This document shows positions 1-64,000 of a stretch of DNA of 64,000 nt, piece after piece. Position 1 is the first letter of the stretch, and the number at the start of each line of letters is the position of its first letter. The notes beneath the pieces were generated by a model that had not been told where the DNA came from, made no database searches, and saw only the letters and a program-made list of their open reading frames with translations. Source of the DNA: Terasakiella sp. SH-1 (GTDB taxonomy: Bacteria; Pseudomonadota; Alphaproteobacteria; Rhodospirillales; Terasakiellaceae); assembly GCF_004564135.1 (NCBI RefSeq), contig NZ_CP038255.1, forward strand, positions 3,397,501 to 3,461,500, written 5' to 3'. A program made the translations under genes and the position numbers.

Positions 1-2
1 CC

Positions 3-284
3 GTTTCTTTCATGCCGCTGGCTTCGGCCGACCCGTTTGGCGGGGTCATTTTGACAGACTGGCATAGCACCAGCAATTCCCCAAATGAGCGTTATAAGCT
101 GAATATCTATATTATTGGTCAGGCACTGCGCGCAGACGGCATTCGAGTCGCTGCCTTTCGTCAGGTTAAAAATGGGGCCAATGAATGGCAATCCGTTGCC
201 ATTGACCCCAAAGCCGTCACCGATATTGAAAATGCAATTTTGACCCGAGCGCGCCAACTGCGCAGCGAAAGCATGACACAATAA
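3..284 (+). CDS. DUF3576 domain protein, C-terminal part (truncated by window edge)
   Basis: The frame is open from base 3 with no stop and reads V-S-F before the first Met at base 12, so the gene starts before the window. The visible 93 residues contain [16 protein letters not shown], which I recognise as the hallmark of the DUF3576 family, small exported or lipoprotein-like alphaproteobacterial proteins of unknown function commonly found directly upstream of leuS. The next gene here is leuS on the same strand, 82 bp away, which supports the call. No function can be given beyond family membership. Confidence 0.8.
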
Positions 285-309
285 AATAAAGCCCTTTTTC
301 CAAAACACA

Positions 310-332
310 GCCCCGCATCCCCGTCGCGGGGC
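310..332 (+). terminator. Hairpin between the DUF3576 gene and leuS
   Basis: GCCCCGC (310-316) pairs perfectly with GCGGGGC (326-332) around a 9-nt loop. It is followed only by ATTTACTT, so the U-tract is poor; it may be a weak terminator or just a stable intergenic hairpin. Confidence 0.45.
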
Positions 333-366
333 CATTTACTTATATATAAAGACTAAGAACCACATC

Positions 367-2934
367 ATGGCCCGTTATAATTTTAAAGAAACCGAATCCA
401 AATGGCAGTCCTACTGGGATAAGAACGAGACTTTTAAAGTCACGGAAGATCCTGAACGTGAAAAATACTATGTCCTGGAAATGTTCCCCTACCCGTCTGG
501 GCGGATTCACATGGGCCATGTGCGCAACTATACCCTTGGCGATGTGGTTGCCCGTTATAAAAAGGCACAAGGGTTTAATGTGCTGCACCCCATGGGCTGG
601 GATGCCTTTGGTCTGCCGGCAGAAAATGCGGCCATGGATGCCGGTGTTCATCCGGGTAAATGGACTTATAAGAATATCGAAGACATGCGGGCTCAACTGA
701 AAACCATGGGTCTGTCTTATGATTGGGATCGTGAAATCGCCACCTGTGATCCAGACTATTACAAACATGAACAGAAAATGTTCCTGGATTTCCTCAAAAA
801 TGATCTGGTTTATCGCAAAGAAAGCTGGGTCAACTGGGATCCGGTAGAAAATACAGTTTTGGCCAATGAACAGGTTGTTGATGGCTGTGGCTGGCGTTCT
901 GGTGCGCCTGTGGAACGCCGCAAGCTGAACCAATGGTTCCTGAAAATCACCGATTATGCTGAAGACCTGCGAGTCGCCTTGCAATCACTTGATCGCTGGC
1001 CGGAAAAAGTCCGCATCATGCAGGAAAACTGGATCGGTAAATCCGAAGGCATGCGCCTGACTTGGGATCTTGTTGACCGCGACGATTCGCTGGAAGTTTA
1101 TACCACCCGCCCGGATACCCTTTTTGGGGCCTCTTTCTGTGCTATTTCCGCCAACCACCCCCTGGCAACGGAACTGGCCGAAAACAATACAGAACTGCAA
1201 GCCTTTGTTGAAGAATGCAACAAGATGGGTACTTCGGAAGAAGCCATTGAAAAAGCAGAGAAAAAAGGCATTAACACCGGCCTGAAAGTGAAACACCCGC
1301 TAGATGACAGTTGGGAGCTGCCTGTTTATGTCGCCAACTTCGTTTTGATGGAATATGGCACAGGTGCGATCTTTGGCTGCCCAAGCGGGGACCAACGTGA
1401 CCTTGATTTTGCCCGCAAATATGACCTGCCGGTTGTGCCGGTTGTGGCACCGAAGGATATGGACAAGCCGGAAGAGTTTTCAATCGAAAATGAAGCCTTC
1501 ACCGACGATGGTGTCATGATCAATTCTGATTTTATGACAGGCATGAGTGTGGCTGAGGCCAAAAAGGCGATTTTTGCCAAATGTGCCCAAATGAATATCG
1601 GGGAAAAAGAAACCAATTATCGCCTGCGTGACTGGGGTGTATCGCGTCAACGCTATTGGGGCTGCCCGATTCCCATCATTCATTGCGGGGATTGCGGTAT
1701 CGTAGAAGTCCCGGCTGAAGACTTGCCCGTCAGCCTTCCAGAAGATGTGACTTTTGATAAACCCGGCAACCCGCTGGACCATCACCCCACATGGAAACAT
1801 GTGGATTGCCCGAAATGTGGCAAAGCCGCTGTTCGTGAAACCGACACATTTGATACGTTCTTTGAATCAAGCTGGTATTTCGCCCGTTATTGTTCGCCAA
1901 CAGCCGACAACAGTATTGATAAAGCAGCCGCTGATTACTGGATGTCAGTTGACCAATATATCGGCGGGGTGGAACATGCCGTGCTTCACCTGCTTTATTC
2001 CCGTTTCTTCACCCGTGCTCTGAAAAAATGCGGCTATCTTTCTGCAGATGAACCCTTTGCCGGTCTTTTGACCCAAGGGATGATCTGTCATGAAACCTAT
2101 AAGGATGCCGATGGTAACTGGATGTTCCCAAGCGATGCGATCGCAGGTAATGATGGCAAACTGGTTCATAAAAATGATGGCCGCCCGGTTGATGTGGGTG
2201 CTTCCATCAAAATGTCAAAATCCAAAAAGAACGTGGTGGACCCTGAGCTGATTATCTCGACCTATGGCGCAGATACGGCGCGCTTGTTCATGCTATCTGA
2301 CAGCCCGCCGGAACGTGATCTGGAATGGACAGACAGCGGTGTGGATGGGGCCTGGCGTTATCTCAACCGTTTGTGGCGCTTGATCACAGAACCCAAAGCA
2401 CCTTATGCAGGCAAAGATACAGCACAACCTGCAAACCTGTCTGCTGATGCACAGAAACTGCGTTCACAAGTTCACAAGACCATTATGGCTGTGACCGATG
2501 ATCTGGCAAAATTCCACTTTAACAAAGCTGTCGCCCGTCTGCGTGAATTGACCAATGCGTTGGGTAATCTGGATGGTGTTGAAGGTGATGATTCCTGGGT
2601 CTTGCGTGAAGGTTATGAATATCTCGTACGTCTTCTCGCCCCTATGACACCTCATATTTCAGCAGAACTCTGGGCAGAACTGGGGCATGACAGTATTCTG
2701 TGTGAAGTCGACTGGCCTGTTGCCGATGACAGCTTGCTGGTTGAAGATACAGTCATTTTGCCGATCCAAATCAACGGGAAACGCCGTGACCAGCTAGAAG
2801 TTGCCAAAGATTTAGACCCGAAAGAAGTTGAAAAACTGGCTTTGGCTTCTGAAAAAGTTCAGGCAGCACTGGATGGCAAACCTGCAAAAAAAGTCATTGT
2901 TGTACCAAACCGGATTATCAATGTTGTTGCATAA
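367..2934 (+). CDS. leuS: Leucyl-tRNA synthetase
   Basis: Cytoplasmic class I aminoacyl-tRNA synthetase that charges tRNA-Leu with leucine using ATP. The 855 residues match the usual bacterial length. The HIGH motif is HMGH at residues 48-51 after PYPSGRI, and the KMSKS motif is KMSKS at 615-619. Between them lies the CP1 editing domain region ([19 protein letters not shown]), and the C-terminus holds the anticodon-binding helical domain. The ribosome-binding site is poor (GACTAAGAACCACATC before ATG). The 3' end overlaps the start of lptE by 14 bp, and leuS-lptE-holA is a standard alphaproteobacterial operon. Confidence 0.98.
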
Positions 2935-3460
2935 AAGTTTTTTGATCAAACCCCTTTGCCTTTTTATGATAGCTGCAAGCCTGAGTGCCTGTGGCTATCA
3001 ACCTTTGCATGGGAAACGCCAAACCGCACAAAAAACAGCCATGCAGGATGAATTGGCCACTGTCTGGATTTACGAAATTAAAGACCGTAAAGGCCAAATC
3101 CTTCATAACGAATTGCTCAATCTTTTTAATACCAAAGGGCGTCCAAAGAACCCAAAATACAATCTGCGCATTACGTATAATGAAGGCAGTGCAGGCTTAG
3201 GTATTGGTAAAGATGAATTTGCCACACGAGCCAACTTGATTGTCACAACAAACTTTAAATTCTCCGGCCTTTCAGAGCTTGATGGGAGCAGCCAATCTGT
3301 GGTCAGTTACAATATTCTCAACTCCCCAACCGGAACAGAATTTGCCCGTCGTGATGCCCGCATACGTGCGATTAAACAGGTCGCAACCGATATTCATCGC
3401 CGTATTGCCGTTCATTTGCTCAATGCAAAAACAGATACAGAAAAAACAACGCGGAAATAA
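2921..3460 (+). CDS. lptE: LPS-assembly lipoprotein LptE
   Basis: Outer-membrane lipoprotein that plugs LptD and helps insert lipopolysaccharide in the outer leaflet. I start it at the ATG at 2921, inside the end of leuS, because that gives a clean lipoprotein signal: K5 and K10, a hydrophobic core, and lipobox LSAC with Cys24, followed by GYQPL, the usual start of mature LptE. A longer open frame back to 2828 would bury the signal peptide. The product is 179 aa, typical for the family. It lies between leuS and holA, the conserved order, with six bases to holA. Confidence 0.9.
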
Positions 3461-3466
3461 CCTGTC

Positions 3467-4495
3467 ATGAAAATCAGTGCAGGCAAAGCCGATGGTTTTA
3501 TCAAAAACCCGCCGTCTGATATCCGCTGTATTCTCCTGTTTGGGCCAGATCAGGGCCTTGTTTTTGAACGTTCTAAAGCACTGGCGGCTTATACACTGGA
3601 TGATATCAATGACCCGTTTAATACGGTCGTTTTGCAAGCCAGTGATGTCAAAAGCGATCCCGCGATTATCGCCGATGAAGCTGCTGCCATGTCCTTAACA
3701 GGCGGGCGGCGTTTTATCCGTATACAAGATGCAGCTGATAGTTTGACCTCAGCCTTTAAAACTTATTTCTCAGACCCTTTAGGGGATGCGATCATTGTTC
3801 TAGAAGCAGGTGAACTCTCTGCGCGTTCCACTTTACGCAAGCTGTTTGAAGGCGATAAATCACTCGCTGCTGCTGTGGCCTGTTACGGGGATGAGGGGCG
3901 AAACCTGTCTGAAGTTATTGCACAAACTTTACAAAAGCATGGGCTACGTGCTGATCGTGATGCCATGGGATACCTGCTTAATCACTTGGGCTCAGACCGT
4001 CAGGTCAGCCGGGGTGAGCTGGAAAAGCTTGCTATTTACATGGGGGATGAAACCATGGTCACAATGGACCATGCCATGGCCTGTGTTGGCGATAGTGGAG
4101 CATTTTCACTGGATAACGTGATCATGTCTGCGGCCAATGGTGATCATGGCGGACTTGAAACGGCCTTAATGCGGTGTTTTGATGAAGGTAATCAGCCCAT
4201 CATGATCTTGCGCATGCTGGCACGTCATTTTCATCGTCTTCATATGGCAAAAGGCAGCATAAGCAAAGGCTATAACGCAGATGAAGCCTTAAAAAAACTA
4301 CGCCCGCCTGTGATCTTTAAACAAGCCCCGGCTTTTAAAAAACAGCTTGCAAGCTGGGACCTGAAACGTATTGCCATGGCGATGGAGGTTATCACACAGG
4401 CTGAAATGGACTGTAAAGTCACTGGGAATCCGCCGGAAACAGTCTGCTCACGTGCCTTAATGCGCATTGCCCAAGCTGCACGTGCCCGGCGTTAA
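3467..4495 (+). CDS. holA: DNA polymerase III delta subunit
   Basis: The delta subunit of the clamp loader opens the beta clamp during DNA loading. The 342-aa protein has the family layout: N-terminal region with FGPDQGLVFERS (the AAA+-like fold with a degenerate P-loop), then the helical collar domain with residues such as FSLDNVIMSAANGD and MILRMLARHFHRL. It follows lptE by 6 bp, so it is probably co-transcribed with leuS and lptE. It ends 6 bp before the convergent LysR gene with no obvious hairpin between them. Confidence 0.93.
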   Translation: MKISAGKADGFIKNPPSDIRCILLFGPDQGLVFERSKALAAYTLDDINDPFNTVVLQASDVKSDPAIIADEAAAMSLTGGRRFIRIQDAADSLTSAFKTYFSDPLGDAIIVLEAGELSARSTLRKLFEGDKSLAAAVACYGDEGRNLSEVIAQTLQKHGLRADRDAMGYLLNHLGSDRQVSRGELEKLAIYMGDETMVTMDHAMACVGDSGAFSLDNVIMSAANGDHGGLETALMRCFDEGNQPIMILRMLARHFHRLHMAKGSISKGYNADEALKKLRPPVIFKQAPAFKKQLASWDLKRIAMAMEVITQAEMDCKVTGNPPETVCSRALMRIAQAARARR

Positions 4496-4501
4496 AATTT
4501 T

Positions 4502-5392
4502 CTAGCTAAACCAGGCCCGCCGATCACGTTCAAACAGACCTTCCATATACTGTTTCACCGCCTGAATCCGGGCTGTCTGGCTGGTATCTTCATGAGTCAC
4601 CAGATAAATCGACATTTCAAAAAGGTCTGTGGGAAGGTCCAAAATAATCAAATCACTGACCGCATGGACATAAAAACGCGGTAACATGCCGATTCCCATG
4701 CCACTGCGCAACGCACTGACAAAACTCATGGCACTGTTGGTTTGAAAAACAACATCTTGATGATTTTTAACACTTTCCTGCCATAAAGAAAGCGCCTGAC
4801 TTTCCTGGTAGCCCAGATAATCCACAAGTTTATGGCCGGATAAATCAGCCCAGTCCCTGGGCATGCCAAAAGAATCCACATAAGCCGGGGCGGCAAATAC
4901 ATGGAATTTGATCATTCCCACTTTACGGATTTTCAACGCAGGCTCTGTCGGTTCACTTAAACGAATGGCAATATCAGCTTCACGAGCAGAAAGGTCAACA
5001 AAATGCCCCTCGCTCATAACATCAAGGGAAATTTGAGGATAGGATTTTTGAAAGTCAACCAAATTGGGGGTCAACCAAAAAGACCCCAATCCATCAGTTA
5101 CAGAAATACGCACCCGACCATTTAGTGCCTGATCATTTCCCTTGATCATATTTTCCAAATTCACAGCGGAATTTTCCATCTGTTGAACATGGTCCAATAA
5201 ACGTCGCCCATCCGGAGTCAAGATCATGCCATAACGTTGACGGTCAAACAGCTTACACTGAAGTTCGCCTTCCAATTGATCAATGCGCCGACCCACTGTT
5301 GAGCCGTTAACAGACAGGCTCTCAGACGCTGCTGAGAAGCTCCCATTACGGGCAACCGATAGAAAATAGCGTAAATCATCCCAGTTCTGCAT
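4502..5392 (-). CDS. LysR-family transcriptional regulator
   Basis: DNA-binding regulator with an N-terminal winged helix-turn-helix (about residues 3-62; WDDLRYFLSVARNGSFSAAS, then VNGSTVGRRIDQLE) and a C-terminal periplasmic-binding-protein-like effector domain. The start at 5392 (MQNWDDLRY, 296 aa) is preferred over 5413 because AAAAGGA lies about nine bases upstream of it. It is divergent from a GNAT acetyltransferase, separated by 100 bp, so it may regulate that gene. The ligand cannot be told from sequence. Confidence 0.92.
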   Translation of the reverse strand: MQNWDDLRYFLSVARNGSFSAASESLSVNGSTVGRRIDQLEGELQCKLFDRQRYGMILTPDGRRLLDHVQQMENSAVNLENMIKGNDQALNGRVRISVTDGLGSFWLTPNLVDFQKSYPQISLDVMSEGHFVDLSAREADIAIRLSEPTEPALKIRKVGMIKFHVFAAPAYVDSFGMPRDWADLSGHKLVDYLGYQESQALSLWQESVKNHQDVVFQTNSAMSFVSALRSGMGIGMLPRFYVHAVSDLIILDLPTDLFEMSIYLVTHEDTSQTARIQAVKQYMEGLFERDRRAWFS

Positions 5393-5443
5393 TTTTGCAT
5401 ATCCTTTTTGCATATTTGGCTATTTATTGCCATTTATATGCAT
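5392..5443. promoter_or_regulatory. Candidate divergent operator between LysR and GNAT genes
   Basis: TTTTTGCATAT occurs twice as a direct repeat (5392-5402 and 5405-5415, period 13), the first copy overlapping the LysR start, and an ATGCAT palindrome follows at 5438-5443. LysR proteins commonly bind between divergent genes and repress themselves. That these are the operator is inference. Confidence 0.35.
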
Positions 5444-5492
5444 GATAATCTATAAAAAATATCAATTTAAATGCTTTTTTGCAGAATTAACA

Positions 5493-5996
5493 ATGATCAC
5501 TCAAAAAAATGGATTTCAAATTAAAACGGGCTATCAAAATGGTCTCATTGGCTGGATCACCAGTCTACATGGACAGCATTATGCTGAACCATGGAAATTT
5601 GGAAAATTTTTCGAAAGTAAGGTTGCTCGTGAACTTTCTGACTTTATGGAAAACTTCCAGCCGTTAAATTCACAAATCTGGTCCATCGCCAAAGAAGGCG
5701 ATTTTTTTGGCTCTCTGACTCTGGATGGAAGCCATGCCCATAAAGAGGGAGCCCATCTGAGATGGTTTATTCTTGATCCAGCTCTAAGAGGTCAGGGTTT
5801 TGGACACCTACTGTTGGATACGGCTATTGGCTTTGCCAAAGAACGACAGTACCCCTCAATCTATCTTTGGACTTTAGAAGGTTTGGAACCGGCAGGGCAT
5901 CTGTATCGCTCCTGTGGATTTAAGCTGGAAAAATCTGCTCTCCAATCACAATGGGGAAGAGAAATTCAGGAAGAAAAGCTGCGTTTAATCTTCTAA
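5493..5996 (+). CDS. GNAT-family N-acetyltransferase
   Basis: 167-aa protein with the GNAT acetyl-CoA-binding core: WFILDPALRGQGFGHLLL matches motif A (R/Q-x-x-G-x-G), then IYLWTLEGLEPAGHLYRSCGF matches motif B with the usual Y-x-x-x-G-F end. The substrate is not predictable. The start at ATG 5493 (MITQKNGFQI) is chosen because the upstream part of the open frame is AT-rich intergenic DNA; no strong Shine-Dalgarno is visible. It resembles the GNAT half of MarR-GNAT fusion proteins. It is divergent from the LysR gene and followed by a hairpin shared with parB. Confidence 0.88.
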   Translation: MITQKNGFQIKTGYQNGLIGWITSLHGQHYAEPWKFGKFFESKVARELSDFMENFQPLNSQIWSIAKEGDFFGSLTLDGSHAHKEGAHLRWFILDPALRGQGFGHLLLDTAIGFAKERQYPSIYLWTLEGLEPAGHLYRSCGFKLEKSALQSQWGREIQEEKLRLIF

Positions 5997-6001
5997 AGGA
6001 T

Positions 6002-6030
6002 AAAAAAAGAGGCTCAAAAATTTGAACCTC
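6002..6030 (-). terminator. Terminator after parB, possibly bidirectional
   Basis: GAGGcTCAAA (6009-6018) pairs with TTTGAaCCTC (6021-6030) with one mismatch and a two-base loop. On the minus strand it is followed by TTTTTTTA (complement of 6001-6008), a good rho-independent terminator for the parA-parB transcript. It lies between convergent genes. Confidence 0.75.
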
Positions 6031-6057
6031 TCTCATAATATATTGATAAGTCTAGAT

Positions 6058-7071
6058 TTAAAGCTTATCTAATTCTGCCTCAATATCAAATTCACTGACG
6101 GGATCAAGGGCTTCTTCTTCTGTGATCTGACCAGATTTTCCGTGATGACCATGGCTGAGACGATGAAGTAAATCATCTAATTGTTCCAATGTGGAATAAT
6201 GCAGCGTCAGTGCCCCCCCCTTTGGTGACACTTTGATGTCTACTTTCACCCCAAGCAAGTCGGTTAAATCCCGTTCCAAGGCGACCGTATCAGCATCTTT
6301 TTCTTTTTTCGCCTTTGGTCGTGCCTGAACACCGGCTGTTTTCACCAGACTTTCCGTCTGGCGCACATTCAGACCTTTTTTAATGATCTGTTTGGCAATA
6401 TCAGCAGGTTCATCACAATTTAACAGCGCACGGGCATGACCTGTAGAGATCAACCCATCTTCCAAATAGGTCTTTACATCGTCTGGCAGCGCCAAAAGAC
6501 GCATCATATTGGCTACATGAGAGCGACTTTTACCCAAGGCTTTGGAAAGCGCTTCCTGCGTATGGCTGAATTCAGCCATCAAACGGTTATAGCCTTCGGC
6601 TTCTTCCAATGGTGAAAGGTCCTGGCGTTGCAGGTTTTCCACAAGGGCGATTTCAGCGGCATCACGGTCATCCATCTCTTTAACGATGACCGGAACTTCA
6701 TGAAGCTGTGCACGTTGAGAAGCCTGCCAACGGCGTTCACCCGCGATAATTTCAAACTCACCATCGCGATCTGGATGGGGGCGAACCAGAATTGGCTGTA
6801 AAATTCCTTTTTCGCGAATAGAATCGGCTAAACCTTCAATGGCCTCTTCTTCAAAGTTGGTGCGTGGTTGGTATTTTCCCGGTGATAACAAGGTGATAGA
6901 CACCGTTTTTTGATTACCACTTGAAAAAGGAACCACATTTGCCCCTTCTTCTCCTGTATCACTTTCAGAAGCGGCTATAACTTCTTGTTCTTCAACAACA
7001 CTTGCGGTTTCTTCCCCCAAAAGGGCGGAAAGGCCACGACCAAGGCTGCGGCGTTTTTTATCTTTAGCCAT
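6058..7071 (-). CDS. parB: Chromosome partitioning protein ParB
   Basis: CTP-dependent DNA clamp that binds parS sites and spreads to form the partition complex. The N-terminus KKRRSLGRGLSALLGEE is the classic ParA-contacting region. The ParB/Srx domain carries GERRW (111-115), the CTP-binding motif, and ENLQRQDLSPLEEA (145-158). A helix-turn-helix lies at about 171-192 (HTQEALSKALGKSRSHVANM), and the C-terminal dimerisation domain follows. The length of 337 aa is a little above average because of an acidic linker (24-50). It follows parA by 3 bp. Its likely sites are the parS palindromes at 8433, 10601, 17000 and (imperfect) 22934. Confidence 0.97.
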   Translation of the reverse strand: MAKDKKRRSLGRGLSALLGEETASVVEEQEVIAASESDTGEEGANVVPFSSGNQKTVSITLLSPGKYQPRTNFEEEAIEGLADSIREKGILQPILVRPHPDRDGEFEIIAGERRWQASQRAQLHEVPVIVKEMDDRDAAEIALVENLQRQDLSPLEEAEGYNRLMAEFSHTQEALSKALGKSRSHVANMMRLLALPDDVKTYLEDGLISTGHARALLNCDEPADIAKQIIKKGLNVRQTESLVKTAGVQARPKAKKEKDADTVALERDLTDLLGVKVDIKVSPKGGALTLHYSTLEQLDDLLHRLSHGHHGKSGQITEEEALDPVSEFDIEAELDKL

Positions 7072-7074
7072 TTT

Positions 7075-7875
7075 TTATGCTGCGCTCCTGTTTTCGCGTT
7101 TTAAAACTTCGCTGGCGAGATGCAAATAAGCTTTTGATCCCGCACAATTATGATCATAAAGAAGAACCGGCTTACCATGAGATGGTGCTTCAGAAACCCG
7201 AACATTTCGCGGAATGACGGTCTCATACACTTTTTCACCAAAAAAATCGCGCACATCATTAGCCACCATGTCACTGAGGTTATTGCGCTTATCAAACATG
7301 GTCAGCACAATGCCTTGAATATCAAGCTTGGCATTAAAGTTCTTTTTCACCCGATCAATAGTTTTGACCAAGGCGGATACCCCTTCCAAGGCAAAGAACT
7401 CGCATTGCAATGGCACCATCACCGCATCAGCGGCCACCAAGGCATTAATGGTCAACATGCCCAAAGCCGGTGGACAGTCAATCAGGACATAATCATAGCC
7501 AGAAATATCTTCGATGGCTTCGCGCAAGCAAAATTGCGGACGATCCAGTTCCGGAATTTCGATTTCAGCGGCGGCCAGGTCCGTACCAGACGGGATGACT
7601 TGCAAATTAGGAATATCACAGGTCTGAACAGCGGCATCAGACTCAATATCCCCCATTAAGACATGGTAGGCATTGCGGCTGCGTTGATCATGACCAATGC
7701 CAAGCCCTGTGCTGGCATTACCTTGCGGGTCCAGGTCCAAAACCAATGTCTTTTTCCCCACAGCTGCCAAAGCTGTTGCCAAATTAATGGTTGTTGTGGT
7801 TTTCCCCACCCCGCCTTTTTGGTTGGCAATCGCAATAATGCGTGGCACTTTTCCGATAGTCGCTTGATCCGTCAT
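7075..7875 (-). CDS. parA: Chromosome partitioning ATPase ParA (Soj)
   Basis: Deviant-Walker ATPase that binds nucleoid DNA non-specifically and positions ParB-parS complexes. KGGVGKTTT at residues 20-28 is the deviant Walker A motif with the signature lysine; DLDPQGNASTGLG and DCPPALGMLT are the A' and B motifs. The 266-aa length is typical. Its start overlaps the rsmG stop by 4 bp (ATGA), so translation is probably coupled. Confidence 0.97.
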   Translation of the reverse strand: MTDQATIGKVPRIIAIANQKGGVGKTTTTINLATALAAVGKKTLVLDLDPQGNASTGLGIGHDQRSRNAYHVLMGDIESDAAVQTCDIPNLQVIPSGTDLAAAEIEIPELDRPQFCLREAIEDISGYDYVLIDCPPALGMLTINALVAADAVMVPLQCEFFALEGVSALVKTIDRVKKNFNAKLDIQGIVLTMFDKRNNLSDMVANDVRDFFGEKVYETVIPRNVRVSEAPSHGKPVLLYDHNCAGSKAYLHLASEVLKRENRSAA

Positions 7876-8489
7876 TTTCGTGTCATCCTTTCGATGATAA
7901 GAATCTGCCCTTGCGGGTCAGAAAGACTTCCTTTGCTCACATAATCGAAATCCCAGTTTTTCTGGGCTTCCATAATCTCTTCGTCAGCCTTTTTCCCTTT
8001 CAGGAAAATACAGCTTCCACCCTCTTTGCGCAAAACACTTGAAAAACCCAAGAGTTTGTCCAGAGTCGCCAAAGCCCGTGATGTCACTACATCAGCAAAC
8101 TCGGCTTCTTTTACATCGTCGATTCGACAGTTATGGATGGTCACAGCTGTTTCTGTTACCCGTGCAGCTTCACGTACAAAAGCCATTTTACGCATATCAG
8201 AATCCACCAAATGTACATCTGGCACACCCATAATAGCCAAAACCAATCCGGGGAACCCTGCCCCACAACCAATATCGACCAGTGTTTTACAATTTTGAGG
8301 CAGATAGGGATAAACCTGAGCTGAATCCAGCAAATGACGGGTCCAAAGATCATCCAGTGTTGAATTGCTCACCAGATTGATTTTAGCCTGCCATTTCACC
8401 AACAGATCCCCATAGGCTTGCAACTTATCCAGTGTTTCACGTGAAACATTGAGTGCATCCCATTGATCTTGTTGTTTTGCGAAACCCAT
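7872..8489 (-). CDS. rsmG: 16S rRNA (guanine527-N7)-methyltransferase
   Basis: Methylates G527 of 16S rRNA using S-adenosylmethionine. The protein has the RsmG fold: NVSRETLDKLQAY, then WTRHLLDSAQV and VDIGCGAGFPGLVLA, the SAM-binding motif I. I start at ATG 8489 (MGFAKQQ, 205 aa) because AAGGGAT lies just upstream; the frame stays open to 8525. It lies between mnmG and parA as in most proteobacteria. A parS site is embedded in its 5' coding region (8433-8448), encoding part of NVSRETL. Confidence 0.95.
   Translation of the reverse strand: MGFAKQQDQWDALNVSRETLDKLQAYGDLLVKWQAKINLVSNSTLDDLWTRHLLDSAQVYPYLPQNCKTLVDIGCGAGFPGLVLAIMGVPDVHLVDSDMRKMAFVREAARVTETAVTIHNCRIDDVKEAEFADVVTSRALATLDKLLGFSSVLRKEGGSCIFLKGKKADEEIMEAQKNWDFDYVSKGSLSDPQGQILIIERMTRK
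8433..8448. promoter_or_regulatory. parS site 1 (ParB binding) inside rsmG
   Basis: TGTTTCACGTGAAACA is a perfect 16-bp palindrome identical to the consensus parS recognised by chromosomal ParB. It lies within the coding sequence of rsmG, about 0.56 kb upstream of the parA start. Confidence 0.95.
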
Positions 8490-8574
8490 TTTTATCCCTT
8501 TTAAAAATCTTATAACCGAGATCATACCTGAAAAAGTCAGTAAGGTCTCGCTAAATTGATCCTCTTATTTAAGC

Positions 8575-10446
8575 TTAAGCAACTTTGTTTGAATTCTTGC
8601 GTTTAACGTAACTTAACAAAGCTGTCAGTGCCGCTGGCGTAATCCCGGAAATCCGTGCCGCCGCCCCTAAGGTCGATGGTTTATGTTCCGCCAGCTTGCT
8701 GCGGACCTCTGTCGACATGCCATCGATGGACATATAATCCAAATCTTCCGGCAGACTGAGGGATTCATCACGACGAAAGGCACGAATATCAGCTTCCTGG
8801 CGTTCGAGATAGCCCGCATAACGCCCTTCAATTTCCACCTGTTCGGCCACAGCCCCGGTAATGTTATTCAGTTCCGGCCAAATCTCTTTGACTTTATCTA
8901 ACGTCACATCGGGGTAAGCCAACAAGGCCATGGCTGTACGACGACGGCCATCCATATTGACCTTAATGTCATATTTACCCAACTCTTGCGGGCTGGCGTT
9001 CAGCTCCGTCATACGCTGTTTAGCTTCAAAGATTGCTTTTTCTTTGGTTTCAAACGCAGAAGCACGAGAGGCAGAGACACAACCGATCTCCATCCCCAAG
9101 CGGGTCAAACGCTGATCTGCATTATCGGCACGCAAAATCAAACGATATTCGGCGCGCGAAGTAAACATACGGTACGGCTCATTGGTCCCCTTGGTCACCA
9201 GATCATCGGCCAACACACCGATATAAGCCGTGGCGCGATCAAAAATAAAGTTCTCTTCGCTCCCCGATGCTTTTAAGGCGGCATTCACCCCGGCCATCAA
9301 ACCTTGGGCTGCTGCTTCTTCATAACCTGTCGTGCCATTGATCTGCCCGGCGAAATAGAGATGAGAAACTTTACGGGTCTCAAATGTCTCATAAAGTTCA
9401 CGCGGATCGACAAAATCATATTCAATGGCATAAGCAGGTTTCAGCGCTTCGACTTTTTCCAATCCGGGGATGGAGCGCATGAAAGCCATTTGAATATCAC
9501 GCGGCAAAGACGTCGAAATCCCATTGGGATAGACACTATCCGTATCAAGCCCTTCCGGTTCCAGGAAAATCTGGTGGCTGGTTTTTTCTGCAAAACGCAC
9601 CACTTTATCTTCGATAGAAGGACAATAACGTGGCCCCCTGCCCTGAATCTGACCCGAATAAACCGGGGCCTGATCCATATTAGATCGAATAATCTCGTGC
9701 GTTTCTTCGGTCGTGCGGGTGATATAACACGGAATTTGTGGCGTCGTGATCTTATCGGTTAAAAAAGAGAACGGCTGCGGCGGAGTATCCCCATCCTGGC
9801 GCTGTAAACTATCCCAATCAATGGTCTTGCCATCCAGACGCGCCGGTGTCCCGGTTTTCAAACGACCCAGATCAAAATTCAAGCGGGCCAAAGTTTCAGC
9901 CAAACCGATAGAAGGCTCATCACCCATACGACCTGCCGGCCAGGTTTCCTTACCAATATGGATTAACCCATGAAGGAAAGTGCCTGTTGTCAGGATCACA
10001 CTGCCTGCTTGCAGCTGTTCGCCAGAGCCCAGCACCACGCCTGTGACCCGTTTGTCATCAGAAGACATGAGCAAGTCTTCTGCCGTGCCTTCCATCAATT
10101 CTAAATTCTCATAAGAAGACAAGATGCCTTGGACCGCAGCTTTATAAAGTTTGCGATCTGCTTGGGCACGTGGTCCCCGCACGGCTGGTCCTTTGGACTG
10201 GTTGAGCATACGGAACTGAATGCCGCCTTCATCAATGGCGCGGCCCATCACCCCATCCAAAGCATCCACTTCGCGGACCAAATGCCCTTTCGCCAATCCA
10301 CCGATGGCTGGATTGCACGACATTTCGCCAATTGCGTCTAATCTTTGTGTCAGCAACAGGGTTTTGGCACCCATCCGTGCACTTGCCGCCGCAGCTTCGC
10401 AGCCAGCATGTCCACCACCAATCACAATTACATCAAATGTCTTCAT
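8575..10446 (-). CDS. mnmG: tRNA uridine-5-carboxymethylaminomethyl modification enzyme MnmG (GidA)
   Basis: FAD-dependent subunit that, with MnmE, installs the cmnm5 group on U34 of certain tRNAs. The FAD-binding signature [12 protein letters not shown] lies near residue 8, followed by [16 protein letters not shown]. The MnmG-specific GTFLHG and [11 protein letters not shown] motifs are present. I start at ATG 10446 ([12 protein letters not shown], 623 aa), the usual family start; the open frame reaches 10482. The gene is in the mnmE-mnmG-rsmG-parA-parB order. Confidence 0.97.
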
Positions 10447-10508
10447 GTTCGGCAATGTATGTATGGCTCTAAATAGAGTCAATTTGGAAAATTAACTATT
10501 TTAAGTAC

Positions 10509-10517
10509 TGTGGATAA
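10509..10517 (-). promoter_or_regulatory. Perfect DnaA box between mnmE and mnmG
   Basis: TGTGGATAA, the reverse complement of the consensus TTATCCACA, lies upstream of mnmG. Only one perfect box is seen in this 173-bp spacer, so it looks like a regulatory or titration site rather than an origin. Confidence 0.6.
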
Positions 10518-10600
10518 GTCAGGGGAAAAGCCCGTTTATAATTAACGAATAATCAATCTTTTGATTTTTTGATTAGTCTTATCCGCCCAAAACCACCTCA

Positions 10601-10618
10601 GTGTTTCACGTGAAACAC
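10601..10618. promoter_or_regulatory. parS site 2 in the mnmE-mnmG spacer
   Basis: GTGTTTCACGTGAAACAC is an 18-bp perfect palindrome containing the consensus 16-bp parS. It ends one base before the mnmE stop codon. Confidence 0.95.
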
Positions 10619-10619
10619 T

Positions 10620-11954
10620 CTATTTACCAATACAGAAATCACTAAAGACGATATCTAAAACATCTTCCACGTCGATTCGACCTGTGATTCGCCCCAAAGA
10701 CCGGGTTGCCATACGTAAATCTTCTGCGGCCAGTTCTGGTAAATCAATATGAGCAAATCGTTCCAAAGCTTGCAGACATTCTTCCAGAGCTTCACGATGA
10801 CGTGCCCGTGTTAAGGCAGGAGCCCCTGTCATCATACAACGGGTTGCAACTTCTTCTTCCAACTTGGCAAAAAACTCTGTCAGCCCCTCTTTTGATTTTG
10901 CAGATATATATATAGGCGTATGTCCTTTAATCTCAGAGATATCAGGCTTGTTATTGGTATCAATTTTATTGAGAACCACCAAACTATCTTCATCAATCAG
11001 ATTGAGGGTTTTCTCATCCAGATCAGGATAATCCCCACAATCAAACATGACGACTTTAAGATCAGAAGATTGTGCCCGATCTTGTGCCCGCTTGATCCCT
11101 TCAATCTCAATCACATCTTCACTGTGACGAATACCTGCCGTATCGGACACCACAACCGGATAGCCACCAATATCGAGATGACTTTCAATAATATCACGTG
11201 TGGTCCCGGCAATATCAGAAACAATAGCTACTTCGCGTTTTGCCAGATGATTGAGCAGACTGGATTTCCCCGCATTGGGTGGACCAACAATAGCCAAACG
11301 TACCCCATCGCGAAGAAGCTCACCACGATGACCATCTTTGAGATGATCTTGAATTTCTGTTGTCAGTACATCAACCTGAGCACGCACACCGGCTTCGACT
11401 TCTTCTGGTAAATCTTCATCAGGGAAATCTATCACCGCTTCAAAATGGGCGAGAATACGCACAATTCGATCTGCCCAGTCATTATAAAGAGAACCCAAAG
11501 CCCCTTCCATCTGACGAAGTGCCTGTTTGGCCTGGGCACGGGTTTCTGCATGGATCAAATCAGCCAGACCTTCAGCCGCTGTAAGATCCATTTTGTCATT
11601 TTCAAAGGCACGACGGGTAAATTCCCCCGGTTCAGCCAAGCGCAATCCATCTATCTTAGATAAAGCATCCATCAGGGCCTGAACAACAGCACGTCCCCCA
11701 TGGGTCTGAAATTCGACCACATCTTCACCGGTAAAGCTGTTGGGACCGGGGAAATAGAGCGCCAAGCCATCATCAATGGCCTCCCCATCATCGGGATCAA
11801 TCAAATGAACCCGCGTAGCATAACGCGGGATAAAACTGTCTTTTTGAGAAAGTTTTTGTAACACATTCAATGCATGGGGGCCGCTGAGACGTACAACAGC
11901 CACACCGCAACGCCCGGCCCCACTGGCCAGTGCAAATATGGTTTGGTCCATCAT
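10620..11954 (-). CDS. mnmE: tRNA modification GTPase MnmE (TrmE)
   Basis: Partner of MnmG in U34 modification of tRNAs. Domain order is the N-terminal tetrahydrofolate-binding domain (TIFALASGAGRCGVAVVRLS, GEFTRRAFENDKMDLT), helical domain, inserted GTPase domain with G1 PNAGKSSLLN, G2 region DIAGTTRD, G3 DTAG and G4 NKID, and the helical C-terminus ending in the diagnostic CIGK. 444 aa is typical. Two adjacent ATG codons (11954 and 11951) could start it; the ribosome-binding site is weak. Confidence 0.97.
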   Translation of the reverse strand: MMDQTIFALASGAGRCGVAVVRLSGPHALNVLQKLSQKDSFIPRYATRVHLIDPDDGEAIDDGLALYFPGPNSFTGEDVVEFQTHGGRAVVQALMDALSKIDGLRLAEPGEFTRRAFENDKMDLTAAEGLADLIHAETRAQAKQALRQMEGALGSLYNDWADRIVRILAHFEAVIDFPDEDLPEEVEAGVRAQVDVLTTEIQDHLKDGHRGELLRDGVRLAIVGPPNAGKSSLLNHLAKREVAIVSDIAGTTRDIIESHLDIGGYPVVVSDTAGIRHSEDVIEIEGIKRAQDRAQSSDLKVVMFDCGDYPDLDEKTLNLIDEDSLVVLNKIDTNNKPDISEIKGHTPIYISAKSKEGLTEFFAKLEEEVATRCMMTGAPALTRARHREALEECLQALERFAHIDLPELAAEDLRMATRSLGRITGRIDVEDVLDIVFSDFCIGK

Positions 11955-11965
11955 TTTATTTTATC

Positions 11966-12220
11966 TTAGTCGTTTGAGCTGCCGCCCATGGGGTTTTTAC
12001 CAAATTGGGACCAGAACATTTTCTGCAATTGCTCCATATTCGAAATCCCTGCGGGCAACCATGTTTTAAACAGGGTTTCCGGGTCCATGGCATTGAGGTT
12101 GTTTTTCATACGCTCTTCAACCTCTTTCATCATCATTTCCTGCATGGGCTTTACATCGGGTAGCCCCATAAAGGTACGGGCCTCTTCCGGTGTACAATCG
12201 ACATTAATGGTGATTTTCAT
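11966..12220 (-). CDS. DUF6489 family protein
   Basis: Small 84-aa protein starting MKITINVDCTPEEARTFMGL, with DVKPMQEMMMKEVEERM in the middle and a Trp-containing tail (FKTWLPAG, FWSQFG). I recognise this as the DUF6489 family, found beside mnmE in several alphaproteobacteria; its function is not known. The start at 12220 has GGGATGA upstream; the longer frame to 12286 adds residues unlike the family. It ends 11 bp before mnmE and is probably co-transcribed with it. Confidence 0.8.
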   Translation of the reverse strand: MKITINVDCTPEEARTFMGLPDVKPMQEMMMKEVEERMKNNLNAMDPETLFKTWLPAGISNMEQLQKMFWSQFGKNPMGGSSND

Positions 12221-12370
12221 GAGTTCATCCCATCTCAATTGAATAATCTTGCCCCTAATGTGACAATCTTTTGGCTTAAGGTCCATCCCTCATAGAAAAA
12301 AGGGTTGTTATTTTTGTAAAAAAGCGAAACTCTTCAAGAAGAAAAGACACAATAATGAATAGGCTTCGCC

Positions 12371-14410
12371 ATGTCCCACAATGAACTTGGCACACAAACC
12401 AGTCCTTACCTGTTACAACATGCTGATAACCCGGTCCATTGGAAAGCCTGGTCTGAGGATGTTTTTGCCCAGGCTCAGGAATTAAATAAACCAGTTTTGC
12501 TCTCCGTTGGCTATGCTGCATGCCATTGGTGCCATGTGATGGCCCATGAATCCTTTGAGGATATTGAAACCGCCCATTTGATGAATGATCTGTTCATCAA
12601 TGTCAAAGTCGACCGGGAAGAACATCCCGATGTGGATGCCCTTTATCAAAAAGCCCTGTCTGTTATGGGGCAACAAGGGGGCTGGCCCCTCACTGTTTTT
12701 TTAACCCCTTCGGGTCATCCCTTCTGGGGAGGAACCTATTTTCCCTTAAAAGCCCTTTATGGTCGTCCGTCTTTTAAGGATGTGCTGCAATCAATTTCCA
12801 ATGTTTTTCATACTCAAAAAGAAGACGTTGCCCAAAATGTTGAAGCGATCAGTGGCGCAATTGCAGAAGAAGCCATGCCAAAAGGCAATGGGCAAATGAC
12901 GATTAAAAACCTGACTGATCTGGTTGGGTCCATTCATCAGGCCCTGGATAGCGATTTTGGCGGTCTGACAGGCGCACCAAAATTTCCCCAGCCTGTCCTG
13001 TTTGATTTCTTCTGGCGAGCTAATTGGCTGAAAAAAGATAAAAAGATCGAAGACCTGATCCATCTCTCCTTGGAACAAATGTGTTTGGGCGGCATTTATG
13101 ATCATCTGAGCGGCGGTTTTGCCCGTTATTCCACCGATCAGGAATGGCTGGTGCCCCATTTTGAAAAAATGCTCTATGACAATGCACTGTTGGTTTCTCT
13201 TCTCACCATGGTTTGGCGCAAGCATCCCGAACCCTTGTTTAAACGCACCATTGAAGAAACCATCGGCTGGGCCATTGAAGAAATGACCATCAGAACACCA
13301 AAAGGAGCCGTGTTTGCAGCCGCCCTGGATGCCGATAGCGAAGGGGTCGAAGGGAAATTTTATGTTTGGGATGAACATGAGATTGACCAAATTCTTGGTA
13401 ATCACTCAAAATCATTTAAAGATGCTTATGATGTCACGTCACGGGGAAATTGGGAAAATAAAAATATTCTGCGCCGTGTAACACCTTTTACCTCCCTCAG
13501 TGATGAAAAAACTCTCAATAAATGTCGTCGCATACTTTATCAAGAACGTCACAAACGCATTGCCCCAGCACGTGATGATAAAGTTTTGCTGGATTGGAAC
13601 GCCATGATGGTCAAGGCCCTGTGTGAAGCCGGACTGGTGTTTGAACGTGAAGACTGGATCAAACGAGCAGAAGAAAGCTATCATGCCCTATTAGACATCA
13701 TGGATCATTCTGGAAAAGAACTTCACCATAGCTGGTGTAACGGCATTACCGGGGCCAAAGCTTATCTAGAAGATTATACCAATCTGGGTATGGCGGCCCT
13801 CGCCCTTTATGAAGTCACAGGCAAAGAAGAGTATTTTAAAAATGCTAAAACCTGGGCTGAATTACTTTTCGAACAATTCCTTGATCCTAAATCCGGGGCT
13901 TATACCATGTCCAGCCGCCCCACCGTGGCACAAATAGAAATTCAACAAAAACCGGTCCATGATAACGCCACCCCGTCTGGTAATGGTCTAATGGCTAATC
14001 TTCTCGTGGACCTCTATCACTTAAGTGGTGAAGAAAAATACAAGGAACGCTTTGAAAAATTACTCACAGCATTTGGCTCCCCCCATCCAAATGATATCTT
14101 TGGGATGCCCGGATTATGTTCAGCCCTGCTTCGTTTTGAAAAAATGGAAACCATTGCGATTTTAGGTACAAAAACAGATAAAGAAACTAAATCATTGATA
14201 AAAAAGGCTTCTTATTATCCTTCCCCCTCTAGAAAGCTTCTACTAGGTGGAAAACAGGGGAAAATTGATGGTCCAGCCTTACTTAAAGACAAAAAAATGA
14301 TCGACAAAAAGCCAACCGCTTATGTCTGTCAATTTGGCACCTGTTCTCTCCCCATTACCAGTGAAGATGAAATGGAAGGAACCTTAAGCTCCCTGCCAGA
14401 TCGTCCATAA
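12371..14410 (+). CDS. Thioredoxin-domain protein of the YyaL/SSP411 (DUF255) family
   Basis: 679-aa protein. The N-terminal DUF255 thioredoxin-like domain holds the CHWC motif (C51 and C54) in [17 protein letters not shown], followed by [19 protein letters not shown]. The rest is a six-hairpin (alpha/alpha) glycosidase-like barrel ([30 protein letters not shown]). The family is widespread, including mammalian SPATA20, but its physiological substrate is not established. It is divergent from the DUF6489-mnmE unit; ogt follows 81 bp downstream. Confidence 0.9.
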
Positions 14411-14491
14411 GGGCGATTAATGGGAGTCGTCTCTTTTCATAATTTAAGAACCGAAACAAAAAAACTACATATGAATCCAAAAAGGACAAAG

Positions 14492-14962
14492 ATGGAAATT
14501 AAATGTACTTCAATTATGACAGCCGTAGGCACCCTGTCCTGTTTTGAAGAAAATGAAAAAATCATTGTGCTGGAATGGGGACAAGTCCCCCAAGGAATTG
14601 AAACCCCTCTTCTCAAAGAAGCCAAAGCCCAGCTTTCAGCCTATTTTAGTGCAAAGCTCACTGAATTTGATCTTCCCCTTGATCCTATGGGAACAGATCA
14701 TCAGAAAAAAGTCTGGCAAAAAATGATTGAAATTCCTTTTGGTCAAACCCGCCCTTATGGGGAAATTGCCAAAGAACTGAACAGCAGCGCGCAAGCCGTT
14801 GGAAGTGCCTGTGGTAAAAACCCCATTCCCATTCTCATTCCGTGCCATCGTATTGTTGGATCAAACGGCAATATGGGCGGCTATTCCGGAGGGGAAGGAC
14901 TGGAAACCAAGCTTCAACTCTTGCGTATGGAAGAAGCCATTCTTAGGGCCAGGACCCATTAA
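14492..14962 (+). CDS. ogt: Methylated-DNA-[protein]-cysteine S-methyltransferase
   Basis: Suicide repair protein that moves O6-alkyl groups from guanine to its own cysteine. The active-site motif IPCHRIVGSNG is present, preceded by the helix-turn-helix region PYGEIAKELNSSAQAVGSACG and followed by GGYSGGEGLETKLQLL. I start at ATG 14492 (MEIKCTSIM, 156 aa) because AAAGGA lies about six bases upstream; an open frame extends to 14420. Only the Ogt-type methyltransferase part is present, with no Ada regulatory domain. Confidence 0.92.
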   Translation: MEIKCTSIMTAVGTLSCFEENEKIIVLEWGQVPQGIETPLLKEAKAQLSAYFSAKLTEFDLPLDPMGTDHQKKVWQKMIEIPFGQTRPYGEIAKELNSSAQAVGSACGKNPIPILIPCHRIVGSNGNMGGYSGGEGLETKLQLLRMEEAILRARTH

Positions 14963-14983
14963 TCACGAAATTAACACTCTAAT

Positions 14984-15006
14984 GCCATCCTCGCGAATGT
15001 GGGGAT
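14984..15006 (+). repeat. Half-unit of the intergenic palindromic repeat family
   Basis: GCCATCCTCGCGAATGTGGGGAT matches the left half of the bipartite repeat seen at 18336 and 39370. It is a single half without its partner, in the ogt-qor spacer. Confidence 0.6.
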
Positions 15007-15025
15007 AATTGAACAAGGAAAAATC

Positions 15026-16000
15026 ATGACCCATGCAATCCGTATCCATGAACCCGGTGGCCCCGAAGCCCTGTCTTTCGATCAGATTGATCTGAATGAT
15101 CCTAAAGAAAATGAAGTTCAAATCCGATTTAAAGCCATTGGACTTAACTTCATTGATTGTTATCACCGCAGTGGTCTCTATCCTGTCCCTGCCCTGCCTC
15201 ATACCATTGGCATGGAAGGAGCTGGTGTGATTGAAGCTCTCGGTTCAAATGTGACAGAATTTTCTGTCGGTCAACGAGTTTGCATTGGCGCAGCCTTGGG
15301 CTGTTACACCGAAGTTGGTAATTTCGATCAAAATGTCGTTGTACCTCTGCCCGATGAAATTGAATTTGAAACAGCGGCTGCCATGATGTTGAAGGGAATG
15401 ACAGCTCATTACCTTTTACGTCGTATTTATAAAGTGACAGAAAAAGATACCATCCTTTTCCACGCAGCCGCTGGCGGAGTGGGTTCCATTGCCACCCAAT
15501 GGGCAAAATCCTTAGGCACAACTGTGATTGGTACCGTCGGTTCTTTAGATAAAGCCAAACTTGCCAAAGAACAGGGCTGTGATTTCCCTATTCTCTATCG
15601 TGAAGAAAATTTCACCGATCGTGTGCAGGATATCACCAATGGTGAAGGTGTCCCTGTGGTCTATGATTCCATTGGGGCAGCAACTTTTGAAGGTTCCCTT
15701 GATTGTTTGCGTCCACTAGGGATGATGGTTACTTATGGCAATGCAACAGGCCCTGTGCCAGATTTCTCCCCTGCCCTGCTGGCCCAAAAAGGTTCTCTTT
15801 TCATCACACGCCCCAGCCTGATGCATTATGTGGCCAAACGTGAAGACCTGCTGTGGGCAGCAAATGATCTCTTTGATGTGGTGAAATCAGGAGCGGTTCA
15901 AATTCATGTAAATCAAACATATGATCTTAAAGATGCCGCCCAGGCCCATCGTGATTTGGAAGATCGCAAAACCACGGGCTCAACCATTCTTATTCCTTAA
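15026..16000 (+). CDS. NADPH:quinone oxidoreductase (zeta-crystallin type, MDR superfamily)
   Basis: 324-aa zinc-independent medium-chain dehydrogenase/reductase. The N-terminal GroES-like domain shows IGLNFIDCYHRSGLYP and IGMEGAGVIEALGSNV; the cofactor-binding Rossmann segment is AAAGGVGSIATQWAK. These are typical of quinone oxidoreductases of the Qor type. I start at ATG 15026 (MTHAIRIHEPGG) because of AAGGA nine bases upstream. The physiological electron acceptor cannot be told. Confidence 0.88.
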   Translation: MTHAIRIHEPGGPEALSFDQIDLNDPKENEVQIRFKAIGLNFIDCYHRSGLYPVPALPHTIGMEGAGVIEALGSNVTEFSVGQRVCIGAALGCYTEVGNFDQNVVVPLPDEIEFETAAAMMLKGMTAHYLLRRIYKVTEKDTILFHAAAGGVGSIATQWAKSLGTTVIGTVGSLDKAKLAKEQGCDFPILYREENFTDRVQDITNGEGVPVVYDSIGAATFEGSLDCLRPLGMMVTYGNATGPVPDFSPALLAQKGSLFITRPSLMHYVAKREDLLWAANDLFDVVKSGAVQIHVNQTYDLKDAAQAHRDLEDRKTTGSTILIP

Positions 16001-16008
16001 AAAGATAG

Positions 16009-16075
16009 GTCGTCCTCAACTTGATTGGGGACCTTTCTCCTTTGAGAAAAAGGTCTCCACATTCGCGAGGACGAC
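16009..16075. repeat. Bipartite palindromic repeat (67 bp)
   Basis: Starts GTCGTCCTCAACTTGATTGG and ends ATTCGCGAGGACGAC, with GGACCTTTCTCC / AAAAAGGTCTCC in the centre. Each half can fold, and the outer ends pair with each other. It fills the spacer between convergent qor and the pirin gene and may act as a two-way terminator. Confidence 0.75.
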
Positions 16076-16084
16076 AATCAATGA

Positions 16085-16915
16085 TCAAAACTTCCCAGCT
16101 CGAAAATCTTCAAAAGCCTGATAGATTTCTTCTCGTGTATTCATCACGAAAGGACCATGACGGGCAATGGGTTCCTTGATCGGATCAGCAGACAACAAAA
16201 TAAACCGTCCCCCTTCTGGTCCTGCTTTTACAGACAAGACATCACCATCTTCCAATGTGACCAAACGGTCCGTTTCAATATCTTCCCCATCTAAATGGAT
16301 GCTGCCTTCAAAAGCATAAAGAAAAGCAGATTGTCCTTCAGGAAGGGGCAGATCAATTTTACTCTCTGCCTGCATAGCAAGGTCAAGGAAAATGGGCTTA
16401 GTAACAATTTCCTGAACCGGACCTTTAAGACCCAAAATTTCACCAGCGATGACTTTTAACGTCCCTACCCCGTCAATTTCTTTCACCACAATATCTTGTG
16501 CAGAAAGGTCTTGATAACGTGGGGCTGTCATTTTTTGGTCTGCGGGCAAATTCACCCAAAGCTGAAATCCTTTCATCAACCCATCTGTTTGTTCCGGCAT
16601 TTCAGAATGAACAATACCCCGACCAGCTGTCATCCATTGTGCCCCACCCGTTTCCAGTAAACCTTCGTTACCCGCACTATCGCGGTGGCGCATTTTACCG
16701 TGAAGCATATAAGTCACCGTTTCAAATCCCCGGTGCGGATGGTCTGGAAATCCGGCGATATAATCAGCCCCCTCTTCTGAGCCAAACACATCTAAAAGCA
16801 AAAAGGGATCAAATGTATTAAGTGTCGGCGTGCCAATCACCCGTTTAATTTTCACCCCTGCCCCATCGCTGACTTCAATGGGACTGACAATTTGATCAAT
16901 GGTTCTCTGTTTCAT
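16085..16915 (-). CDS. Pirin family protein
   Basis: Bicupin protein of the pirin family. The N-terminal cupin shows the metal-site motif DHPHRGFETVTYMLHG and RGIVHSEMP; the C-terminal cupin region is LPLPEGQSAFLYAFEGS. Bacterial pirins include quercetinase-like dioxygenases and regulatory proteins; which applies here is unknown. I use ATG 16915 (MKQRTIDQIV, 276 aa), with AAGAGAG upstream; an ATG at 16930 would add five residues. Upstream lies parS site 3. Confidence 0.9.
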   Translation of the reverse strand: MKQRTIDQIVSPIEVSDGAGVKIKRVIGTPTLNTFDPFLLLDVFGSEEGADYIAGFPDHPHRGFETVTYMLHGKMRHRDSAGNEGLLETGGAQWMTAGRGIVHSEMPEQTDGLMKGFQLWVNLPADQKMTAPRYQDLSAQDIVVKEIDGVGTLKVIAGEILGLKGPVQEIVTKPIFLDLAMQAESKIDLPLPEGQSAFLYAFEGSIHLDGEDIETDRLVTLEDGDVLSVKAGPEGGRFILLSADPIKEPIARHGPFVMNTREEIYQAFEDFRAGKF

Positions 16916-16999
16916 TTTTCTCTCTTTCATCTCATCTCTATTTACCCTTAAGATAAAACGAAACCCGGCTTTCGATTAGAGGCCCAATTGGAAACAAAT

Positions 17000-17015
17000 T
17001 GTTTCACGTGAAACG
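17000..17015. promoter_or_regulatory. parS site 3
   Basis: TGTTTCACGTGAAACG differs from consensus parS only at the last base. It lies in the divergent spacer between the pirin and DUF4197 genes. Confidence 0.88.
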
Positions 17016-17038
17016 CTCAATAAGAAATGGGAATAGAT

Positions 17039-17776
17039 ATGCGCTTTTTTATCTTTGTCATCACAATCATTATGATCCCCCCTCAACAGGCATCTGCTTT
17101 TGATTTGCTAAACACCTTAAAAAAGACTGTTGAAGAAAATGTGCAGATTCCGGGGGCCACAAAATCATTGGGTCTTAGTGAACAACAAATTATTGAGGGG
17201 CTTCAAGAAGCCCTTAGGGTTGGTACAGAAACAGTCACCAAACAAATTGGAGCTGTAGATGGATATAATACGGACCCACAAATCCATATCCCCTTGCCTG
17301 ATGAACTACAACAGGTTCAAAATCTACTGACAAAATTCGGTCTCTCTGCCCTGGCTGATGATGTTGAATTAAAGCTCAATCGCGCAGCTGAACAGGCTGC
17401 TCCCTTAGCCAAGGATATCATCTGGAAAACCATCAATGAGATGAAACTGCAAGATGCCAAAGCCATTTACAATGGCCCCAAGGATGCGGCCACACAGTAT
17501 TTTAAAAAGGTGGCTTCAACTGACCTTCAACAAACCATCACTCCCATTGCTGAAAACAGCCTGAAAGATGTTGGGGCCTTAAACGCTTATGACACTCTGA
17601 TCGGACAATATAAATCCCTTCCCTTTGTCCCTGATGTAAAAGCTGATCTGGTCAATCACACGACCAAATTAGCTATGGAGGGGATTTTTTATTATCTTGC
17701 CCGTGAAGAAGCTGCTATTCGTGAAAATCCGGCCAAACGTACGACTGAAATTTTAAAAACTGTCTTTGGAAAATGA
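17039..17776 (+). CDS. DUF4197 family exported protein
   Basis: 245-aa secreted or periplasmic protein with a signal peptide (MRFFIFVITIIMI...QASA, cleavage before FDLL). The mature part matches the DUF4197 family: LGLSEQQIIEGLQEALRVGTE, PLPDELQQVQ, LLTKFGLSALADDVE, LNRAAEQAAP and the end GIFYYLAREEAAIRENP. The function of this family is unknown. The start at 17039 is preferred to 17027 because GGGA then acts as ribosome-binding site. It overlaps the potassium-channel gene by 4 bp (ATGA). Confidence 0.88.
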   Translation: MRFFIFVITIIMIPPQQASAFDLLNTLKKTVEENVQIPGATKSLGLSEQQIIEGLQEALRVGTETVTKQIGAVDGYNTDPQIHIPLPDELQQVQNLLTKFGLSALADDVELKLNRAAEQAAPLAKDIIWKTINEMKLQDAKAIYNGPKDAATQYFKKVASTDLQQTITPIAENSLKDVGALNAYDTLIGQYKSLPFVPDVKADLVNHTTKLAMEGIFYYLAREEAAIRENPAKRTTEILKTVFGK

Positions 17777-18330
17777 TCGTCTCTATCTTTCAAAAGTATC
17801 TCCATTCCCTGTCCATCTCAAAACTGAATGTGGTCAGCGTTTTTATCACTTTAGGCGGCATCACGGCGTTGGTTATCGCCATCTGTGCCCCTATCCTGTT
17901 TTGGGCAGAAACAGGGGCTGAGGAAGCGAATATTAAAAGCTGGGAAGATGCCTTGTGGCTCTCCTTTATGATTGTCACCACCATCGGTTTTGGCGATTTT
18001 TACCCCATTACCGGAATTGGCCGCTTGGTTGCCATCCCGCTTGCCGCCACAGGAATTGGCGTGTTTGGAACACTGGCAGGTTATATTGGATCCATTGTCC
18101 TGGATAAAGTTGTGCGTCAAGCCACAACCGATATGCTGCATCAACAAAATGAGCGTATTGAAGGACTTGCCAAACAAAACAATGAACTCAATGCCCATAT
18201 TAAAGACATTGCTTCAGAAAATAAAAAACTGAACCGCTTGATTGTTGAACTGAGCCAAAACAATCAGGACCTGAATGAAAAGATTGGTCGTGATACAGAT
18301 GAAATTTTAAAGGCTTTGAAAGAAAGATAA
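17773..18330 (+). CDS. Two-transmembrane potassium channel with C-terminal coiled coil
   Basis: 185-aa protein. A first membrane helix (about residues 18-42) is followed by a pore helix and selectivity filter TTIGFGDFYP (TIGFGD in place of TVGYGD), then a second helix rich in Gly. The cytoplasmic tail from about residue 120 is a predicted coiled coil (QQNERIEGLAKQNNELNAHI and further heptads) instead of an RCK domain. This matches small Ion_trans_2 channels. It is translationally coupled to the DUF4197 gene, suggesting the two proteins are made together. The gating signal is unknown. Confidence 0.85.
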   Translation: MIVSIFQKYLHSLSISKLNVVSVFITLGGITALVIAICAPILFWAETGAEEANIKSWEDALWLSFMIVTTIGFGDFYPITGIGRLVAIPLAATGIGVFGTLAGYIGSIVLDKVVRQATTDMLHQQNERIEGLAKQNNELNAHIKDIASENKKLNRLIVELSQNNQDLNEKIGRDTDEILKALKER

Positions 18331-18335
18331 AATAC

Positions 18336-18399
18336 GTCATCCTCGCGAATGCGGGGATCTCTTTCATCATAAAAGATTCCCGATCTAGCCGGGAATGAC
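18336..18399. repeat. Bipartite palindromic repeat (64 bp)
   Basis: GTCATCCTCGCGAATGCGGG... joined to ...GATTCCCGATCTAGCCGGGAATGAC. It lies between the convergent channel and glycosyltransferase genes, with outer GTCAT/ATGAC ends complementary. Confidence 0.8.
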
Positions 18400-18406
18400 A
18401 TTTTGG

Positions 18407-19381
18407 TTAATCAAAATCCGCAGGTGCTTTGCCCTTTTTCCCTGCCCCTGGTTTCCATTCATCAGATCGTTCAATTTTACCATCAGGGGTAAAAGCAGCC
18501 AGACAGTTCTTAATCGCCTTGACCTTATCTTTATGAGGCTTCATACGCACGCGAATATGATCCCATAAAAAACGGTTAAATAAACCACCATAGACCTTGC
18601 GATGGAACCGTTCAGCACGCGAAACCGCCCGACAGTAGGCATAATCAATATGATCTTCTGTTAACAATGGCGGTTTTTCCAAAATGGTAAAATACATCGC
18701 CAAGACAGATTCATAACGTGAGCGCCCTTTTTGTGCCGATAAACGATCCGGGGCGGCATGAGGCAACAACCCCACATCCCCAAAGACGCGTGCCCCCTTT
18801 TCATGGGCGAAAAGGCGGAAAAACAGCATCTGATCGGGCGAAACCAGACGGGGATCACATCCCCCCACTTGTTGATAATAGCTTTTCTTAAACAGCATAC
18901 AGGTGGAATTAGCCGGATTATTGCGAATGAAAAAACGCAACCCATCTTCCATCACTTCCATCTGAGGTTCTGAAACTTCACGCTCTAACGGATCTTCCTC
19001 GCCTTGCCATTCAAAATAGGATGAATGACCCCAGGCATGATTGACGTTGAATTTCTCACAAGCTTCAATCAACCATTTTGAGGATTGCGGTGTCAGCAGA
19101 TCATCCCCATCACACAGTTTGATCCATTCATGACTTGCTGCCTCAACCCCCGCATTCGTGCCCCAGGAAGCCCCTAGGTTTTCCTGTTCGATGATGATGG
19201 TTTTAGCCTTTAAATCCTTTGTACAGTCTTTAATCACCTGTACAGAGCTATCTGAAGACCCATCATCAACAAAGATATATTCCCGTTCATCAATATCTAT
19301 TTGTGCCTCAAGAGATCGGATCACTTCGGGCAGATATTCTTCTTTATTGAAAACGGTAATGACGTAGGAAACAGCAGTCAT
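18407..19381 (-). CDS. Glycosyltransferase family 2
   Basis: 324-aa GT-A fold enzyme: SYVITVFNKEEYLPEVIRSL at the N-terminus, VDDGSSDSS (nucleotide binding), and LCDGDDLLTP with the metal-binding DxD. No membrane segment is evident, so it acts on the cytoplasmic face. The acceptor and donor sugars are unknown. GAGGAAG lies upstream of the ATG. It stands alone between two palindromic repeats. Confidence 0.88.
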   Translation of the reverse strand: MTAVSYVITVFNKEEYLPEVIRSLEAQIDIDEREYIFVDDGSSDSSVQVIKDCTKDLKAKTIIIEQENLGASWGTNAGVEAASHEWIKLCDGDDLLTPQSSKWLIEACEKFNVNHAWGHSSYFEWQGEEDPLEREVSEPQMEVMEDGLRFFIRNNPANSTCMLFKKSYYQQVGGCDPRLVSPDQMLFFRLFAHEKGARVFGDVGLLPHAAPDRLSAQKGRSRYESVLAMYFTILEKPPLLTEDHIDYAYCRAVSRAERFHRKVYGGLFNRFLWDHIRVRMKPHKDKVKAIKNCLAAFTPDGKIERSDEWKPGAGKKGKAPADFD

Positions 19382-19400
19382 TTTATCTTCCTCATGTCAT

Positions 19401-19430
19401 AAAAAATATCCCCGCTTTCGCGGGGATGAC
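19401..19430 (-). terminator. Terminator after rho formed by a repeat half-unit
   Basis: ATCCCCGC (19408-19415) pairs with GCGGGGAT (19420-19427) around a TTTC loop, and GAC follows, as in the dispersed repeat family. On the minus strand the stem is followed by ATTTTTTA, giving a good rho-independent terminator downstream of rho. Confidence 0.75.
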
Positions 19431-19439
19431 ACTTTTTGA

Positions 19440-20699
19440 TTAACGAGAATTCATCGCATCGAAGAAATCATCGTTGTTTTTGGAATATTTCAGCTTATCC
19501 AGCAAGAATTCCATGCCGTCGGCTGTACCCATCGGATCGAGAATACGACGCAGCACCCACATTTTGGACAATGTGTCTTTTTCCACCAGCAAGTCTTCCT
19601 TACGGGTCCCGGACTTGGTGATATCAATTGCCGGGAAGGTGCGCTTATCCGCCAATTTACGATCCATAACAATTTCAGAGTTACCTGTGCCTTTGAATTC
19701 CTCAAAGATCACTTCATCCATACGCGAGCCTGTATCAATCAGGGCTGTAGAGATAATAGTGAGGGAGCCGCCTTCTTCAATATTACGCGCAGCACCAAAG
19801 AAACGTTTGGGGCGTTGCAGGGCGTTCGCATCCACACCACCTGTTAGAACCTTACCGGAAGACGGTACGCACGTGTTATAGGCACGTGCAAGACGCGTGA
19901 TGGAATCAAGCAGAATGACCACATCTTTTTTATGTTCGACCAAACGTTTGGCCTTGGAAATCACCATTTCAGCCACTTGGACGTGACGCGCTGCCGGTTC
20001 ATCAAAAGTAGAAGAAATCACTTCGCCTTTTACAGAGCGATCCATATCGGTCACTTCTTCCGGGCGTTCATCAATCAACAGAACGATCAGATAACATTCC
20101 GGATGATTTTCCGCGATGGAATGGGCAATATTTTGCAGCATCACCGTCTTACCTGTGCGCGGTGGGGCCACCAGCAAGGCACGTTGACCTTTACCGATCG
20201 GGGAAACCAGATCAATCACACGCGGGGTCATATCCTTGCGTTCCGGATTGTCGATTTCCATCTTGAGACGCTCATTGGGATAAAGCGGTGTCAGATTATC
20301 GAAATGCACACGATGACGCGCTGATTTGGCATCTTCGAAATTAACATTTTCCACTTTTAACAGGGCAAAATAACGCTCTCCATCTTTCGGAGCGCGAATT
20401 TGGCCTTCAACCGTATCACCTGTGCGTAAAGAGAATTTACGAACCTGATTGGGGCTGACGTAAATATCATCGGGTCCCGGAAGATAGTTGGCTTCCGGAC
20501 TACGCAGGAAGCCAAAGCCATCTTGTAAAACTTCCAGAACACCACCGCCGTAAATGGTGACATCATTTTCTGCCAGCTGTTTCAAAATGGCAAACATCAA
20601 TTCCTGTTTGCGCATATTACCGGCATTTTCAATTTCCAACTCTTCTGCATAAGCCAAAAGGTCGGCGGGTGATTTTTCTTTGAGTTCCTGAAGATTCAT
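19440..20699 (-). CDS. rho: Transcription termination factor Rho
   Basis: Hexameric RNA helicase that ends transcription of untranslated RNA. The N-terminal Rho_N helix bundle ([20 protein letters not shown]) is followed by the OSB-fold RNA-binding domain ([14 protein letters not shown]) and the RecA-like ATPase core with Walker A APPRTGKT and Walker B region [17 protein letters not shown] use ATG 20699 (419 aa), the normal family start; a GTG at 20711 would add four residues. Neither start has a strong ribosome-binding site. A Rho gene in the hem-rho-mnm block is usual in alphaproteobacteria. Confidence 0.97.
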
Positions 20700-21031
20700 A
20701 AGGGAAAGCACTCTTTAGGGTAAATAGAAGAAAGAAACCTTAAAACGAAAGAAATCAATGATGAAATCTAGTTATGGTTTTGTTTCTAAATGATAAATCC
20801 GAAGTCTGGGTAAAGCGAAAGGAGAATTTTCGAAGTGAATTCAGATAGTGAAGGAAGGAGTATCATTGCTGATATACGGACCATTTCGCCCGTTTCTGGA
20901 TCAAGATGTAACTTATAACGCCTCGCAAAGTCAAGCTGTCTCTATGAAACTATTGCCAGAAGGGGGCTGTATTTGGTTTACTACAAAGATAAGAAGTTTT
21001 CCTATCCATTCTCAAATATCTTTAAAGAGCT
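20700..21031. other. 332-bp intergenic region between divergent rho and Gly-rich gene
   Basis: I see no convincing gene here. It must hold the promoter and leader of rho (minus strand) and the promoter of the gene at 21032. Long rho leaders often take part in Rho autoregulation; no specific element could be assigned. The short open frame from GTG 20848 overlaps the downstream signal peptide in another frame and is not supported. Confidence 0.5.
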
Positions 21032-21646
21032 ATGTTTCAAAAAACCGCATTCCTTATCTTGATCGCTTTTTCTTTTTTACTGACAGACATTACCAATGTA
21101 TCTGCCAATGCAGGCTTTAACCGTCTGAAAGCTGCAGGTTCCGGCTTAAGCGGCGGCGGTGGTGGCGGTGATGAAGAAGAGGGTGATGGCAAAGGCGGCG
21201 GTGGTAAGGGCGGCAAAGGTGGCCGTCTGGATGGCAAACCGGCTGGAGGGAAAGATATTCTCTATATCGGTAGTTTTGAAACCTATATTCCCAAAAAACG
21301 CTATAACGCCAAGATTACAGTTTTTGGCGAAGGTCGTAAATTTTTGCTGACCCACCGGGCTTGTGTCAAAATCAAACGTATTCGTGATAGCCTTAATCAA
21401 TATCTTTTTAAAAAGGAACTCCAGCTCGATCGCCGGGGGCGGGTAGATACCAAAGGCATGGATAGTGAAGTCCGCGCCGTGATTAAAAAAGCCCTGAAAA
21501 CCAAAGTGGAATATTTCACCAGCCTTTATGTTTATTCCGGCCTTTATAGCCATCGTAAAGGGCCAAAACCGCTACAAAATCAAAGAATTGTTGATTGTGA
21601 TACGGTATTTGAAACCAAAAAAGAAATGGATCGCGCCAAGAAGTAG
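21032..21646 (+). CDS. Unrecognised exported protein with Gly-rich linker
   Basis: 204 aa. A signal peptide (MFQKTAFLILIAFSFLLTDI...VSANA) is followed by a linker of Gly, Asp/Glu and Lys (about residues 36-72, runs such as SGGGGGGDEEEGDGKGGGGK), then a compact basic domain (75-204) with DILYIGSFETYIPKKRYNAK and a cysteine pair (one in HRACVKIK, one in VDCDTVF) that could form a disulfide. The C-terminal domain is not one I can place. It probably works in the periplasm or on the surface. The Gly-rich linker is encoded by repetitive GGC/GGT codons. Confidence 0.75.
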   Translation: MFQKTAFLILIAFSFLLTDITNVSANAGFNRLKAAGSGLSGGGGGGDEEEGDGKGGGGKGGKGGRLDGKPAGGKDILYIGSFETYIPKKRYNAKITVFGEGRKFLLTHRACVKIKRIRDSLNQYLFKKELQLDRRGRVDTKGMDSEVRAVIKKALKTKVEYFTSLYVYSGLYSHRKGPKPLQNQRIVDCDTVFETKKEMDRAKK

Positions 21647-21650
21647 CTGG

Positions 21651-21715
21651 ATTCCCGATCAAGTCGGGAATGACATTTATATAAGTTGTCATCCTCGGAC
21701 TTGATCCGAGGATCC
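21651..21715. repeat. Two repeat half-units in outward arrangement
   Basis: GATTCCCGATCAAGTCGGGA with ATGAC, then a 12-bp spacer, then GTCATCCTCGGACTTGATCC with GAGGATC. Each half is a strong hairpin. The order is inverted relative to other copies: right half first, left half second. It lies between the convergent Gly-rich gene and hemJ and may terminate both. Confidence 0.75.
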
Positions 21716-21718
21716 AGC

Positions 21719-22153
21719 TTAAAACGGCTTCACAATCACCATAATGACCAACACGATCATCAAAACCGTCGGCACCTCATTGATCATGCGATAGAATTTT
21801 TCTGACTTGGTATTTTTATCTTCCAAAAAATCAAGGCGATATTTCGCCAGATAAAAATGAAAAACGATCATCAGGAAAACACAAGTCAATTTGACATGTA
21901 GCCAGCCTTGATCCCAGGCATCAATCTGAAACAGGATTAAGGTACCAAAAATGGCTGAGGACACCATGGCCGGGTACATAATGGCGCGCAACAAACGTCG
22001 TTCCATCACTTTTAAGGTCTCAGACAATTCTGAACCCACTTCGGCTGTGGTGTGATAAACATATAAACGTGGCAGGTAAAAAAGTCCGGCCATCCAGGCC
22101 ATAACTGAGATGACATGCAGGGCCTTAAACCAAAGATAACTGTCTTCAAACAT
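21719..22153 (-). CDS. hemJ: Protoporphyrinogen IX oxidase HemJ
   Basis: Membrane protein that oxidises protoporphyrinogen IX to protoporphyrin IX, the step before ferrochelatase. 144 aa with four predicted helices and the family motif LWFKALHVISVMAWMAGLFY, including the conserved His, and LPRLYVYH; another conserved segment is RRLLRAIMYPAM. It follows hemH by 3 bp in a hemE-hemH-hemJ block, which agrees with the role. Confidence 0.93.
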   Translation of the reverse strand: MFEDSYLWFKALHVISVMAWMAGLFYLPRLYVYHTTAEVGSELSETLKVMERRLLRAIMYPAMVSSAIFGTLILFQIDAWDQGWLHVKLTCVFLMIVFHFYLAKYRLDFLEDKNTKSEKFYRMINEVPTVLMIVLVIMVIVKPF

Positions 22154-22156
22154 AAT

Positions 22157-23194
22157 CTAGCCTTTACAGATACAACGTTTATGACTGTTGGGACACAGGC
22201 GCTTATGGCCGTCTGGTAACACATCTTTTTCAATGGAAATATGATTGATCACCAGATCGCGCAACCCATCAATAAAGAAAGGGTGAGTCCCCACCGCAGG
22301 TGTACGCAGGTAAGCTGGAACCCCATGTTCTTCGGCCAGCTCACGATATTCAATATCCAGCTCGACCAAAGTTTCAGAATGTTCAGAAACAAAAGCAATG
22401 GGCACGACAATCAGAGGGACTTTATCCTGACCAGCGCGGATAATCTCATCTTCGGTATTGGGTCCAATCCATTCCTGTGGGCCAACCCGGCTTTGATAAC
22501 TCACCCACCAATCTAAATTAGGGATATTGAGTTTTTCCACCACGGCTTGGGCTGATTGTTCCACTTGCCATTGGTAAGGGTCGCCCTTTTCAATAATGGA
22601 TTTGGGCAATCCATGAGCAGAAAACAGAACACGGGGCTTGCCAATATGACTGGCTTCTTGAATTTGGGGGTGAAGAAGGTCCGCAATGGCGCTGATAAAA
22701 CCTTCATTGGTGGGATAGCAACAGACCGTTGTGGTTTTAGCCCCTATTTTTGCCTTTTGAGCTGCTTTTTCCCAGTCTTTCAGGGAAGATTCCACAGTTG
22801 TGGTGGAAAATTGCGGATAAAGCGGTAAGAGAACAATATGGTCTGGGTTAAATTCTTTGACCTTTTGCGCACAATCCTCGCTAAAAGGATACCAATAGCG
22901 CATGGAAATAAAGCTTTCGACTTCCACAGTGTCTATTTCACGTGAAACACTTTGGCTTAATGCTGTGGCCTGATCCTTTGTTAAAGGCAAAAGTGGGGAT
23001 TTTCCACCCAAATGTTCATAGATTTCTGCAGCTACTGGGGCGCGTTTAGACGAAATATAACGCGCTAACATCCAGCGAATAGGCTGTGGTGCGCCAATAA
23101 TCGCCTTATCATTAAACAAATTAAACAGGAAAGGCTGGATGGCCTCAATGGAATCAGGTCCACCCAGATTAAATAATACAATAGCCAGTTTCAT
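22157..23194 (-). CDS. hemH: Ferrochelatase
   Basis: Inserts Fe2+ into protoporphyrin IX to give protoheme. Features: N-terminal LFNLGGPDSIEAIQPFL, RYWYPFSED, the catalytic region FSAHGLPKSI, and EHSETLVELD with the conserved Glu. The C-terminus carries cysteines (CPNSHKRCICKG) that could be ligands of the [2Fe-2S] cluster found in some ferrochelatases; this is inference. 345 aa is typical. It lies 27 bp after hemE. An imperfect parS-like palindrome sits inside it. Confidence 0.96.
   Translation of the reverse strand: MKLAIVLFNLGGPDSIEAIQPFLFNLFNDKAIIGAPQPIRWMLARYISSKRAPVAAEIYEHLGGKSPLLPLTKDQATALSQSVSREIDTVEVESFISMRYWYPFSEDCAQKVKEFNPDHIVLLPLYPQFSTTTVESSLKDWEKAAQKAKIGAKTTTVCCYPTNEGFISAIADLLHPQIQEASHIGKPRVLFSAHGLPKSIIEKGDPYQWQVEQSAQAVVEKLNIPNLDWWVSYQSRVGPQEWIGPNTEDEIIRAGQDKVPLIVVPIAFVSEHSETLVELDIEYRELAEEHGVPAYLRTPAVGTHPFFIDGLRDLVINHISIEKDVLPDGHKRLCPNSHKRCICKG
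22934..22949. promoter_or_regulatory. Degenerate parS-like site inside hemH
   Basis: TATTTCACGTGAAACA differs from consensus parS at position 2 only (A for G). It lies inside hemH, the closest of the four sites to the predicted oriC, about 1.4 kb away. Confidence 0.65.
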
Positions 23195-23221
23195 CGGCTC
23201 TCGCCCTTTCCTCTTTGAAAG

Positions 23222-24271
23222 TTAAATGGCTGTTTTATCGAAATTTTGAACCATTTCAACCACACGTGCCACATTCTCAGGTGGTGTTTGCGGCACAATA
23301 CCATGCCCTAAGTTGAAGATAAACGGCCCGTGGCTCATTTTTTCCAGAATATTCTGCACTTGAGCTTCCATCTGTTCACCACCCGCAACAACGGCCAGAT
23401 TATCCAAATTCCCTTGGACACAACAATGGGGCTGAAGTTCTTCAATGGCCCAATCGAGGGGCACAGTTTGGTCGATACTGACGCCATCAACCCCTGTTTC
23501 TACAACAAACTTCTTATAAAGCGGCCCTGCCCCACGGGGGAAACCGATAACAGGGATATCAGGATGGGCATCTTTAATGCGTGATGTGATTTCTTTATTG
23601 GGTTCAATCACCCAACGGTCAAACTGTTCTTCTGGCAAAACCCCTGCCCAGCTATCAAAAATTTGAACCGCTTCTGCACCGGCCTCAATCTGTTTGAGAA
23701 GATATTCAGAGGTGGCCTCAACCAGTAAATTGATTAATTCCTGAAAGAAATCAGGGTCTTGATAGGCAATCAGACGAATGGTTTCGTATGTTTTTGACCC
23801 CTTTCCTTCCACCATATAGGTCGCATTGGTCCAAGGGGCCCCTGCAAAACCAATAAGCGCTGTTGTTTCAGGAATACTCTTACTCAACCTGGAGACAGTT
23901 TCATAGACGGGGGCAAGATGGTCATGAATCCCGGTAAGGCTCAGTTTAGAAAGCTCTTCTGAATTGCGGATCGGCTCTAGCTTTGGCCCTTCGCCTTTGA
24001 TGAATTCAACTTTTTGGCCCAACGCATCGGGAATAGTCAGAATATCAGCAAAAAGAATGGCAGCATCAAAGCCATAACGACGAAGCGGTTGTAAGGTTAC
24101 TTCTTCGGCCAAATCCGGGGAATAGCAGAAATGTAGGAAGTTTTTCGATTTGGCCCGAGTTTCCAGATATTCAGGAAGATAGCGTCCTGCTTGACGCATA
24201 AGCCAGATGGGGGGGCGTTCAGTGGTTTCCCCTTTAAGGGCACGTAAGAACAATTTTTCTGAAGAGGCCAT
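23222..24271 (-). CDS. hemE: Uroporphyrinogen decarboxylase
   Basis: Decarboxylates uroporphyrinogen III to coproporphyrinogen III. The signature [16 protein letters not shown] is at the N-terminus, followed by [14 protein letters not shown] and [17 protein letters not shown] start at ATG 24271 ([12 protein letters not shown], 349 aa) with AAGGGAAG upstream; the open frame continues to 24316 into the predicted origin. hemE next to oriC is the classic arrangement in Caulobacter and Rickettsia. Confidence 0.97.
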
Positions 24272-24702
24272 AATTTTATCTTCCCTTTGATCCTTGAGTT
24301 TGCAGGAGTTATTCACAGTTCAATAACAAGTGTAAAGGTTATTTTCTTTAGTTTGTTTTTGATGATGGTCCTGTGGATAACGGGGATCAAATTTAATCCA
24401 CAGGCTGTCCCCATATGACAGGGCATTCTGACGAAAATATGGCTGAAATGGAGTCGCCCCTGTGGATGTTGATTTTTTATTTCTGGAGTCGGTTCATAAA
24501 ATTTACGGAGTCGCTTTCATCCACTTTAATTATGGGGATAACGGGGATAACATTTGAAAAATATCCATTTGTCCCCATAATGTGGCGACGCGCGGGATTT
24601 CTATCCCGATGCGGGTAACAGGGCAGATTTTTTTTGGAATTATTGGGAACAAAATAGCCCCTGTGAAAGAAACAGCGACTTATCCCCAGGTTTTGCAGAC
24701 TT
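24272..24702. other. oriC: Predicted chromosomal replication origin (oriC)
   Basis: 431-bp spacer between divergent hemE and ppsR without a credible gene. DnaA-box-like 9-mers: TTATTCACA (24309-24317), TGTGGATAA perfect (24372-24380), TAATCCACA (24394-24402), TGTGGATGT (24461-24469), TGGGGATAA (24533-24541), CGGGGATAA (24542-24550) and TTATCCCCA (24680-24688). Three GGAGTCG copies (24450, 24485, 24507) supply three GANTC sites, the CcrM methylation target in many alphaproteobacteria. AT-rich stretches (24336-24360, 24470-24482, 24626-24655) could unwind. Gene context (hemE on one side, ppsR-maf-aroE-coaE-dnaQ on the other) matches known alphaproteobacterial origins. Base composition appears to switch from C-rich to G-rich on the plus strand here. 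No TTAA-N7-TTAA CtrA box was seen. Confidence 0.87.
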
Positions 24703-25548
24703 ATGAACAACTATCACATCCATCTCGTCTCCGACTCCACAGGGGAAACCATTGAAACCCTGACACGGGCTTGTATCGCCCAGTTTGAGGGGATTTCGGT
24801 TACTGAAAATGTCTGGACACTGGTGCGTACCAGCGGTCAGGTCTCTAAAATCCTCAATGCGATTAAACAGCGTCCAGGTGTGGTAATCTTTACGATGGTA
24901 GATCGTGGGTTGCGCACCCAGCTTGAAAAAGGTTGTGAAAGTTTGGGTGTGCCCTGCATTGCCGTGCTTGATCCGATTATGTCGGCTTTCAAGGATCATT
25001 TTTGCGCCGAAGCTTCTTTTAAGCCGGGGCGCCAGCATGAAATGGATCAAAATTATTTCAATCGTATTGAGGCCATGCATTTTGCGTTGGCTCATGATGA
25101 TGGTCAGTCTACCCATGAAATTCATAAGGCGGATATTATTTTGCTGGGGGTTTCACGCACCTCAAAAACGCCAACCAGTGTTTATTTGGCTAATAAGGGG
25201 TTAAAAGTCGCCAATATTCCCATCGTACCGCAATGTCCCTTGCCGACAAATCTGACAGACCCTAAATTTTCCGGCTGTCTTATTGTCGGGCTGACCAAAG
25301 ATCCGCGTCGTCTTGTTCAGGTGCGCAAAAACCGCCTTTCCATGCTCAATGAAACCGCCATTACCGATTATGTGGATCTGGAAACTGTGGTGGAAGAAGT
25401 CCAGTTTGCCCGCAAGCTGTGTAATCGAAATTTCTGGCCGATGATTGATGTGACGCGCAAATCTATTGAAGAAACCGCCACAGCTGTCCTGAACTTGAAA
25501 ATGAAACGGGATCAGGCATATGAAGACAGCAATTGGGATGGGGAATAA
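24703..25548 (+). CDS. ppsR: Pyruvate, phosphate dikinase/phosphoenolpyruvate synthase regulatory protein (DUF299)
   Basis: Bifunctional serine/threonine kinase and phosphotransferase that inactivates or reactivates PEP synthase or PPDK. 281 aa. N-terminal HLVSDSTGETIETLTRA is the family signature, and GVSRTSKTPTSVYLANKG is the P-loop-like ADP-binding motif. The C-terminal REIG-like part (QVRKNRLSMLNE) is present. This is the first gene to the right of oriC, the position held by the DUF299 gene in Caulobacter and Rickettsia. Confidence 0.94.
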   Translation: MNNYHIHLVSDSTGETIETLTRACIAQFEGISVTENVWTLVRTSGQVSKILNAIKQRPGVVIFTMVDRGLRTQLEKGCESLGVPCIAVLDPIMSAFKDHFCAEASFKPGRQHEMDQNYFNRIEAMHFALAHDDGQSTHEIHKADIILLGVSRTSKTPTSVYLANKGLKVANIPIVPQCPLPTNLTDPKFSGCLIVGLTKDPRRLVQVRKNRLSMLNETAITDYVDLETVVEEVQFARKLCNRNFWPMIDVTRKSIEETATAVLNLKMKRDQAYEDSNWDGE

Positions 25549-25561
25549 TATAAATATAACA

Positions 25562-26146
25562 ATGACTCAATTAATATTAGCTTCAGCCTCAAAATCACGC
25601 GGTGATCTGTTACGTGGCGCGGGATTGAATATCGAAACCATTCCGGCTGATTTGGATGAAGAGATTATCAAGGCTGAAGGTTTGCCTGTTGTGGAAACAG
25701 CGATAAAACTTTCAAAAGCCAAGGCCGCCCATATTTCAAAGCACTATCCTCAAGCCTATGTCATTGGTGCTGATCAGATGATGGAATGCGATGGTTTGCG
25801 TTTTGATAAACCGACCAGTCGAGAAAAAGCTCGTGAACAGCTGCAATTCTTGCGTGCTAAAACTCATCATCTCATCAGTGCCGTCTCTCTATATAAAGAC
25901 AATGACTGTTTATGGTCCCATCATCAAATGGCAGAACTGGAAATGCGCAGATTTAGCGATGCCTTTTTGGAAAGCTATCTTGATCAAATCGGTAATGATG
26001 TAATGACCACTGTGGGGGGCTACCGATTAGAAGAAATGGGTGTGCAATTGTTTAATCGTATTGAAGGCGATTATTTCACGATTTTGGGCTTACCTTTATT
26101 GGCTGTCTTGGCATTTTTGCGCAGCCGCGATATGATTGATAAGTAA
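25562..26146 (+). CDS. maf: Maf-like nucleoside triphosphate pyrophosphatase
   Basis: Hydrolyses non-canonical or excess nucleoside triphosphates to monophosphates. The motif LILASASKSRGDLLRGAG is at the N-terminus, VIGADQM in the middle, and GGYRLEEMGVQLFNRIEGD near the end. I start at ATG 25562 (MTQLILASAS, 194 aa), the family position, 13 bp after ppsR stops; the frame is open back to 25520, inside ppsR, and the ribosome-binding site is weak, so the start is not certain. Part of the conserved ppsR-maf-aroE-coaE-dnaQ run. Confidence 0.93.
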   Translation: MTQLILASASKSRGDLLRGAGLNIETIPADLDEEIIKAEGLPVVETAIKLSKAKAAHISKHYPQAYVIGADQMMECDGLRFDKPTSREKAREQLQFLRAKTHHLISAVSLYKDNDCLWSHHQMAELEMRRFSDAFLESYLDQIGNDVMTTVGGYRLEEMGVQLFNRIEGDYFTILGLPLLAVLAFLRSRDMIDK

Positions 26147-26173
26147 GACAATTTTTAAAATGGGGAGGAACTC

Positions 26174-27016
26174 ATGATCTTATCAGGAAAAGCGGCTGTG
26201 GCCGGTGTGATGGGTTGGCCGATCAGCCATTCAAAATCCCCTCGCCTTCATGGCTTTTGGCTAGAAAAATATGGCATTGATGGCACCTATATCCCCATGG
26301 AAGTCACCCCGGATAATTTTGCCAAGGCCGTTCACGGTATGCAGGCCGCCGGGATGAAAGGCTGTAACGTCACCGTTCCCCATAAGGAAAAGGCGCTGAA
26401 AATTGCTGATGATGCCAGTGCGCGCGCCCATAAGATTGGTGCAGCTAACACATTGGTTTTTAAAGAAGATGGCTCCATTTATGCCGATAATACAGATGGG
26501 TATGGCTATATGGAAAATCTGAAAGCCGGGGCACCGGATTGGGACCCTGCGGCTGGTCCGGCCGTTGTGTTGGGGGCTGGTGGGGCTGCGCGTGCGGTTT
26601 TGGTGGCTTTGGCAGAAGCGGGATGTCCAGAAATTCGCCTGACCAATCGGACCAAGGAACGTGCAACCAATTTGGCTGATGAACTTGATCATAAAATCCA
26701 TGTGATTGATTGGAGAGAGCGCGAAGAAGCCTTGGCCGGGATTAATCTTCTGACCAACACCACGACTTTGGGCATGACCGGGCAGGCGTTATTGGAAATT
26801 GATATTTTCGATATGCCGAAAACCGCGCTGGTCAGTGACATTGTTTATGCGCCCCTGATGACTAATTTGCTGGAAAAAGCCCATGTTCATGGCTGCACGG
26901 TGGTTGATGGTCTGGGCATGTTGCTTCATCAGGCGCGACCTGGTTTCAAGGAATGGTTTGGCGTGGACCCCCAAGTGGATGCGGATTTGCGTGAATTTGT
27001 CTTGAAAGAAGAATAA
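26174..27016 (+). CDS. aroE: Shikimate dehydrogenase
   Basis: NADP-dependent reduction of 3-dehydroshikimate in aromatic amino-acid synthesis. Motifs: GWPISHSKSPRLHGFWL (substrate binding), NVTVPHKEKA with the catalytic Lys, NTDGYGYMENL, and the Rossmann loop VLGAGGAARAVLVAL. GGGGAGGAACTC gives a strong ribosome-binding site. Its stop codon shares one base with the coaE start (TAATG). Confidence 0.97.
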   Translation: MILSGKAAVAGVMGWPISHSKSPRLHGFWLEKYGIDGTYIPMEVTPDNFAKAVHGMQAAGMKGCNVTVPHKEKALKIADDASARAHKIGAANTLVFKEDGSIYADNTDGYGYMENLKAGAPDWDPAAGPAVVLGAGGAARAVLVALAEAGCPEIRLTNRTKERATNLADELDHKIHVIDWREREEALAGINLLTNTTTLGMTGQALLEIDIFDMPKTALVSDIVYAPLMTNLLEKAHVHGCTVVDGLGMLLHQARPGFKEWFGVDPQVDADLREFVLKEE

Positions 27017-27606
27017 TGTTCATTCTGGGGCTGACAGGCTCTATTGGCATGGGAAAGTCAGCGACAGCGGAGATGTTTCGCACGCTTGGCATTCCCGTTC
27101 ATGATGCCGATGCCACTGTGCATCAATTGATGGGGCCAAAAGGTCGGGCAACAGCGAAAATCAATCAGGTTTTTCCCGGTTGTTTGGCTGAAAATGGGGC
27201 AGTGGATCGCCAAAAACTCGGTGCACAGGTTCTGGGTGATGATGTGGCTTTAAAAAAACTGGAAGCCATTCTTCATCCTATGGTGCGGGGCGAAGAACGT
27301 AAATTTTTGCGCATTTGTCAGCTGCAACGGCGCAAAATTGTGGTGCTGGATATTCCCCTACTCTTTGAAACTAAAGGGGAAAAGCGCTGTGATGCCGTTT
27401 GTGTGGTCTCAGCCACCAAGGCGATCCAAAAACGCCGGGTTTTGGCCCGATCTGGGATGACACAGCAGAAATTCAACGTGATTTTAAAAAAGCAGATGCC
27501 CGATGTTCAAAAACGTCGCCGGGCTGATTATATCATTTTTAGCGGCGCTGGCTTTCGTGTGGCGCGAAATCAGGTTAAAAAGATCGTTCAGGAAATTCAG
27601 GGCTGA
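27016..27606 (+). CDS. coaE: Dephospho-CoA kinase
   Basis: Last step of coenzyme A synthesis, phosphorylating the ribose 3'-OH. The P-loop GLTGSIGMGKSATAEMF lies at the N-terminus; HDADATVHQL and VVLDIPLLFETKGE are further family motifs. 196 aa is usual. Coupled to aroE by a one-base overlap and followed 3 bp later by dnaQ. Confidence 0.96.
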   Translation: MFILGLTGSIGMGKSATAEMFRTLGIPVHDADATVHQLMGPKGRATAKINQVFPGCLAENGAVDRQKLGAQVLGDDVALKKLEAILHPMVRGEERKFLRICQLQRRKIVVLDIPLLFETKGEKRCDAVCVVSATKAIQKRRVLARSGMTQQKFNVILKKQMPDVQKRRRADYIIFSGAGFRVARNQVKKIVQEIQG

Positions 27607-27608
27607 TC

Positions 27609-28298
27609 ATGCGCGAAATTGTACTCGATACGGAAACCACCGGGTTTGAATATAAACAAGGCCATCGCCTTGTGGAAATTGGTTGTGTAGAACTCATGAA
27701 CCATATGCCCACAGGCAAGACCTATCACCAATATATCAACCCGGAACGCGATATGCCGGAAGGCGCTTTTCGCGTTCATGGCTTATCAGAAGAATATTTG
27801 CGTGATTTCCCTATTTTTAAGGAAGTTGCGCAGGAATTTCTTGATTTTATCGGGGATGCGACCCTGATTATTCACAACGCGGGCTTTGACGTTCCCTTTT
27901 TGAATTACGAGCTGGAACAACATAAATTCCCGGTCATGGGCAATAATGTCACCGATACATTGATCATGGCACGCAAGAAATTCCCTGGCTCCCCTGCGAA
28001 CCTAGATGCCTTGTGTCGTCGTTATGGTGTGGATAACTCCAACCGGGAAAAACACGGCGCCTTGCTTGATAGTGAGCTTTTGGCCGAAGTTTATCTGGAA
28101 CTGATCGGTGGGCGTCAACCGGGTTTGGTTTTGGAAAAAGAGGCTGCTGCGGCCTCGGACATTGCCCAAAAAGAACGGGTTTTTAGAGAACCCCGCCCCC
28201 ATGCCCCGACAGAAGAAGAACTGTCTGCTCATACTGCCTTTTTAGAAAAAATTAAAAACCCCATATGGTTAGCGGGTGAAGCTGAAGAGAAAAGTTAA
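27609..28298 (+). CDS. dnaQ: DNA polymerase III epsilon subunit (proofreading exonuclease)
   Basis: 3'-5' DEDDh exonuclease of the replicase. ExoI motif VLDTETTGFEY, ExoII region HNAGFDVPFLNYEL, and ExoIII HGALLDSELLAEVYLEL are clear. The C-terminal tail (about residues 190-229) carries the polymerase-binding segment. 229 aa is standard. It lies 3 bp after coaE and is followed by a FecR-domain gene. Confidence 0.96.
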   Translation: MREIVLDTETTGFEYKQGHRLVEIGCVELMNHMPTGKTYHQYINPERDMPEGAFRVHGLSEEYLRDFPIFKEVAQEFLDFIGDATLIIHNAGFDVPFLNYELEQHKFPVMGNNVTDTLIMARKKFPGSPANLDALCRRYGVDNSNREKHGALLDSELLAEVYLELIGGRQPGLVLEKEAAAASDIAQKERVFREPRPHAPTEEELSAHTAFLEKIKNPIWLAGEAEEKS

Positions 28299-28299
28299 C

Positions 28300-28920
28300 A
28301 TGAAACATACCTTTATTGCTTTATTTGGATGTCTGGTTTTGATTGCTTTTGTCGCTCAGGCGGCTCTCACACCAAATGTGGCGGGAAAGGTGAAACAGGT
28401 ATCTGGTTCTGTTGTGGCTGTACAAGATGCGCAGGTGCGGGTTCTTAAAACAGGCGATGAAGTGTTGATTGGTGATATTCTCTCTACAGGACCCGATGGT
28501 CGTTTGGAAATTACCATGATTGATGAAGGCAGCTTCAAACTGGGTGGACGGACATCTTTTGTGGTGATTGATTACACCTTTGGTCAAGGTAATAACAATG
28601 CAGTGATAGAATTGCTCAATGGGGCGATTGATGGGGTGTCGGGCCAAATTGCCAAGGCAAGCGCGGAAGGGTTGCGCATTGAAACCAAGGCGGCAACAAT
28701 TGGTATTCGGGGCACAAAATTCTTTGTAGGTGAACTGGATGGGGCCTTAAGTGTGGCTCATTGGAAAGGCGGCGGTGTTCATGTGAAAAATTTTGCAGGG
28801 GAAGTTACCCTTACAGGCAATGATAGCGGAACCCGTTTACATGATCCACACACAGCCCCTACCCCATCAAAAATGTGGGGTGGGGAGAAAAAGCAGCGTG
28901 CACTGGCTTTGATGAAATAA
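28300..28920 (+). CDS. FecR-domain exported protein
   Basis: 206-aa protein with a signal peptide (MKHTFIALFGCLVLIAFVAQA) and a FecR domain: GSVVAVQDAQVRVLKTGDEV, DILSTGPDGRLEITMIDEGS and ATIGIRGTKFFVGELDG. There is no membrane anchor typical of FecR signal transducers and no sigma factor or TonB receptor nearby, so it is an orphan periplasmic FecR protein. I start at ATG 28300, with GAAGAG upstream. Role unknown. It is inserted between dnaQ and secB. Confidence 0.85.
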   Translation: MKHTFIALFGCLVLIAFVAQAALTPNVAGKVKQVSGSVVAVQDAQVRVLKTGDEVLIGDILSTGPDGRLEITMIDEGSFKLGGRTSFVVIDYTFGQGNNNAVIELLNGAIDGVSGQIAKASAEGLRIETKAATIGIRGTKFFVGELDGALSVAHWKGGGVHVKNFAGEVTLTGNDSGTRLHDPHTAPTPSKMWGGEKKQRALALMK

Positions 28921-28952
28921 AAAAAAGGCCCCCAAAAAAGGGACCTTTTCTT
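28921..28952. terminator. Bidirectional terminator between the FecR gene and secB
   Basis: AAAAGGcCCC (28923-28932) and GGGaCCTTTT (28940-28949) form a stem with one mismatch and an A-rich loop. TTTTCTT follows on the plus strand, and the A-run at 28921-28926 gives a U-run on the minus strand. Confidence 0.8.
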
Positions 28953-28972
28953 AGATAAATTTGGCAAAAAAC

Positions 28973-29470
28973 TTATTGTTTTGTTTCGCCAGCAGCTTCT
29001 TGTTCGGCCGCCAGTTGTTCCATGCGCGCACGATACATGCCCGCAAAATCCACTGGATTCAGCATCATCGGAGGGAAAGAGCCATCGCGTGTTGTATTGG
29101 CAATGATGTTGCGTGCAAACGGGAAAAGCATGCGCGGACATTCGATCAGAAGCATGGGCTCCAGATGTTCCTGGGGAACATTGAGTTCAAAAATACCGCC
29201 GTAAGCCAGCTCACAGATGAAAGCCACATCTTCTTGCAATTTGCAATCAGCGCGGATTTTTACGATCACTTCAAACTGGTTTTCTGTCAGTTTAGCCGCA
29301 TCCACATCTACATTAACAGACACATCAGGCTGTTCCTGCATCATGCGGGCATAAATACCGGGAGAATTTGGCACTTCAAAAGACAGGTCTTTGATATATT
29401 GGCCGTGAATGATCATCGGCTGGACTTCTTGTTCTTGGTTTTCTGTCGCTTGTTCGTTTTGGTCGGCCAT
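28973..29470 (-). CDS. secB: Protein-export chaperone SecB
   Basis: Cytosolic tetrameric chaperone that keeps preproteins unfolded and hands them to SecA. 165 aa, with family segments IHGQYIKDLSFEVPNSP and LIECPRMLFPFARNIIA followed by DGSFPPMMLNPVDFAGMY. Acidic, Gln-rich N-terminus typical of alphaproteobacterial SecB. AGGAG lies upstream of the ATG. Near oriC as in other alphaproteobacteria. Confidence 0.97.
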   Translation of the reverse strand: MADQNEQATENQEQEVQPMIIHGQYIKDLSFEVPNSPGIYARMMQEQPDVSVNVDVDAAKLTENQFEVIVKIRADCKLQEDVAFICELAYGGIFELNVPQEHLEPMLLIECPRMLFPFARNIIANTTRDGSFPPMMLNPVDFAGMYRARMEQLAAEQEAAGETKQ

Positions 29471-29538
29471 TGCCTTACTCCTGAAAAATCGAATTTATGT
29501 TGGAAAAACTGGTAGCACGAAAGAAATGCAATCTCAAC

Positions 29539-30051
29539 TTAATCCTGTTTTTCTGACCAGGGGCTTTCTGGATTGGCTTTAACCTCTTCAAATTCCCCGT
29601 CAATGACGCTTGAATTGGCTCCTTGATGGGGCTGGGAATGGGGGGGATGAGGTTCAAATGGGCGACCATCGGGACCCATCATATGAATATTGGAAGAATT
29701 TTTGACCAAATCTTTCGCCTTGTGGCGCAAAAAAGCACGAAATGGTGGGAAAAACAGTAAAAAACCAACCGTATCGGTGACAAAACCGGGGGTGAGCAGC
29801 AAGGCCCCGGCAAACAAAAGGCAGGCCCCGTCGAATAATTCAGCTGTTGGCAAATGTCCCGTATTTAATGTCGCTTGGGCGCGCATCAGGGTATTCATGC
29901 CTTGTTGGCGCAGTAAAGCCGTGCCTAAAATAGCGGTCAAAATAACAATGGCAATGGTCGGCCACAGTCCGATAATATCGCCAACTTGAATAAAAACAGC
30001 GATTTCTGTGACTGGAACAGCGATAAATAGAAGAAGAATGAAAAAGCCCAA
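29539..30051 (-). CDS. fxsA: FxsA family membrane protein
   Basis: 170-aa inner-membrane protein with three to four predicted helices: FILLLFIAVPVTEIAVFIQV, PTIAIVILTAILGTALL and a third around LLFAGALLLTPGFVTDTVGF, the FxsA signature. A hydrophilic tail follows. FxsA in E. coli relieves F-plasmid exclusion of phage T7; its normal role is unclear. The start codon is TTG at 30051 with AAGGA about nine bases upstream; no ATG fits. Confidence 0.88.
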   Translation of the reverse strand: MGFFILLLFIAVPVTEIAVFIQVGDIIGLWPTIAIVILTAILGTALLRQQGMNTLMRAQATLNTGHLPTAELFDGACLLFAGALLLTPGFVTDTVGFLLFFPPFRAFLRHKAKDLVKNSSNIHMMGPDGRPFEPHPPHSQPHQGANSSVIDGEFEEVKANPESPWSEKQD

Positions 30052-30155
30052 CGGGTGAATCCTTGCTCTTTTGACGATTTAAGATTATCTAGTTTGCATA
30101 AGCTGATACGCAAGTTACACTACTTGTGAAAAGATAACAGGTTAAATGATTTATT

Positions 30156-30857
30156 ATGGCCAATTTTGATCTCATTTTACTGGCATTGATTGCCATTTTT
30201 ATTTTCCTGCGTTTGCGCAATGTATTGGGCAGCAAGGATGGAAACGAAGATAATCGCAACCACCGTGACATTTTCAACCCTGATCCCATGGATGATCAGC
30301 GCAATGAAAATGCCAACGACAATGTGATTCATCTACCAAACTCTCAGCAAGAGCCTGTGCAAAATGAACAGGTTGCTGAAGACATCAATGAGATTGAACC
30401 TGTTGGTCCGGTGCAGCGTGCACTGGCTGACATCATGGCGGTGGATGCCAGTTTCGATCAACATGGTTTTGTTGACGGCGCACGGGTCGCCTTTGAAATG
30501 ATTATTACAGCCTTTGCTGAAAATGATCGTGAAACATTGAAGAACCTTCTGACCCCTGATGTATACAGCAATTTTGAATCTGCATTGGAAGCTCGTGTGG
30601 CAGCAGGGGAAACCCTGGAAACAACCTTGGTTGGGGTGAATTCGCTGGAAATCACCGATGCGGTCTTGGAAGAAAATGTTGCCGAAGTCACCGTTCGTAT
30701 TGTCAGTGAACAGGTCAATGTGACTAAAGACAGTGATGGCGAAGTTGTTGATGGCGATAGTAACTATATTGATACCATCACTGATATCTGGACGTTTGAG
30801 CGCGATATTGCCTCAAGCAGCCCGAACTGGTTCTTGAAAGCAACATCGACGGAATAA
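30156..30857 (+). CDS. Tim44-domain protein (TimA-like)
   Basis: 233 aa. An N-terminal membrane anchor (FDLILLALIAIFIFLRLRNVLG) is followed by a charged, Asn/Asp/Glu-rich linker (about 25-75) and a Tim44-like domain (about 88-230; FVDGARVAFEMIITAFAENDRETLKNLL, then VAEVTVRIVSEQ). This is the bacterial relative of mitochondrial Tim44; in Caulobacter, TimA is membrane-bound, and a role in membrane-protein handling was suggested. Neighbours secB-fxsA-mltA are the usual ones. The start has a poor ribosome-binding site. Confidence 0.9.
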   Translation: MANFDLILLALIAIFIFLRLRNVLGSKDGNEDNRNHRDIFNPDPMDDQRNENANDNVIHLPNSQQEPVQNEQVAEDINEIEPVGPVQRALADIMAVDASFDQHGFVDGARVAFEMIITAFAENDRETLKNLLTPDVYSNFESALEARVAAGETLETTLVGVNSLEITDAVLEENVAEVTVRIVSEQVNVTKDSDGEVVDGDSNYIDTITDIWTFERDIASSSPNWFLKATSTE

Positions 30858-30860
30858 ATT

Positions 30861-32129
30861 ATGGCTGTTTGGGGGAAAACTTGGGCGAAATGTGTAAGTG
30901 CGGCTGGGCTGTTGGCTTTGGCTTCTGCCTGTACGCCTATGCCTTCTCATCAGGGAATGATTGCGCCCAAAGATACCTCTGTCGGATTTGATCCCAAACT
31001 TATTCCTGTCTCCTTTGCCTCACTTCCCGGTTGGGAAGAAGACCATTTGGCTGAAACCCTGCCTGCTTTGCGCCGTTCTTGTGAAAAATTTGGTCGCATG
31101 AAGGAAAGCAAGCTCATTGGTCCCAAAGGGATTGGGGGGGCAGCAGGGGATTGGAAACCGATTTGTACCGAAGCCTATTCCCTGCCTGATGGTGATAGTC
31201 AAAAGGCACGGGCATTTTATGAAAGTTATTTTCAACCCTATCTGGTTTCGGATTTAAAGAAAAACAAGGCCGCAGCGGGCCTGTTCACTGGCTATTATGA
31301 AGCGGGTCTGCGCGGGGCAAAATCCAAAGGCGGTCCATACCAAACGCCCCTTTATAAACGCCCGAAAGATTTGGTCCTTGTGGGACTTGGTGAATTTAAA
31401 AATAACTGGCGTGGCAAGAGATTAGCCGGAAAACTGGTCAATGGTCAGTTGATGCCTTATGCCACGCGTGCAGAAATTGAAGCCGGGAAATTGCGCGGCA
31501 AGGATTTGGAGCTGGTTTGGGTTGATGATCCGGTCGATGCCTTTTTCCTGCATATTCAAGGTTCTGGCCGGGTGCTTTTTGCCGATGGTTCGACCATGCG
31601 GGTGGGCTATGATGGTCATAACGGCCATGATTATACCTCCATTGGCCGTATCCTGATTGAACGCGGTGAGATTACCAAAGAAAAAATGTCCATGCAGGCC
31701 ATTCGTGAATGGCTGGCTGCTCATCCCAATGGTGGGCAGAAGCTCATGCGCGAAAACAGCTCGTTCATTTTCTTTCGTGAATTAAAGGATGATGGGCCGA
31801 TTGGTGCCCAAGGGGTGGTTTTGACACCGGGGCGTTCACTGGCGGTGGATAAACGTTTCCTTCCCATGGGGTTGCCAGTATATCTGCATACTTTTACCGA
31901 TCCAATTTCCCCTGCCCCGATTTCACGTTTGTTGATGGCCCAGGATACAGGTGGGGCGATTAAAGGTGTTGTGCGGGGTGACGTTTTTTGGGGTTTTGGA
32001 GAAGAAGCGGCCAATCGCGCAGGTAAAATGAAGGAACCGGGCAGTTTCTTTGCTTTATTACCCAATAATTCTTTAAACCGTTGTCAGGTTTGTGAAGCTG
32101 CTGAAGACAGTTCTATCGTTTCACAGTAA
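30861..32129 (+). CDS. mltA: Membrane-bound lytic murein transglycosylase A
   Basis: Outer-membrane lipoprotein that cleaves peptidoglycan glycan strands. The lipoprotein signal has LASAC with Cys24. The MltA domain contains LFTGYYEAGLRGAKSKGG, AFFLHIQGSGRV and VGYDGHNGHDYTSIG. The C-terminal 3D domain has AQDTGGAIKGVVRGDVFWGFG with catalytic-type Asp residues. 422 aa is typical. It follows the Tim44-like gene by 3 bp, as in many alphaproteobacteria. Confidence 0.94.
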   Translation: MAVWGKTWAKCVSAAGLLALASACTPMPSHQGMIAPKDTSVGFDPKLIPVSFASLPGWEEDHLAETLPALRRSCEKFGRMKESKLIGPKGIGGAAGDWKPICTEAYSLPDGDSQKARAFYESYFQPYLVSDLKKNKAAAGLFTGYYEAGLRGAKSKGGPYQTPLYKRPKDLVLVGLGEFKNNWRGKRLAGKLVNGQLMPYATRAEIEAGKLRGKDLELVWVDDPVDAFFLHIQGSGRVLFADGSTMRVGYDGHNGHDYTSIGRILIERGEITKEKMSMQAIREWLAAHPNGGQKLMRENSSFIFFRELKDDGPIGAQGVVLTPGRSLAVDKRFLPMGLPVYLHTFTDPISPAPISRLLMAQDTGGAIKGVVRGDVFWGFGEEAANRAGKMKEPGSFFALLPNNSLNRCQVCEAAEDSSIVSQ

Positions 32130-32218
32130 TAAATCGTATTTCTCCTTATTGTTTTTCTGGACCGCACTTGATAATCTGTCTCCCATAAAAATAAGAATAT
32201 GGGAGAAGGGGCCACCTT

Positions 32219-33475
32219 ATGCGTCTTTTGTTAGTTGAGAATTCCAAGACTGTCACATCTTTGTTGATGACAGAATTGGCAAAGGTCATTGATATTCATA
32301 TTGATTGGGCTCCGTCATTATCAGATGTTTTTGAACTGATTGAAAAAAATGGGCCTCAAAATTATACACTGGCAATTTCCTGCCTGAATTTGGCCGACGC
32401 CGAAGATGGGGAAGCGGTTTCTGTTATTACGGAATTTCAAATCCCGACCATTGTTTTTTCCGGCACGTTTGAAGATTCCTTGCGTGATCAGTTTTTGCAA
32501 ATGCCAGGTGTGATTGATTATGTGGTGAAAGAAAGTCAGGCCAGTCTGACTTATCTGTGTAATATGGTGTATCGCCTGATTACCAACCGGACGATCAAGA
32601 CGTTGGTGGTTGATGGATCACGGCCTATGCGCCTGCAAGCCTGTGAATTATTGCGTCAATATCAGTTTCAGGTTTTAGAAGCAGAAAACGGTGAAGAAGC
32701 CTTAAAAATTCTGCAAGAAAACCGGGATATTAAATTGGTGGTTACGGATTATCAGATGGCCCCGGTCGATGGGTTTGAACTGACCAAAAAAATCCGTGAA
32801 ACCTATGGCAAGGATGAACTGGCGATTATCGGTTTATCGGTTGTAGAAGCCGTCAGCCTGTCAGCACGTTTTATCAAGGTTGGGGCCAATGACTTTCTTC
32901 CCCGTCCCTTCCAGCCAGAAGAATTCCATTGCCGGGTGGCACAAAATATTGAACTGATTGAAAAAACACAAAAACTTGTGGATGCGGCCACCAAGGATTT
33001 CCTCACCGGGCTTTATAACCGTCGTTTCTTTTTTGATAAGGGGGAAAAGAAATTTTCCCGTCTGAAAAATCAACGCAAACCCATCGCCATTTGTATGTTG
33101 GATATTGATCATTTTAAATCTGTAAATGACACGTTCGGTCATGATGTGGGCGATGAAGTGCTTAAAGGTGTATCTTTGCAACTTCTTTCAGCGGTGCGCA
33201 AACAGGATATGGTTGCCCGTTTGGGAGGGGAGGAATTCTGTATTTTCCTGGATGATTTTGCAGAAGGGGAACTCTTTGACATGCTGGATGCTTTGCGTGA
33301 ATCTATTGAATTCAAGCAATATGATTGCCTTGAGGATCGAGGCAATGTGACCTCCAGTTTCGGTGTTGCAAAATTCCACCCTGGTGACAGTCTGGATGAT
33401 TTGTTAAAACGTGCCGATGAATTGCTGTATCTTGCCAAACAGTCCGGGCGCAATCAGGTCATCATTGAAGACTAG
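32219..33475 (+). CDS. PleD-like diguanylate cyclase (REC-REC-GGDEF), first paralog
   Basis: 418-aa response regulator that should make cyclic di-GMP. REC1 (about 1-120) is degenerate: the phospho-acceptor position holds Cys55 in AISCLNL and the acidic pocket is E6/N7. REC2 (about 126-242) keeps Asp177 in VVTDYQM, but the Lys of the KPF motif is Arg (PRPF). The GGDEF domain has GGEEF at 336-340 and an inhibitory RxxD (R327-D330), so product inhibition is likely. It is collinear with the paralog at 34176 without gaps. Upstream of the ATG lies GAAGGGGCC. Confidence 0.93.
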   Translation: MRLLLVENSKTVTSLLMTELAKVIDIHIDWAPSLSDVFELIEKNGPQNYTLAISCLNLADAEDGEAVSVITEFQIPTIVFSGTFEDSLRDQFLQMPGVIDYVVKESQASLTYLCNMVYRLITNRTIKTLVVDGSRPMRLQACELLRQYQFQVLEAENGEEALKILQENRDIKLVVTDYQMAPVDGFELTKKIRETYGKDELAIIGLSVVEAVSLSARFIKVGANDFLPRPFQPEEFHCRVAQNIELIEKTQKLVDAATKDFLTGLYNRRFFFDKGEKKFSRLKNQRKPIAICMLDIDHFKSVNDTFGHDVGDEVLKGVSLQLLSAVRKQDMVARLGGEEFCIFLDDFAEGELFDMLDALRESIEFKQYDCLEDRGNVTSSFGVAKFHPGDSLDDLLKRADELLYLAKQSGRNQVIIED

Positions 33476-33478
33476 AGC

Positions 33479-34072
33479 CTAATTTAACAGTCTGCGACAT
33501 TCTGGAATGTGGGAAAAGCGTTTCTTTTCCTGTGCGTAGTAAGCTTTGAGAAGATTTATATCTATGCCAAGTTTTTTGCGCACTTTTCCCAAAGGCTGGC
33601 TCATAAACTGGTCATAATTGATCCGATCCAATGCTTTGCAATGACATAAAACCCCTAAATTCAAGCCATCTTTAAACACAGAGAGATCATCACGTTTAAA
33701 ACGATAGACATCGGGATAAAGATGGTGGGAAATCAATTGATAGAGCTTGCGCTCAAAACAGCCGACTTTGCCTGTTGATCCCATGGTAAAACCAATGACG
33801 AAGGCTTCATCCTTGGGCATCATGCCGCGCCCTAAAAGAATATGGATACAATCATGATCTTTTAGATCAACAGCCCCGTGAAAAAGCTCAAGGCCGGGCA
33901 GGCGAAAACGGGGGTTTTCCACAAGTTGCACAATCAAGGGGATTGCGGCCTGTTCATGTGACAGGCTGTGCATATCGTGCAGGGCGTCTTTTAAAAGAAT
34001 ATGTCTTTCGCTTAATGGAATATGCCAATTTTTATAGTTTTGGCCCCATTTTGATCCATTTAGTGGTGTCAT
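33479..34072 (-). CDS. Conserved protein with Coq4-type HDxxHx11E motif
   Basis: 197 aa, no signal or membrane helix. Residues 73-89 read HDCIH, eleven residues, then Glu89, matching the HDxxHx11E zinc-ligand motif of Coq4, the ubiquinone-synthesis protein. The segment after it (EAFVIGFTMGS) agrees with the Coq4 region after its Glu only loosely. The N-terminus and tail look unlike Coq4. I have a vague memory of uncharacterised marine-bacterial proteins with this motif. It is transcribed opposite to the flanking cyclases and ends 3 bp from the first. Function unproven. Confidence 0.6.
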   Translation of the reverse strand: MTPLNGSKWGQNYKNWHIPLSERHILLKDALHDMHSLSHEQAAIPLIVQLVENPRFRLPGLELFHGAVDLKDHDCIHILLGRGMMPKDEAFVIGFTMGSTGKVGCFERKLYQLISHHLYPDVYRFKRDDLSVFKDGLNLGVLCHCKALDRINYDQFMSQPLGKVRKKLGIDINLLKAYYAQEKKRFSHIPECRRLLN

Positions 34073-34175
34073 CTGCTATATATGGGGTAGAAATTGGGGA
34101 TTTTCCAGAGGGGACCTTCGCGCTATGATAAAGAAATGTAAAAAATAAAAAAACTGCGATCCGAGGGCGCCTTAA

Positions 34176-35432
34176 ATGTATATTTTGCTTGTTGAAAGTT
34201 CACGCACTGTTGCCTTTATGGTGATGGCTGAACTTGCCAAAACCATTGAGGCGGAAGTCCATTGGGCCTCTTCAACAGAACAGGCCCTGTTGTTTATTGA
34301 GAAAAATGGCATTGGTTATTACAAGTTTGCCATTTCCGGCTTGAACCTGTCTGATTCCAACAAGGGCGACATCATCAATGTTATTACGGAATACCAAATT
34401 CCAACGGTGATCTTTTCTGCCAGTTTTGATTTGCTGGTTCGCCAGAAATTGCTCAGTATTCCGGGCGTTGTTGATTATGTTGTAAAAGAAAGCCCCGCTG
34501 CGTTTCGTTATCTTGCCAATTTGATTTATCGTTTGGCCCATAACAAGGGGCTCAAGGCATTGGTGGTGGAAGAAGACCGATCCACACGTTTATATATCAC
34601 CGAACTATTGCGCCAGTATGAATTTAAGGTACTGGAAACAGATAGCGGTGAGGAAGCCGTTGATATTATTGAACAACATGAAGATCTGAAATTGGTGGTC
34701 ACCGATTATAAAATGCAGCCCATGGACGGGTTTGAGCTGATCAAAAAAATCCGCGAACGACATAGTAAAGAAGAATTGGCTATTATTGGCTTGTCGGAAA
34801 GCAACGAACAGGCCCTGTCTGCACGCTTTATTAAAACTGGTGCCAATGACTTTTTGATCAAACCGTTCCATCCTGAAGAGTTTTTCTGTCGGGTGACTCA
34901 AAACATTGAATTGATTGAAAAAACCCAGAAATTGCTGGATGGGGCGATGAAGGACTTCCTGACCGGGGTGTTTAATCGTCGTTATTTCCTTGATCAAGGT
35001 GCTGAAAACCTTGAACGGCTGCATTATGAAGGCAAAGATGCCTGGGTCAGTATTCTGGACATCGACCATTTTAAATCCATCAATGATAATTATGGTCATG
35101 ATGTGGGTGATGAGGTGTTAAAATCTTTATCTGCCCAATTGAAAAACAGCTTAAGAGCCAATGATATTCTTGCCCGTCTTGGCGGTGAAGAATTTGGCCT
35201 GATTATTGAAGCGGTGGATCGTCCGCAAATTGAAAAACTATTGGAGCGTATTCGCAAAAGAATTGAATCTAAACCCTATGAGTCTTTAAAAGAACGCCGC
35301 AATGTAACTGCCAGTTTTGGCTGTGTAAAATTGCAAAGCGGGGAAGAATTAGGTGAGGCGCTTAAACGGGCAGACAAAATGCTCTATCAGGCAAAGGAAA
35401 GCGGGCGTAATAAGGTGGTTATCGGCGAATAA
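34176..35432 (+). CDS. PleD-like diguanylate cyclase (REC-REC-GGDEF), second paralog
   Basis: 418 aa, same layout and residue numbering as the protein at 32219. REC1 is degenerate (Gly55 in AISGLNL where Asp is expected). REC2 keeps Asp177 (VVTDYKM) and the Lys of IKPF, so it should accept phosphate. GGEEF is at 336-340 and the RxxD I-site is R327-D330 (RAND). The presence of KPF here and PRPF in the first paralog suggests different input sensitivity. No histidine kinase lies nearby. About 100 bp separate it from the Coq4-like gene upstream. Confidence 0.93.
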   Translation: MYILLVESSRTVAFMVMAELAKTIEAEVHWASSTEQALLFIEKNGIGYYKFAISGLNLSDSNKGDIINVITEYQIPTVIFSASFDLLVRQKLLSIPGVVDYVVKESPAAFRYLANLIYRLAHNKGLKALVVEEDRSTRLYITELLRQYEFKVLETDSGEEAVDIIEQHEDLKLVVTDYKMQPMDGFELIKKIRERHSKEELAIIGLSESNEQALSARFIKTGANDFLIKPFHPEEFFCRVTQNIELIEKTQKLLDGAMKDFLTGVFNRRYFLDQGAENLERLHYEGKDAWVSILDIDHFKSINDNYGHDVGDEVLKSLSAQLKNSLRANDILARLGGEEFGLIIEAVDRPQIEKLLERIRKRIESKPYESLKERRNVTASFGCVKLQSGEELGEALKRADKMLYQAKESGRNKVVIGE

Positions 35433-35506
35433 TCCCTTGCCCTTTTTGAAAGTTACTGGAATATTAAGCCCTTAATTACATTCTTTCAAAATATGACTGG
35501 TTTCAG

Positions 35507-36556
35507 ATGGTCTTTTCTCGATTATGGGCACAACGGTTTAAAAAAGCCGTCGCGTTTGGCCTTGCAGCACTTTCAACATCCCCGCTTTATGCACAAGATG
35601 TTCAAAAGACATCGGCCAGTGTGGTGATGTATCACCGATTTGGGGAAGCAGATTATCCATCAACCAATATCAAGATGGAACAGTTTGAGGCCCATATTGA
35701 AGAGATCAAAAACGGGGGCTATACGGTTTTACCGCTTCCTGAACTGGTTGATTTGTTGAATGCAGGCAAGCCCCTGCCTGATAAGGCACTGAGCATCACC
35801 ATTGATGATGGCTATGCCAGTATTTATGAAAAAGCCTATCCGAAATTTAAGGAAGCAGGCATTCCTTTTACCATCTTTATTTCAACCGATCCTATTGATC
35901 GCGGGTATGCCAAACATTTAACCTGGAAACAGGTCAAGGAAATGTCGGATGATCCGCTGGTTTATATTGGTGCCCATACGGCCAGCCATCTCCATATGCC
36001 AGCTTCTTCTGAGGCCCGCATTGGCAGTGAAATGGAACGCTCTTTGGCCCGTTTTGAAGAAAAGCTTGGTTATCGTCCGGATATTTTCGCCTATCCTTAT
36101 GGCGAGGCCAGTTTGAAAGCCATGTCTGTGGTGCGTGGTTTTGGTATGCGCGCAGCCTTTGGTCAACATAGTGGGGCCGTTGGTTCTGGAGATAATCAAT
36201 TCTATCTGCCGCGTTTTGCCTTGAATGAAAAATACGGCGATATCAAACGCTTCCAGATGGTGGCCCAGGCCAAATCCTTACATGTGCGTGATTTGGGGCC
36301 AAAGGATATGACCATTGCCAAGCGCAACCCGCCGATGATTGGTTTTACGGTGGATGAGTCTGTGGGTAGCCTGTCACCACTGGCCTGTTTTGCTTCCCAT
36401 GAAGGCAAGGTTCGCCTTGAAAAGCTATGGGAACGCCGCATTGAAGTCCGTATGGAAAAAGCTCTACCTGTGGGGCGCACGCGACTTAATTGTACCATGC
36501 CGGCAGGCGATGGCCGCTGGCGCTGGTTTGGTCGAATTTTCTATGTTGCGCCTTAA
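35507..36556 (+). CDS. Exported polysaccharide deacetylase (NodB domain)
   Basis: 349 aa with a signal peptide ending around SPLYA (residue 29). The NodB-type carbohydrate esterase 4 fold shows ASVVMYHRFGE, TIDDGY with Asp100/Asp101, and GAHTASHLHM with His157 and His161, the expected metal ligands. FAYPYGE is a further family motif. The last 100 residues form an extra domain I do not recognise (RNPPMIGFTVDE, LNCTMPAGDGRWRWFGRIFY). Substrate is probably a periplasmic polysaccharide such as peptidoglycan or an exopolysaccharide. It is followed 18 bp later by glnD. Confidence 0.88.
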   Translation: MVFSRLWAQRFKKAVAFGLAALSTSPLYAQDVQKTSASVVMYHRFGEADYPSTNIKMEQFEAHIEEIKNGGYTVLPLPELVDLLNAGKPLPDKALSITIDDGYASIYEKAYPKFKEAGIPFTIFISTDPIDRGYAKHLTWKQVKEMSDDPLVYIGAHTASHLHMPASSEARIGSEMERSLARFEEKLGYRPDIFAYPYGEASLKAMSVVRGFGMRAAFGQHSGAVGSGDNQFYLPRFALNEKYGDIKRFQMVAQAKSLHVRDLGPKDMTIAKRNPPMIGFTVDESVGSLSPLACFASHEGKVRLEKLWERRIEVRMEKALPVGRTRLNCTMPAGDGRWRWFGRIFYVAP

Positions 36557-36574
36557 GAAACTGAATGAAGATAT

Positions 36575-39364
36575 ATGACTAAGATCATAAAACAAAAGCA
36601 AATTATTGATCGCAAAGCCCTGTGGGCAGAATTGGAAGATATGGCGGGCTGGTCCGGTTATTCGTCCAAAATGCAGCCTGATATCCTGAAATTATTTAAG
36701 GGTGTGTTGAATAATGGGCGCGAAGAAATCAAGGCTCGATTTGAAAGTAAAAAGGCTGACGGTATTGTGACATTTCACAATTACGCCTTTCTGATCGACC
36801 AGATCGTGCGCACGCTTTATGATTTTACCACCAAATATGTCTATGCCATTCATACGCCGACCAAGGCCGAACAGTTCTGTGTTGCCGCTGTTGGCGGGTA
36901 TGGGCGTGCAGAAATGGCCCCGCAATCTGATATCGACCTGCTCTTCCTGCTGCCTTACAAACAGACGCCCAAGGTCGAACAGGCCGTTGAATATATGCTT
37001 TATCTGTTGTGGGATCTGGGCTTGAAAGTGGGCCATTCCACCCGCAGCATTGATGAATGTATCAAAATGGCCAAAGATGATTTGACCATTCAAACAGCCT
37101 TGCTGGATGCCCGTTTTCTATGGGGCAATCAGGACCTGTTTGATGAATTTTGGGCACGGTTTAAAGATAAAGTCATCAGCGGGTCAGGTCGCCAGTTTGT
37201 AGATGCCAAACTGGAAGAACGTGATGAACGCCATTTGCGCATGGGGGATACCCGTTATGTGGTGGAACCGAACCTGAAAGAAGGTAAAGGCGGTTTGCGT
37301 GATCTGCAAACTTTGTACTGGATTGGCAAATATATCTACGGCGTGGAACGTTGGCGCGAGTTGGTTGATCACGGGGTGATTACCGAAGATGATGCCAAGG
37401 CTTTTAAAAAATCAGTAAATTTCTTGTTTTCTGTGCGTGCCACTCTGCATAACCTGACCAATCGCCCGACCGAAGCCCTGACTTTTGATGTGCAAAGCCA
37501 ACTGGCGGAAAAGCTGGGCTATCATGATCGTGGATCCGTGCGTGGTGTCGAACGGTTTATGAAACACTATTACCTGACGGCCAAAACCGTTGGGGATTTG
37601 ACGCGTAATCTCTGTGCGGTTTTGGATGAACAGCATAAAAAACAACAACAACGTTTTGCTATGCTGACCAATTTCTTTAAACGCAATGTGGATGTATTTG
37701 GCGTTGATGCCGGGCGTTTGACGCTGGATAAGGAAGATGCGGTTGTTGAGAACCCGATCCTGATGTTCAAACTGTTTCAGGTTGCCCAGGATCATGAGTT
37801 GGATATTCACCCCTTTGCCTTGAAACAAATTCGCGCCAACTTGAAACTGATCAAGGGAAAATGGCGTAAAAACCCTGAAGTGAACGAAATGTTCATGGAG
37901 ATGCTGACGTCGACTAAAAAGCCGCAGCGTGCCTTGCGCCTGATGGGGGAAGTCGGGTTGTTAGGCCAGTTTATCCCGGATTTTGCCCGTGTGACGGCGC
38001 AGATGCAGTATGATATGTATCACACCTATACGGTGGACGAACATACCATCAAGGCGATTGGTGAACTCAACCGCGTTGAAACTGGGCAAAGTGCCGAAGA
38101 ACTTCCCATCAGCTGTGATGCAATTTCAGAAGTTCTGTCGCGTCGTGCCTTATTTACCGCTGTTTTGCTCCATGATATTGCCAAGGGGCGTGGCGGGGAT
38201 CATAGCGAGCTGGGCGCTGAAGTCGCCATGAAACTGTGCCCGCGTCTGGGATTGGATGAGGAAGAAACCGAAACGGTGGCATGGTTGGTGAAACATCATT
38301 TAACCATGTCCCATGTGGCGTTCAAACGGGATTTGGAAGACCCGAACCTGATCCGTAAATTCTGCGATATTGTGCAGTCTCCGGAACGGTTGCGTTTGTT
38401 GTTGATCCTGACGGTTTGTGATATCCGCGCGGTTGGCCCGGATGTCTGGAACGGCTGGAAGGGCAACCTGCTGCGTGTGCTTTATGCCCGTGCGATGGAG
38501 GTTCTCACAGGGGGGGAAGCCGCAGCTGGTGGTGTGCAGGCCCGTGTGGAAGCCAAACAATTGGCCTTTGGTGAGGCGATTTCCGGTTGGACAGAACAAG
38601 AAATTGACGATCATGTTGCCTTGGGCAATGCAGGGTATTGGCTCAGCTTTGAAACAGATGTGCAGCTACGCCATGCCCAATTGGTGAAACGTGCAGCCAG
38701 TGAAGAAGGCCCGGTTCATATTCATGTGGAACATGATACGTTCAACAATGTTTCTGAAATTTCCATCTATACGGCGGACCATCCCGGTCTGTTTTCTGTC
38801 ATTGCCGGAGCCATGGCCTTGACCAATGGCTCCATTGTGGATGCGAAAATCGCCACTTTGGCAAACGGCATGGCGCTGGATACGTTTTCTGTTCAGGATC
38901 ATAGCGGCGAAGCCTTTGATTCTGAATTGAAAATCAAACGCTTAGCAGAACGGATTGATAAAGCACTTAAAGGTGAGATTTATCCGGCTAGTGAGCTGGA
39001 AAAAGTCACCAAGAGCACCATGAAGTCACGCCGTGATGTCTTTACCGTGCCACCACGGGTGCTAATTGATAACAAAGTTTCCAATGCCTTTACGGTGGTG
39101 GAGGTCAATGGGCGTGACCGTCTTGGATTCTTGTATGATGTGACCCGCACCCTGACCGATTTGGGTTTGCAGATTAATTCCAGTCATATTTCTACCTTTG
39201 GCGAGCGCGCCGTTGATGTGTTTTATGTCAAAGATGTCTTTGGCTTGAAGGTCAATACAGAAAGCAAGCTGGAGGCTATTAAAACCAAGCTGCTGGAAAC
39301 CATCCGCGAAGAAAATTATCACCAGCCGAAAAAACGCAAAAAGAAGAAAGAGGCGTCTTCCTGA
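36575..39364 (+). CDS. glnD: [Protein-PII] uridylyltransferase / uridylyl-removing enzyme
   Basis: 929-aa bifunctional nitrogen sensor that uridylylates PII proteins when glutamine is low and removes UMP when it is high. Nucleotidyltransferase domain: GGYGR (107-111) and DID (119-121). HD domain: LLHDIAKGRGGDHSELG near residue 532. Two C-terminal ACT domains sense glutamine (TADHPGLFSVIAGAMALT and VNGRDRLGFLYDVTRTL). The tail is Lys-rich. It ends just before a palindromic repeat. Confidence 0.97.
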   Translation: MTKIIKQKQIIDRKALWAELEDMAGWSGYSSKMQPDILKLFKGVLNNGREEIKARFESKKADGIVTFHNYAFLIDQIVRTLYDFTTKYVYAIHTPTKAEQFCVAAVGGYGRAEMAPQSDIDLLFLLPYKQTPKVEQAVEYMLYLLWDLGLKVGHSTRSIDECIKMAKDDLTIQTALLDARFLWGNQDLFDEFWARFKDKVISGSGRQFVDAKLEERDERHLRMGDTRYVVEPNLKEGKGGLRDLQTLYWIGKYIYGVERWRELVDHGVITEDDAKAFKKSVNFLFSVRATLHNLTNRPTEALTFDVQSQLAEKLGYHDRGSVRGVERFMKHYYLTAKTVGDLTRNLCAVLDEQHKKQQQRFAMLTNFFKRNVDVFGVDAGRLTLDKEDAVVENPILMFKLFQVAQDHELDIHPFALKQIRANLKLIKGKWRKNPEVNEMFMEMLTSTKKPQRALRLMGEVGLLGQFIPDFARVTAQMQYDMYHTYTVDEHTIKAIGELNRVETGQSAEELPISCDAISEVLSRRALFTAVLLHDIAKGRGGDHSELGAEVAMKLCPRLGLDEEETETVAWLVKHHLTMSHVAFKRDLEDPNLIRKFCDIVQSPERLRLLLILTVCDIRAVGPDVWNGWKGNLLRVLYARAMEVLTGGEAAAGGVQARVEAKQLAFGEAISGWTEQEIDDHVALGNAGYWLSFETDVQLRHAQLVKRAASEEGPVHIHVEHDTFNNVSEISIYTADHPGLFSVIAGAMALTNGSIVDAKIATLANGMALDTFSVQDHSGEAFDSELKIKRLAERIDKALKGEIYPASELEKVTKSTMKSRRDVFTVPPRVLIDNKVSNAFTVVEVNGRDRLGFLYDVTRTLTDLGLQINSSHISTFGERAVDVFYVKDVFGLKVNTESKLEAIKTKLLETIREENYHQPKKRKKKKEASS

Positions 39365-39369
39365 GGATT

Positions 39370-39437
39370 GTCATCCTTGCGTATGCGGGGATCTTTTTCC
39401 AATGGGCCAGAAGATTCCCAATCAAGTTGGGAATGAC
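39370..39437. repeat. Bipartite palindromic repeat (68 bp)
   Basis: GTCATCCTTGCGTATGCGGG... through AGATTCCCAATCAAGTTGGG with AATGAC. Same architecture as the copies at 18336 and 40029. Lies between convergent glnD and the uracil-DNA glycosylase gene. Confidence 0.8.
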
Positions 39438-39446
39438 GCTGGGGGG

Positions 39447-40019
39447 TTAGAGGTGTTTTTTGATAAGTTTGCGCAACTCTGGCACCAGTTCGGCCTCAAA
39501 CCACGGGTTTTTCTTGATTAGATTGCTCACACGCCAACTGGGATGAGGCAGTGGCAAATAGCCCTGTTCTAGATAGTTCTGCCAGTGGCGCACGGTTTCG
39601 GTCATGGTTTTCTTCTTGGTTTTGGCGAGATAATGGTTTTGCGCGTAAGAGCCAACCAGTAAAGTCAATTCGATATTTTCCAGTTCTTCCAAGACTTTAT
39701 CATGCCAGGCAGGCGCACATTCTTTGCGGGGTGGCAAATCCCCACCCTTTTCAAGGCGTCCTGGATAACACAGTCCCATAGGCATGATGGCAATGCGGCT
39801 GTCGTCATAAAAGGTTTCTTTATTCAGATTAAGCCAGTCTCGCAGGCGATCCCCGCTGGGATCATTCCATGGAATGCCGGTTTCATGGACCTTTGTGCCC
39901 GGTGCCTGACCGATGATGAGCAGCCGTGCAGATTTTTGCGCTCGAATAACGGGGCGTGGGCCTAAAGGCAAGTCGGAACACAGGGTACAGGCGCGGATTT
40001 GGGTGAGGAGATTATCCAT
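39447..40019 (-). CDS. Uracil-DNA glycosylase superfamily protein
   Basis: 190 aa. The motif GQAPGTKVHETGIPWNDPSG corresponds to the family's motif 1 and its extension; LPLPHPSWR near the C-terminus is motif 2 (HPS). The N-terminal cysteine pair CTLCSDLP recalls family 4 UDGs, but further cluster cysteines are not all clear. It resembles the YcdV/UDG-like branch, so the exact substrate is uncertain. Downstream of the sirtuin gene and separated from it by a repeat. Confidence 0.85.
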   Translation of the reverse strand: MDNLLTQIRACTLCSDLPLGPRPVIRAQKSARLLIIGQAPGTKVHETGIPWNDPSGDRLRDWLNLNKETFYDDSRIAIMPMGLCYPGRLEKGGDLPPRKECAPAWHDKVLEELENIELTLLVGSYAQNHYLAKTKKKTMTETVRHWQNYLEQGYLPLPHPSWRVSNLIKKNPWFEAELVPELRKLIKKHL

Positions 40020-40028
40020 ATTATTTTC

Positions 40029-40096
40029 GTCATCCCCGACTTTGATCGGGGATCTCTTTCCTGTTTTATAAAGATCCCCGCGTGCGCGAGGATGAC
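40029..40096. repeat. Bipartite palindromic repeat (68 bp)
   Basis: GTCATCCCCGACTTTGATCG... to AAGATCCCCGCGTGCGCGAG with GATGAC. Near-perfect outer complementarity. It sits between the sirtuin stop and the UDG start, and on the minus strand its end provides GGGGATGA close to the UDG ATG. Confidence 0.8.
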
Positions 40097-40098
40097 GT

Positions 40099-40824
40099 TT
40101 ATGATTCTAACAACTGATCCACATAAGCAGGCACCACTTCACTGGCGGGTCCATAAATGGTTTCAGCAAAGAGGGTCGCGCCTTCGGAAGGATCAAGATT
40201 AAGTTCGACGGTGTGACAGCCTCCCAGCTGGGTGACGGCCTGTACAAAACCAGCAGCCGGGTAAACATGGCCGGAGGTACCGATGGACATAAAGAGATCG
40301 GCATCTTCCAAAGCCTCATAAATCTCTTCCATCTGCAAGGGAACTTCGCCAAACCAGACCACATGGGGGCGCAAACCGCCTGTTTCTGCACAATCGGGGC
40401 ATTCCGTTTCCACATGTAGATTGGCTTCCCAGTGGCGAAGAGACCCACAATGGTTACAGCGGACTTTCAGTAATTCGCCATGCATATGAATGATGTTTTT
40501 TGATCCGGCAGCTTCATGCAGATTATCAATATTCTGGGTGACAATCAGCACTCTGCCCGGCCAGTTTTCTTCCAGTTTTGCCAAGGCCAAGTGGCCAGAA
40601 TTTGGCGCAGGCTTATCTTCCATCAATTGGGAGCGCCGCGCATTATAGAAATCCTGCACCATTTTTGGGTTGCGTATAAAGGCTTCAGGTGTGGCCACAT
40701 CTTCCAGATTCACTTTGGACCAGATGCCATCTTTACAGCGAAAGGTATCCAGACCGGATTCCCGACTGATCCCGGCACCCGTTAAAATAACAATAGTACC
40801 TTCTTTATCAATTTTTACATTCAT
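40099..40824 (-). CDS. cobB: NAD-dependent protein deacylase (sirtuin)
   Basis: Removes acyl groups from lysines using NAD+. 241 aa, with VILTGAGISRESGLDTFR (NAD binding), TQNIDNLHEAAGS with the catalytic-loop Asn-Ile-Asp, HMHGE with the active-site His, and four zinc cysteines (CNHC, CPDC). Then LRPHVVWFGE and IGTSGHVYPAAGF. The CobB-type Arg and Tyr that favour succinyl groups cannot be assigned safely. AGGGAAGAAG lies upstream of the ATG. Divergent from the phosphatase gene. Confidence 0.94.
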   Translation of the reverse strand: MNVKIDKEGTIVILTGAGISRESGLDTFRCKDGIWSKVNLEDVATPEAFIRNPKMVQDFYNARRSQLMEDKPAPNSGHLALAKLEENWPGRVLIVTQNIDNLHEAAGSKNIIHMHGELLKVRCNHCGSLRHWEANLHVETECPDCAETGGLRPHVVWFGEVPLQMEEIYEALEDADLFMSIGTSGHVYPAAGFVQAVTQLGGCHTVELNLDPSEGATLFAETIYGPASEVVPAYVDQLLES

Positions 40825-40887
40825 TGTTGCTTCTTCCCTGATTTGACTTCTATATTAGGGAAAAACACCAACAGGGAAAAGCACGTC

Positions 40888-41367
40888 GTGGTTAAAGTTT
40901 TATTTGTTTGTCTGGGCAATATTTGTCGTTCTCCTACCGCAGAAGGGGTCTTTCGTGATCTGGTTGAAAAAAAAGGTTTAAGTTCTCAAATCATCACGGA
41001 TTCAGCGGGTACCGGGGATTGGCATGTGGGCAAGGCACCGGATGGTCGGGCACAAAAGGCGGCAAAAACCCGTGGCTATGACCTGTCAGATTTGCGCGCA
41101 CGCCAAGCCAAGCCGAAAGACTTTGTGGAATTTGATTATGTGCTGGCGATGGATCGCAGCAATTATTCAAACCTGCAATCCATTTGCCCAGCGGGATATG
41201 AAGACCGCCTCCATATGTTTTTGTCTTTTGACCCTGATAGCCCGGAAGTTGAAGTCCCTGATCCTTATTTTGGTGGACCGGCGGGCTTTGATTATGTCCT
41301 TGATCTGGTTGAAGAAGCTTCTGAAGGGTTGATGCAGGATATTCAGCGCGATTATCAGGTTTCTTGA
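40888..41367 (+). CDS. Low-molecular-weight protein-tyrosine phosphatase
   Basis: 159 aa. VLFVCLGNICRSPTAEG holds the CX5R active site (Cys8, Arg14), and DPYFGG near residue 130 gives the general-acid Asp. I start at GTG 40888 because it places the family motif at the usual position and AGGGAAAA lies upstream; the open frame goes back to 40843, which has only a TTG. It could act in polysaccharide regulation, but no tyrosine kinase is nearby. Its 3' end overlaps the convergent downstream gene by 13 bp. Confidence 0.9.
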   Translation: MVKVLFVCLGNICRSPTAEGVFRDLVEKKGLSSQIITDSAGTGDWHVGKAPDGRAQKAAKTRGYDLSDLRARQAKPKDFVEFDYVLAMDRSNYSNLQSICPAGYEDRLHMFLSFDPDSPEVEVPDPYFGGPAGFDYVLDLVEEASEGLMQDIQRDYQVS

Positions 41368-41777
41368 GTCTGAAAATAGCGCCGCTGATGTTGGATAAAG
41401 GCTTTGATATCCCATTCTTTATAGCCAAGCAGGCGACCAATAATAATATCATCTTCTTCGCGCCATTTCCCTTGATGAAGCTTTACGTGCAGTTCGTGTA
41501 ATTGTTCAACACGGTATTCTTCGCCGGGTAGGCAGAAGTAAATAGCTTGAAGACAGTCATAGGGCTCAGGCAGATGGGTTGGTCTATATCGGTGTTCAAA
41601 TTGTTTGATTTGGCCGCTTTGTACAAAAGGCGTAAAATCCTTAAGCGGGATAAAACCATTGCCGGGAATTGTGTCGCTGAAAAAGGCACAGGGTTTATCC
41701 CCGGCAATCATCAGGTTCAGTTCGTGGCCTTCATGGGGGCCAATCGCGTGGGCAGTTTCAAAGGCAAATGGATACAT
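41355..41777 (-). CDS. Uncharacterised protein
   Basis: 140 aa with no signal peptide or membrane helix. It starts MYPFAFETAHAIGPHEGHEL and ends KAFIQHQRRYFQTQET; it is rich in His, Tyr and aromatic residues with two cysteines. AAAGGAAAAG before ATG 41777 supports the start. I do not recognise the family. It is placed between the phosphatase (tail-to-tail overlap) and the large sensory cyclase. Confidence 0.65.
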   Translation of the reverse strand: MYPFAFETAHAIGPHEGHELNLMIAGDKPCAFFSDTIPGNGFIPLKDFTPFVQSGQIKQFEHRYRPTHLPEPYDCLQAIYFCLPGEEYRVEQLHELHVKLHQGKWREEDDIIIGRLLGYKEWDIKAFIQHQRRYFQTQET

Positions 41778-41825
41778 GTGTCTTTTCCTTTCTGTTTTCC
41801 TTATGAAAGGAAAAGAGGGAAAATT

Positions 41826-44051
41826 TTAACACACCCGGTTGCGCCCTTCTTTTTTGGCTCGGCGTAATGCCTTGTCAGCGCGTTTGATCATATCTTCCAT
41901 GCGGTCTTTCAACATACTGTCATATAGAGACAGACCGATGGAGACGGTCATGGGGATCGGGTCTTCGTCATGGGAAAAATCTATTTTTTCAACGGCGTAT
42001 CTGATGCGTTCCGCTAAGGCTAAGGCACCATCACGATTGGTGTCAGGCAGGAAAATACAGAATTCTTCCCCGCCCAGACGGCCCATGACATCAATATCAC
42101 GCAAAAGCTTGCGACAGGTTTCAGAAAAGCGTTTTAAAGCTTGATCACCCACACTATGGCCGAAACTGTCATTGATGGCCTTGAAATGGTCGAGATCCAG
42201 TAACAAGAGGGAGAGATCGTTGCCATTTCTTTTACAGCGTTTAATTTCCCCTTCCAGCAGGGTGGTGAAATGGCGGCGATTATGGATTTCTGTTAAGGCA
42301 TCGGTATTGGCAAGTGTGCGCAAGCGTGATGCCATGCGTTTATGTTCGGTGATATCAATATAGGTTGAAATAAAACCAAAAGGTTCCTCATCAATATAAA
42401 GGGGCTTGCCACTGACTTGTAAGGTACGGCCATCAGGGCGGGTACGTTCAAACTTATGAGGTTCAAATTTCAGGGATGCCTGAATGCGCATTTGAACATG
42501 TTGTTCCGGATCACCGGGGCCATATTCGCCGCGTTCTGCATTATAGCGGATCAGGTCTTCATATTTCATGACAGGCTTTTCAAGCTCTCTGGGGAAATTC
42601 AGCAAGTCGAAAAAGGCATTATTCCAGAAGATGATATTAAGGTTTTCATCAATAACTGTGACACCAAGGTCCAGATTTTGCAACAAGGCGCGCAGATAGC
42701 CTGTGGTGCGTTTGGCTTCTTCTTCGGCCTTTTTACGATCGGTGATATCTGTATAGGTGGTGATCAGACCATTTTCGACCCAGACACCACGAATTTCAAG
42801 GATAGTGCCATCAGGGCGGGTGCGTTCAAAGACATGATTTACCCGTTTGTTGATATTTTCAGCAAATTTATTGAGAACTTCATCAGAGCTATGACCTTCA
42901 TATTCTCCGCGTTCAATATTGAACTGGATCAGTTTTTCAAGACTGGGCAGGCCGGATTTAAACAGGCTGTCGGGGAAATCCAGCACTTTTTTGACCATCT
43001 CGTTACAAAGCAACATATTCTGGTTATTATCAAAAAACGTAACCCCACTGGGCAGGTTATCGACAATTGTCTGGAAATGGGCGGCATCTTTTTTGCGTTT
43101 ATAGATCAGATAAAAAGCCAGAAGGGCCATGGCTGTTACAAATGCAATGGCAAAGCCATTTAGAAAAGCTTGATTGGTCACTGATTGGACCGGGGACATG
43201 ACCCAGATTTTCCAGCCAAATTTGTTCAGGCTGGATTTTTGAATGAAATAGTCTTTGTGTTCAATTTGGTAGGCTTGAAATGTCCCAAAATGAATATCGG
43301 ATGGCTGATTATTCAAAGGCTGGATTTTAGGGACGGGATATTGTCGGGTCCGGGTAATATAAAGGCGATCTTTGGCTGAAAGGGTGCGCAGGGATTTCAG
43401 GGTGAAAGACGGGTTGGATGTCAGAAAAATAATATCGCGTTCATCAGCAATCAGGAAATTAACATCATTTTGTTTTGTATATTGATGCAGGCTGTTTAAA
43501 TCGACTTTAATAACAACAACACCGATGAGTTCTTTTTTAGCGCTATAGATGCTATGGGCAATATAAAAACCAAGCTTGTTTGATGTGATCCCAATGGCAA
43601 GAAATTGCCCTTTTGCCTTGAGGACAGCCTCTTTGAAATAGGGGCGAAAGGAATAGTTTTTTCCAATAAAGCTATTGGGTTGATCAAAATTACTGGCTGC
43701 AACGGTTCGCCCCTCTGCATTCATCAGATAAACAGCGGACGTGTGCAGGGTCTGGTTGGTTTCTTTTAAAATGCCGTTTGTTTTCAGAATGTCTTTGGGC
43801 TGGGCCTTTTTTTTAAGAGCCTGCTGTAAAGTCGGGTTTTGCGACAAAATGCGGCCAACCAGTTGCAGTTGATCCAGTTCGCGTTGCAGGGTTTCATTAT
43901 AAAGTGTCACCCGTTCTTTTAATCGGTCATTGAGCTGGCCTGCAGCTGTTGTCCCGGCTTGTTGCGCACCAAACCAGCCAATGGCCGTAATACTGACCAT
44001 TGCAAGGCAAAGCATCAACAGTTTGTTGATCTTGGAAAAAATGCGCAGCAT
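41826..44051 (-). CDS. Membrane-bound diguanylate cyclase (dCache-PAS-PAS-GGDEF)
   Basis: 741 aa. A first membrane helix (about 10-28) and a second (about 300-320; FAIAFVTAMALLAFYLIY) bracket a periplasmic sensor domain resembling dCache/DctB (FIGKNYSFRPYFKEA, LGFYIAHSIY). Two PAS-like modules follow (FQTIVDNLPSGVTFFD..., ending DITDRKKAEEEA; and ALLQNLDLGVTVIDE..., ending DITEHKRMA), each with a family-style insert. The GGDEF domain has GGEEF at 660-664 and an I-site RDID just upstream. It should make cyclic di-GMP in response to a periplasmic ligand. Confidence 0.93.
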   Translation of the reverse strand: MLRIFSKINKLLMLCLAMVSITAIGWFGAQQAGTTAAGQLNDRLKERVTLYNETLQRELDQLQLVGRILSQNPTLQQALKKKAQPKDILKTNGILKETNQTLHTSAVYLMNAEGRTVAASNFDQPNSFIGKNYSFRPYFKEAVLKAKGQFLAIGITSNKLGFYIAHSIYSAKKELIGVVVIKVDLNSLHQYTKQNDVNFLIADERDIIFLTSNPSFTLKSLRTLSAKDRLYITRTRQYPVPKIQPLNNQPSDIHFGTFQAYQIEHKDYFIQKSSLNKFGWKIWVMSPVQSVTNQAFLNGFAIAFVTAMALLAFYLIYKRKKDAAHFQTIVDNLPSGVTFFDNNQNMLLCNEMVKKVLDFPDSLFKSGLPSLEKLIQFNIERGEYEGHSSDEVLNKFAENINKRVNHVFERTRPDGTILEIRGVWVENGLITTYTDITDRKKAEEEAKRTTGYLRALLQNLDLGVTVIDENLNIIFWNNAFFDLLNFPRELEKPVMKYEDLIRYNAERGEYGPGDPEQHVQMRIQASLKFEPHKFERTRPDGRTLQVSGKPLYIDEEPFGFISTYIDITEHKRMASRLRTLANTDALTEIHNRRHFTTLLEGEIKRCKRNGNDLSLLLLDLDHFKAINDSFGHSVGDQALKRFSETCRKLLRDIDVMGRLGGEEFCIFLPDTNRDGALALAERIRYAVEKIDFSHDEDPIPMTVSIGLSLYDSMLKDRMEDMIKRADKALRRAKKEGRNRVC

Positions 44052-44237
44052 GACGCCAAACGTACCCTGTTCCGTTCTTCAAAAAAGTTTTTTATAATTT
44101 TATTAAACTTTAGAATAACTGATGCAGGGGCAGTTACAAACAAAAAACCCGGCCTGATTTCTTTCTTGTTGTCTGGTTTTTAAGCACTATACTGACGCAA
44201 ATTTTTTACAAAGTGATCTCCAGATAAGGAAAAAGCC

Positions 44238-45233
44238 ATGTCAGATGCAGATTTCGACGTCATTGGTATTGGTAACGCGATTGTGGATGTGCTCAGCCAT
44301 TCAGACGATGCGTTTTTGACACAACACGGCCTGACAAAGGGCTCGATGGCTTTGATTGATGCCACACAGGCTGAACGTTTGTATAGCGAGATGGGGCCGG
44401 GTGTTGAATGTTCCGGTGGCTCTGCGGCCAATACCATTGCGTGCCTGGCAAATTTGGGGGCAAAAGCGGCCTATATCGGTAAGGTCAAAGACGATGCACT
44501 GGGTAAAATCTTTTCGCATGACATTACCGCTGCGGGCGTGGATTTCGTGTCCAAACATGCTTCTGATGGCCCCAGCACGGCACGTTGCCTGATTTTGGTC
44601 ACAGATGATGCACAACGTACCATGAATACGTTTTTGGGTGCCTGTGTAAACCTGATGCCTGAAGACATTGATCCGGATTATATTGCCCGTGGTCAGGTCA
44701 CTTATTTGGAAGGGTATCTATGGGATCCGGACCATGCCAAGGAAGCGTTCTTAAAAGCCTCAATGGCGGCGCATAAGGCAGATCGCCAGGTGGCTTTGTC
44801 TTTGTCTGATGCGTTCTGTGTGGATCGTCACCGTAAGTCTTTTCAGGATTTGGTGCAGCATCACGTCGATATCCTTTTTGCTAATGAAGATGAGATTAAA
44901 TCCCTTTATGAGGTTGATACGTTTGATGCGGCCCTTCAATGTGTGCGCGACAAATGCACTGTTGCAGCCTTAACCCGTGGGGATAAAGGGTCTGTAGTGA
45001 TCTCCGGCAATGAAATTCATGTGGTGGATGCAGAAAATGTCGATCGTGTGATTGATACCACAGGGGCAGGTGACGCGTATGCCGCAGGCTTCCTGTTTGG
45101 CTATACCAAGAATTTTGATATGGGGTCTTGTGCACGCCTTGGTTCTGTCTGTTCAGCGGAAATCATCAGTCATTATGGCGCACGTCCAGAGGCTGATCTG
45201 GCGGATCTGGCCGGTGCAGCGTTGGAAAGCTGA
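44238..45233 (+). CDS. PfkB-family adenosine kinase-type sugar kinase
   Basis: 331 aa. DVIGIGNAIVDVLSH at the N-terminus and DTTGAGDAYAAGFLFG near the end are the two PfkB signatures, with the catalytic Asp in the second. VECSGGSAANTIACLANLG matches the adenosine-kinase-like subgroup found in alphaproteobacteria. The substrate is probably adenosine or another nucleoside, but inosine/guanosine kinases look alike. AAGGA lies upstream of the ATG. Followed by a strong hairpin. Confidence 0.88.
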   Translation: MSDADFDVIGIGNAIVDVLSHSDDAFLTQHGLTKGSMALIDATQAERLYSEMGPGVECSGGSAANTIACLANLGAKAAYIGKVKDDALGKIFSHDITAAGVDFVSKHASDGPSTARCLILVTDDAQRTMNTFLGACVNLMPEDIDPDYIARGQVTYLEGYLWDPDHAKEAFLKASMAAHKADRQVALSLSDAFCVDRHRKSFQDLVQHHVDILFANEDEIKSLYEVDTFDAALQCVRDKCTVAALTRGDKGSVVISGNEIHVVDAENVDRVIDTTGAGDAYAAGFLFGYTKNFDMGSCARLGSVCSAEIISHYGARPEADLADLAGAALES

Positions 45234-45297
45234 CCTGTAACAGTCTGTTACAATAAAACGTCCAAGTTGTAATCTTGGCGTTACGTTTGATCTGTAA

Positions 45298-45333
45298 AGT
45301 CCCTTCAACTTTTTGATTGGAGGGACTTTTCTT
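45298..45333 (+). terminator. Terminator hairpin that overlaps the next gene's ribosome-binding site
   Basis: AGTCCCTTCAA (45298-45308) pairs with TTGGAGGGACT (45317-45327) with one U-G wobble and an 8-nt loop, followed by TTTTCTT. The 3' arm contains GGAGGG, the only good Shine-Dalgarno for the ATG at 45334. In RNA the stem would both terminate the kinase transcript and hide the ribosome-binding site of a read-through transcript. Confidence 0.8.
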
Positions 45334-45876
45334 ATGACAAGCGCAACACTGGCTGAAAAAGCCACTCCGCAAAGCGGATTGTTTCAAACATTTTTAATGC
45401 GTTATGCCACAGTGGCGACTGTTGCGACATCTATCGTGGTCGGGATCAGTGGCGTGATGCTGTTTTTTCATGTGGGTGAAGGCTATGTCAAAGGGGCTCA
45501 TGAATGGATCGGCATGGCCTTTTTTGTTGCTGCCTTGCTGCATGCGCTGCGTCACGTGAAACCCATTACCAAGCTTTTGCCAAAAACACGCAGCAAAATC
45601 ATTATAGCTGTGGTGGCACTGGTCAGTTTGGGCTTTATCGTTGCACCGATATTAAATCCAAATGGCGGGAACCCTTTTAAGCAGTTTGTAAAGGTTTCTC
45701 AAAATGCACCGATTTCCAGTCTGGCCCCGGTTGTGGGAATGAGCCAAGAAGCTTTGGTTAAGAAGTTACAGGGCGCAGGTGTCCAAAATGTTCAGCTTGA
45801 ACAGTCCTTGCGCGAAATCTCTCAGGCTTCCGGTGTGGAGATGCATGAACTGTTTGGAGCGCTGGTAAGGAAGTAG
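45334..45876 (+). CDS. DUF4405-like membrane protein
   Basis: 180 aa with three predicted membrane helices (about 27-50, 60-78 and 90-108). Helix 2-loop shows VKGAHEWIGMAFFVAALLHAL with His residues that could bind heme as in cytochrome b-like DUF4405 proteins. The C-terminal 70 residues form a separate domain with repeats of hydrophobic positions (APVVGMSQEALVKKLQGAGV). The start at 45334 is set by GGAGGG nine bases upstream, inside the terminator stem. Function unknown. Upstream open frame to 45313 would cross the stem. Confidence 0.75.
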   Translation: MTSATLAEKATPQSGLFQTFLMRYATVATVATSIVVGISGVMLFFHVGEGYVKGAHEWIGMAFFVAALLHALRHVKPITKLLPKTRSKIIIAVVALVSLGFIVAPILNPNGGNPFKQFVKVSQNAPISSLAPVVGMSQEALVKKLQGAGVQNVQLEQSLREISQASGVEMHELFGALVRK

Positions 45877-45985
45877 CTCACAAGGCTCTAAGACTTTTTC
45901 ATGACAAAACGCCATTATTCTTGCTGTTTTGAAATTTCGGCGTATAGTCCGCCCAAATTGACTTTCCCAGATCAGGACGAAACAG

Positions 45986-47809
45986 ATGGAACTTCGCAAT
46001 ATCGCGATTATCGCACACGTTGACCACGGTAAAACCACGCTGGTGGATGAACTCCTTAAACAGAGCGGTCTGTTCCGTGAAAACCAGAAGGTCGAAGAAC
46101 GCGTCATGGACAGCGGTGATATCGAAAAAGAACGCGGTATCACGATTTTGGCGAAATGTACGTCCGTGGAATGGAAAGAGACCCGCATCAACATCGTTGA
46201 TACCCCAGGCCACGCCGATTTCGGTGGCGAAGTTGAACGTATTCTGTCCATGGTTGATGGTGTGGTTTTGTTGGTGGATGCGGCTGAAGGCCCCATGCCA
46301 CAAACAAAATTTGTCACAGGTAAGGCCCTGAAACTTGGCCTGAAACCAATCGTTGTTGTCAACAAGGCAGATCGCCCGGATGCACGCCCCTATGAAGTGC
46401 AAGACGAATGTTTCGATTTGTTTACAGCCCTTGATGCCAATGACGAACAGCTTGATTTCCCGACCCTCTTTGCTTCTGGTAAAGATGGCTGGGCAGCCGA
46501 AACACCCGATGGCGAACGCACAGACCTGACACCGCTTTTTGATCTGGTTCTTGAACATGTCAAAGAGCCCGAAGCCGATAAAGACAAGCCGTTCTCCATG
46601 CTGGCAACCACATTGGAATCTGATCCGTTTTTGGGCCGTATTCTGACAGGCCGTGTGGAAACAGGCGTGTTTAAGGTCAACCAGAATCTGAAAGCCTTAA
46701 ACGCTGATGGCGAAGTCATTGAACAAGCCCGTATTACCAAGCTTCTGTCCTTCCGTGGTGTGGAGCGTGTGCCAGTGGATGAAGCCCATGCCGGTGATAT
46801 TGTGGCGGTTGCGGGTCTGACCAAAGCAACTGTGGCCGATACACTCTGTGCGGTAGAGGTGGAAGCCCCATTGAAAGCCCAACCGATTGATCCGCCGACC
46901 CTTGCCATGACATTCTCTATTAACGACTCTCCGCTGGCCGGTCAGGAAGGGTCTAAAGTGACCTCTCGTATGATCCGTGATCGTTTGATGCAAGAAGCCG
47001 AAGGGAATGTGGCGATCCGCATTACGGAAACACAAAATGCTGATAGTTTCGAAGTGGCTGGTCGTGGTGAATTGCAGCTGGGTGTTTTGATTGAAACCAT
47101 GCGCCGGGAAGGTTTTGAGCTGGGCATTTCACGTCCACGTGTTCTCATTCAGGAAGATCCGGAAACAGGGGAAAAGCTGGAACCGTTTGAAGAAGTCCAG
47201 ATTGATGTGGATGAAGAATTTTCCGGTATCGTGGTGGAAAGCCTGGCGATTCGTAAAGGTAAAATGACCGAAATGCGCCCCTCAGGTGGTGGCAAGACCC
47301 GTTTGACCTTCCATGCACCAGCACGTGGCTTGATCGGTTATCACGGTGAGTTCCTGACAGAAACGCGTGGGACAGGCATTATGGCGCGTACCTTCCACCA
47401 TTTTGGTGAATTTGCCGGCCCAATTCCGGGGCGCCGCAATGGTGTGTTGATTTCCATGGTTGATGGCGGCGCGGTTGCTTATGCGTTGGCCAACCTTGAA
47501 GGCCGTGGTCCGCTGTTCATCAATCCGCAGGAAAAAGTCTATCAGGGGATGATCATTGGTGAACATGCCAAGGGCACAGACCTTGAAGTCAACCCACTGA
47601 AATCCAAGCAGCTCACCAACGTGCGCGCAAGTGGTAAGGATGATGCCATCCGCTTGACACCGCCGCGTGTAATCACGCTGGAAGATGCTATTGCCTATAT
47701 TCAGGATGACGAACTGGTGGAAGTGACCCCGGAAAGCATCCGTTTGCGTAAATTCCATTTGGACCCGCATGTGCGCAAACGCGCAGAAAGAGCAATGGCG
47801 GGAAGCTAA
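45986..47809 (+). CDS. typA: Ribosome-associated GTPase TypA/BipA
   Basis: Translational GTPase involved in ribosome assembly and stress adaptation. G1 IAIIAHVDHGKTTLVDELL at residues 5-23, the switch region with RGITILAKC, G3 DTPGHADFGGE, G4 NKADRPDAR. The EF-G-like domains III and V (RLTFHAPARGLIGYHGEFL) and BipA-specific C-terminus are present. 607 aa is the usual length. A strong terminator follows. Confidence 0.97.
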   Translation: MELRNIAIIAHVDHGKTTLVDELLKQSGLFRENQKVEERVMDSGDIEKERGITILAKCTSVEWKETRINIVDTPGHADFGGEVERILSMVDGVVLLVDAAEGPMPQTKFVTGKALKLGLKPIVVVNKADRPDARPYEVQDECFDLFTALDANDEQLDFPTLFASGKDGWAAETPDGERTDLTPLFDLVLEHVKEPEADKDKPFSMLATTLESDPFLGRILTGRVETGVFKVNQNLKALNADGEVIEQARITKLLSFRGVERVPVDEAHAGDIVAVAGLTKATVADTLCAVEVEAPLKAQPIDPPTLAMTFSINDSPLAGQEGSKVTSRMIRDRLMQEAEGNVAIRITETQNADSFEVAGRGELQLGVLIETMRREGFELGISRPRVLIQEDPETGEKLEPFEEVQIDVDEEFSGIVVESLAIRKGKMTEMRPSGGGKTRLTFHAPARGLIGYHGEFLTETRGTGIMARTFHHFGEFAGPIPGRRNGVLISMVDGGAVAYALANLEGRGPLFINPQEKVYQGMIIGEHAKGTDLEVNPLKSKQLTNVRASGKDDAIRLTPPRVITLEDAIAYIQDDELVEVTPESIRLRKFHLDPHVRKRAERAMAGS

Positions 47810-47832
47810 CAGGCTTTATATACGTTTTGTTT

Positions 47833-47868
47833 AAGAGACCTCTGGCTGTGTTCAGGGGTCTCTTTTTT
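47833..47868 (+). terminator. Rho-independent terminator after typA
   Basis: AAGAGACCtCTG (47833-47844) and CAGgGGTCTCTT (47853-47864) form a long stem with a small loop, followed by TTTTAA. Strong and unambiguous. Confidence 0.9.
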
Positions 47869-47941
47869 AATGATTTCTTGACCTTTTGGTTAGGTTTGAC
47901 ACATATTGAGACCATCGAGAAAATGATAGGTCCCCAAACAT

Positions 47942-48832
47942 ATGAGTCGTCTGCGTGCAAACCTGCTTTTATTAATTACTGCGATTATTTGGGGGACGGC
48001 CTTTGTTGCCCAACATACCAGTATGGGGGTCATTGGGCCTTATTACTTTACGGCCTTGCGGTTTTTGCTGGGTGGTCTGGTGATTGTGCCCTTGGCTTTG
48101 CGTGAATATCAAAAACGCAAGGAAAGCGGTGTGCCTTTAAGTCAGCGTCACTGGCTTGGCATGGTGTTATGCGGTGTGTTTCTTTTCACCGCTTCCATTA
48201 CCCAGCAAGTTGGGATTGCAGATACATCGGTGACAAATGCAGGGTTTTTGACGGGGCTTTATGTACCATTGGTGCCGTTAATGCTTCTGATTTTCTGGCG
48301 CAAGCTTCCTCATTGGTCGATCTGGCCTGCTGCCTTTGGCTGTTTGATCGGGACATATTATTTATCTGGGGGTAATTTCAGCAGCTTCAATAATGGAGAC
48401 TTCTGGATGATGGTCTCTGCCATTTTCTGGGCTTTGCAGATCATCACGGTGGGATTTGTTGTGCGCAGTTCAGACACACCGATTATTTTGGCCTGTACCC
48501 AGTTTTTATGTTGTTCCGTATTTGCAACAGTTGGGGCGCTGGGATTGGAAACAATCAGCTGGGCTGCTATTCAAGGGGCAGGCTTTGAGATTTTCTATGC
48601 CGGGGTCATGTCGATTGGAATTGCCTTTACCCTCCAAGCTGTGGCTCAACGCCATACAGGTCAAGCCGATGCCGCGATTATTATGAGTGGTGAAGTCCTT
48701 TTTGCCGCTATCGCAGGGGCGTTGTTATTGGGGGAACGCCTCACTATTGAGGGCTATATGGGGGCGTTGATCATGTTTATGAGTATTCTTTCTGTTGAAG
48801 TTCTGCCGCTTTTACGTCGAAAGCAGGCTTAA
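47942..48832 (+). CDS. EamA/DMT-superfamily transporter
   Basis: 296-aa inner-membrane protein with about ten predicted helices in two EamA repeats: the first begins LLLITAIIWGTAFVAQHTSM, the second around FWMMVSAIFWALQIITVGFV, ending SGEVLFAAIAGALLLGERLT, the typical EamA signature. It is a metabolite or drug exporter of unknown substrate. 40 bp separate it from lutA, so the two may share a transcript but are not obviously related. Confidence 0.88.
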   Translation: MSRLRANLLLLITAIIWGTAFVAQHTSMGVIGPYYFTALRFLLGGLVIVPLALREYQKRKESGVPLSQRHWLGMVLCGVFLFTASITQQVGIADTSVTNAGFLTGLYVPLVPLMLLIFWRKLPHWSIWPAAFGCLIGTYYLSGGNFSSFNNGDFWMMVSAIFWALQIITVGFVVRSSDTPIILACTQFLCCSVFATVGALGLETISWAAIQGAGFEIFYAGVMSIGIAFTLQAVAQRHTGQADAAIIMSGEVLFAAIAGALLLGERLTIEGYMGALIMFMSILSVEVLPLLRRKQA

Positions 48833-48871
48833 ACGCTTGTCTTTACGGCTTAAAGAAGTCATCCTGAGCCT

Positions 48872-49642
48872 ATGGCTGAAAACGGAAAAAATGTTGGTTT
48901 ATTTGTAACATGTCTGGTTGATCTCTTTCGCCCGAGTGTTGCTTTTGCCGCAGTGAAATTGATGCAGGATGCTGGCTGTGAAATTTGTGTGCCAGAACGT
49001 CAAACCTGTTGTGGACAACCCGCTTTTAACAGTGGGGATATGGCTGATAGCCGTGCTATGGCGCAAATGGTTATCGAAGAATTTGAAGGGTTTGACTATG
49101 TCGTTGCCCCTAGTGGGTCGTGCGCGGCCATGATTGTCAAACATTACCCGGAATTGTTTAAAGATGATGTAGACTGGCACAAACGTGCACTGGATCTGTC
49201 TGGTAAAACCTTTGAATTGCTGACTTTCTTAAGCGATGTGTTGGGTGTGGAAAAAGTCCAGGCCACTTTGGATCGCAAAGTCACCTATCACGATAGTTGT
49301 TCCGGGCTTCGCGAACTGGGGATCAAGGAACAGCCACGTAAACTTTTGGACAGCGTTGAAGGTGTTGAATTAGTCGAAGCGGAACAGGCGGAGCGCTGCT
49401 GTGGCTTTGGCGGGACGTTTTGCTTAAAGTTTTCTGATATTTCAGCGCGTATTACCGATGATAAATGCGAAGACTTGTTAAAAACGGACGCTCAAACCGT
49501 ATTGGGCGGTGATCTTGGTTGCTTGATGAATATCGCCGGGCGCATGACACGACGCGGTGAAATGGTGGAAGTGCGCCATATTGCCGAAGTTTTGGCGGAT
49601 ATGACAACAGAGGTCCCTCCGATTTCACAGGTGAAGGAGTAG
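48872..49642 (+). CDS. lutA: L-lactate oxidation Fe-S protein LutA
   Basis: 256-aa (Fe-S)-binding protein with two CCG domains: PERQTCCGQPAFNSGD and AERCCGFGGTFCLKFSD. Together with LutB and LutC it oxidises L-lactate to pyruvate. VTCLVDLFRPSVAFAAVKLM at the N-terminus is family-typical. Its stop is followed by a vapBC promoter and toxin-antitoxin pair instead of lutB, so the operon has been interrupted (lutB starts at 50343). Confidence 0.93.
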   Translation: MAENGKNVGLFVTCLVDLFRPSVAFAAVKLMQDAGCEICVPERQTCCGQPAFNSGDMADSRAMAQMVIEEFEGFDYVVAPSGSCAAMIVKHYPELFKDDVDWHKRALDLSGKTFELLTFLSDVLGVEKVQATLDRKVTYHDSCSGLRELGIKEQPRKLLDSVEGVELVEAEQAERCCGFGGTFCLKFSDISARITDDKCEDLLKTDAQTVLGGDLGCLMNIAGRMTRRGEMVEVRHIAEVLADMTTEVPPISQVKE

Positions 49643-49698
49643 TATATACAATTGATATATACATAGAATAATGCTATGTATATACAAGAAATATATAC
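49642..49698. promoter_or_regulatory. vapBC promoter/operator with inverted repeat
   Basis: TATATACATAG (49656-49666) and CTATGTATATA (49674-49684) form a perfect 11-bp inverted repeat with a 7-bp centre. Further TATATAC copies lie at 49643-49649 and 49692-49698. Antitoxins of this type usually bind such repeats to repress the pair; it starts at the lutA stop codon. Confidence 0.72.
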
Positions 49699-49710
49699 GA
49701 GGTGTATGGT

Positions 49711-49941
49711 ATGACACAGAGCAGTGTATTTAAGAATAATCAAACACAAGCTGTTCGTATCCCTAAGGCTGTTGCATTACCGGAACATATAAAAAAGGTG
49801 GATGTCATCAAACAGGGGAATGCACGCCTTATTGTGCCCAGTGATTGTCTTTGGGACAGTTTTTTCGATGGAGAGCAGCCAAGCGATGATTTTATGGTTG
49901 AGCGCTCTGAACCTGAAATGCAGGTGCGTGAGGAACTGTAA
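49711..49941 (+). CDS. vapB: VapB-type antitoxin (AbrB/MazE-like)
   Basis: 76-aa DNA-binding antitoxin. The N-terminus SSVFKNNQTQAVRIPKAVALP is the swapped-hairpin AbrB fold of VapB, and the acidic tail (DDFMVERSEPEMQVREEL) would bind the toxin. I start at ATG 49711 with GAGGTG upstream (the frame reaches 49702). The stop shares one base with the vapC start (TAATG). Confidence 0.92.
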   Translation: MTQSSVFKNNQTQAVRIPKAVALPEHIKKVDVIKQGNARLIVPSDCLWDSFFDGEQPSDDFMVERSEPEMQVREEL

Positions 49942-50342
49942 TGTTACGCTATATGCTGGATACGAACATTTGTATTTTTGTGATTAAAAACCGCCCTGAA
50001 CATATGCGCGCTGTTTTTAATGAAAAATCTCATTCTATGTGTGTATCCGCCATTACTGTTGCTGAATTGATCTATGGTGCTGAAAAATCAGTACAAAAAG
50101 AGAAAAACCTGAAAGTGGTTGAGGGTTTTTTGTCCCGCCTTGAAACTCTTGATTTTGATGAGGAAGCGGCAAACCATTACGGCGAGATTCGTGCTGCGCT
50201 TGAAAAAAAAGGTTTACCTATCGGGCCTTATGATTTGATGTTGGCAGGACATTCGCGTTCACGTGGTTTGGTGATGGTGACAAATAATACACGGGAATTT
50301 TCCCGTGTTGATGGGTTACGTTTAGAGGATTGGAGTCAATAA
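49941..50342 (+). CDS. vapC: VapC-type PIN-domain toxin
   Basis: 133-aa ribonuclease toxin. PIN-domain acidic residues: Asp7 (MLDTN), Glu42 (VAELIYG), Asp98 (GPYDLMLAGH) and the last acidic site near Glu119 (TNNTREF). Closest in style to FitB/VapC of the AbrB-paired group. It ends directly at the lutB start with no spacer, so it seems to have been inserted between lutA and lutB with the original lutB start kept. Confidence 0.93.
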   Translation: MLRYMLDTNICIFVIKNRPEHMRAVFNEKSHSMCVSAITVAELIYGAEKSVQKEKNLKVVEGFLSRLETLDFDEEAANHYGEIRAALEKKGLPIGPYDLMLAGHSRSRGLVMVTNNTREFSRVDGLRLEDWSQ

Positions 50343-51767
50343 ATGGAACTCAATTCCCATAAGTTTAAGGAAAATGCCAAGAAGGCTTTGGAAGATAAGG
50401 ACCTTCAAGCCTCGCTTTTTAAGTTAGGCACAGGCTTTCCCTTAAAACGACTGGCTGCCAAAGAACGCCTGCCGGAATTTGAGAATTTGCGTGATCAGGC
50501 CCGCGATATCAAAGATCACACCCTGCGTCATCTTGATTATTATCTGGAGACATTTGAAGCCCGTGTTCAGGAAACAGGGGGCAAAGTCCATTGGGCGCGC
50601 GATATCAAGGGTGGGCGCGATATCGTTTATGAGATTTGTAAATCCGTTGGGGCCAAGACGGTGACTAAGGGCAAATCCATGATCGGCGAGGAAATGGCCC
50701 TGAATGAATTCCTTGAAGAAAAAGGCTTGATCCCGGTGGAAACCGATCTGGGTGAATATATCATCCAGCTGCGCAAAGAGCCGCCTAGCCATATCATTGC
50801 GCCTGCGATACATTTAAATCGCACCCATGTGGAAGAAGCTTTTCGCAAAACCCACACTGATCTGCCCAAAGAGCGTAATCTGGATGCACCGGAAGATTTG
50901 CTTAAAGAAGCCCGTGCCATGTTGCGTGAGCAATTTATCAAGGCGGATGTGGGAATTACCGGGGCCAATTTCATGATTGCGGAAACAGGTTCCACCGTGA
51001 TTGTCACCAATGAAGGCAATGGGGATTTGACCCAGACCTTGCCCCGTGTCCATATCGTGCTGTGTTCCATTGAAAAAGTCGTGCCGACCCTGGAAGATTG
51101 TACCACTTTGCTCCGCGTTTTGGCGCGATCTGCCACAGGTCAGGAACAGTCGGTCTATACGACGTTTTCCACAGGGGGCAAACGGGCGGAAGATTTGGAT
51201 GGGCCGGATGAATTCCATGTGGTGATTTTGGATAATGGCCGCTCACGCATGCTCGGCCATGACACCCATGATATGTTGCGCTGTATCCGTTGTTCAGCCT
51301 GTATTAACCATTGCCCGGTCTATCAATCTGTTGGCGGTCATGCTTATGGTTCGATTTATCCCGGTCCGATGGGCTCGGTTCTGACCCCTGCCCTTCATGG
51401 TTTGGAAAAAGCGTGCGATTTGCCCAATGCCTCGACTATGTGTGGCAAATGTGAAGAAGTTTGCCCGGTGCGCATCCCCATCCCTCGTATGTTACGATCC
51501 TGGCGCGAAAAACAGTGGGAAGATGGCCCTGTTCCGCTTTTGCAACGATGGGGTCTCAGTTGGTGGGCCTTTTGGGCAAAACGTCCCAAAGCCTATCATT
51601 TTGCCGCCAAGATCAAAATGCGGGTTATGGGCTGGCTTGCGCGTAAAAACGGTCATTTCAAATCCCTGGCCTTCACCAAAGGCTGGACGGGTCATAAGGA
51701 TTTTCCAGCCCCTGAAGGCAAGACCTTTCAGCAACTTTGGTCTGAAAAAGGGGGGAAACGCTCATGA
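50343..51767 (+). CDS. lutB: L-lactate oxidation iron-sulfur protein LutB
   Basis: 474-aa protein of the LutB/LldF family. N-terminal LUD-like domain, then two 4Fe-4S motifs (CIRCSACINHCPVYQSVGGH and CGKCEEVCPVRIPIPRML). It is the electron-transfer subunit with LutA and LutC. The start at 50343 follows the vapC stop directly. Its stop overlaps the lutC ATG by 4 bp (ATGA). Confidence 0.95.
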   Translation: MELNSHKFKENAKKALEDKDLQASLFKLGTGFPLKRLAAKERLPEFENLRDQARDIKDHTLRHLDYYLETFEARVQETGGKVHWARDIKGGRDIVYEICKSVGAKTVTKGKSMIGEEMALNEFLEEKGLIPVETDLGEYIIQLRKEPPSHIIAPAIHLNRTHVEEAFRKTHTDLPKERNLDAPEDLLKEARAMLREQFIKADVGITGANFMIAETGSTVIVTNEGNGDLTQTLPRVHIVLCSIEKVVPTLEDCTTLLRVLARSATGQEQSVYTTFSTGGKRAEDLDGPDEFHVVILDNGRSRMLGHDTHDMLRCIRCSACINHCPVYQSVGGHAYGSIYPGPMGSVLTPALHGLEKACDLPNASTMCGKCEEVCPVRIPIPRMLRSWREKQWEDGPVPLLQRWGLSWWAFWAKRPKAYHFAAKIKMRVMGWLARKNGHFKSLAFTKGWTGHKDFPAPEGKTFQQLWSEKGGKRS

Positions 51768-52441
51768 GTACGCGTGATTATATCTTGGGCCGAATCCGTT
51801 GGTCACTGGGGCGTAGCGCGTTTGAGCGTGAAAGTGAAGAGCAACTGGCAAAACGTATTGCTGAACCAAAAGCCAACTTGATCCCCAAACGTGGTCAGCT
51901 CGATCATAAGGCGCAGCTCAGCCTGTTTGTGAAAATGGCAAAAGAGGTTAATGCGACTGTTTCGCGCATCAAATCCCTGGAAAATGTACCGCGTGCAGTG
52001 GCGAAATACCTGAAAGATCATGAACTTAAAACATCTGTCCGACTGGCAAGCCATGAAGCCTTAGCAGCGTTGGATTGGTCGAAACTGGAGACCGTATCCG
52101 GGGCAAGTGAGGGTCGTGATATGGTTTCGGTGGTGATGGCTTATGGTGGGGCGGCTGAAACGGGTTCTTTGGCGCTTCTGTCCGGGCCTGATAGTCCGAC
52201 AACGCTAAATTTCCTGCCGGATTATCATATCGTTGTTGTAAAGGCGGAAGAGATTGTGGGCGATTATGAAGCGATTTATGCCCGGATGCGTCGCGAAAGC
52301 AACTCTGTCGATTTTATGCCGCGAGCCATGAATTGGGTCAGTGGTCCCTCACGAACAGCCGATATTGAACAAACCTTGTTGCTGGGTGCGCATGGGCCAC
52401 GCAGCCTCCATATTTTGCTGGTAGAAGAGGATCATGGCTAA
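51764..52441 (+). CDS. lutC: L-lactate utilization protein LutC (LUD domain)
   Basis: 225 aa, beginning MSTRDYILGRIRWSLGR, with the LUD-domain features GGAAETGSLALLSGPDSPTT and the C-terminal ILLVEEDHG. It completes the lutABC lactate-oxidation set. It is overlapped by lutB on one side (4 bp) and smr on the other (8 bp). Confidence 0.93.
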   Translation: MSTRDYILGRIRWSLGRSAFERESEEQLAKRIAEPKANLIPKRGQLDHKAQLSLFVKMAKEVNATVSRIKSLENVPRAVAKYLKDHELKTSVRLASHEALAALDWSKLETVSGASEGRDMVSVVMAYGGAAETGSLALLSGPDSPTTLNFLPDYHIVVVKAEEIVGDYEAIYARMRRESNSVDFMPRAMNWVSGPSRTADIEQTLLLGAHGPRSLHILLVEEDHG

Positions 52442-53018
52442 AAAAGCAAAATATGTGGAACAGCCGGAAAAACGCACTCGGGGCTTGAGTGTGGGGGAAA
52501 CCCAGCTGTGGAAAAAGGTCACTGATGATGTGGAGGCGTTGCCCGGTCGTTTTGTTGATCTGGACGGGGCTGACCCAATCCCTGAGCCTGTGGCCACACG
52601 TCCCTACCCTGATACGGCCAAACCACTAGAGACGATTCGCGCCGATGAATCTCATAAATCCTTTGACCCCTTGCATCATGGTAAGGCCGCAGGGGTGGAT
52701 AAACGTACTATGGATCGTTTGCGCCGGGGCAAAATGCCCATGGAAGGGCGTCTTGACTTGCATGGCATGACGCAGGATCAGGCCCATAGCGCTTTGTTAC
52801 GCTTTATTAATTCCGCCTTTGGGCAGGGTAAACGCTGTGTCTCGGTCATTACGGGTAAGGGCACACAGCTCAATGGCAAGATTGGGGTGCTGCGTGAAAT
52901 GGTTCCGCATTGGCTTAATCAGCCGGGATTGCGCTCTAAAATCATTGCTTTTACCTATGCGCCGAAAAATGAGGGTGGCGAAGGGGCGTTATATATATTA
53001 TTAAAACGTTGGCGTTAA
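52434..53018 (+). CDS. Smr/MutS-type endonuclease domain protein
   Basis: 194 aa. The C-terminal Smr domain shows GRLDLHGMTQDQAHSALLRF (the LDLHG motif), VITGKGTQLNGKIGVLRE and a Gly-rich ALYILLKRWR end. The N-terminus is Lys/Glu-rich and probably disordered. Smr domains nick DNA or cut RNA. In many alphaproteobacteria this gene follows mltA and precedes an XRE regulator; here a 20-kb block separates it from mltA. Confidence 0.9.
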   Translation: MAKKAKYVEQPEKRTRGLSVGETQLWKKVTDDVEALPGRFVDLDGADPIPEPVATRPYPDTAKPLETIRADESHKSFDPLHHGKAAGVDKRTMDRLRRGKMPMEGRLDLHGMTQDQAHSALLRFINSAFGQGKRCVSVITGKGTQLNGKIGVLREMVPHWLNQPGLRSKIIAFTYAPKNEGGEGALYILLKRWR

Positions 53019-53042
53019 CTGGATTAACTAGAACTTGGTAAA

Positions 53043-53405
53043 ATGACACCCTTTGGCGAAAAAGTTCGTGAATTGCGAAAGAATCGCGGCATCACGATGA
53101 AAGAAATGGCGAAAGATTTGGAAGTTTCGTCCGCTTATCTCTCTGCTTTGGAACATGGCAAGCGGGGCAAGCCCGGTCCTGGCTTTGTTATGCAGGTGGC
53201 AGGTTATTTCAATCTGATTTGGGATGATGCCGAAGAGTTAAAAGAGCTGGCAGGTCTGTCTCATCCGCGTGTGGTGGTTGATACAGTTGATCGTTCTGCA
53301 AGCGCAACGTTGCTGGCAAATTTGCTGTCACGGCGTATTAACCGTTTGGATGAAGAGACCATTGAAGATTTGATTGCGCGTATCGAAGCAACCATTCCGG
53401 GGTGA
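53043..53405 (+). CDS. XRE-family helix-turn-helix regulator
   Basis: 120 aa with an N-terminal HTH (residues 5-60; VRELRKNRGITMKEMAKDLE, then SSAYLSALEHGKRGKPGPG). The C-terminal part (SASATLLANLLSRRINRLDEE) is conserved in alphaproteobacterial members next to smr. Targets unknown. Its stop overlaps a GTG that could begin the next frame. Confidence 0.88.
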   Translation: MTPFGEKVRELRKNRGITMKEMAKDLEVSSAYLSALEHGKRGKPGPGFVMQVAGYFNLIWDDAEELKELAGLSHPRVVVDTVDRSASATLLANLLSRRINRLDEETIEDLIARIEATIPG

Positions 53406-53413
53406 GGCATATG

Positions 53414-54337
53414 ATGAAAAAACTTCTGTTCGCAACAGCCTTTTGTGTTTTAAGCAGTCAGGTTCTGGCACAAGAACCTCGTTATTCCACATGGTCTGAC
53501 CCGAATAAACCACAAACCAGCCAGTCTCTTGAGCTGGAAAAGATGATTAAAGAGTTGCAAACCCTTGTCGGGGAAGCCGAACATGCTCGTGCTGCAGACC
53601 CAAAATTCCTGCAAGATTTGAAAGACTTGGCCGCACGTTATGACGGTAGTTTTGAACGTTTGTTGTTTAAGGACGATTTCATGGATGGCAATTATACCGC
53701 CAATCCAACATGGCTGGTGCGCAATGGCAAATATTGGATTGAAAAAGGCTACGGCCTGCGTTCTGTTGTAGAAAAATCTGGTTCTTCAACACAATCTAGC
53801 CAAAGCCAAGAGCAGAAATTATCTAAGGAAGAACTCATCATTGGCGTTTTGGGTGCTGTTTTGGGTGGAAAAGTGCAACAACAGCAACCCCAGCAGCAAA
53901 AAACAGCCCCGAGCCCGGTTCAAGCGGCTGATATCTCCTTAGCTCACCCCATCAACAATGCCTTTCGTTTTGAGCTCGATATGTCGAGCTGGACAGCCAA
54001 TAGCGAATTTCATTGGGGGCCCTATCAGGGGACGAACCAGAAAACAGGCTATCGTCTGGTCTATCGCTCAGCTCAGACCCCTGCCCTGCAATTGATGCGT
54101 CATTATGCCAGTAGTTCTGCGGTGGTGGCGAGCTATAACAGTTTGAATTTGGAAGACCAGAAGAATCATAAATGGATTTGGAAACGCGATAAAAACGGTC
54201 AAATGACGGTTTCATTGGATGATAAAGTTTTGATCCAGATAACGGATCATAGTTTCCGCGATGATTTCACTGGGCTGGCCTTATCCAACAAATCTGGTGA
54301 TTTTACTGTTAAGTCGATTGCTGGCTTTGGGCATTGA
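53414..54337 (+). CDS. Exported protein with LamG/jelly-roll-like fold and Gln-rich loop
   Basis: 307 aa. Signal peptide MKKLLFATAFCVLSSQVLA. A coiled-coil-like helix (LELEKMIKELQTLVGEAEHA) precedes a beta-rich domain with DDFMDGNYTANPTWLVRNGK and the end FTGLALSNKSGDFTVKSIAG, which resembles concanavalin/LamG or glucanase-like jelly rolls; the assignment is by pattern only. A Ser/Gln-rich insert (about 125-170, QQQQPQQQK) interrupts it. I start at ATG 53414, with GGTGAGG upstream; 53411 is also ATG. Near GtrA and GT2 genes, suggesting envelope work. Confidence 0.65.
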   Translation: MKKLLFATAFCVLSSQVLAQEPRYSTWSDPNKPQTSQSLELEKMIKELQTLVGEAEHARAADPKFLQDLKDLAARYDGSFERLLFKDDFMDGNYTANPTWLVRNGKYWIEKGYGLRSVVEKSGSSTQSSQSQEQKLSKEELIIGVLGAVLGGKVQQQQPQQQKTAPSPVQAADISLAHPINNAFRFELDMSSWTANSEFHWGPYQGTNQKTGYRLVYRSAQTPALQLMRHYASSSAVVASYNSLNLEDQKNHKWIWKRDKNGQMTVSLDDKVLIQITDHSFRDDFTGLALSNKSGDFTVKSIAGFGH

Positions 54338-54341
54338 GGCC

Positions 54342-54758
54342 ATGCGCACAAAAGAAACGCGCCGCCAGCTTTTGGGGTTTCTTGTTACTGGCGGGTTGGC
54401 TTTTATGCTGGATGGGGGCATTTTGCAGGCTCTTGTCACGGGGCTGGAGATGTCCCCTTTTACTGCGCGTAGTATCTCTTTCTCAATAGCCGTTGTCTTT
54501 ACTTGGCTGATGAATCGAAAAATCAGTTTTAAAGTCTCTACCCCTTTGTCATTTAAGGAATTTTTTGGCTATCTTTCAACTCAGAGCTTTGGGTTGTCGA
54601 TTAATGTCGGGGTATATACGGCGGTTATTTTTACGGTGGAATTGGCCCAGACCTATCCGTTTTTTGCGCTGATTCCCGCCACTGCTTTAAGCATGGTGTT
54701 TAATTTTGTGGCGATGAAATATCTGGTTTTTAAGAAATTGCCAGAGAAAACTCACTGA
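54342..54758 (+). CDS. GtrA-family membrane protein
   Basis: 138 aa with four predicted helices: FLVTGGLAFMLDGGILQALV, FSIAVVFTWLMNRKISF (the family's WLMNR motif), LSINVGVYTAVIFTV and ALSMVFNFVAMKYLVFK. GtrA proteins are thought to help flip polyprenyl-linked sugars. Starts at ATG 54342 with TTGAGG upstream. It ends by a 7-bp tail-to-tail overlap with the hemoglobin gene and may work with the nearby GT2 enzyme at 55171. Confidence 0.88.
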   Translation: MRTKETRRQLLGFLVTGGLAFMLDGGILQALVTGLEMSPFTARSISFSIAVVFTWLMNRKISFKVSTPLSFKEFFGYLSTQSFGLSINVGVYTAVIFTVELAQTYPFFALIPATALSMVFNFVAMKYLVFKKLPEKTH

Positions 54759-55171
54759 ATAGGTTTGTTGCGTTTTTGTGCACGCTGGACCTGAAACTGC
54801 CCATATTGTTGGTGTAAGTTTTTCAGCAAGGTCTGGGCTTTGATTGTAATTTCAACGGACTGGGAGGTCTCAAAATGTTCTGGAACTGTGCGCATAAAGA
54901 TTTCCATCCAGCGTTTGAAATGTTCCATTTCCAATTTAGGCAAGGCGGCGTGTTTGATCATGAAGCCACCGCCATATTCTTTGGTATTCAACAAGACTGA
55001 ACACCAGAATTTTACGACCCGGTCCATATGCGGGGCCCAGTCTTCTTCTGTTGTGCCAATTTTTTTGATAAAAATCGGTCCAATCAGTTCATCTTTTTGA
55101 ACTTCGTCATAAAATGCGTTGAGCATGACACGCAACGTATCCGCATTAATCTCAGAAAATTTTTCCGACAT
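54752..55171 (-). CDS. Group III truncated hemoglobin
   Basis: 139 aa. FYDEV with the B10 Tyr (residue 21), WAPHMDRVVKFWCSVLLN in the CD/E region, and the likely proximal His74 in MIKHAALPKLEMEHFKRW fit group III. It may bind O2 or NO. Its start overlaps the stop of the GT2 gene upstream by one base (TAATG), so translation is probably coupled to a polyprenol-type glycosyltransferase, an unusual pairing. Confidence 0.93.
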   Translation of the reverse strand: MSEKFSEINADTLRVMLNAFYDEVQKDELIGPIFIKKIGTTEEDWAPHMDRVVKFWCSVLLNTKEYGGGFMIKHAALPKLEMEHFKRWMEIFMRTVPEHFETSQSVEITIKAQTLLKNLHQQYGQFQVQRAQKRNKPIQ

Positions 55172-56112
55172 TAAAATTCACCCTGGCTGTGTTGAAGGTA
55201 AGCTATTTTTTTATTTTCCAGACGTTGGCGGGCGATACTGTCTAAAATAATGCCGCAAGTTATGCTCATTAAGGCACTGAGCATCAGGCCCGTACATAAA
55301 ACGGCGGTGGGCAGGCGTGTTACAAGACCTGTGTTGAGGAACTCTGAGATGAGGGGCACAGCCAAGCCGATTGAAAGAATTGCAAGAATTAATGCAGTTA
55401 AGCTAAAGAAAATCAACGGTTTAGCGTCTCTGAATAAGCGCAGGATTGTCATCAAGATGCGCCAACCATCACGATAGGTATTGAGCTTACTTTCTGTACC
55501 TTCTGCACGTTCATAATATTTGGTTTGTATTTCAGAGGCGGGCAGGTTCAGGCTTAGACAATGGATGGTGATTTCCGTTTCGATTTCAAAACCACTGGAT
55601 AAAATGGGGAAAGACTTGGCAAAACGGCGTGAAAAAGCACGGTATCCGGTCAGCATATCGGTAAAACCACGGCCAAACACAGTTTGGGCAATACCAGTTA
55701 AAAGCTTGTTCCCAAAGGCATGGCCAGCACGGTAGGTCATTTCGCCTTCAACAGATTTACGACAGCCAACGACCATATCAAGTTTTTGATCAAACAAGGC
55801 TTTGGCCAATTGAGGAGCAGCCGCTGCTTCATAAGTGCCATCGCCATCGGCCATGATATAGCAATCTGCATCAACTTCTGCAAAAATCCGACGCACCACA
55901 TTGCCTTTACCTTGTTGGCGCTCAGTAATGACCTGGGCACCAGCATTTTGAGCTTCTACAGCAGTGTTATCTGTAGAATTGTTATCAAAGACATATATTT
56001 TTGCTGAAGGAAGCGCTCTTTTAAAAGAAGCGACCACATCTGCAATAGCATTGCCTTCATTATAACAGGGCAAGACAACGGCGATTTTCTTTTGTTCAAA
56101 GGATGTGGTCAT
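55171..56112 (-). CDS. Polyprenyl-phosphate-type glycosyltransferase family 2 (DPM1-like)
   Basis: 313 aa. GT-A domain with VVLPCYNEGNAIADVV, VFDNNSTDNTAVEAQNAGA and ADGDGTYEAAAAPQL (metal-binding DGD); then GYRAFSRRFAKSFP and FEIETEITIH, typical of dolichyl-phosphate-sugar synthases. Two C-terminal membrane helices (about 235-256 and 268-290). It should make polyprenyl-phosphate sugar for envelope glycosylation, with GtrA as candidate flippase. Confidence 0.92.
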   Translation of the reverse strand: MTTSFEQKKIAVVLPCYNEGNAIADVVASFKRALPSAKIYVFDNNSTDNTAVEAQNAGAQVITERQQGKGNVVRRIFAEVDADCYIMADGDGTYEAAAAPQLAKALFDQKLDMVVGCRKSVEGEMTYRAGHAFGNKLLTGIAQTVFGRGFTDMLTGYRAFSRRFAKSFPILSSGFEIETEITIHCLSLNLPASEIQTKYYERAEGTESKLNTYRDGWRILMTILRLFRDAKPLIFFSLTALILAILSIGLAVPLISEFLNTGLVTRLPTAVLCTGLMLSALMSITCGIILDSIARQRLENKKIAYLQHSQGEF

Positions 56113-56276
56113 AATGTCATCAATAAAGCAGCATGAAAAGATGCCTTGTTTCTGCCTGATTATCTGGTCTCAGGCAAGTTTTCTTTAGGTTCTTGTATAA
56201 GGTTGCGTTACCATTTTTCCCCGTGGATAAAAGCTAGAGAAACCAAAGCAAGTCTATTTTATGAGTTTACGCCCTA

Positions 56277-56873
56277 ATGCAAGTACTACCTGATTGCCGG
56301 ACATTAATTTTACTGGATTGTGAATACACCTCTTGGGAGGGTTCTCAAGCTCGGCGGTGGTCTGAGCCCTGGGAAGAAAAAGAGATTGTACAGATTGCCA
56401 TGTTGGCCTTGGATCGTGAGACGTTACAGCCTCATAACCATTTTTCCTGCTTGGTCAAACCTTCACTGAACCCTCAACTTAGTGATTATTTTATGAAGTT
56501 GACCGGATTGATACAGGAAAATGTGGATCAACATGGTATCAACCTCGTTGAGGCTCTTCACTTATCAGAAAAATTTATTGAGAGTTTTCAAGGACCCGTC
56601 CAAGTTGTAAGCAACGGGGTCGATGGATATCTGATTAATGCTAACGCTGCCTTGGTTGAGCTGGAAGAATTATCTTATTTTGAGCAGGCAATCAGCATTC
56701 ATCCCTATCTGCGGGCCTGTATTCCCACTTATCGCAATGGGCATTATACCAGTGATTTGGCTGGTCTTGTCGGACAACCCCTTGAGGGGCACCATCATAA
56801 TGCCCTTTATGATGTGCATTCTTTAGCGGTTGCTTTACGAGCGATCAATGAAAGGGTGCCATCTCACATGTAA
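56277..56873 (+). CDS. DEDDh 3'-5' exonuclease-like protein
   Basis: 198 aa. ExoI LILLDCEYTSWEGS (Asp14, Glu16), ExoII VSNGVDGYLIN and ExoIII HHHNALYDVHSLAVAL match the DnaQ/RNase T fold. It is related to single-domain exonucleases such as those sharing ERI1/KapD-like folds; substrate (DNA or RNA) unknown. The insertion SQARRWSEPWEEKEIVQIAM is usual for this branch. A strong hairpin follows, with the stop codon in its loop. Confidence 0.85.
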   Translation: MQVLPDCRTLILLDCEYTSWEGSQARRWSEPWEEKEIVQIAMLALDRETLQPHNHFSCLVKPSLNPQLSDYFMKLTGLIQENVDQHGINLVEALHLSEKFIESFQGPVQVVSNGVDGYLINANAALVELEELSYFEQAISIHPYLRACIPTYRNGHYTSDLAGLVGQPLEGHHHNALYDVHSLAVALRAINERVPSHM

Positions 56874-56890
56874 GGTGAGATGGCTATTAT
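56858..56890. terminator. Hairpin between the exonuclease gene and hslU
   Basis: GCCATCTCAC (56858-56867) pairs perfectly with GTGAGATGGC (56875-56884), with the TAA stop (56871-56873) in the 7-nt loop. TATTATAT follows. It could terminate both convergent genes, but the U-tract is interrupted. Confidence 0.65.
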
Positions 56891-56895
56891 ATCGA

Positions 56896-58206
56896 CTACA
56901 AAATAAACTTGGAAAGGTCAGCATTTTTCGCCAGTTCACCGACATTTTTCGTCACCATTTCTTTGGTAATGGTGATCTCTTCGCCGCTGCGATCAGTTGC
57001 GGTAAAGCTGATTTCATCAAGCAGGCGTTCCAGAACTGTATGCAGGCGACGCGCACCGATATTTTCTACATTCTGGTTGATCTCTGCGGCTAGATTGGCA
57101 ATTTCTTCAATGGCATCGTCCTCGAAGCTGAGTGTGACTTCTTCCGTACCGATGAGAGCGACATATTGTTTGATCAGGCTGGCTTCTGGCTCTGTCAAAA
57201 TACGTCTGAAGTCTTCGCGAGTGAGGGCGGAAAGTTCGACACGGTTTGGCAGGCGGCCTTGCAGTTCTGGCAGCAAATCGCTTGGCTTAGCCACATGGAA
57301 GGCACCAGAGGCAATGAACAGGATGTGATCTGTTTTCACGGTACCGTGTTTGGTGGTGACCGTTGTACCCTCTAACATAGGCAGCAAGTCGCGCTGAACC
57401 CCTTCGCGAGAGACATCGCCACCGGCTTTTTCACCACGTGCAGAAATTTTGTCAATCTCATCAATGAATACAATGCCGTTATTTTCAACGCTGTTTAGCG
57501 CCTCAGAAACCACTTTGTCGTTATCTAACAGTTTGTCCGCTTCTTCATCCAAGAGCAGGCCGTAGCTATCAGCCACGGTGACTTTGCGGGTTTTGCGGCG
57601 CCCACCAAAGGCATCACCGAACATTTCACCGAGATTCATCATACCCATTTGGGCACCGGGCATACCCGGAATATCCATGGTTGGCATGGAAAGGGTGGAA
57701 TTATCGGCCAAATCCAGCTCAATCTCTTTATCATCCAGCTTGCCTTCACGCAACATGGCGCGGAATTTCTGGCGGGTGTCTGCGGACGACGTATCACCGA
57801 CCAAGGCATCAAGGACACGTTCTTCAGCAGCGATTTCTGCCTTGGCCTTGACGTCCTTTTTCATTTTCTCAGAGACCATATGGATGGCGGATTCCACCAG
57901 ATCGCGGATCATTTGTTCCACATCGCGACCCACATAGCCCACTTCGGTGAATTTGGTCGCTTCCACCTTGATAAAAGGCGCTTGGGCCAGTTTTGCCAGA
58001 CGGCGGGCAATTTCGGTTTTACCCACACCTGTTGGGCCGATCATCAGGATATTTTTGGGCAGAACTTCATCGCGTAGTGGGTTTTCCAACTGCTGACGAC
58101 GCCAGCGAGAACGCAGCGCAATAGCGACAGAGCGTTTGGCATCATTTTGGCCAATGATATAACGATCCAGTTCCGAAACGATTTCGCGGGGGCTGAAATT
58201 TGTCAT
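56896..58206 (-). CDS. hslU: HslU ATPase (ClpY)
   Basis: AAA+ unfoldase that feeds proteins to HslV peptidase. Walker [10 protein letters not shown] (57-65); Walker B region [15 protein letters not shown]; the I-domain (about 110-240; Met/Gly-rich [15 protein letters not shown]) and the C-terminal [15 protein letters not shown] sensor-2 region. 436 aa, typical. hslV is 3 bp upstream. Confidence 0.97.
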
Positions 58207-58209
58207 GAT

Positions 58210-58761
58210 TTACAGAGTCTCTACAGTCAGGTTGTTGTTGGTATAAACGCAAATGTCAGCAGCAATGCCCATAGCCTTGCGCGCCATTTCTTCTACGTTC
58301 AAATCTTCACGATCTACAAGGGCGCGGGCGGCAGAAAGCGCATAATTGCCACCAGAACCGATGGCAATGATGCCGTCTTCGGGCTCTAGCACATCGCCTG
58401 TGCCTGTCAGGACGAGGGAAACGTCTTTATCGACTACAGCCATCATGGCTTCAAGCTTGCGCAGGTAACGGTCTGTGCGCCAGTCTTTCGCCATTTCCAC
58501 ACAGGCGCGTGTCAGTTGGTTTGGATATTGCTCAAGCTTGCCTTCCAGACGTTCAAACAGGGTGAAGGCATCGGCTGTGGCCCCCGCAAAACCGACAATC
58601 ACCTTGCCACCAGCCAGTTTGCGCACCTTGCGTGCATTGCCTTTGATCACGGTTTGACCAAGGCTCACTTGCCCGTCACCAGCAATGACGACCTCATCAC
58701 CTTTGCGAATGGATAAAATCGTTGTCCCGCGCCAACCGGGAAATTTGTGATCTTGAGACAT
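58210..58761 (-). CDS. hslV: HslV peptidase (ClpQ)
   Basis: Proteasome-like peptidase subunit. After a 12-residue propeptide the mature protein begins with the nucleophile Thr ([11 protein letters not shown]). [20 protein letters not shown] and [16 protein letters not shown] are family segments. 183 aa, usual. With hslU it forms the two-component ATP-dependent protease; a heat-shock promoter is expected upstream but was not convincing by eye. Confidence 0.97.
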
Positions 58762-58908
58762 GAAGCAGGTCCTATAAATTTAAAAACTTGATGCGGATTT
58801 GTGCTTGAATAAGGGGATTTGTCAACCCTATAGACCATAAATGCTGGTATTTTTCACTTACTTTGTTAGAAGAAAGAAATATTCAGTTATGGTTTGAGAA
58901 GAGACGTT

Positions 58909-59961
58909 ATGAAAGTCATCGTCACTGGTGGGGCTGGCTTTATTGGTTCAGCTGTTTGTCGTTTATTGGTCAAAGAAAAAGGTTGGTATGTCTTAAATAT
59001 TGATAAATTAACCTATGCGGCCGATTTACGCTCTCTTTCGGAAATTCAGGAAACCCCATCTTATCAATTTAAACAAATTGATATTTGTGATCGACTTGCA
59101 TTGGGTCAGGCATTTCGTGAGTTTCAACCAGATGCAATTATGCATTTGGCGGCAGAAAGTCATGTGGATCGTTCTATTGATGGGCCAAGCGCTTTTATCG
59201 AAACCAATTTAGTTGGTACATATATTTTATTGGAAGCTGTGCGTGAATATTGGTTGCAATTGAGTGAGGAAAGTCAAAAAGCTTTTCGTTTTCATCATAT
59301 TTCGACTGATGAAGTGTATGGCAGTTTAGGAAAAACAGGTCTCTTTACGGAAGACACACCCTATGGGCCAAATTCACCCTATTCTGCGTCAAAGGCGGGT
59401 TCAGATCATTTGGTTCGTGCTTGGCATCATACTTATGGTTTGCCTGTTGTTATCAGTAATTGTTCAAATAATTATGGCCCGTATCAGTTCCCGGAAAAAC
59501 TTATTCCTTTGATGATTTTGAATATTTTACAGGGTAAGAAATTACCCGTTTATGGGGATGGGTTAAATACGCGAGATTGGTTGCATGTGGAAGATCATGC
59601 TGACGCTCTTGCCATAATTCTAGAAAAAGGAAGAAATGGCGAAAAATATAATGTTGGCGGCCATAATGAAGTGAAAAATATTGATGTGGTCCGCACTCTT
59701 TTTGAAACTGTGAAAAAATTAAATCCAGATATCCCTGTACAAAATTTTGAAGATTTGTTGACCTATGTTACGGACCGTCCCGGTCATGACTGGCGTTATG
59801 CAATTGATGCATCCAAGATTGATAAAGAACTGGGCTGGACACCTAAATATACTTTTGAAACAGGTCTGGAGCAGACCGTGCAATGGTATTTAGATAATGA
59901 AACCTGGTGGCGCCCTATTCTTGAGGGGAAATATGATGGCCAACGTTTAGGGAAGGCGTAA
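58909..59961 (+). CDS. rmlB: dTDP-glucose 4,6-dehydratase
   Basis: Second step in dTDP-L-rhamnose synthesis. 350 aa. NAD-binding [17 protein letters not shown], active-site [10 protein letters not shown], and [20 protein letters not shown] with the catalytic Tyr/Lys. I start at ATG 58909 (MKVIVTGG), the family start, with AGAAGAGA upstream. rmlD follows 4 bp later. Confidence 0.96.
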
Positions 59962-59965
59962 GGTC

Positions 59966-60826
59966 ATGCGTATTCTGGTATTTGGGGCAAATGGGCAGGT
60001 CGCAAAATCTTTTGCATTTCAAGCACCATTTTATCCTGAGCTAAGCCTTGTTTGTAAAGGTCAAGCTGACTGTGATATTACCGATAAAGGTCAGATTATT
60101 GCGACTCTCGATGAGATAAAGCCGGATTTGATTGTTAATACAGCTGCTTATACGGCTGTGGATCAGGCTGAAGAAGACCAAGCAGCAGCTTTTTTACTGA
60201 ATGAAACTGCTGTTGGTTATCTTGGTGAAATTGCCACGGTACCGATTGTCCATTTTTCAACAGATTATGTTTTTAATGGTCAGGCTTGCCTACCTTATCA
60301 GGAGGGTCAGCTAACGGATCCCTTGGGTATTTACGGGCAAAGCAAGTGGGCAGGTGAAGAAGCCTTGCGGGCCAGCTGTCCCAAACATGTGATTTTACGT
60401 ACAGCCTGGGTCTATAGCCCCTTTGGCGGTAATTTTGTTAAAACCATGTTACGGATAATGAATGCTAATGATAAAATTTCTGTTGTGAGCGACCAAATTG
60501 GTTGCCCGACATCTGCCCTTGATTTGGCTGATGCAGTTTTAAAGATTGCACCACAGCTTATTAATCAATCATTTGATGGTTATGGAACATATCACATTGT
60601 TACAAATGCAGTTTTATCTTGGCATGATTTTGCAGTCGAAATAAAAGAACAGACTCATATGGATTGTGTGGTTCAGGCAATTGAGACCTCTGCTTATCCC
60701 ACGAAAGCGCAACGTCCGGCCTATTCAGTCCTTTCTTGTCATAAATTCGAAGCTCAATTTGGTTTTAACTTGCCGGACTGGAAAGAAAGTTTATCCTTTT
60801 GTCTCAAGAAACTTGATCAGCATTAA
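59966..60826 (+). CDS. rmlD: dTDP-4-dehydrorhamnose reductase
   Basis: NADPH-dependent last step to dTDP-L-rhamnose. 286 aa; VFGANGQVAKSF (cofactor binding), NTAAYTAVDQAEED, STDYVFNGQ and YGQSKWAGEEAL with Tyr/Lys. It lies between rmlB and rmlA. Codon use is AT-leaning like rmlB. Confidence 0.95.
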   Translation: MRILVFGANGQVAKSFAFQAPFYPELSLVCKGQADCDITDKGQIIATLDEIKPDLIVNTAAYTAVDQAEEDQAAAFLLNETAVGYLGEIATVPIVHFSTDYVFNGQACLPYQEGQLTDPLGIYGQSKWAGEEALRASCPKHVILRTAWVYSPFGGNFVKTMLRIMNANDKISVVSDQIGCPTSALDLADAVLKIAPQLINQSFDGYGTYHIVTNAVLSWHDFAVEIKEQTHMDCVVQAIETSAYPTKAQRPAYSVLSCHKFEAQFGFNLPDWKESLSFCLKKLDQH

Positions 60827-60835
60827 GGGGATATC

Positions 60836-61714
60836 ATGGAGCGTAAAGGGATAATTTTGGCTGGTGGCTCTGGTACACGGCTCTATCCGTCTACGGGGGC
60901 GATTTCCAAGCAGCTTTTGGCGGTTTATGATAAGCCGATGGTTTATTATCCGCTGACGACTTTGATGTTAGCAGGTATTCGTGAAATTCTACTGATCAGC
61001 ACACCGCGTGATATTCCCATGTTTAAAGAGTTATTGGGAAATGGTCAGCAATGGGGCATTGAGATCCAATATGCTGTACAGGATGAACCACGTGGGCTGG
61101 CAGAGGCTTTTATCATCGGCGAAGAATTTCTGGATGGTGCGCCAGCTTGTTTGATTTTAGGTGATAATATCTATTTCGGGCATGATTTTACTAACTTGCT
61201 TGAAAATGCGATGGTTCAAGAAACAGGTGCGACTGTTTTTGCCTATTATGTGCAAGACCCTGAACGTTATGGTGTTGTCGAATTTGATAAATCAGGGGCG
61301 GCTCAAGGGATTGAAGAAAAACCGCAAGAGCCAAAATCTAATTATGCGGTAACAGGTCTGTATTTTTATGACAACCAAGTTGTTGATATTGCTAAAAACA
61401 TACAACCGAGTTGGCGTAGCGAATTGGAAATAACCGATGTGAATAACGCCTATTTACAAAAAGGTCAGTTGCAAGTTGAAAAAATGGGGCGTGGCTTTGC
61501 CTGGTTGGATACTGGTACTCACAGTGCCATGTTGGATGCTGCGAACTTTGTACGTACTGTTGAGAAACGCCAAAGTTTAAAAATAGCCTGCCCGGAAGAA
61601 GTGGCATTGCGCAAAGGATTTATTGATTCCGATCAGTTCGAAAAGTTGATTGGCCAATTTAAACCAAATGAATATCGCAGTTACCTTGAAATGGTATTGC
61701 GTACATGGGAGTAA
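60836..61714 (+). CDS. rmlA: Glucose-1-phosphate thymidylyltransferase
   Basis: First step in dTDP-rhamnose synthesis. 292 aa. N-terminal [20 protein letters not shown] with the Lys-containing nucleotide site; [49 protein letters not shown] gives the ribosome-binding site. rmlC, expected next in many such operons, is absent: only decayed insertion-sequence DNA follows. Confidence 0.96.
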
Positions 61715-61805
61715 TATCAAATCCTATAGATTTTGACTCATAAAGGGGATTATTACCAAACCGCTTAAACCCTGATTCAATATAGAAAACGAATAGGGGT
61801 TTTCT

Positions 61806-61963
61806 ATGGGTGCCCCAATTCCCTTGCGATCAGGTTACAACGGTGATGCTCTTCGCTATTTTGTCAAACAAACCAATGATGCAACACAGGCCCGTCGACT
61901 CTTGAGCCTTGCGATTATCTACGATGGCGGTGTGACTTTGCAAATAATCCGTGACGCTGGATT
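61806..61963 (+). pseudogene. IS630-family transposase N-terminal fragment
   Basis: The reading frame from ATG 61806 encodes GAPIPLRSGYNGDALRYF, then QARRLLSLAIIYDGG and VTLQIIRD, matching the N-terminal end of alphaproteobacterial IS630 transposases. Between YDGG and VTLQ about ten residues (the usual helix-turn-helix segment SRxEAARIGG) are missing, so there is an internal deletion. The frame then runs into the end of an IS30 element and stops at 61985. Only this fragment remains. Confidence 0.75.
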
Positions 61964-62600
61964 CACATCTCAAGTGCAATTTTGAAGATTGTGAAAGAAT
62001 GCCTCGGCGGGTGTCCTGAACCCAAGGGATTTTCTGGGTGTGGTGTTTAAGTTCCATGTAATGTCATCAATGTCCTGATCGCTATCATCCTTGATGTCTG
62101 TTTTTCGCGGCATGTCCCGCCGAATAATGCCATTTGTGTTTTCCATACCGCCATGTTGCCAAGGTGAATGCGGGTTACAAAAGTAGGCTTCGATGTCCAA
62201 AACGTCTTCGATCTCGGCAAAATGAGCAAACTCACCGCCATTATCAAAAGTGATTGTTTTCAGTGCCTCTGATGGTAAGTCAGCAAGCCTTTCCTGTATA
62301 TTCTGAGCCGTTTCAGCCGCTGTTTTTGTCTGCAGGGAAGCCGTTAATGTAAAACGCGTCTTGCGTTCCATCAGCGTGAGCAAGTTGCTTTTTGGTGTTC
62401 GGAGATTCATCAAGTCACCTTCCCAATGCCCGAAGGTCTTTCGTCCTTCCACTTCCTTGGGCGGTCATGGATGAAACGGCGGTTTTCCAAAGGTTCACGC
62501 CTGCGTTTGTAATATCGCCGATCTCGCTTTGCCTTGGCTCTGGGGAGATAGCGATAGAGCTTGTCCAGCTTGATTTTCGGATGCGGTAAAGATAACGATA
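61964..62600 (-). pseudogene. IS30-family transposase remnant with frameshift
   Basis: The longest frame (61970-62452) holds the DDE part: KTFGHWEGDLMN, TFDNGGEFAHF, NPHSPWQHGGMENTNGIIRR and SLGFRTPAEAFF. Upstream, in another frame, 62453-62600 encodes KLDKLYRYLPRAKAKRDRRY and RREPLENRRFIHDRP, clearly the same protein. A single base is missing around 62454-62460 (an A in the ...CCCAA... run). The N-terminal DNA-binding domain is gone, cut at the IS1595 end. The element's 3' end lies near 61960, inside the IS630 fragment. Confidence 0.85.
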
Positions 62601-63302
62601 GGGGCTGATCCAGATAACTAAATTAAATACAGTCTAACCCACTGTTTAATCTGACGTAATTGCTCCTGAGGATCAGGAGTGTTAAAACGCCACTCACATT
62701 CCTTCAAAAATAGCCCAAAATGCTCCTTAGAAACACCGTTGAATTTTCGCATATGATGCTTCGCTTGGTTCTAGAAATTCTCAATGTCATTAATGTGGTT
62801 CTTTTTGTCTGCAAAGAGTTTGGAATGTTAATCCGATAGTGTTTAAAGTCGGATACATCCAGCACATTATAACCACGCCAACAGTCAGAATATGCGATGC
62901 TGTCTGGCACAACCTTATCTTGGATAATCGGCAATAAAGTTGATGAGGAGGCATCAGGTATGATCTTTGTCTAGACCTTACCTTTCCGCTTTAAAAGGCC
63001 AAATACAGCTACTTTGCCACCTGCATCGCGACCTCGCTTACCTTTGCGGGTACCGCCAAAATAACTTTCATCAGCTTCAATTTCGCCATGCAGTCGATAG
63101 CCCGGCAACTTGCTGGCAACCAATTGACGAAGCTGCATGAAGAAACGGATCGCCGTGTTCGCCTGCACGCCAACAATTCTTGCAGTCGCTCGAGCGGTGC
63201 TACCTGCGACGAAATCCTCAATCAACTTGCTTTGCTGACGTGAAGTTAGACGACTTTTTCGGCTGTACATCGTAGCCATTATAGAACCTCATTTTCAGCC
63301 CC
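62601..63302 (-). mobile_element. Decayed IS1595-family insertion sequence
   Basis: Short inverted ends GGGGCTGA (62601-62608) and TCAGCCCC (63295-63302) enclose a broken transposase on the minus strand, 702 bp in total. The 8 bp on the two sides (TAACGATA and TTTGTTTT) do not match, so no target duplication remains; it may have inserted or recombined with loss of flanking DNA. Confidence 0.8.
62618..63279 (-). pseudogene. IS1595-family (ISXO2-like) transposase, broken
   Basis: N-terminal zone RKSRLTSRQQSKLIEDFVAG, then GEIEADESYFGGTRKGKRGR and KVAVFGLLKRKGKV. The frame stops at TAG 62973-62971, where TAC (Tyr) is expected; it resumes with CWRGYNVLDVSDFKHYRIN. One base is lost near 62827, and a second amber codon at 62773-62771 replaces a Trp in ENFWNQAK. 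The end KECEWRF...QLRQIKQWVR is intact. Three lesions make it inactive. Its ATG overlaps the stop of the upstream membrane-protein gene (TAATG). Confidence 0.9.
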
Positions 63303-64000
63303 TTTGTTTTTTATGATGCATAAACAAATCAGTAGGCATTCTATTGACCACATACCTCTTGTCATTAAGGCAATTTCTTTAAAATTGATAATTAACGATA
63401 AAGTCAAGCAACATAGAAGAGCAATATATAAAGTCGTATCAGCATGTTTTATCTGAAAGGCAATATAATAACCGTAGAGAAATGGTAAAAGTAATAAGAT
63501 TAATCCCAGCAACCCAATTCCAAAAATTAACCTGTTATACCCTAAATCAGTTGCAATATAGCCCCCTTCCTCCCTGCCAAGAGATCCACTTCCTAACATA
63601 AAAGTTTCTAAATCGGTTGGAAAAATCCACATCTCACGAATATGTTTGAAATAGTAAAAGTTCTGAGGGTCAGATATCATCATTTGAAAGTTAAGAGCAG
63701 ATCCCATAAAATGGGAAAAAAGAATAGAACTATTTATAAAATCAAAGCTACCTAATAATAAAACTGATATAATCAAAAATATACTTCCAATCATTATTAA
63801 AAGTGTATATTTAACTGTACTTATTATATTTCCGCTCAATTGATAAAAAATAAATAAAAATACAATATGAGATAAAATCAACCCTGTTTTACTTGTTAAA
63901 GCAATGCTAATTAAGATAATTATAGAAAATATGGTTTTTAAGAACTTATTAGCGACCTGCCCATCAAGAAAAATGAGAGGTAATCCAATTAAATGGATTG
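63279..64000 (-). CDS. O-antigen polymerase/ligase-like membrane protein, partial (5' end outside window)
   Basis: The frame is open to the window edge, so the start is not seen; about 240 residues are visible. Several predicted helices: about ten-residue-spaced hydrophobic runs such as TIFSIIILISIALTSKTG, ILSHIVFLFIFYQL, YTLLIMIGSIFLIISVLLL, LIFGIGLLGLILLLLPFLYG and LYIALLCCLTLSLIINFKEI, with a loop RGMWSIECL. ALTSKTG recalls the Wzy/ligase SRTG segment. The DNA is markedly AT-rich. The last ten codons (GAENEVL stop) are read from the IS1595 end, so the original C-terminus is lost. Confidence 0.7.
   Translation of the reverse strand, partial: IHLIGLPLIFLDGQVANKFLKTIFSIIILISIALTSKTGLILSHIVFLFIFYQLSGNIISTVKYTLLIMIGSIFLIISVLLLGSFDFINSSILFSHFMGSALNFQMMISDPQNFYYFKHIREMWIFPTDLETFMLGSGSLGREEGGYIATDLGYNRLIFGIGLLGLILLLLPFLYGYYIAFQIKHADTTLYIALLCCLTLSLIINFKEIALMTRGMWSIECLLICLCIIKNKGAENEVL

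Follow-up and report, generated by a model that had tools for sequence, protein, structure and literature searches.

This locus raises the question of whether the intergenic spacer between hemE and ppsR in Terasakiella sp. SH-1 is the chromosomal replication origin (oriC) and, if so, through which of its elements DnaA would open the duplex. The stretch analyzed, called the window below, comprises 64,000 nucleotides (3,397,501-3,461,500 of a single-contig genome of 3,832,570 bases), and coordinates are those of the window unless otherwise indicated. The spacer (24272..24702, no strand) is flanked on the left by hemE, encoding uroporphyrinogen decarboxylase (23222..24271, minus strand; TIGR01464, E 1.2e-126), and on the right by ppsR, encoding a COG1806 (DUF299) regulator (24703..25548, plus strand; NF003742, E 7e-98). 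An earlier sequence-only reading of this DNA had proposed the spacer as an origin and named the neighbors; the names hemE, ppsR, aroE, coaE, and dnaQ were borne out by NCBIfam matches above cut-off, whereas the Maf-like gene gave matches that all fell under their cut-offs. No Rfam family was found at the gathering threshold in 23800-25000. The proposal itself was supported by the skew flip, synteny, conservation within the genus, and the nearby parS sites and parAB genes. We conclude that the spacer very likely serves as the oriC of the Terasakiella chromosome, with a probability of about 0.9; its position in the skew, its box cluster, its conservation, and its neighbors all agree with this.

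Strand skew was sampled in forty 8-kb stretches, approximately 96 kb apart and amounting to 13% of the genome. The results showed that the sign of the GC skew was as predicted for an origin at the spacer and a terminus opposite to it in 39 of the 40 stretches. Along the arm that starts at 3.47 Mb, passes the contig end, and stops at 1.44 Mb, the skew was positive in all 20 stretches (the weakest at +0.003), and along the other arm (1.53 to 3.35 Mb) it was negative in 19 of 20, the exception being +0.029 at 2.683 Mb. By this sampling, the sign flips at the spacer, which places it at the skew origin of the replicon, and again between approximately 1.45 and 1.53 Mb, a noisy terminus zone that includes the arithmetical antipode of the spacer (1.506 Mb). 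No convincing dif site was found near the antipode, the best match to a gammaproteobacterial consensus having four mismatches. A skew minimum elsewhere on the chromosome had been named as the observation that would speak against the proposal, and in the 13% sample the sign change was found at the spacer. Within the window, the plus strand had been described as C-rich to the left and G-rich to the right, and the skew was indeed mostly negative on the left and positive on the right. The cumulative GC-skew minimum of the window was tied between 20655 and 23889, so that a second, equally deep minimum sits 3.6 kb to the left, and the keto minimum falls at 24084, next to the spacer.

The contig starts at dnaA (contig positions 1-1371), approximately 410 kb from the spacer. 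An origin beside dnaA was rejected, because the skew was positive in both of the neighboring sampled stretches (3.737 Mb and contig positions 1-8000). Since the contig has been rotated to dnaA, approximately 410 kb off the skew origin, its coordinate 1 cannot be read as the origin.

Partition functions are encoded nearby. The parB and parA genes occupy 6058..7875 on the minus strand; ParB scored above cut-off with TIGR00180, and ParA was recognized by ParA/MinD-type models, all below cut-off. Two parS sites, TGTTTCACGTGAAACA at 8433..8448 and at 10602..10617 (no strand), match TGTTNCACGTGNAACA exactly. They are the only exact matches in the genome, and both lie near parAB, 13.7-15.8 kb from the spacer. 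Other features of the window were tentatively recognized by eye: two adjacent paralogous frames for a PleD-like response-regulator diguanylate cyclase (32219-33475 and 34176-35432, at most 11 kb from the origin), a short frame for a PIN-domain (VapC-type) toxin (49941-50342), and a frame resembling part of an IS30-type transposase beside sugar-nucleotide genes (61970-62452).

To place the locus among its relatives, we collected spacers from three sets of genomes. The divergent hemE-ppsR arrangement, which is that of the hemE-COG1806 origins of Alphaproteobacteria, was found in 34/34 and 29/29 loci of two sets and in 19/26 of a third set of short stretches, giving 77 non-duplicate spacers. The seven short stretches lacking a credible hemE (L101, L108, L109, L111-L114) were dropped; they comprise only 721 bases each, and a longer spacer would look alike. 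Repeated rows were also removed (L072-L075, named records that duplicate genus rows, and L140, a duplicate of L092). In the order sample, PpsR was matched in 55 of 60 genomes and spacers were obtained from 49; in the class sample it was matched in 99 of 144, loci were taken from the best 30 of these 99, and 28 new ones were used. PpsR was 88% identical to that of Terasakiella brassicae and 85% to that of T. pusilla, and the genus matches include two metagenome-assembled genomes titled Methylocystaceae.

The spacers of the six genus genomes are 65-74% identical. The boxes and GANTC sites named in the sequence-only reading were invariant at 68 of 76 positions, compared with 133 of 355 elsewhere in the spacer; the box at 24309 was left out of this count, since it falls within a longer block. 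When the blocks marked after alignment were subtracted from the remainder, 53 of 261 positions were invariant.

The DnaA boxes form a cluster well beyond chance. A perfect box had been claimed at 24372-24380 and was confirmed as TTATCCACA on the minus strand. Six further near-matches had been listed; those at 24309, 24394, 24533, and 24680 proved to have one mismatch, whereas those at 24461 and 24542 have two. Five boxes with at most one mismatch thus lie in 431 bp, compared with approximately 0.12 expected (17.26 per 64 kb by chance). When 431-bp windows were moved in steps of 50 over 485,816 sampled bases (486 kb), the single window with five boxes and all four windows with four boxes overlapped the spacer, and the maximum elsewhere was three. 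The spacer is, therefore, the densest DnaA-box cluster of the sampled DNA.

From the hemE side, the first box is TTATTCACA (24309..24317, plus strand), identical in all six genus genomes. The perfect box (24372..24380, minus strand; invariant 9/9) is the proximal member of a tandem pair, of which the distal member is a weak box-like sequence, CGGGGATCA (24381..24389, minus strand; invariant 9/9). The latter fits a GGGGAT core that was seen at the same place in many relatives in a profile of 51 genomes. An inverted box, TAATCCACA, follows at 24394..24402 (plus strand; invariant 8/9), and a weak box with two mismatches at 24461..24469 (minus strand; invariant 7/9). A second tandem, with a 9-bp period, consists of the variants TTATCCCCA (24533..24541) and TTATCCCCG (24542..24550; two mismatches), both on the minus strand; as a unit, GGGGATAANGGGGATAA occurs once in the genome when one mismatch is allowed. 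A weak box-like sequence with two mismatches, TTGTCCCCA, lies at 24569..24577 (plus strand; invariant 7/9), and a further copy of TTATCCCCA adjoins ppsR at 24680..24688 (plus strand; invariant 8/9). The weak tandem member at 24381-24389, TTGTCCCCA at 24569, and the triplets at 24353-24367 described below were absent from the earlier reading. Further two-mismatch matches at 24517 and 24610 are probably due to chance.

Perfect DnaA boxes were also seen outside the window. Among the first places listed of 136, fifteen with an exact spacing of 549 bp lie at contig positions 395661-403355 (L078), within a frame that is open across all 11.5 kb of 394000-405500 and resembles an adhesin-like repeat protein by eye. 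Since this array lies inside a repeat-protein frame, we did not treat it as a DnaA-titration array; it could titrate DnaA and is probably incidental. Three perfect boxes with a spacing of 306 bp lie in another repeat-protein frame at contig positions 1024500-1027000 (L084).

The location and gene order of the spacer are ordinary for Alphaproteobacteria. The origins of Caulobacter crescentus (Cori) and Rickettsia are described, in the portion of PMC1914354 consulted, as similar spacers between hemE and COG1806 with more than 400 bp, DnaA boxes, and an AT-rich tract. The Terasakiella spacer differs from Cori in its boxes, having a perfect DnaA box and TTATCCCC variants, compared with the G- and W-boxes reported for Cori (PMC4468827, in part). 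The less ordinary part is the sequence beside hemE, where the layout suggests an unwinding module that is plausibly a variant of the DnaA-trio arrangement.

This putative module begins with an AT-rich tract at 24305..24352 (no strand), which includes TTATT at 24339-24343 and is proposed as the DNA unwinding element. The tract, a block chosen after alignment, is invariant at 43 of 48 positions within the genus. The earlier claim of AT-rich tracts was correct, the effect being moderate: 24309-24358 is the weakest 50-bp duplex of the spacer, and 508 of the 63,951 50-bp windows of the whole stretch are weaker. The tract is followed on the plus strand by the triplets TTG TTT TTG ATG ATG (24353..24367), which resemble DnaA-trios and have T as the central base in the frame chosen, and by the linker GTCC (24368..24371), which joins the triplets to the tandem boxes. 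DnaA would load on the tandem pair at 24372-24389 as well as on the scattered boxes, extend leftwards as an oligomer that crosses the short linker and engages the plus strand of the triplets, and melt the AT-rich tract beside hemE, where the helicase would be loaded; bidirectional forks would then meet near 1.5 Mb. That the origin opens through the triplets in this manner is a proposal to which we give about even odds.

A similar layout was found in distant spacers. From the hemE side, they begin with a tract rich in A and T, which is followed by 5'-TNG-3' triplets (for example TAGTAGTTGTAG); a short G/C linker then leads to DnaA-box-like sites, which often end in GGGGATTA. Outside the genus, 55 of 71 genomes had at least three in-frame TNG triplets in the hemE-proximal 200 nt: 37 of 43 from the rest of the order and 18 of 28 from the rest of the class (the latter from the best 30 of 99). 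Within the genus, only three of the six genomes had them (58 of 77 overall). For the order, class, and genus, shuffled sequences gave means of 2.0, 1.4, and 0.5, and the reverse strand gave 3, 0, and 0, respectively. No such array was found in the adjoining 200 nt of the same genomes, and a run of three TNG is absent from the triplets of the window itself. Outside the genus, 48 of the 55 arrays were followed within 30 nt by a GNGGATN core, which in 28 lay at an offset of 13-14, compared with 162 of 1540 control windows. The ungapped profile of 51 genomes, which was anchored on the first GGGGAT and did not assume triplets beforehand, displayed an A-rich tract and a three-base rhythm of moderate strength, after which came a linker, a box of the GTGAA type, and the GGGGAT box.

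The central bases of the triplets outside the genus were A in 98, T in 86, G in 36, and C in 2 cases, both C coming from one doubtful run (L110); the arrays had been identified through the T and G on either side of the centre. At other places in the distal spacer, TNG had A in 9%, C in 26%, G in 33%, and T in 31%. Thus, A is strongly and T somewhat favored in the arrays, and G and C are depleted. With A remaining the most favored base overall, the class shows mainly a W (A or T) pattern and not a loss of A. In Terasakiella, the centre was T in 30 of 30 cases (five triplets in six genomes, by eye), provided that G is framed as the third base. Compared with the class profile, the triplets of this genus stop one base farther away from the tandem boxes, so that the frame is a choice; another frame yields a few A centres in the genomes with ATG (GAT GAT in the window).

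These features invite comparison with the DnaA-trio of Bacillus subtilis, in which, as far as the consulted parts of PMC10721633, PMC8287927, and PMC6669920 describe it, an AT-rich tract, triplets, a linker, and two co-oriented boxes occur in the same order and strand sense. The central A of the B. subtilis triplets is contacted by Asn187, C being about equal and T and G poorer; the contact with the amino group of the central base is regarded as the basis of specific opening (PMC10721633, in part). The centres are A, T, and sometimes G across the alphaproteobacterial class, and T in Terasakiella in the chosen frame. The published criterion for a basal unwinding system (BUS) is three or more 3'-NAN-5' trios no farther than 16 bp from a DnaA box, and BUS elements were predicted in 1755 of 2070 species (PMC8287927, in part); some alphaproteobacterial arrays are, therefore, probably among those predictions. 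When the plus strand was searched at the two tandem boxes, three such trios within 16 bp were found in none of the six Terasakiella genomes in any frame and in 13 of the 52 others. Two of the six Terasakiella genomes (L043 and L046) have a 3'-NAN-5' run at other weak boxes, and the spacer of the window has none. Tandem co-oriented boxes do lie beside the triplets, the second being weak. The spacer thus appears BUS-like by its layout, and we have not filed it as a BUS member.

Two other origins share parts of this arrangement. In the Thermotoga maritima eTrio, TTATT, three TAG triplets, and boxes are reported in the same order (PMC10316083, in part); Terasakiella has TTG and ATG instead of TAG, and the T. 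maritima DnaA has Asn at position 187. In the unwinding element of Escherichia coli oriC, TTG and TTATT lie on one strand beside boxes, as they do here, according to the portions consulted of PMC10316083 and PMC10797057. This leads to a different explanation of the triplets, namely that the spacer is the oriC and the triplets either belong to a single-strand tract of the TTGT/TTATT kind for looped-back DnaA or have no role. The presence of TTATT at 24339-24343 together with TTG repeats, the reported binding of E. coli DnaA to TTGT and TTATT (PMC10316083, in part), and the failure of the published trio rule, with no central A in the chosen frame, are consistent with this explanation. The class-wide three-base rhythm and the preferred distance to co-oriented tandem boxes fit a filament, and no IHF site for looping was found in the spacer: one single-mismatch match was present where 1.2 were expected, and a looser pattern gave no match. 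Terasakiella also differs from E. coli in having the three-base rhythm by the tandem boxes and other flanking genes. We regard the looped-back tract, or the lack of any role, as possible, if doubtful, and the filament on the triplets as the preferred proposal.

If DnaA reads the triplets, its residue at the Asn187 position should be considered. This position is Tyr (Tyr192) in Terasakiella sp. SH-1, and Arg202 is replaced by Lys. Among the best-scoring loci (30 per search), the Asn187 position was Tyr in 55, Phe in 4, and His in 2 of 61 other alphaproteobacterial loci; in 26 loci from other classes of the phylum it was A in 7, N in 7, T in 6, Q in 4, and S in 2. Thus, Tyr, Phe, or His occurred in 61/61 alphaproteobacterial versus 0/26 other-class loci, the latter not being independent, as all seven rows with N come from one family. 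Lys at the Arg202 position was found in 59/59 alphaproteobacterial loci and, since it also occurs in 19/26 of the other-class loci, is not class-specific; Glu228 was conserved at every locus compared. Since Asn is missing from position 187 in other classes as well, the residue alone cannot define a code. The aromatic residue and the W centre appear correlated along one branch, and a single ancestral change could explain this. Our tentative suggestion, more speculative than the origin assignment, is that Alphaproteobacteria may use a DnaA-trio code of their own, for the most part 3'-GWT-5' (5'-TWG-3'), which would be read via the aromatic residue that replaces Asn187, and that Terasakiella may be an extreme in which the central adenine, required in B. 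subtilis, has been lost from every triplet. An alphaproteobacterial triplet code is not described in the parts consulted of the DnaA-trio literature (PMC10316083, PMC10797057, and PMC10225481), in which subscription journals are little covered.

The control of the origin was considered from the GANTC and CtrA sites. Three GGAGTCG repeats, giving three GANTC sites within 63 bp, had been noted in the spacer, and all three sites (24451, 24486, and 24508) were found there: TGGAGTCG at 24449..24456 (GANTC at 24451-24455; invariant 8/8), GGAGTCG at 24485..24491 (invariant 7/7), and GGAGTCG at 24507..24513 (invariant 6/7), none assigned to a strand. Three other groups of three GANTC sites within 60 bp occurred in the 485,816 sampled bases. 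Across the window (1-64000), GANTC is depleted approximately 2.6-fold, with 90 observed and 232 expected. Per kb, spacers and flanking genes (the latter counted only in loci of at least 2 kb) contained 7.31 versus 0.88 sites in the genus, 4.15 versus 2.35 in the rest of the order, and 7.27 versus 1.58 in the rest of the class. The density in the spacer is partly expected, because GANTC is enriched in the intergenic DNA of most alphaproteobacterial chromosomes (PMC8116508, in part). The genome encodes GcrA and a CcrM-like protein, a 364-residue adenine methyltransferase frame with a RAMA domain; among 14 control genomes, the RAMA domain was found in Caulobacter alone. As candidate targets of CcrM, the three sites would become hemimethylated once the origin fires, and they could mark the new origin or act on hemE/ppsR transcription. 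That they mark or time the origin is an inference.

The genome also encodes CtrA, scoring above the NF045991 cut-off, and control of the origin by CtrA through divergent sites would agree with the three loose TTWW-N7-TTWW matches in the spacer, where 0.84 were expected. One of these coincides with the DnaA box at 24680 and is missing from some relatives. The absence of a TTAA-N7-TTAA box from the spacer, reported earlier, held even when one mismatch was allowed, and there were no strict sites in 34 spacers, with one near-site each in L058 and L062. The loss of CtrA is reported to have no negative effect on the growth or viability of Rhodospirillum centenum and Magnetospirillum magneticum (PMC8116508, in part), and the absence of sites fits this dispensability. 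Nothing found here supports direct gating by CtrA, and the remark that such control may be absent stands; divergent sites could still serve CtrA, which we consider improbable. As strict CtrA sites are absent, we have not filed the spacer as a CtrA-gated Cori, from which it differs in that neither CtrA nor IHF sites were found.

A reading in which the hemE/ppsR spacer is no more than a divergent promoter region and DnaA-regulated locus, with the true origin at most some tens of kb away, for example close to parAB or at the second GC minimum, is very unlikely: the tie between 20,655 and 23,889 and the intergenic enrichment of GANTC in the class (PMC8116508, in part) would allow it, but the keto minimum lies against the spacer, 431-bp windows of the 64 kb away from it hold at most three boxes, the hemE-ppsR arrangement recurs in the 77 genomes, of which 58 have the triplet arrays on the hemE side, and the three weak sigma-70-like matches from the promoter scan, compared with 0.9 expected, are confined to the distal half, with none within the hemE-side block.

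The origin itself adds a well-supported oriC to a genome whose contig starts at dnaA. Whether other DnaA proteins read other sequences was left open in the BUS structure paper (PMC10721633, in part). In a class that lacks Asn187 and whose origins are often T-centred, this question of specificity may be testable by the swap of one residue or one base.
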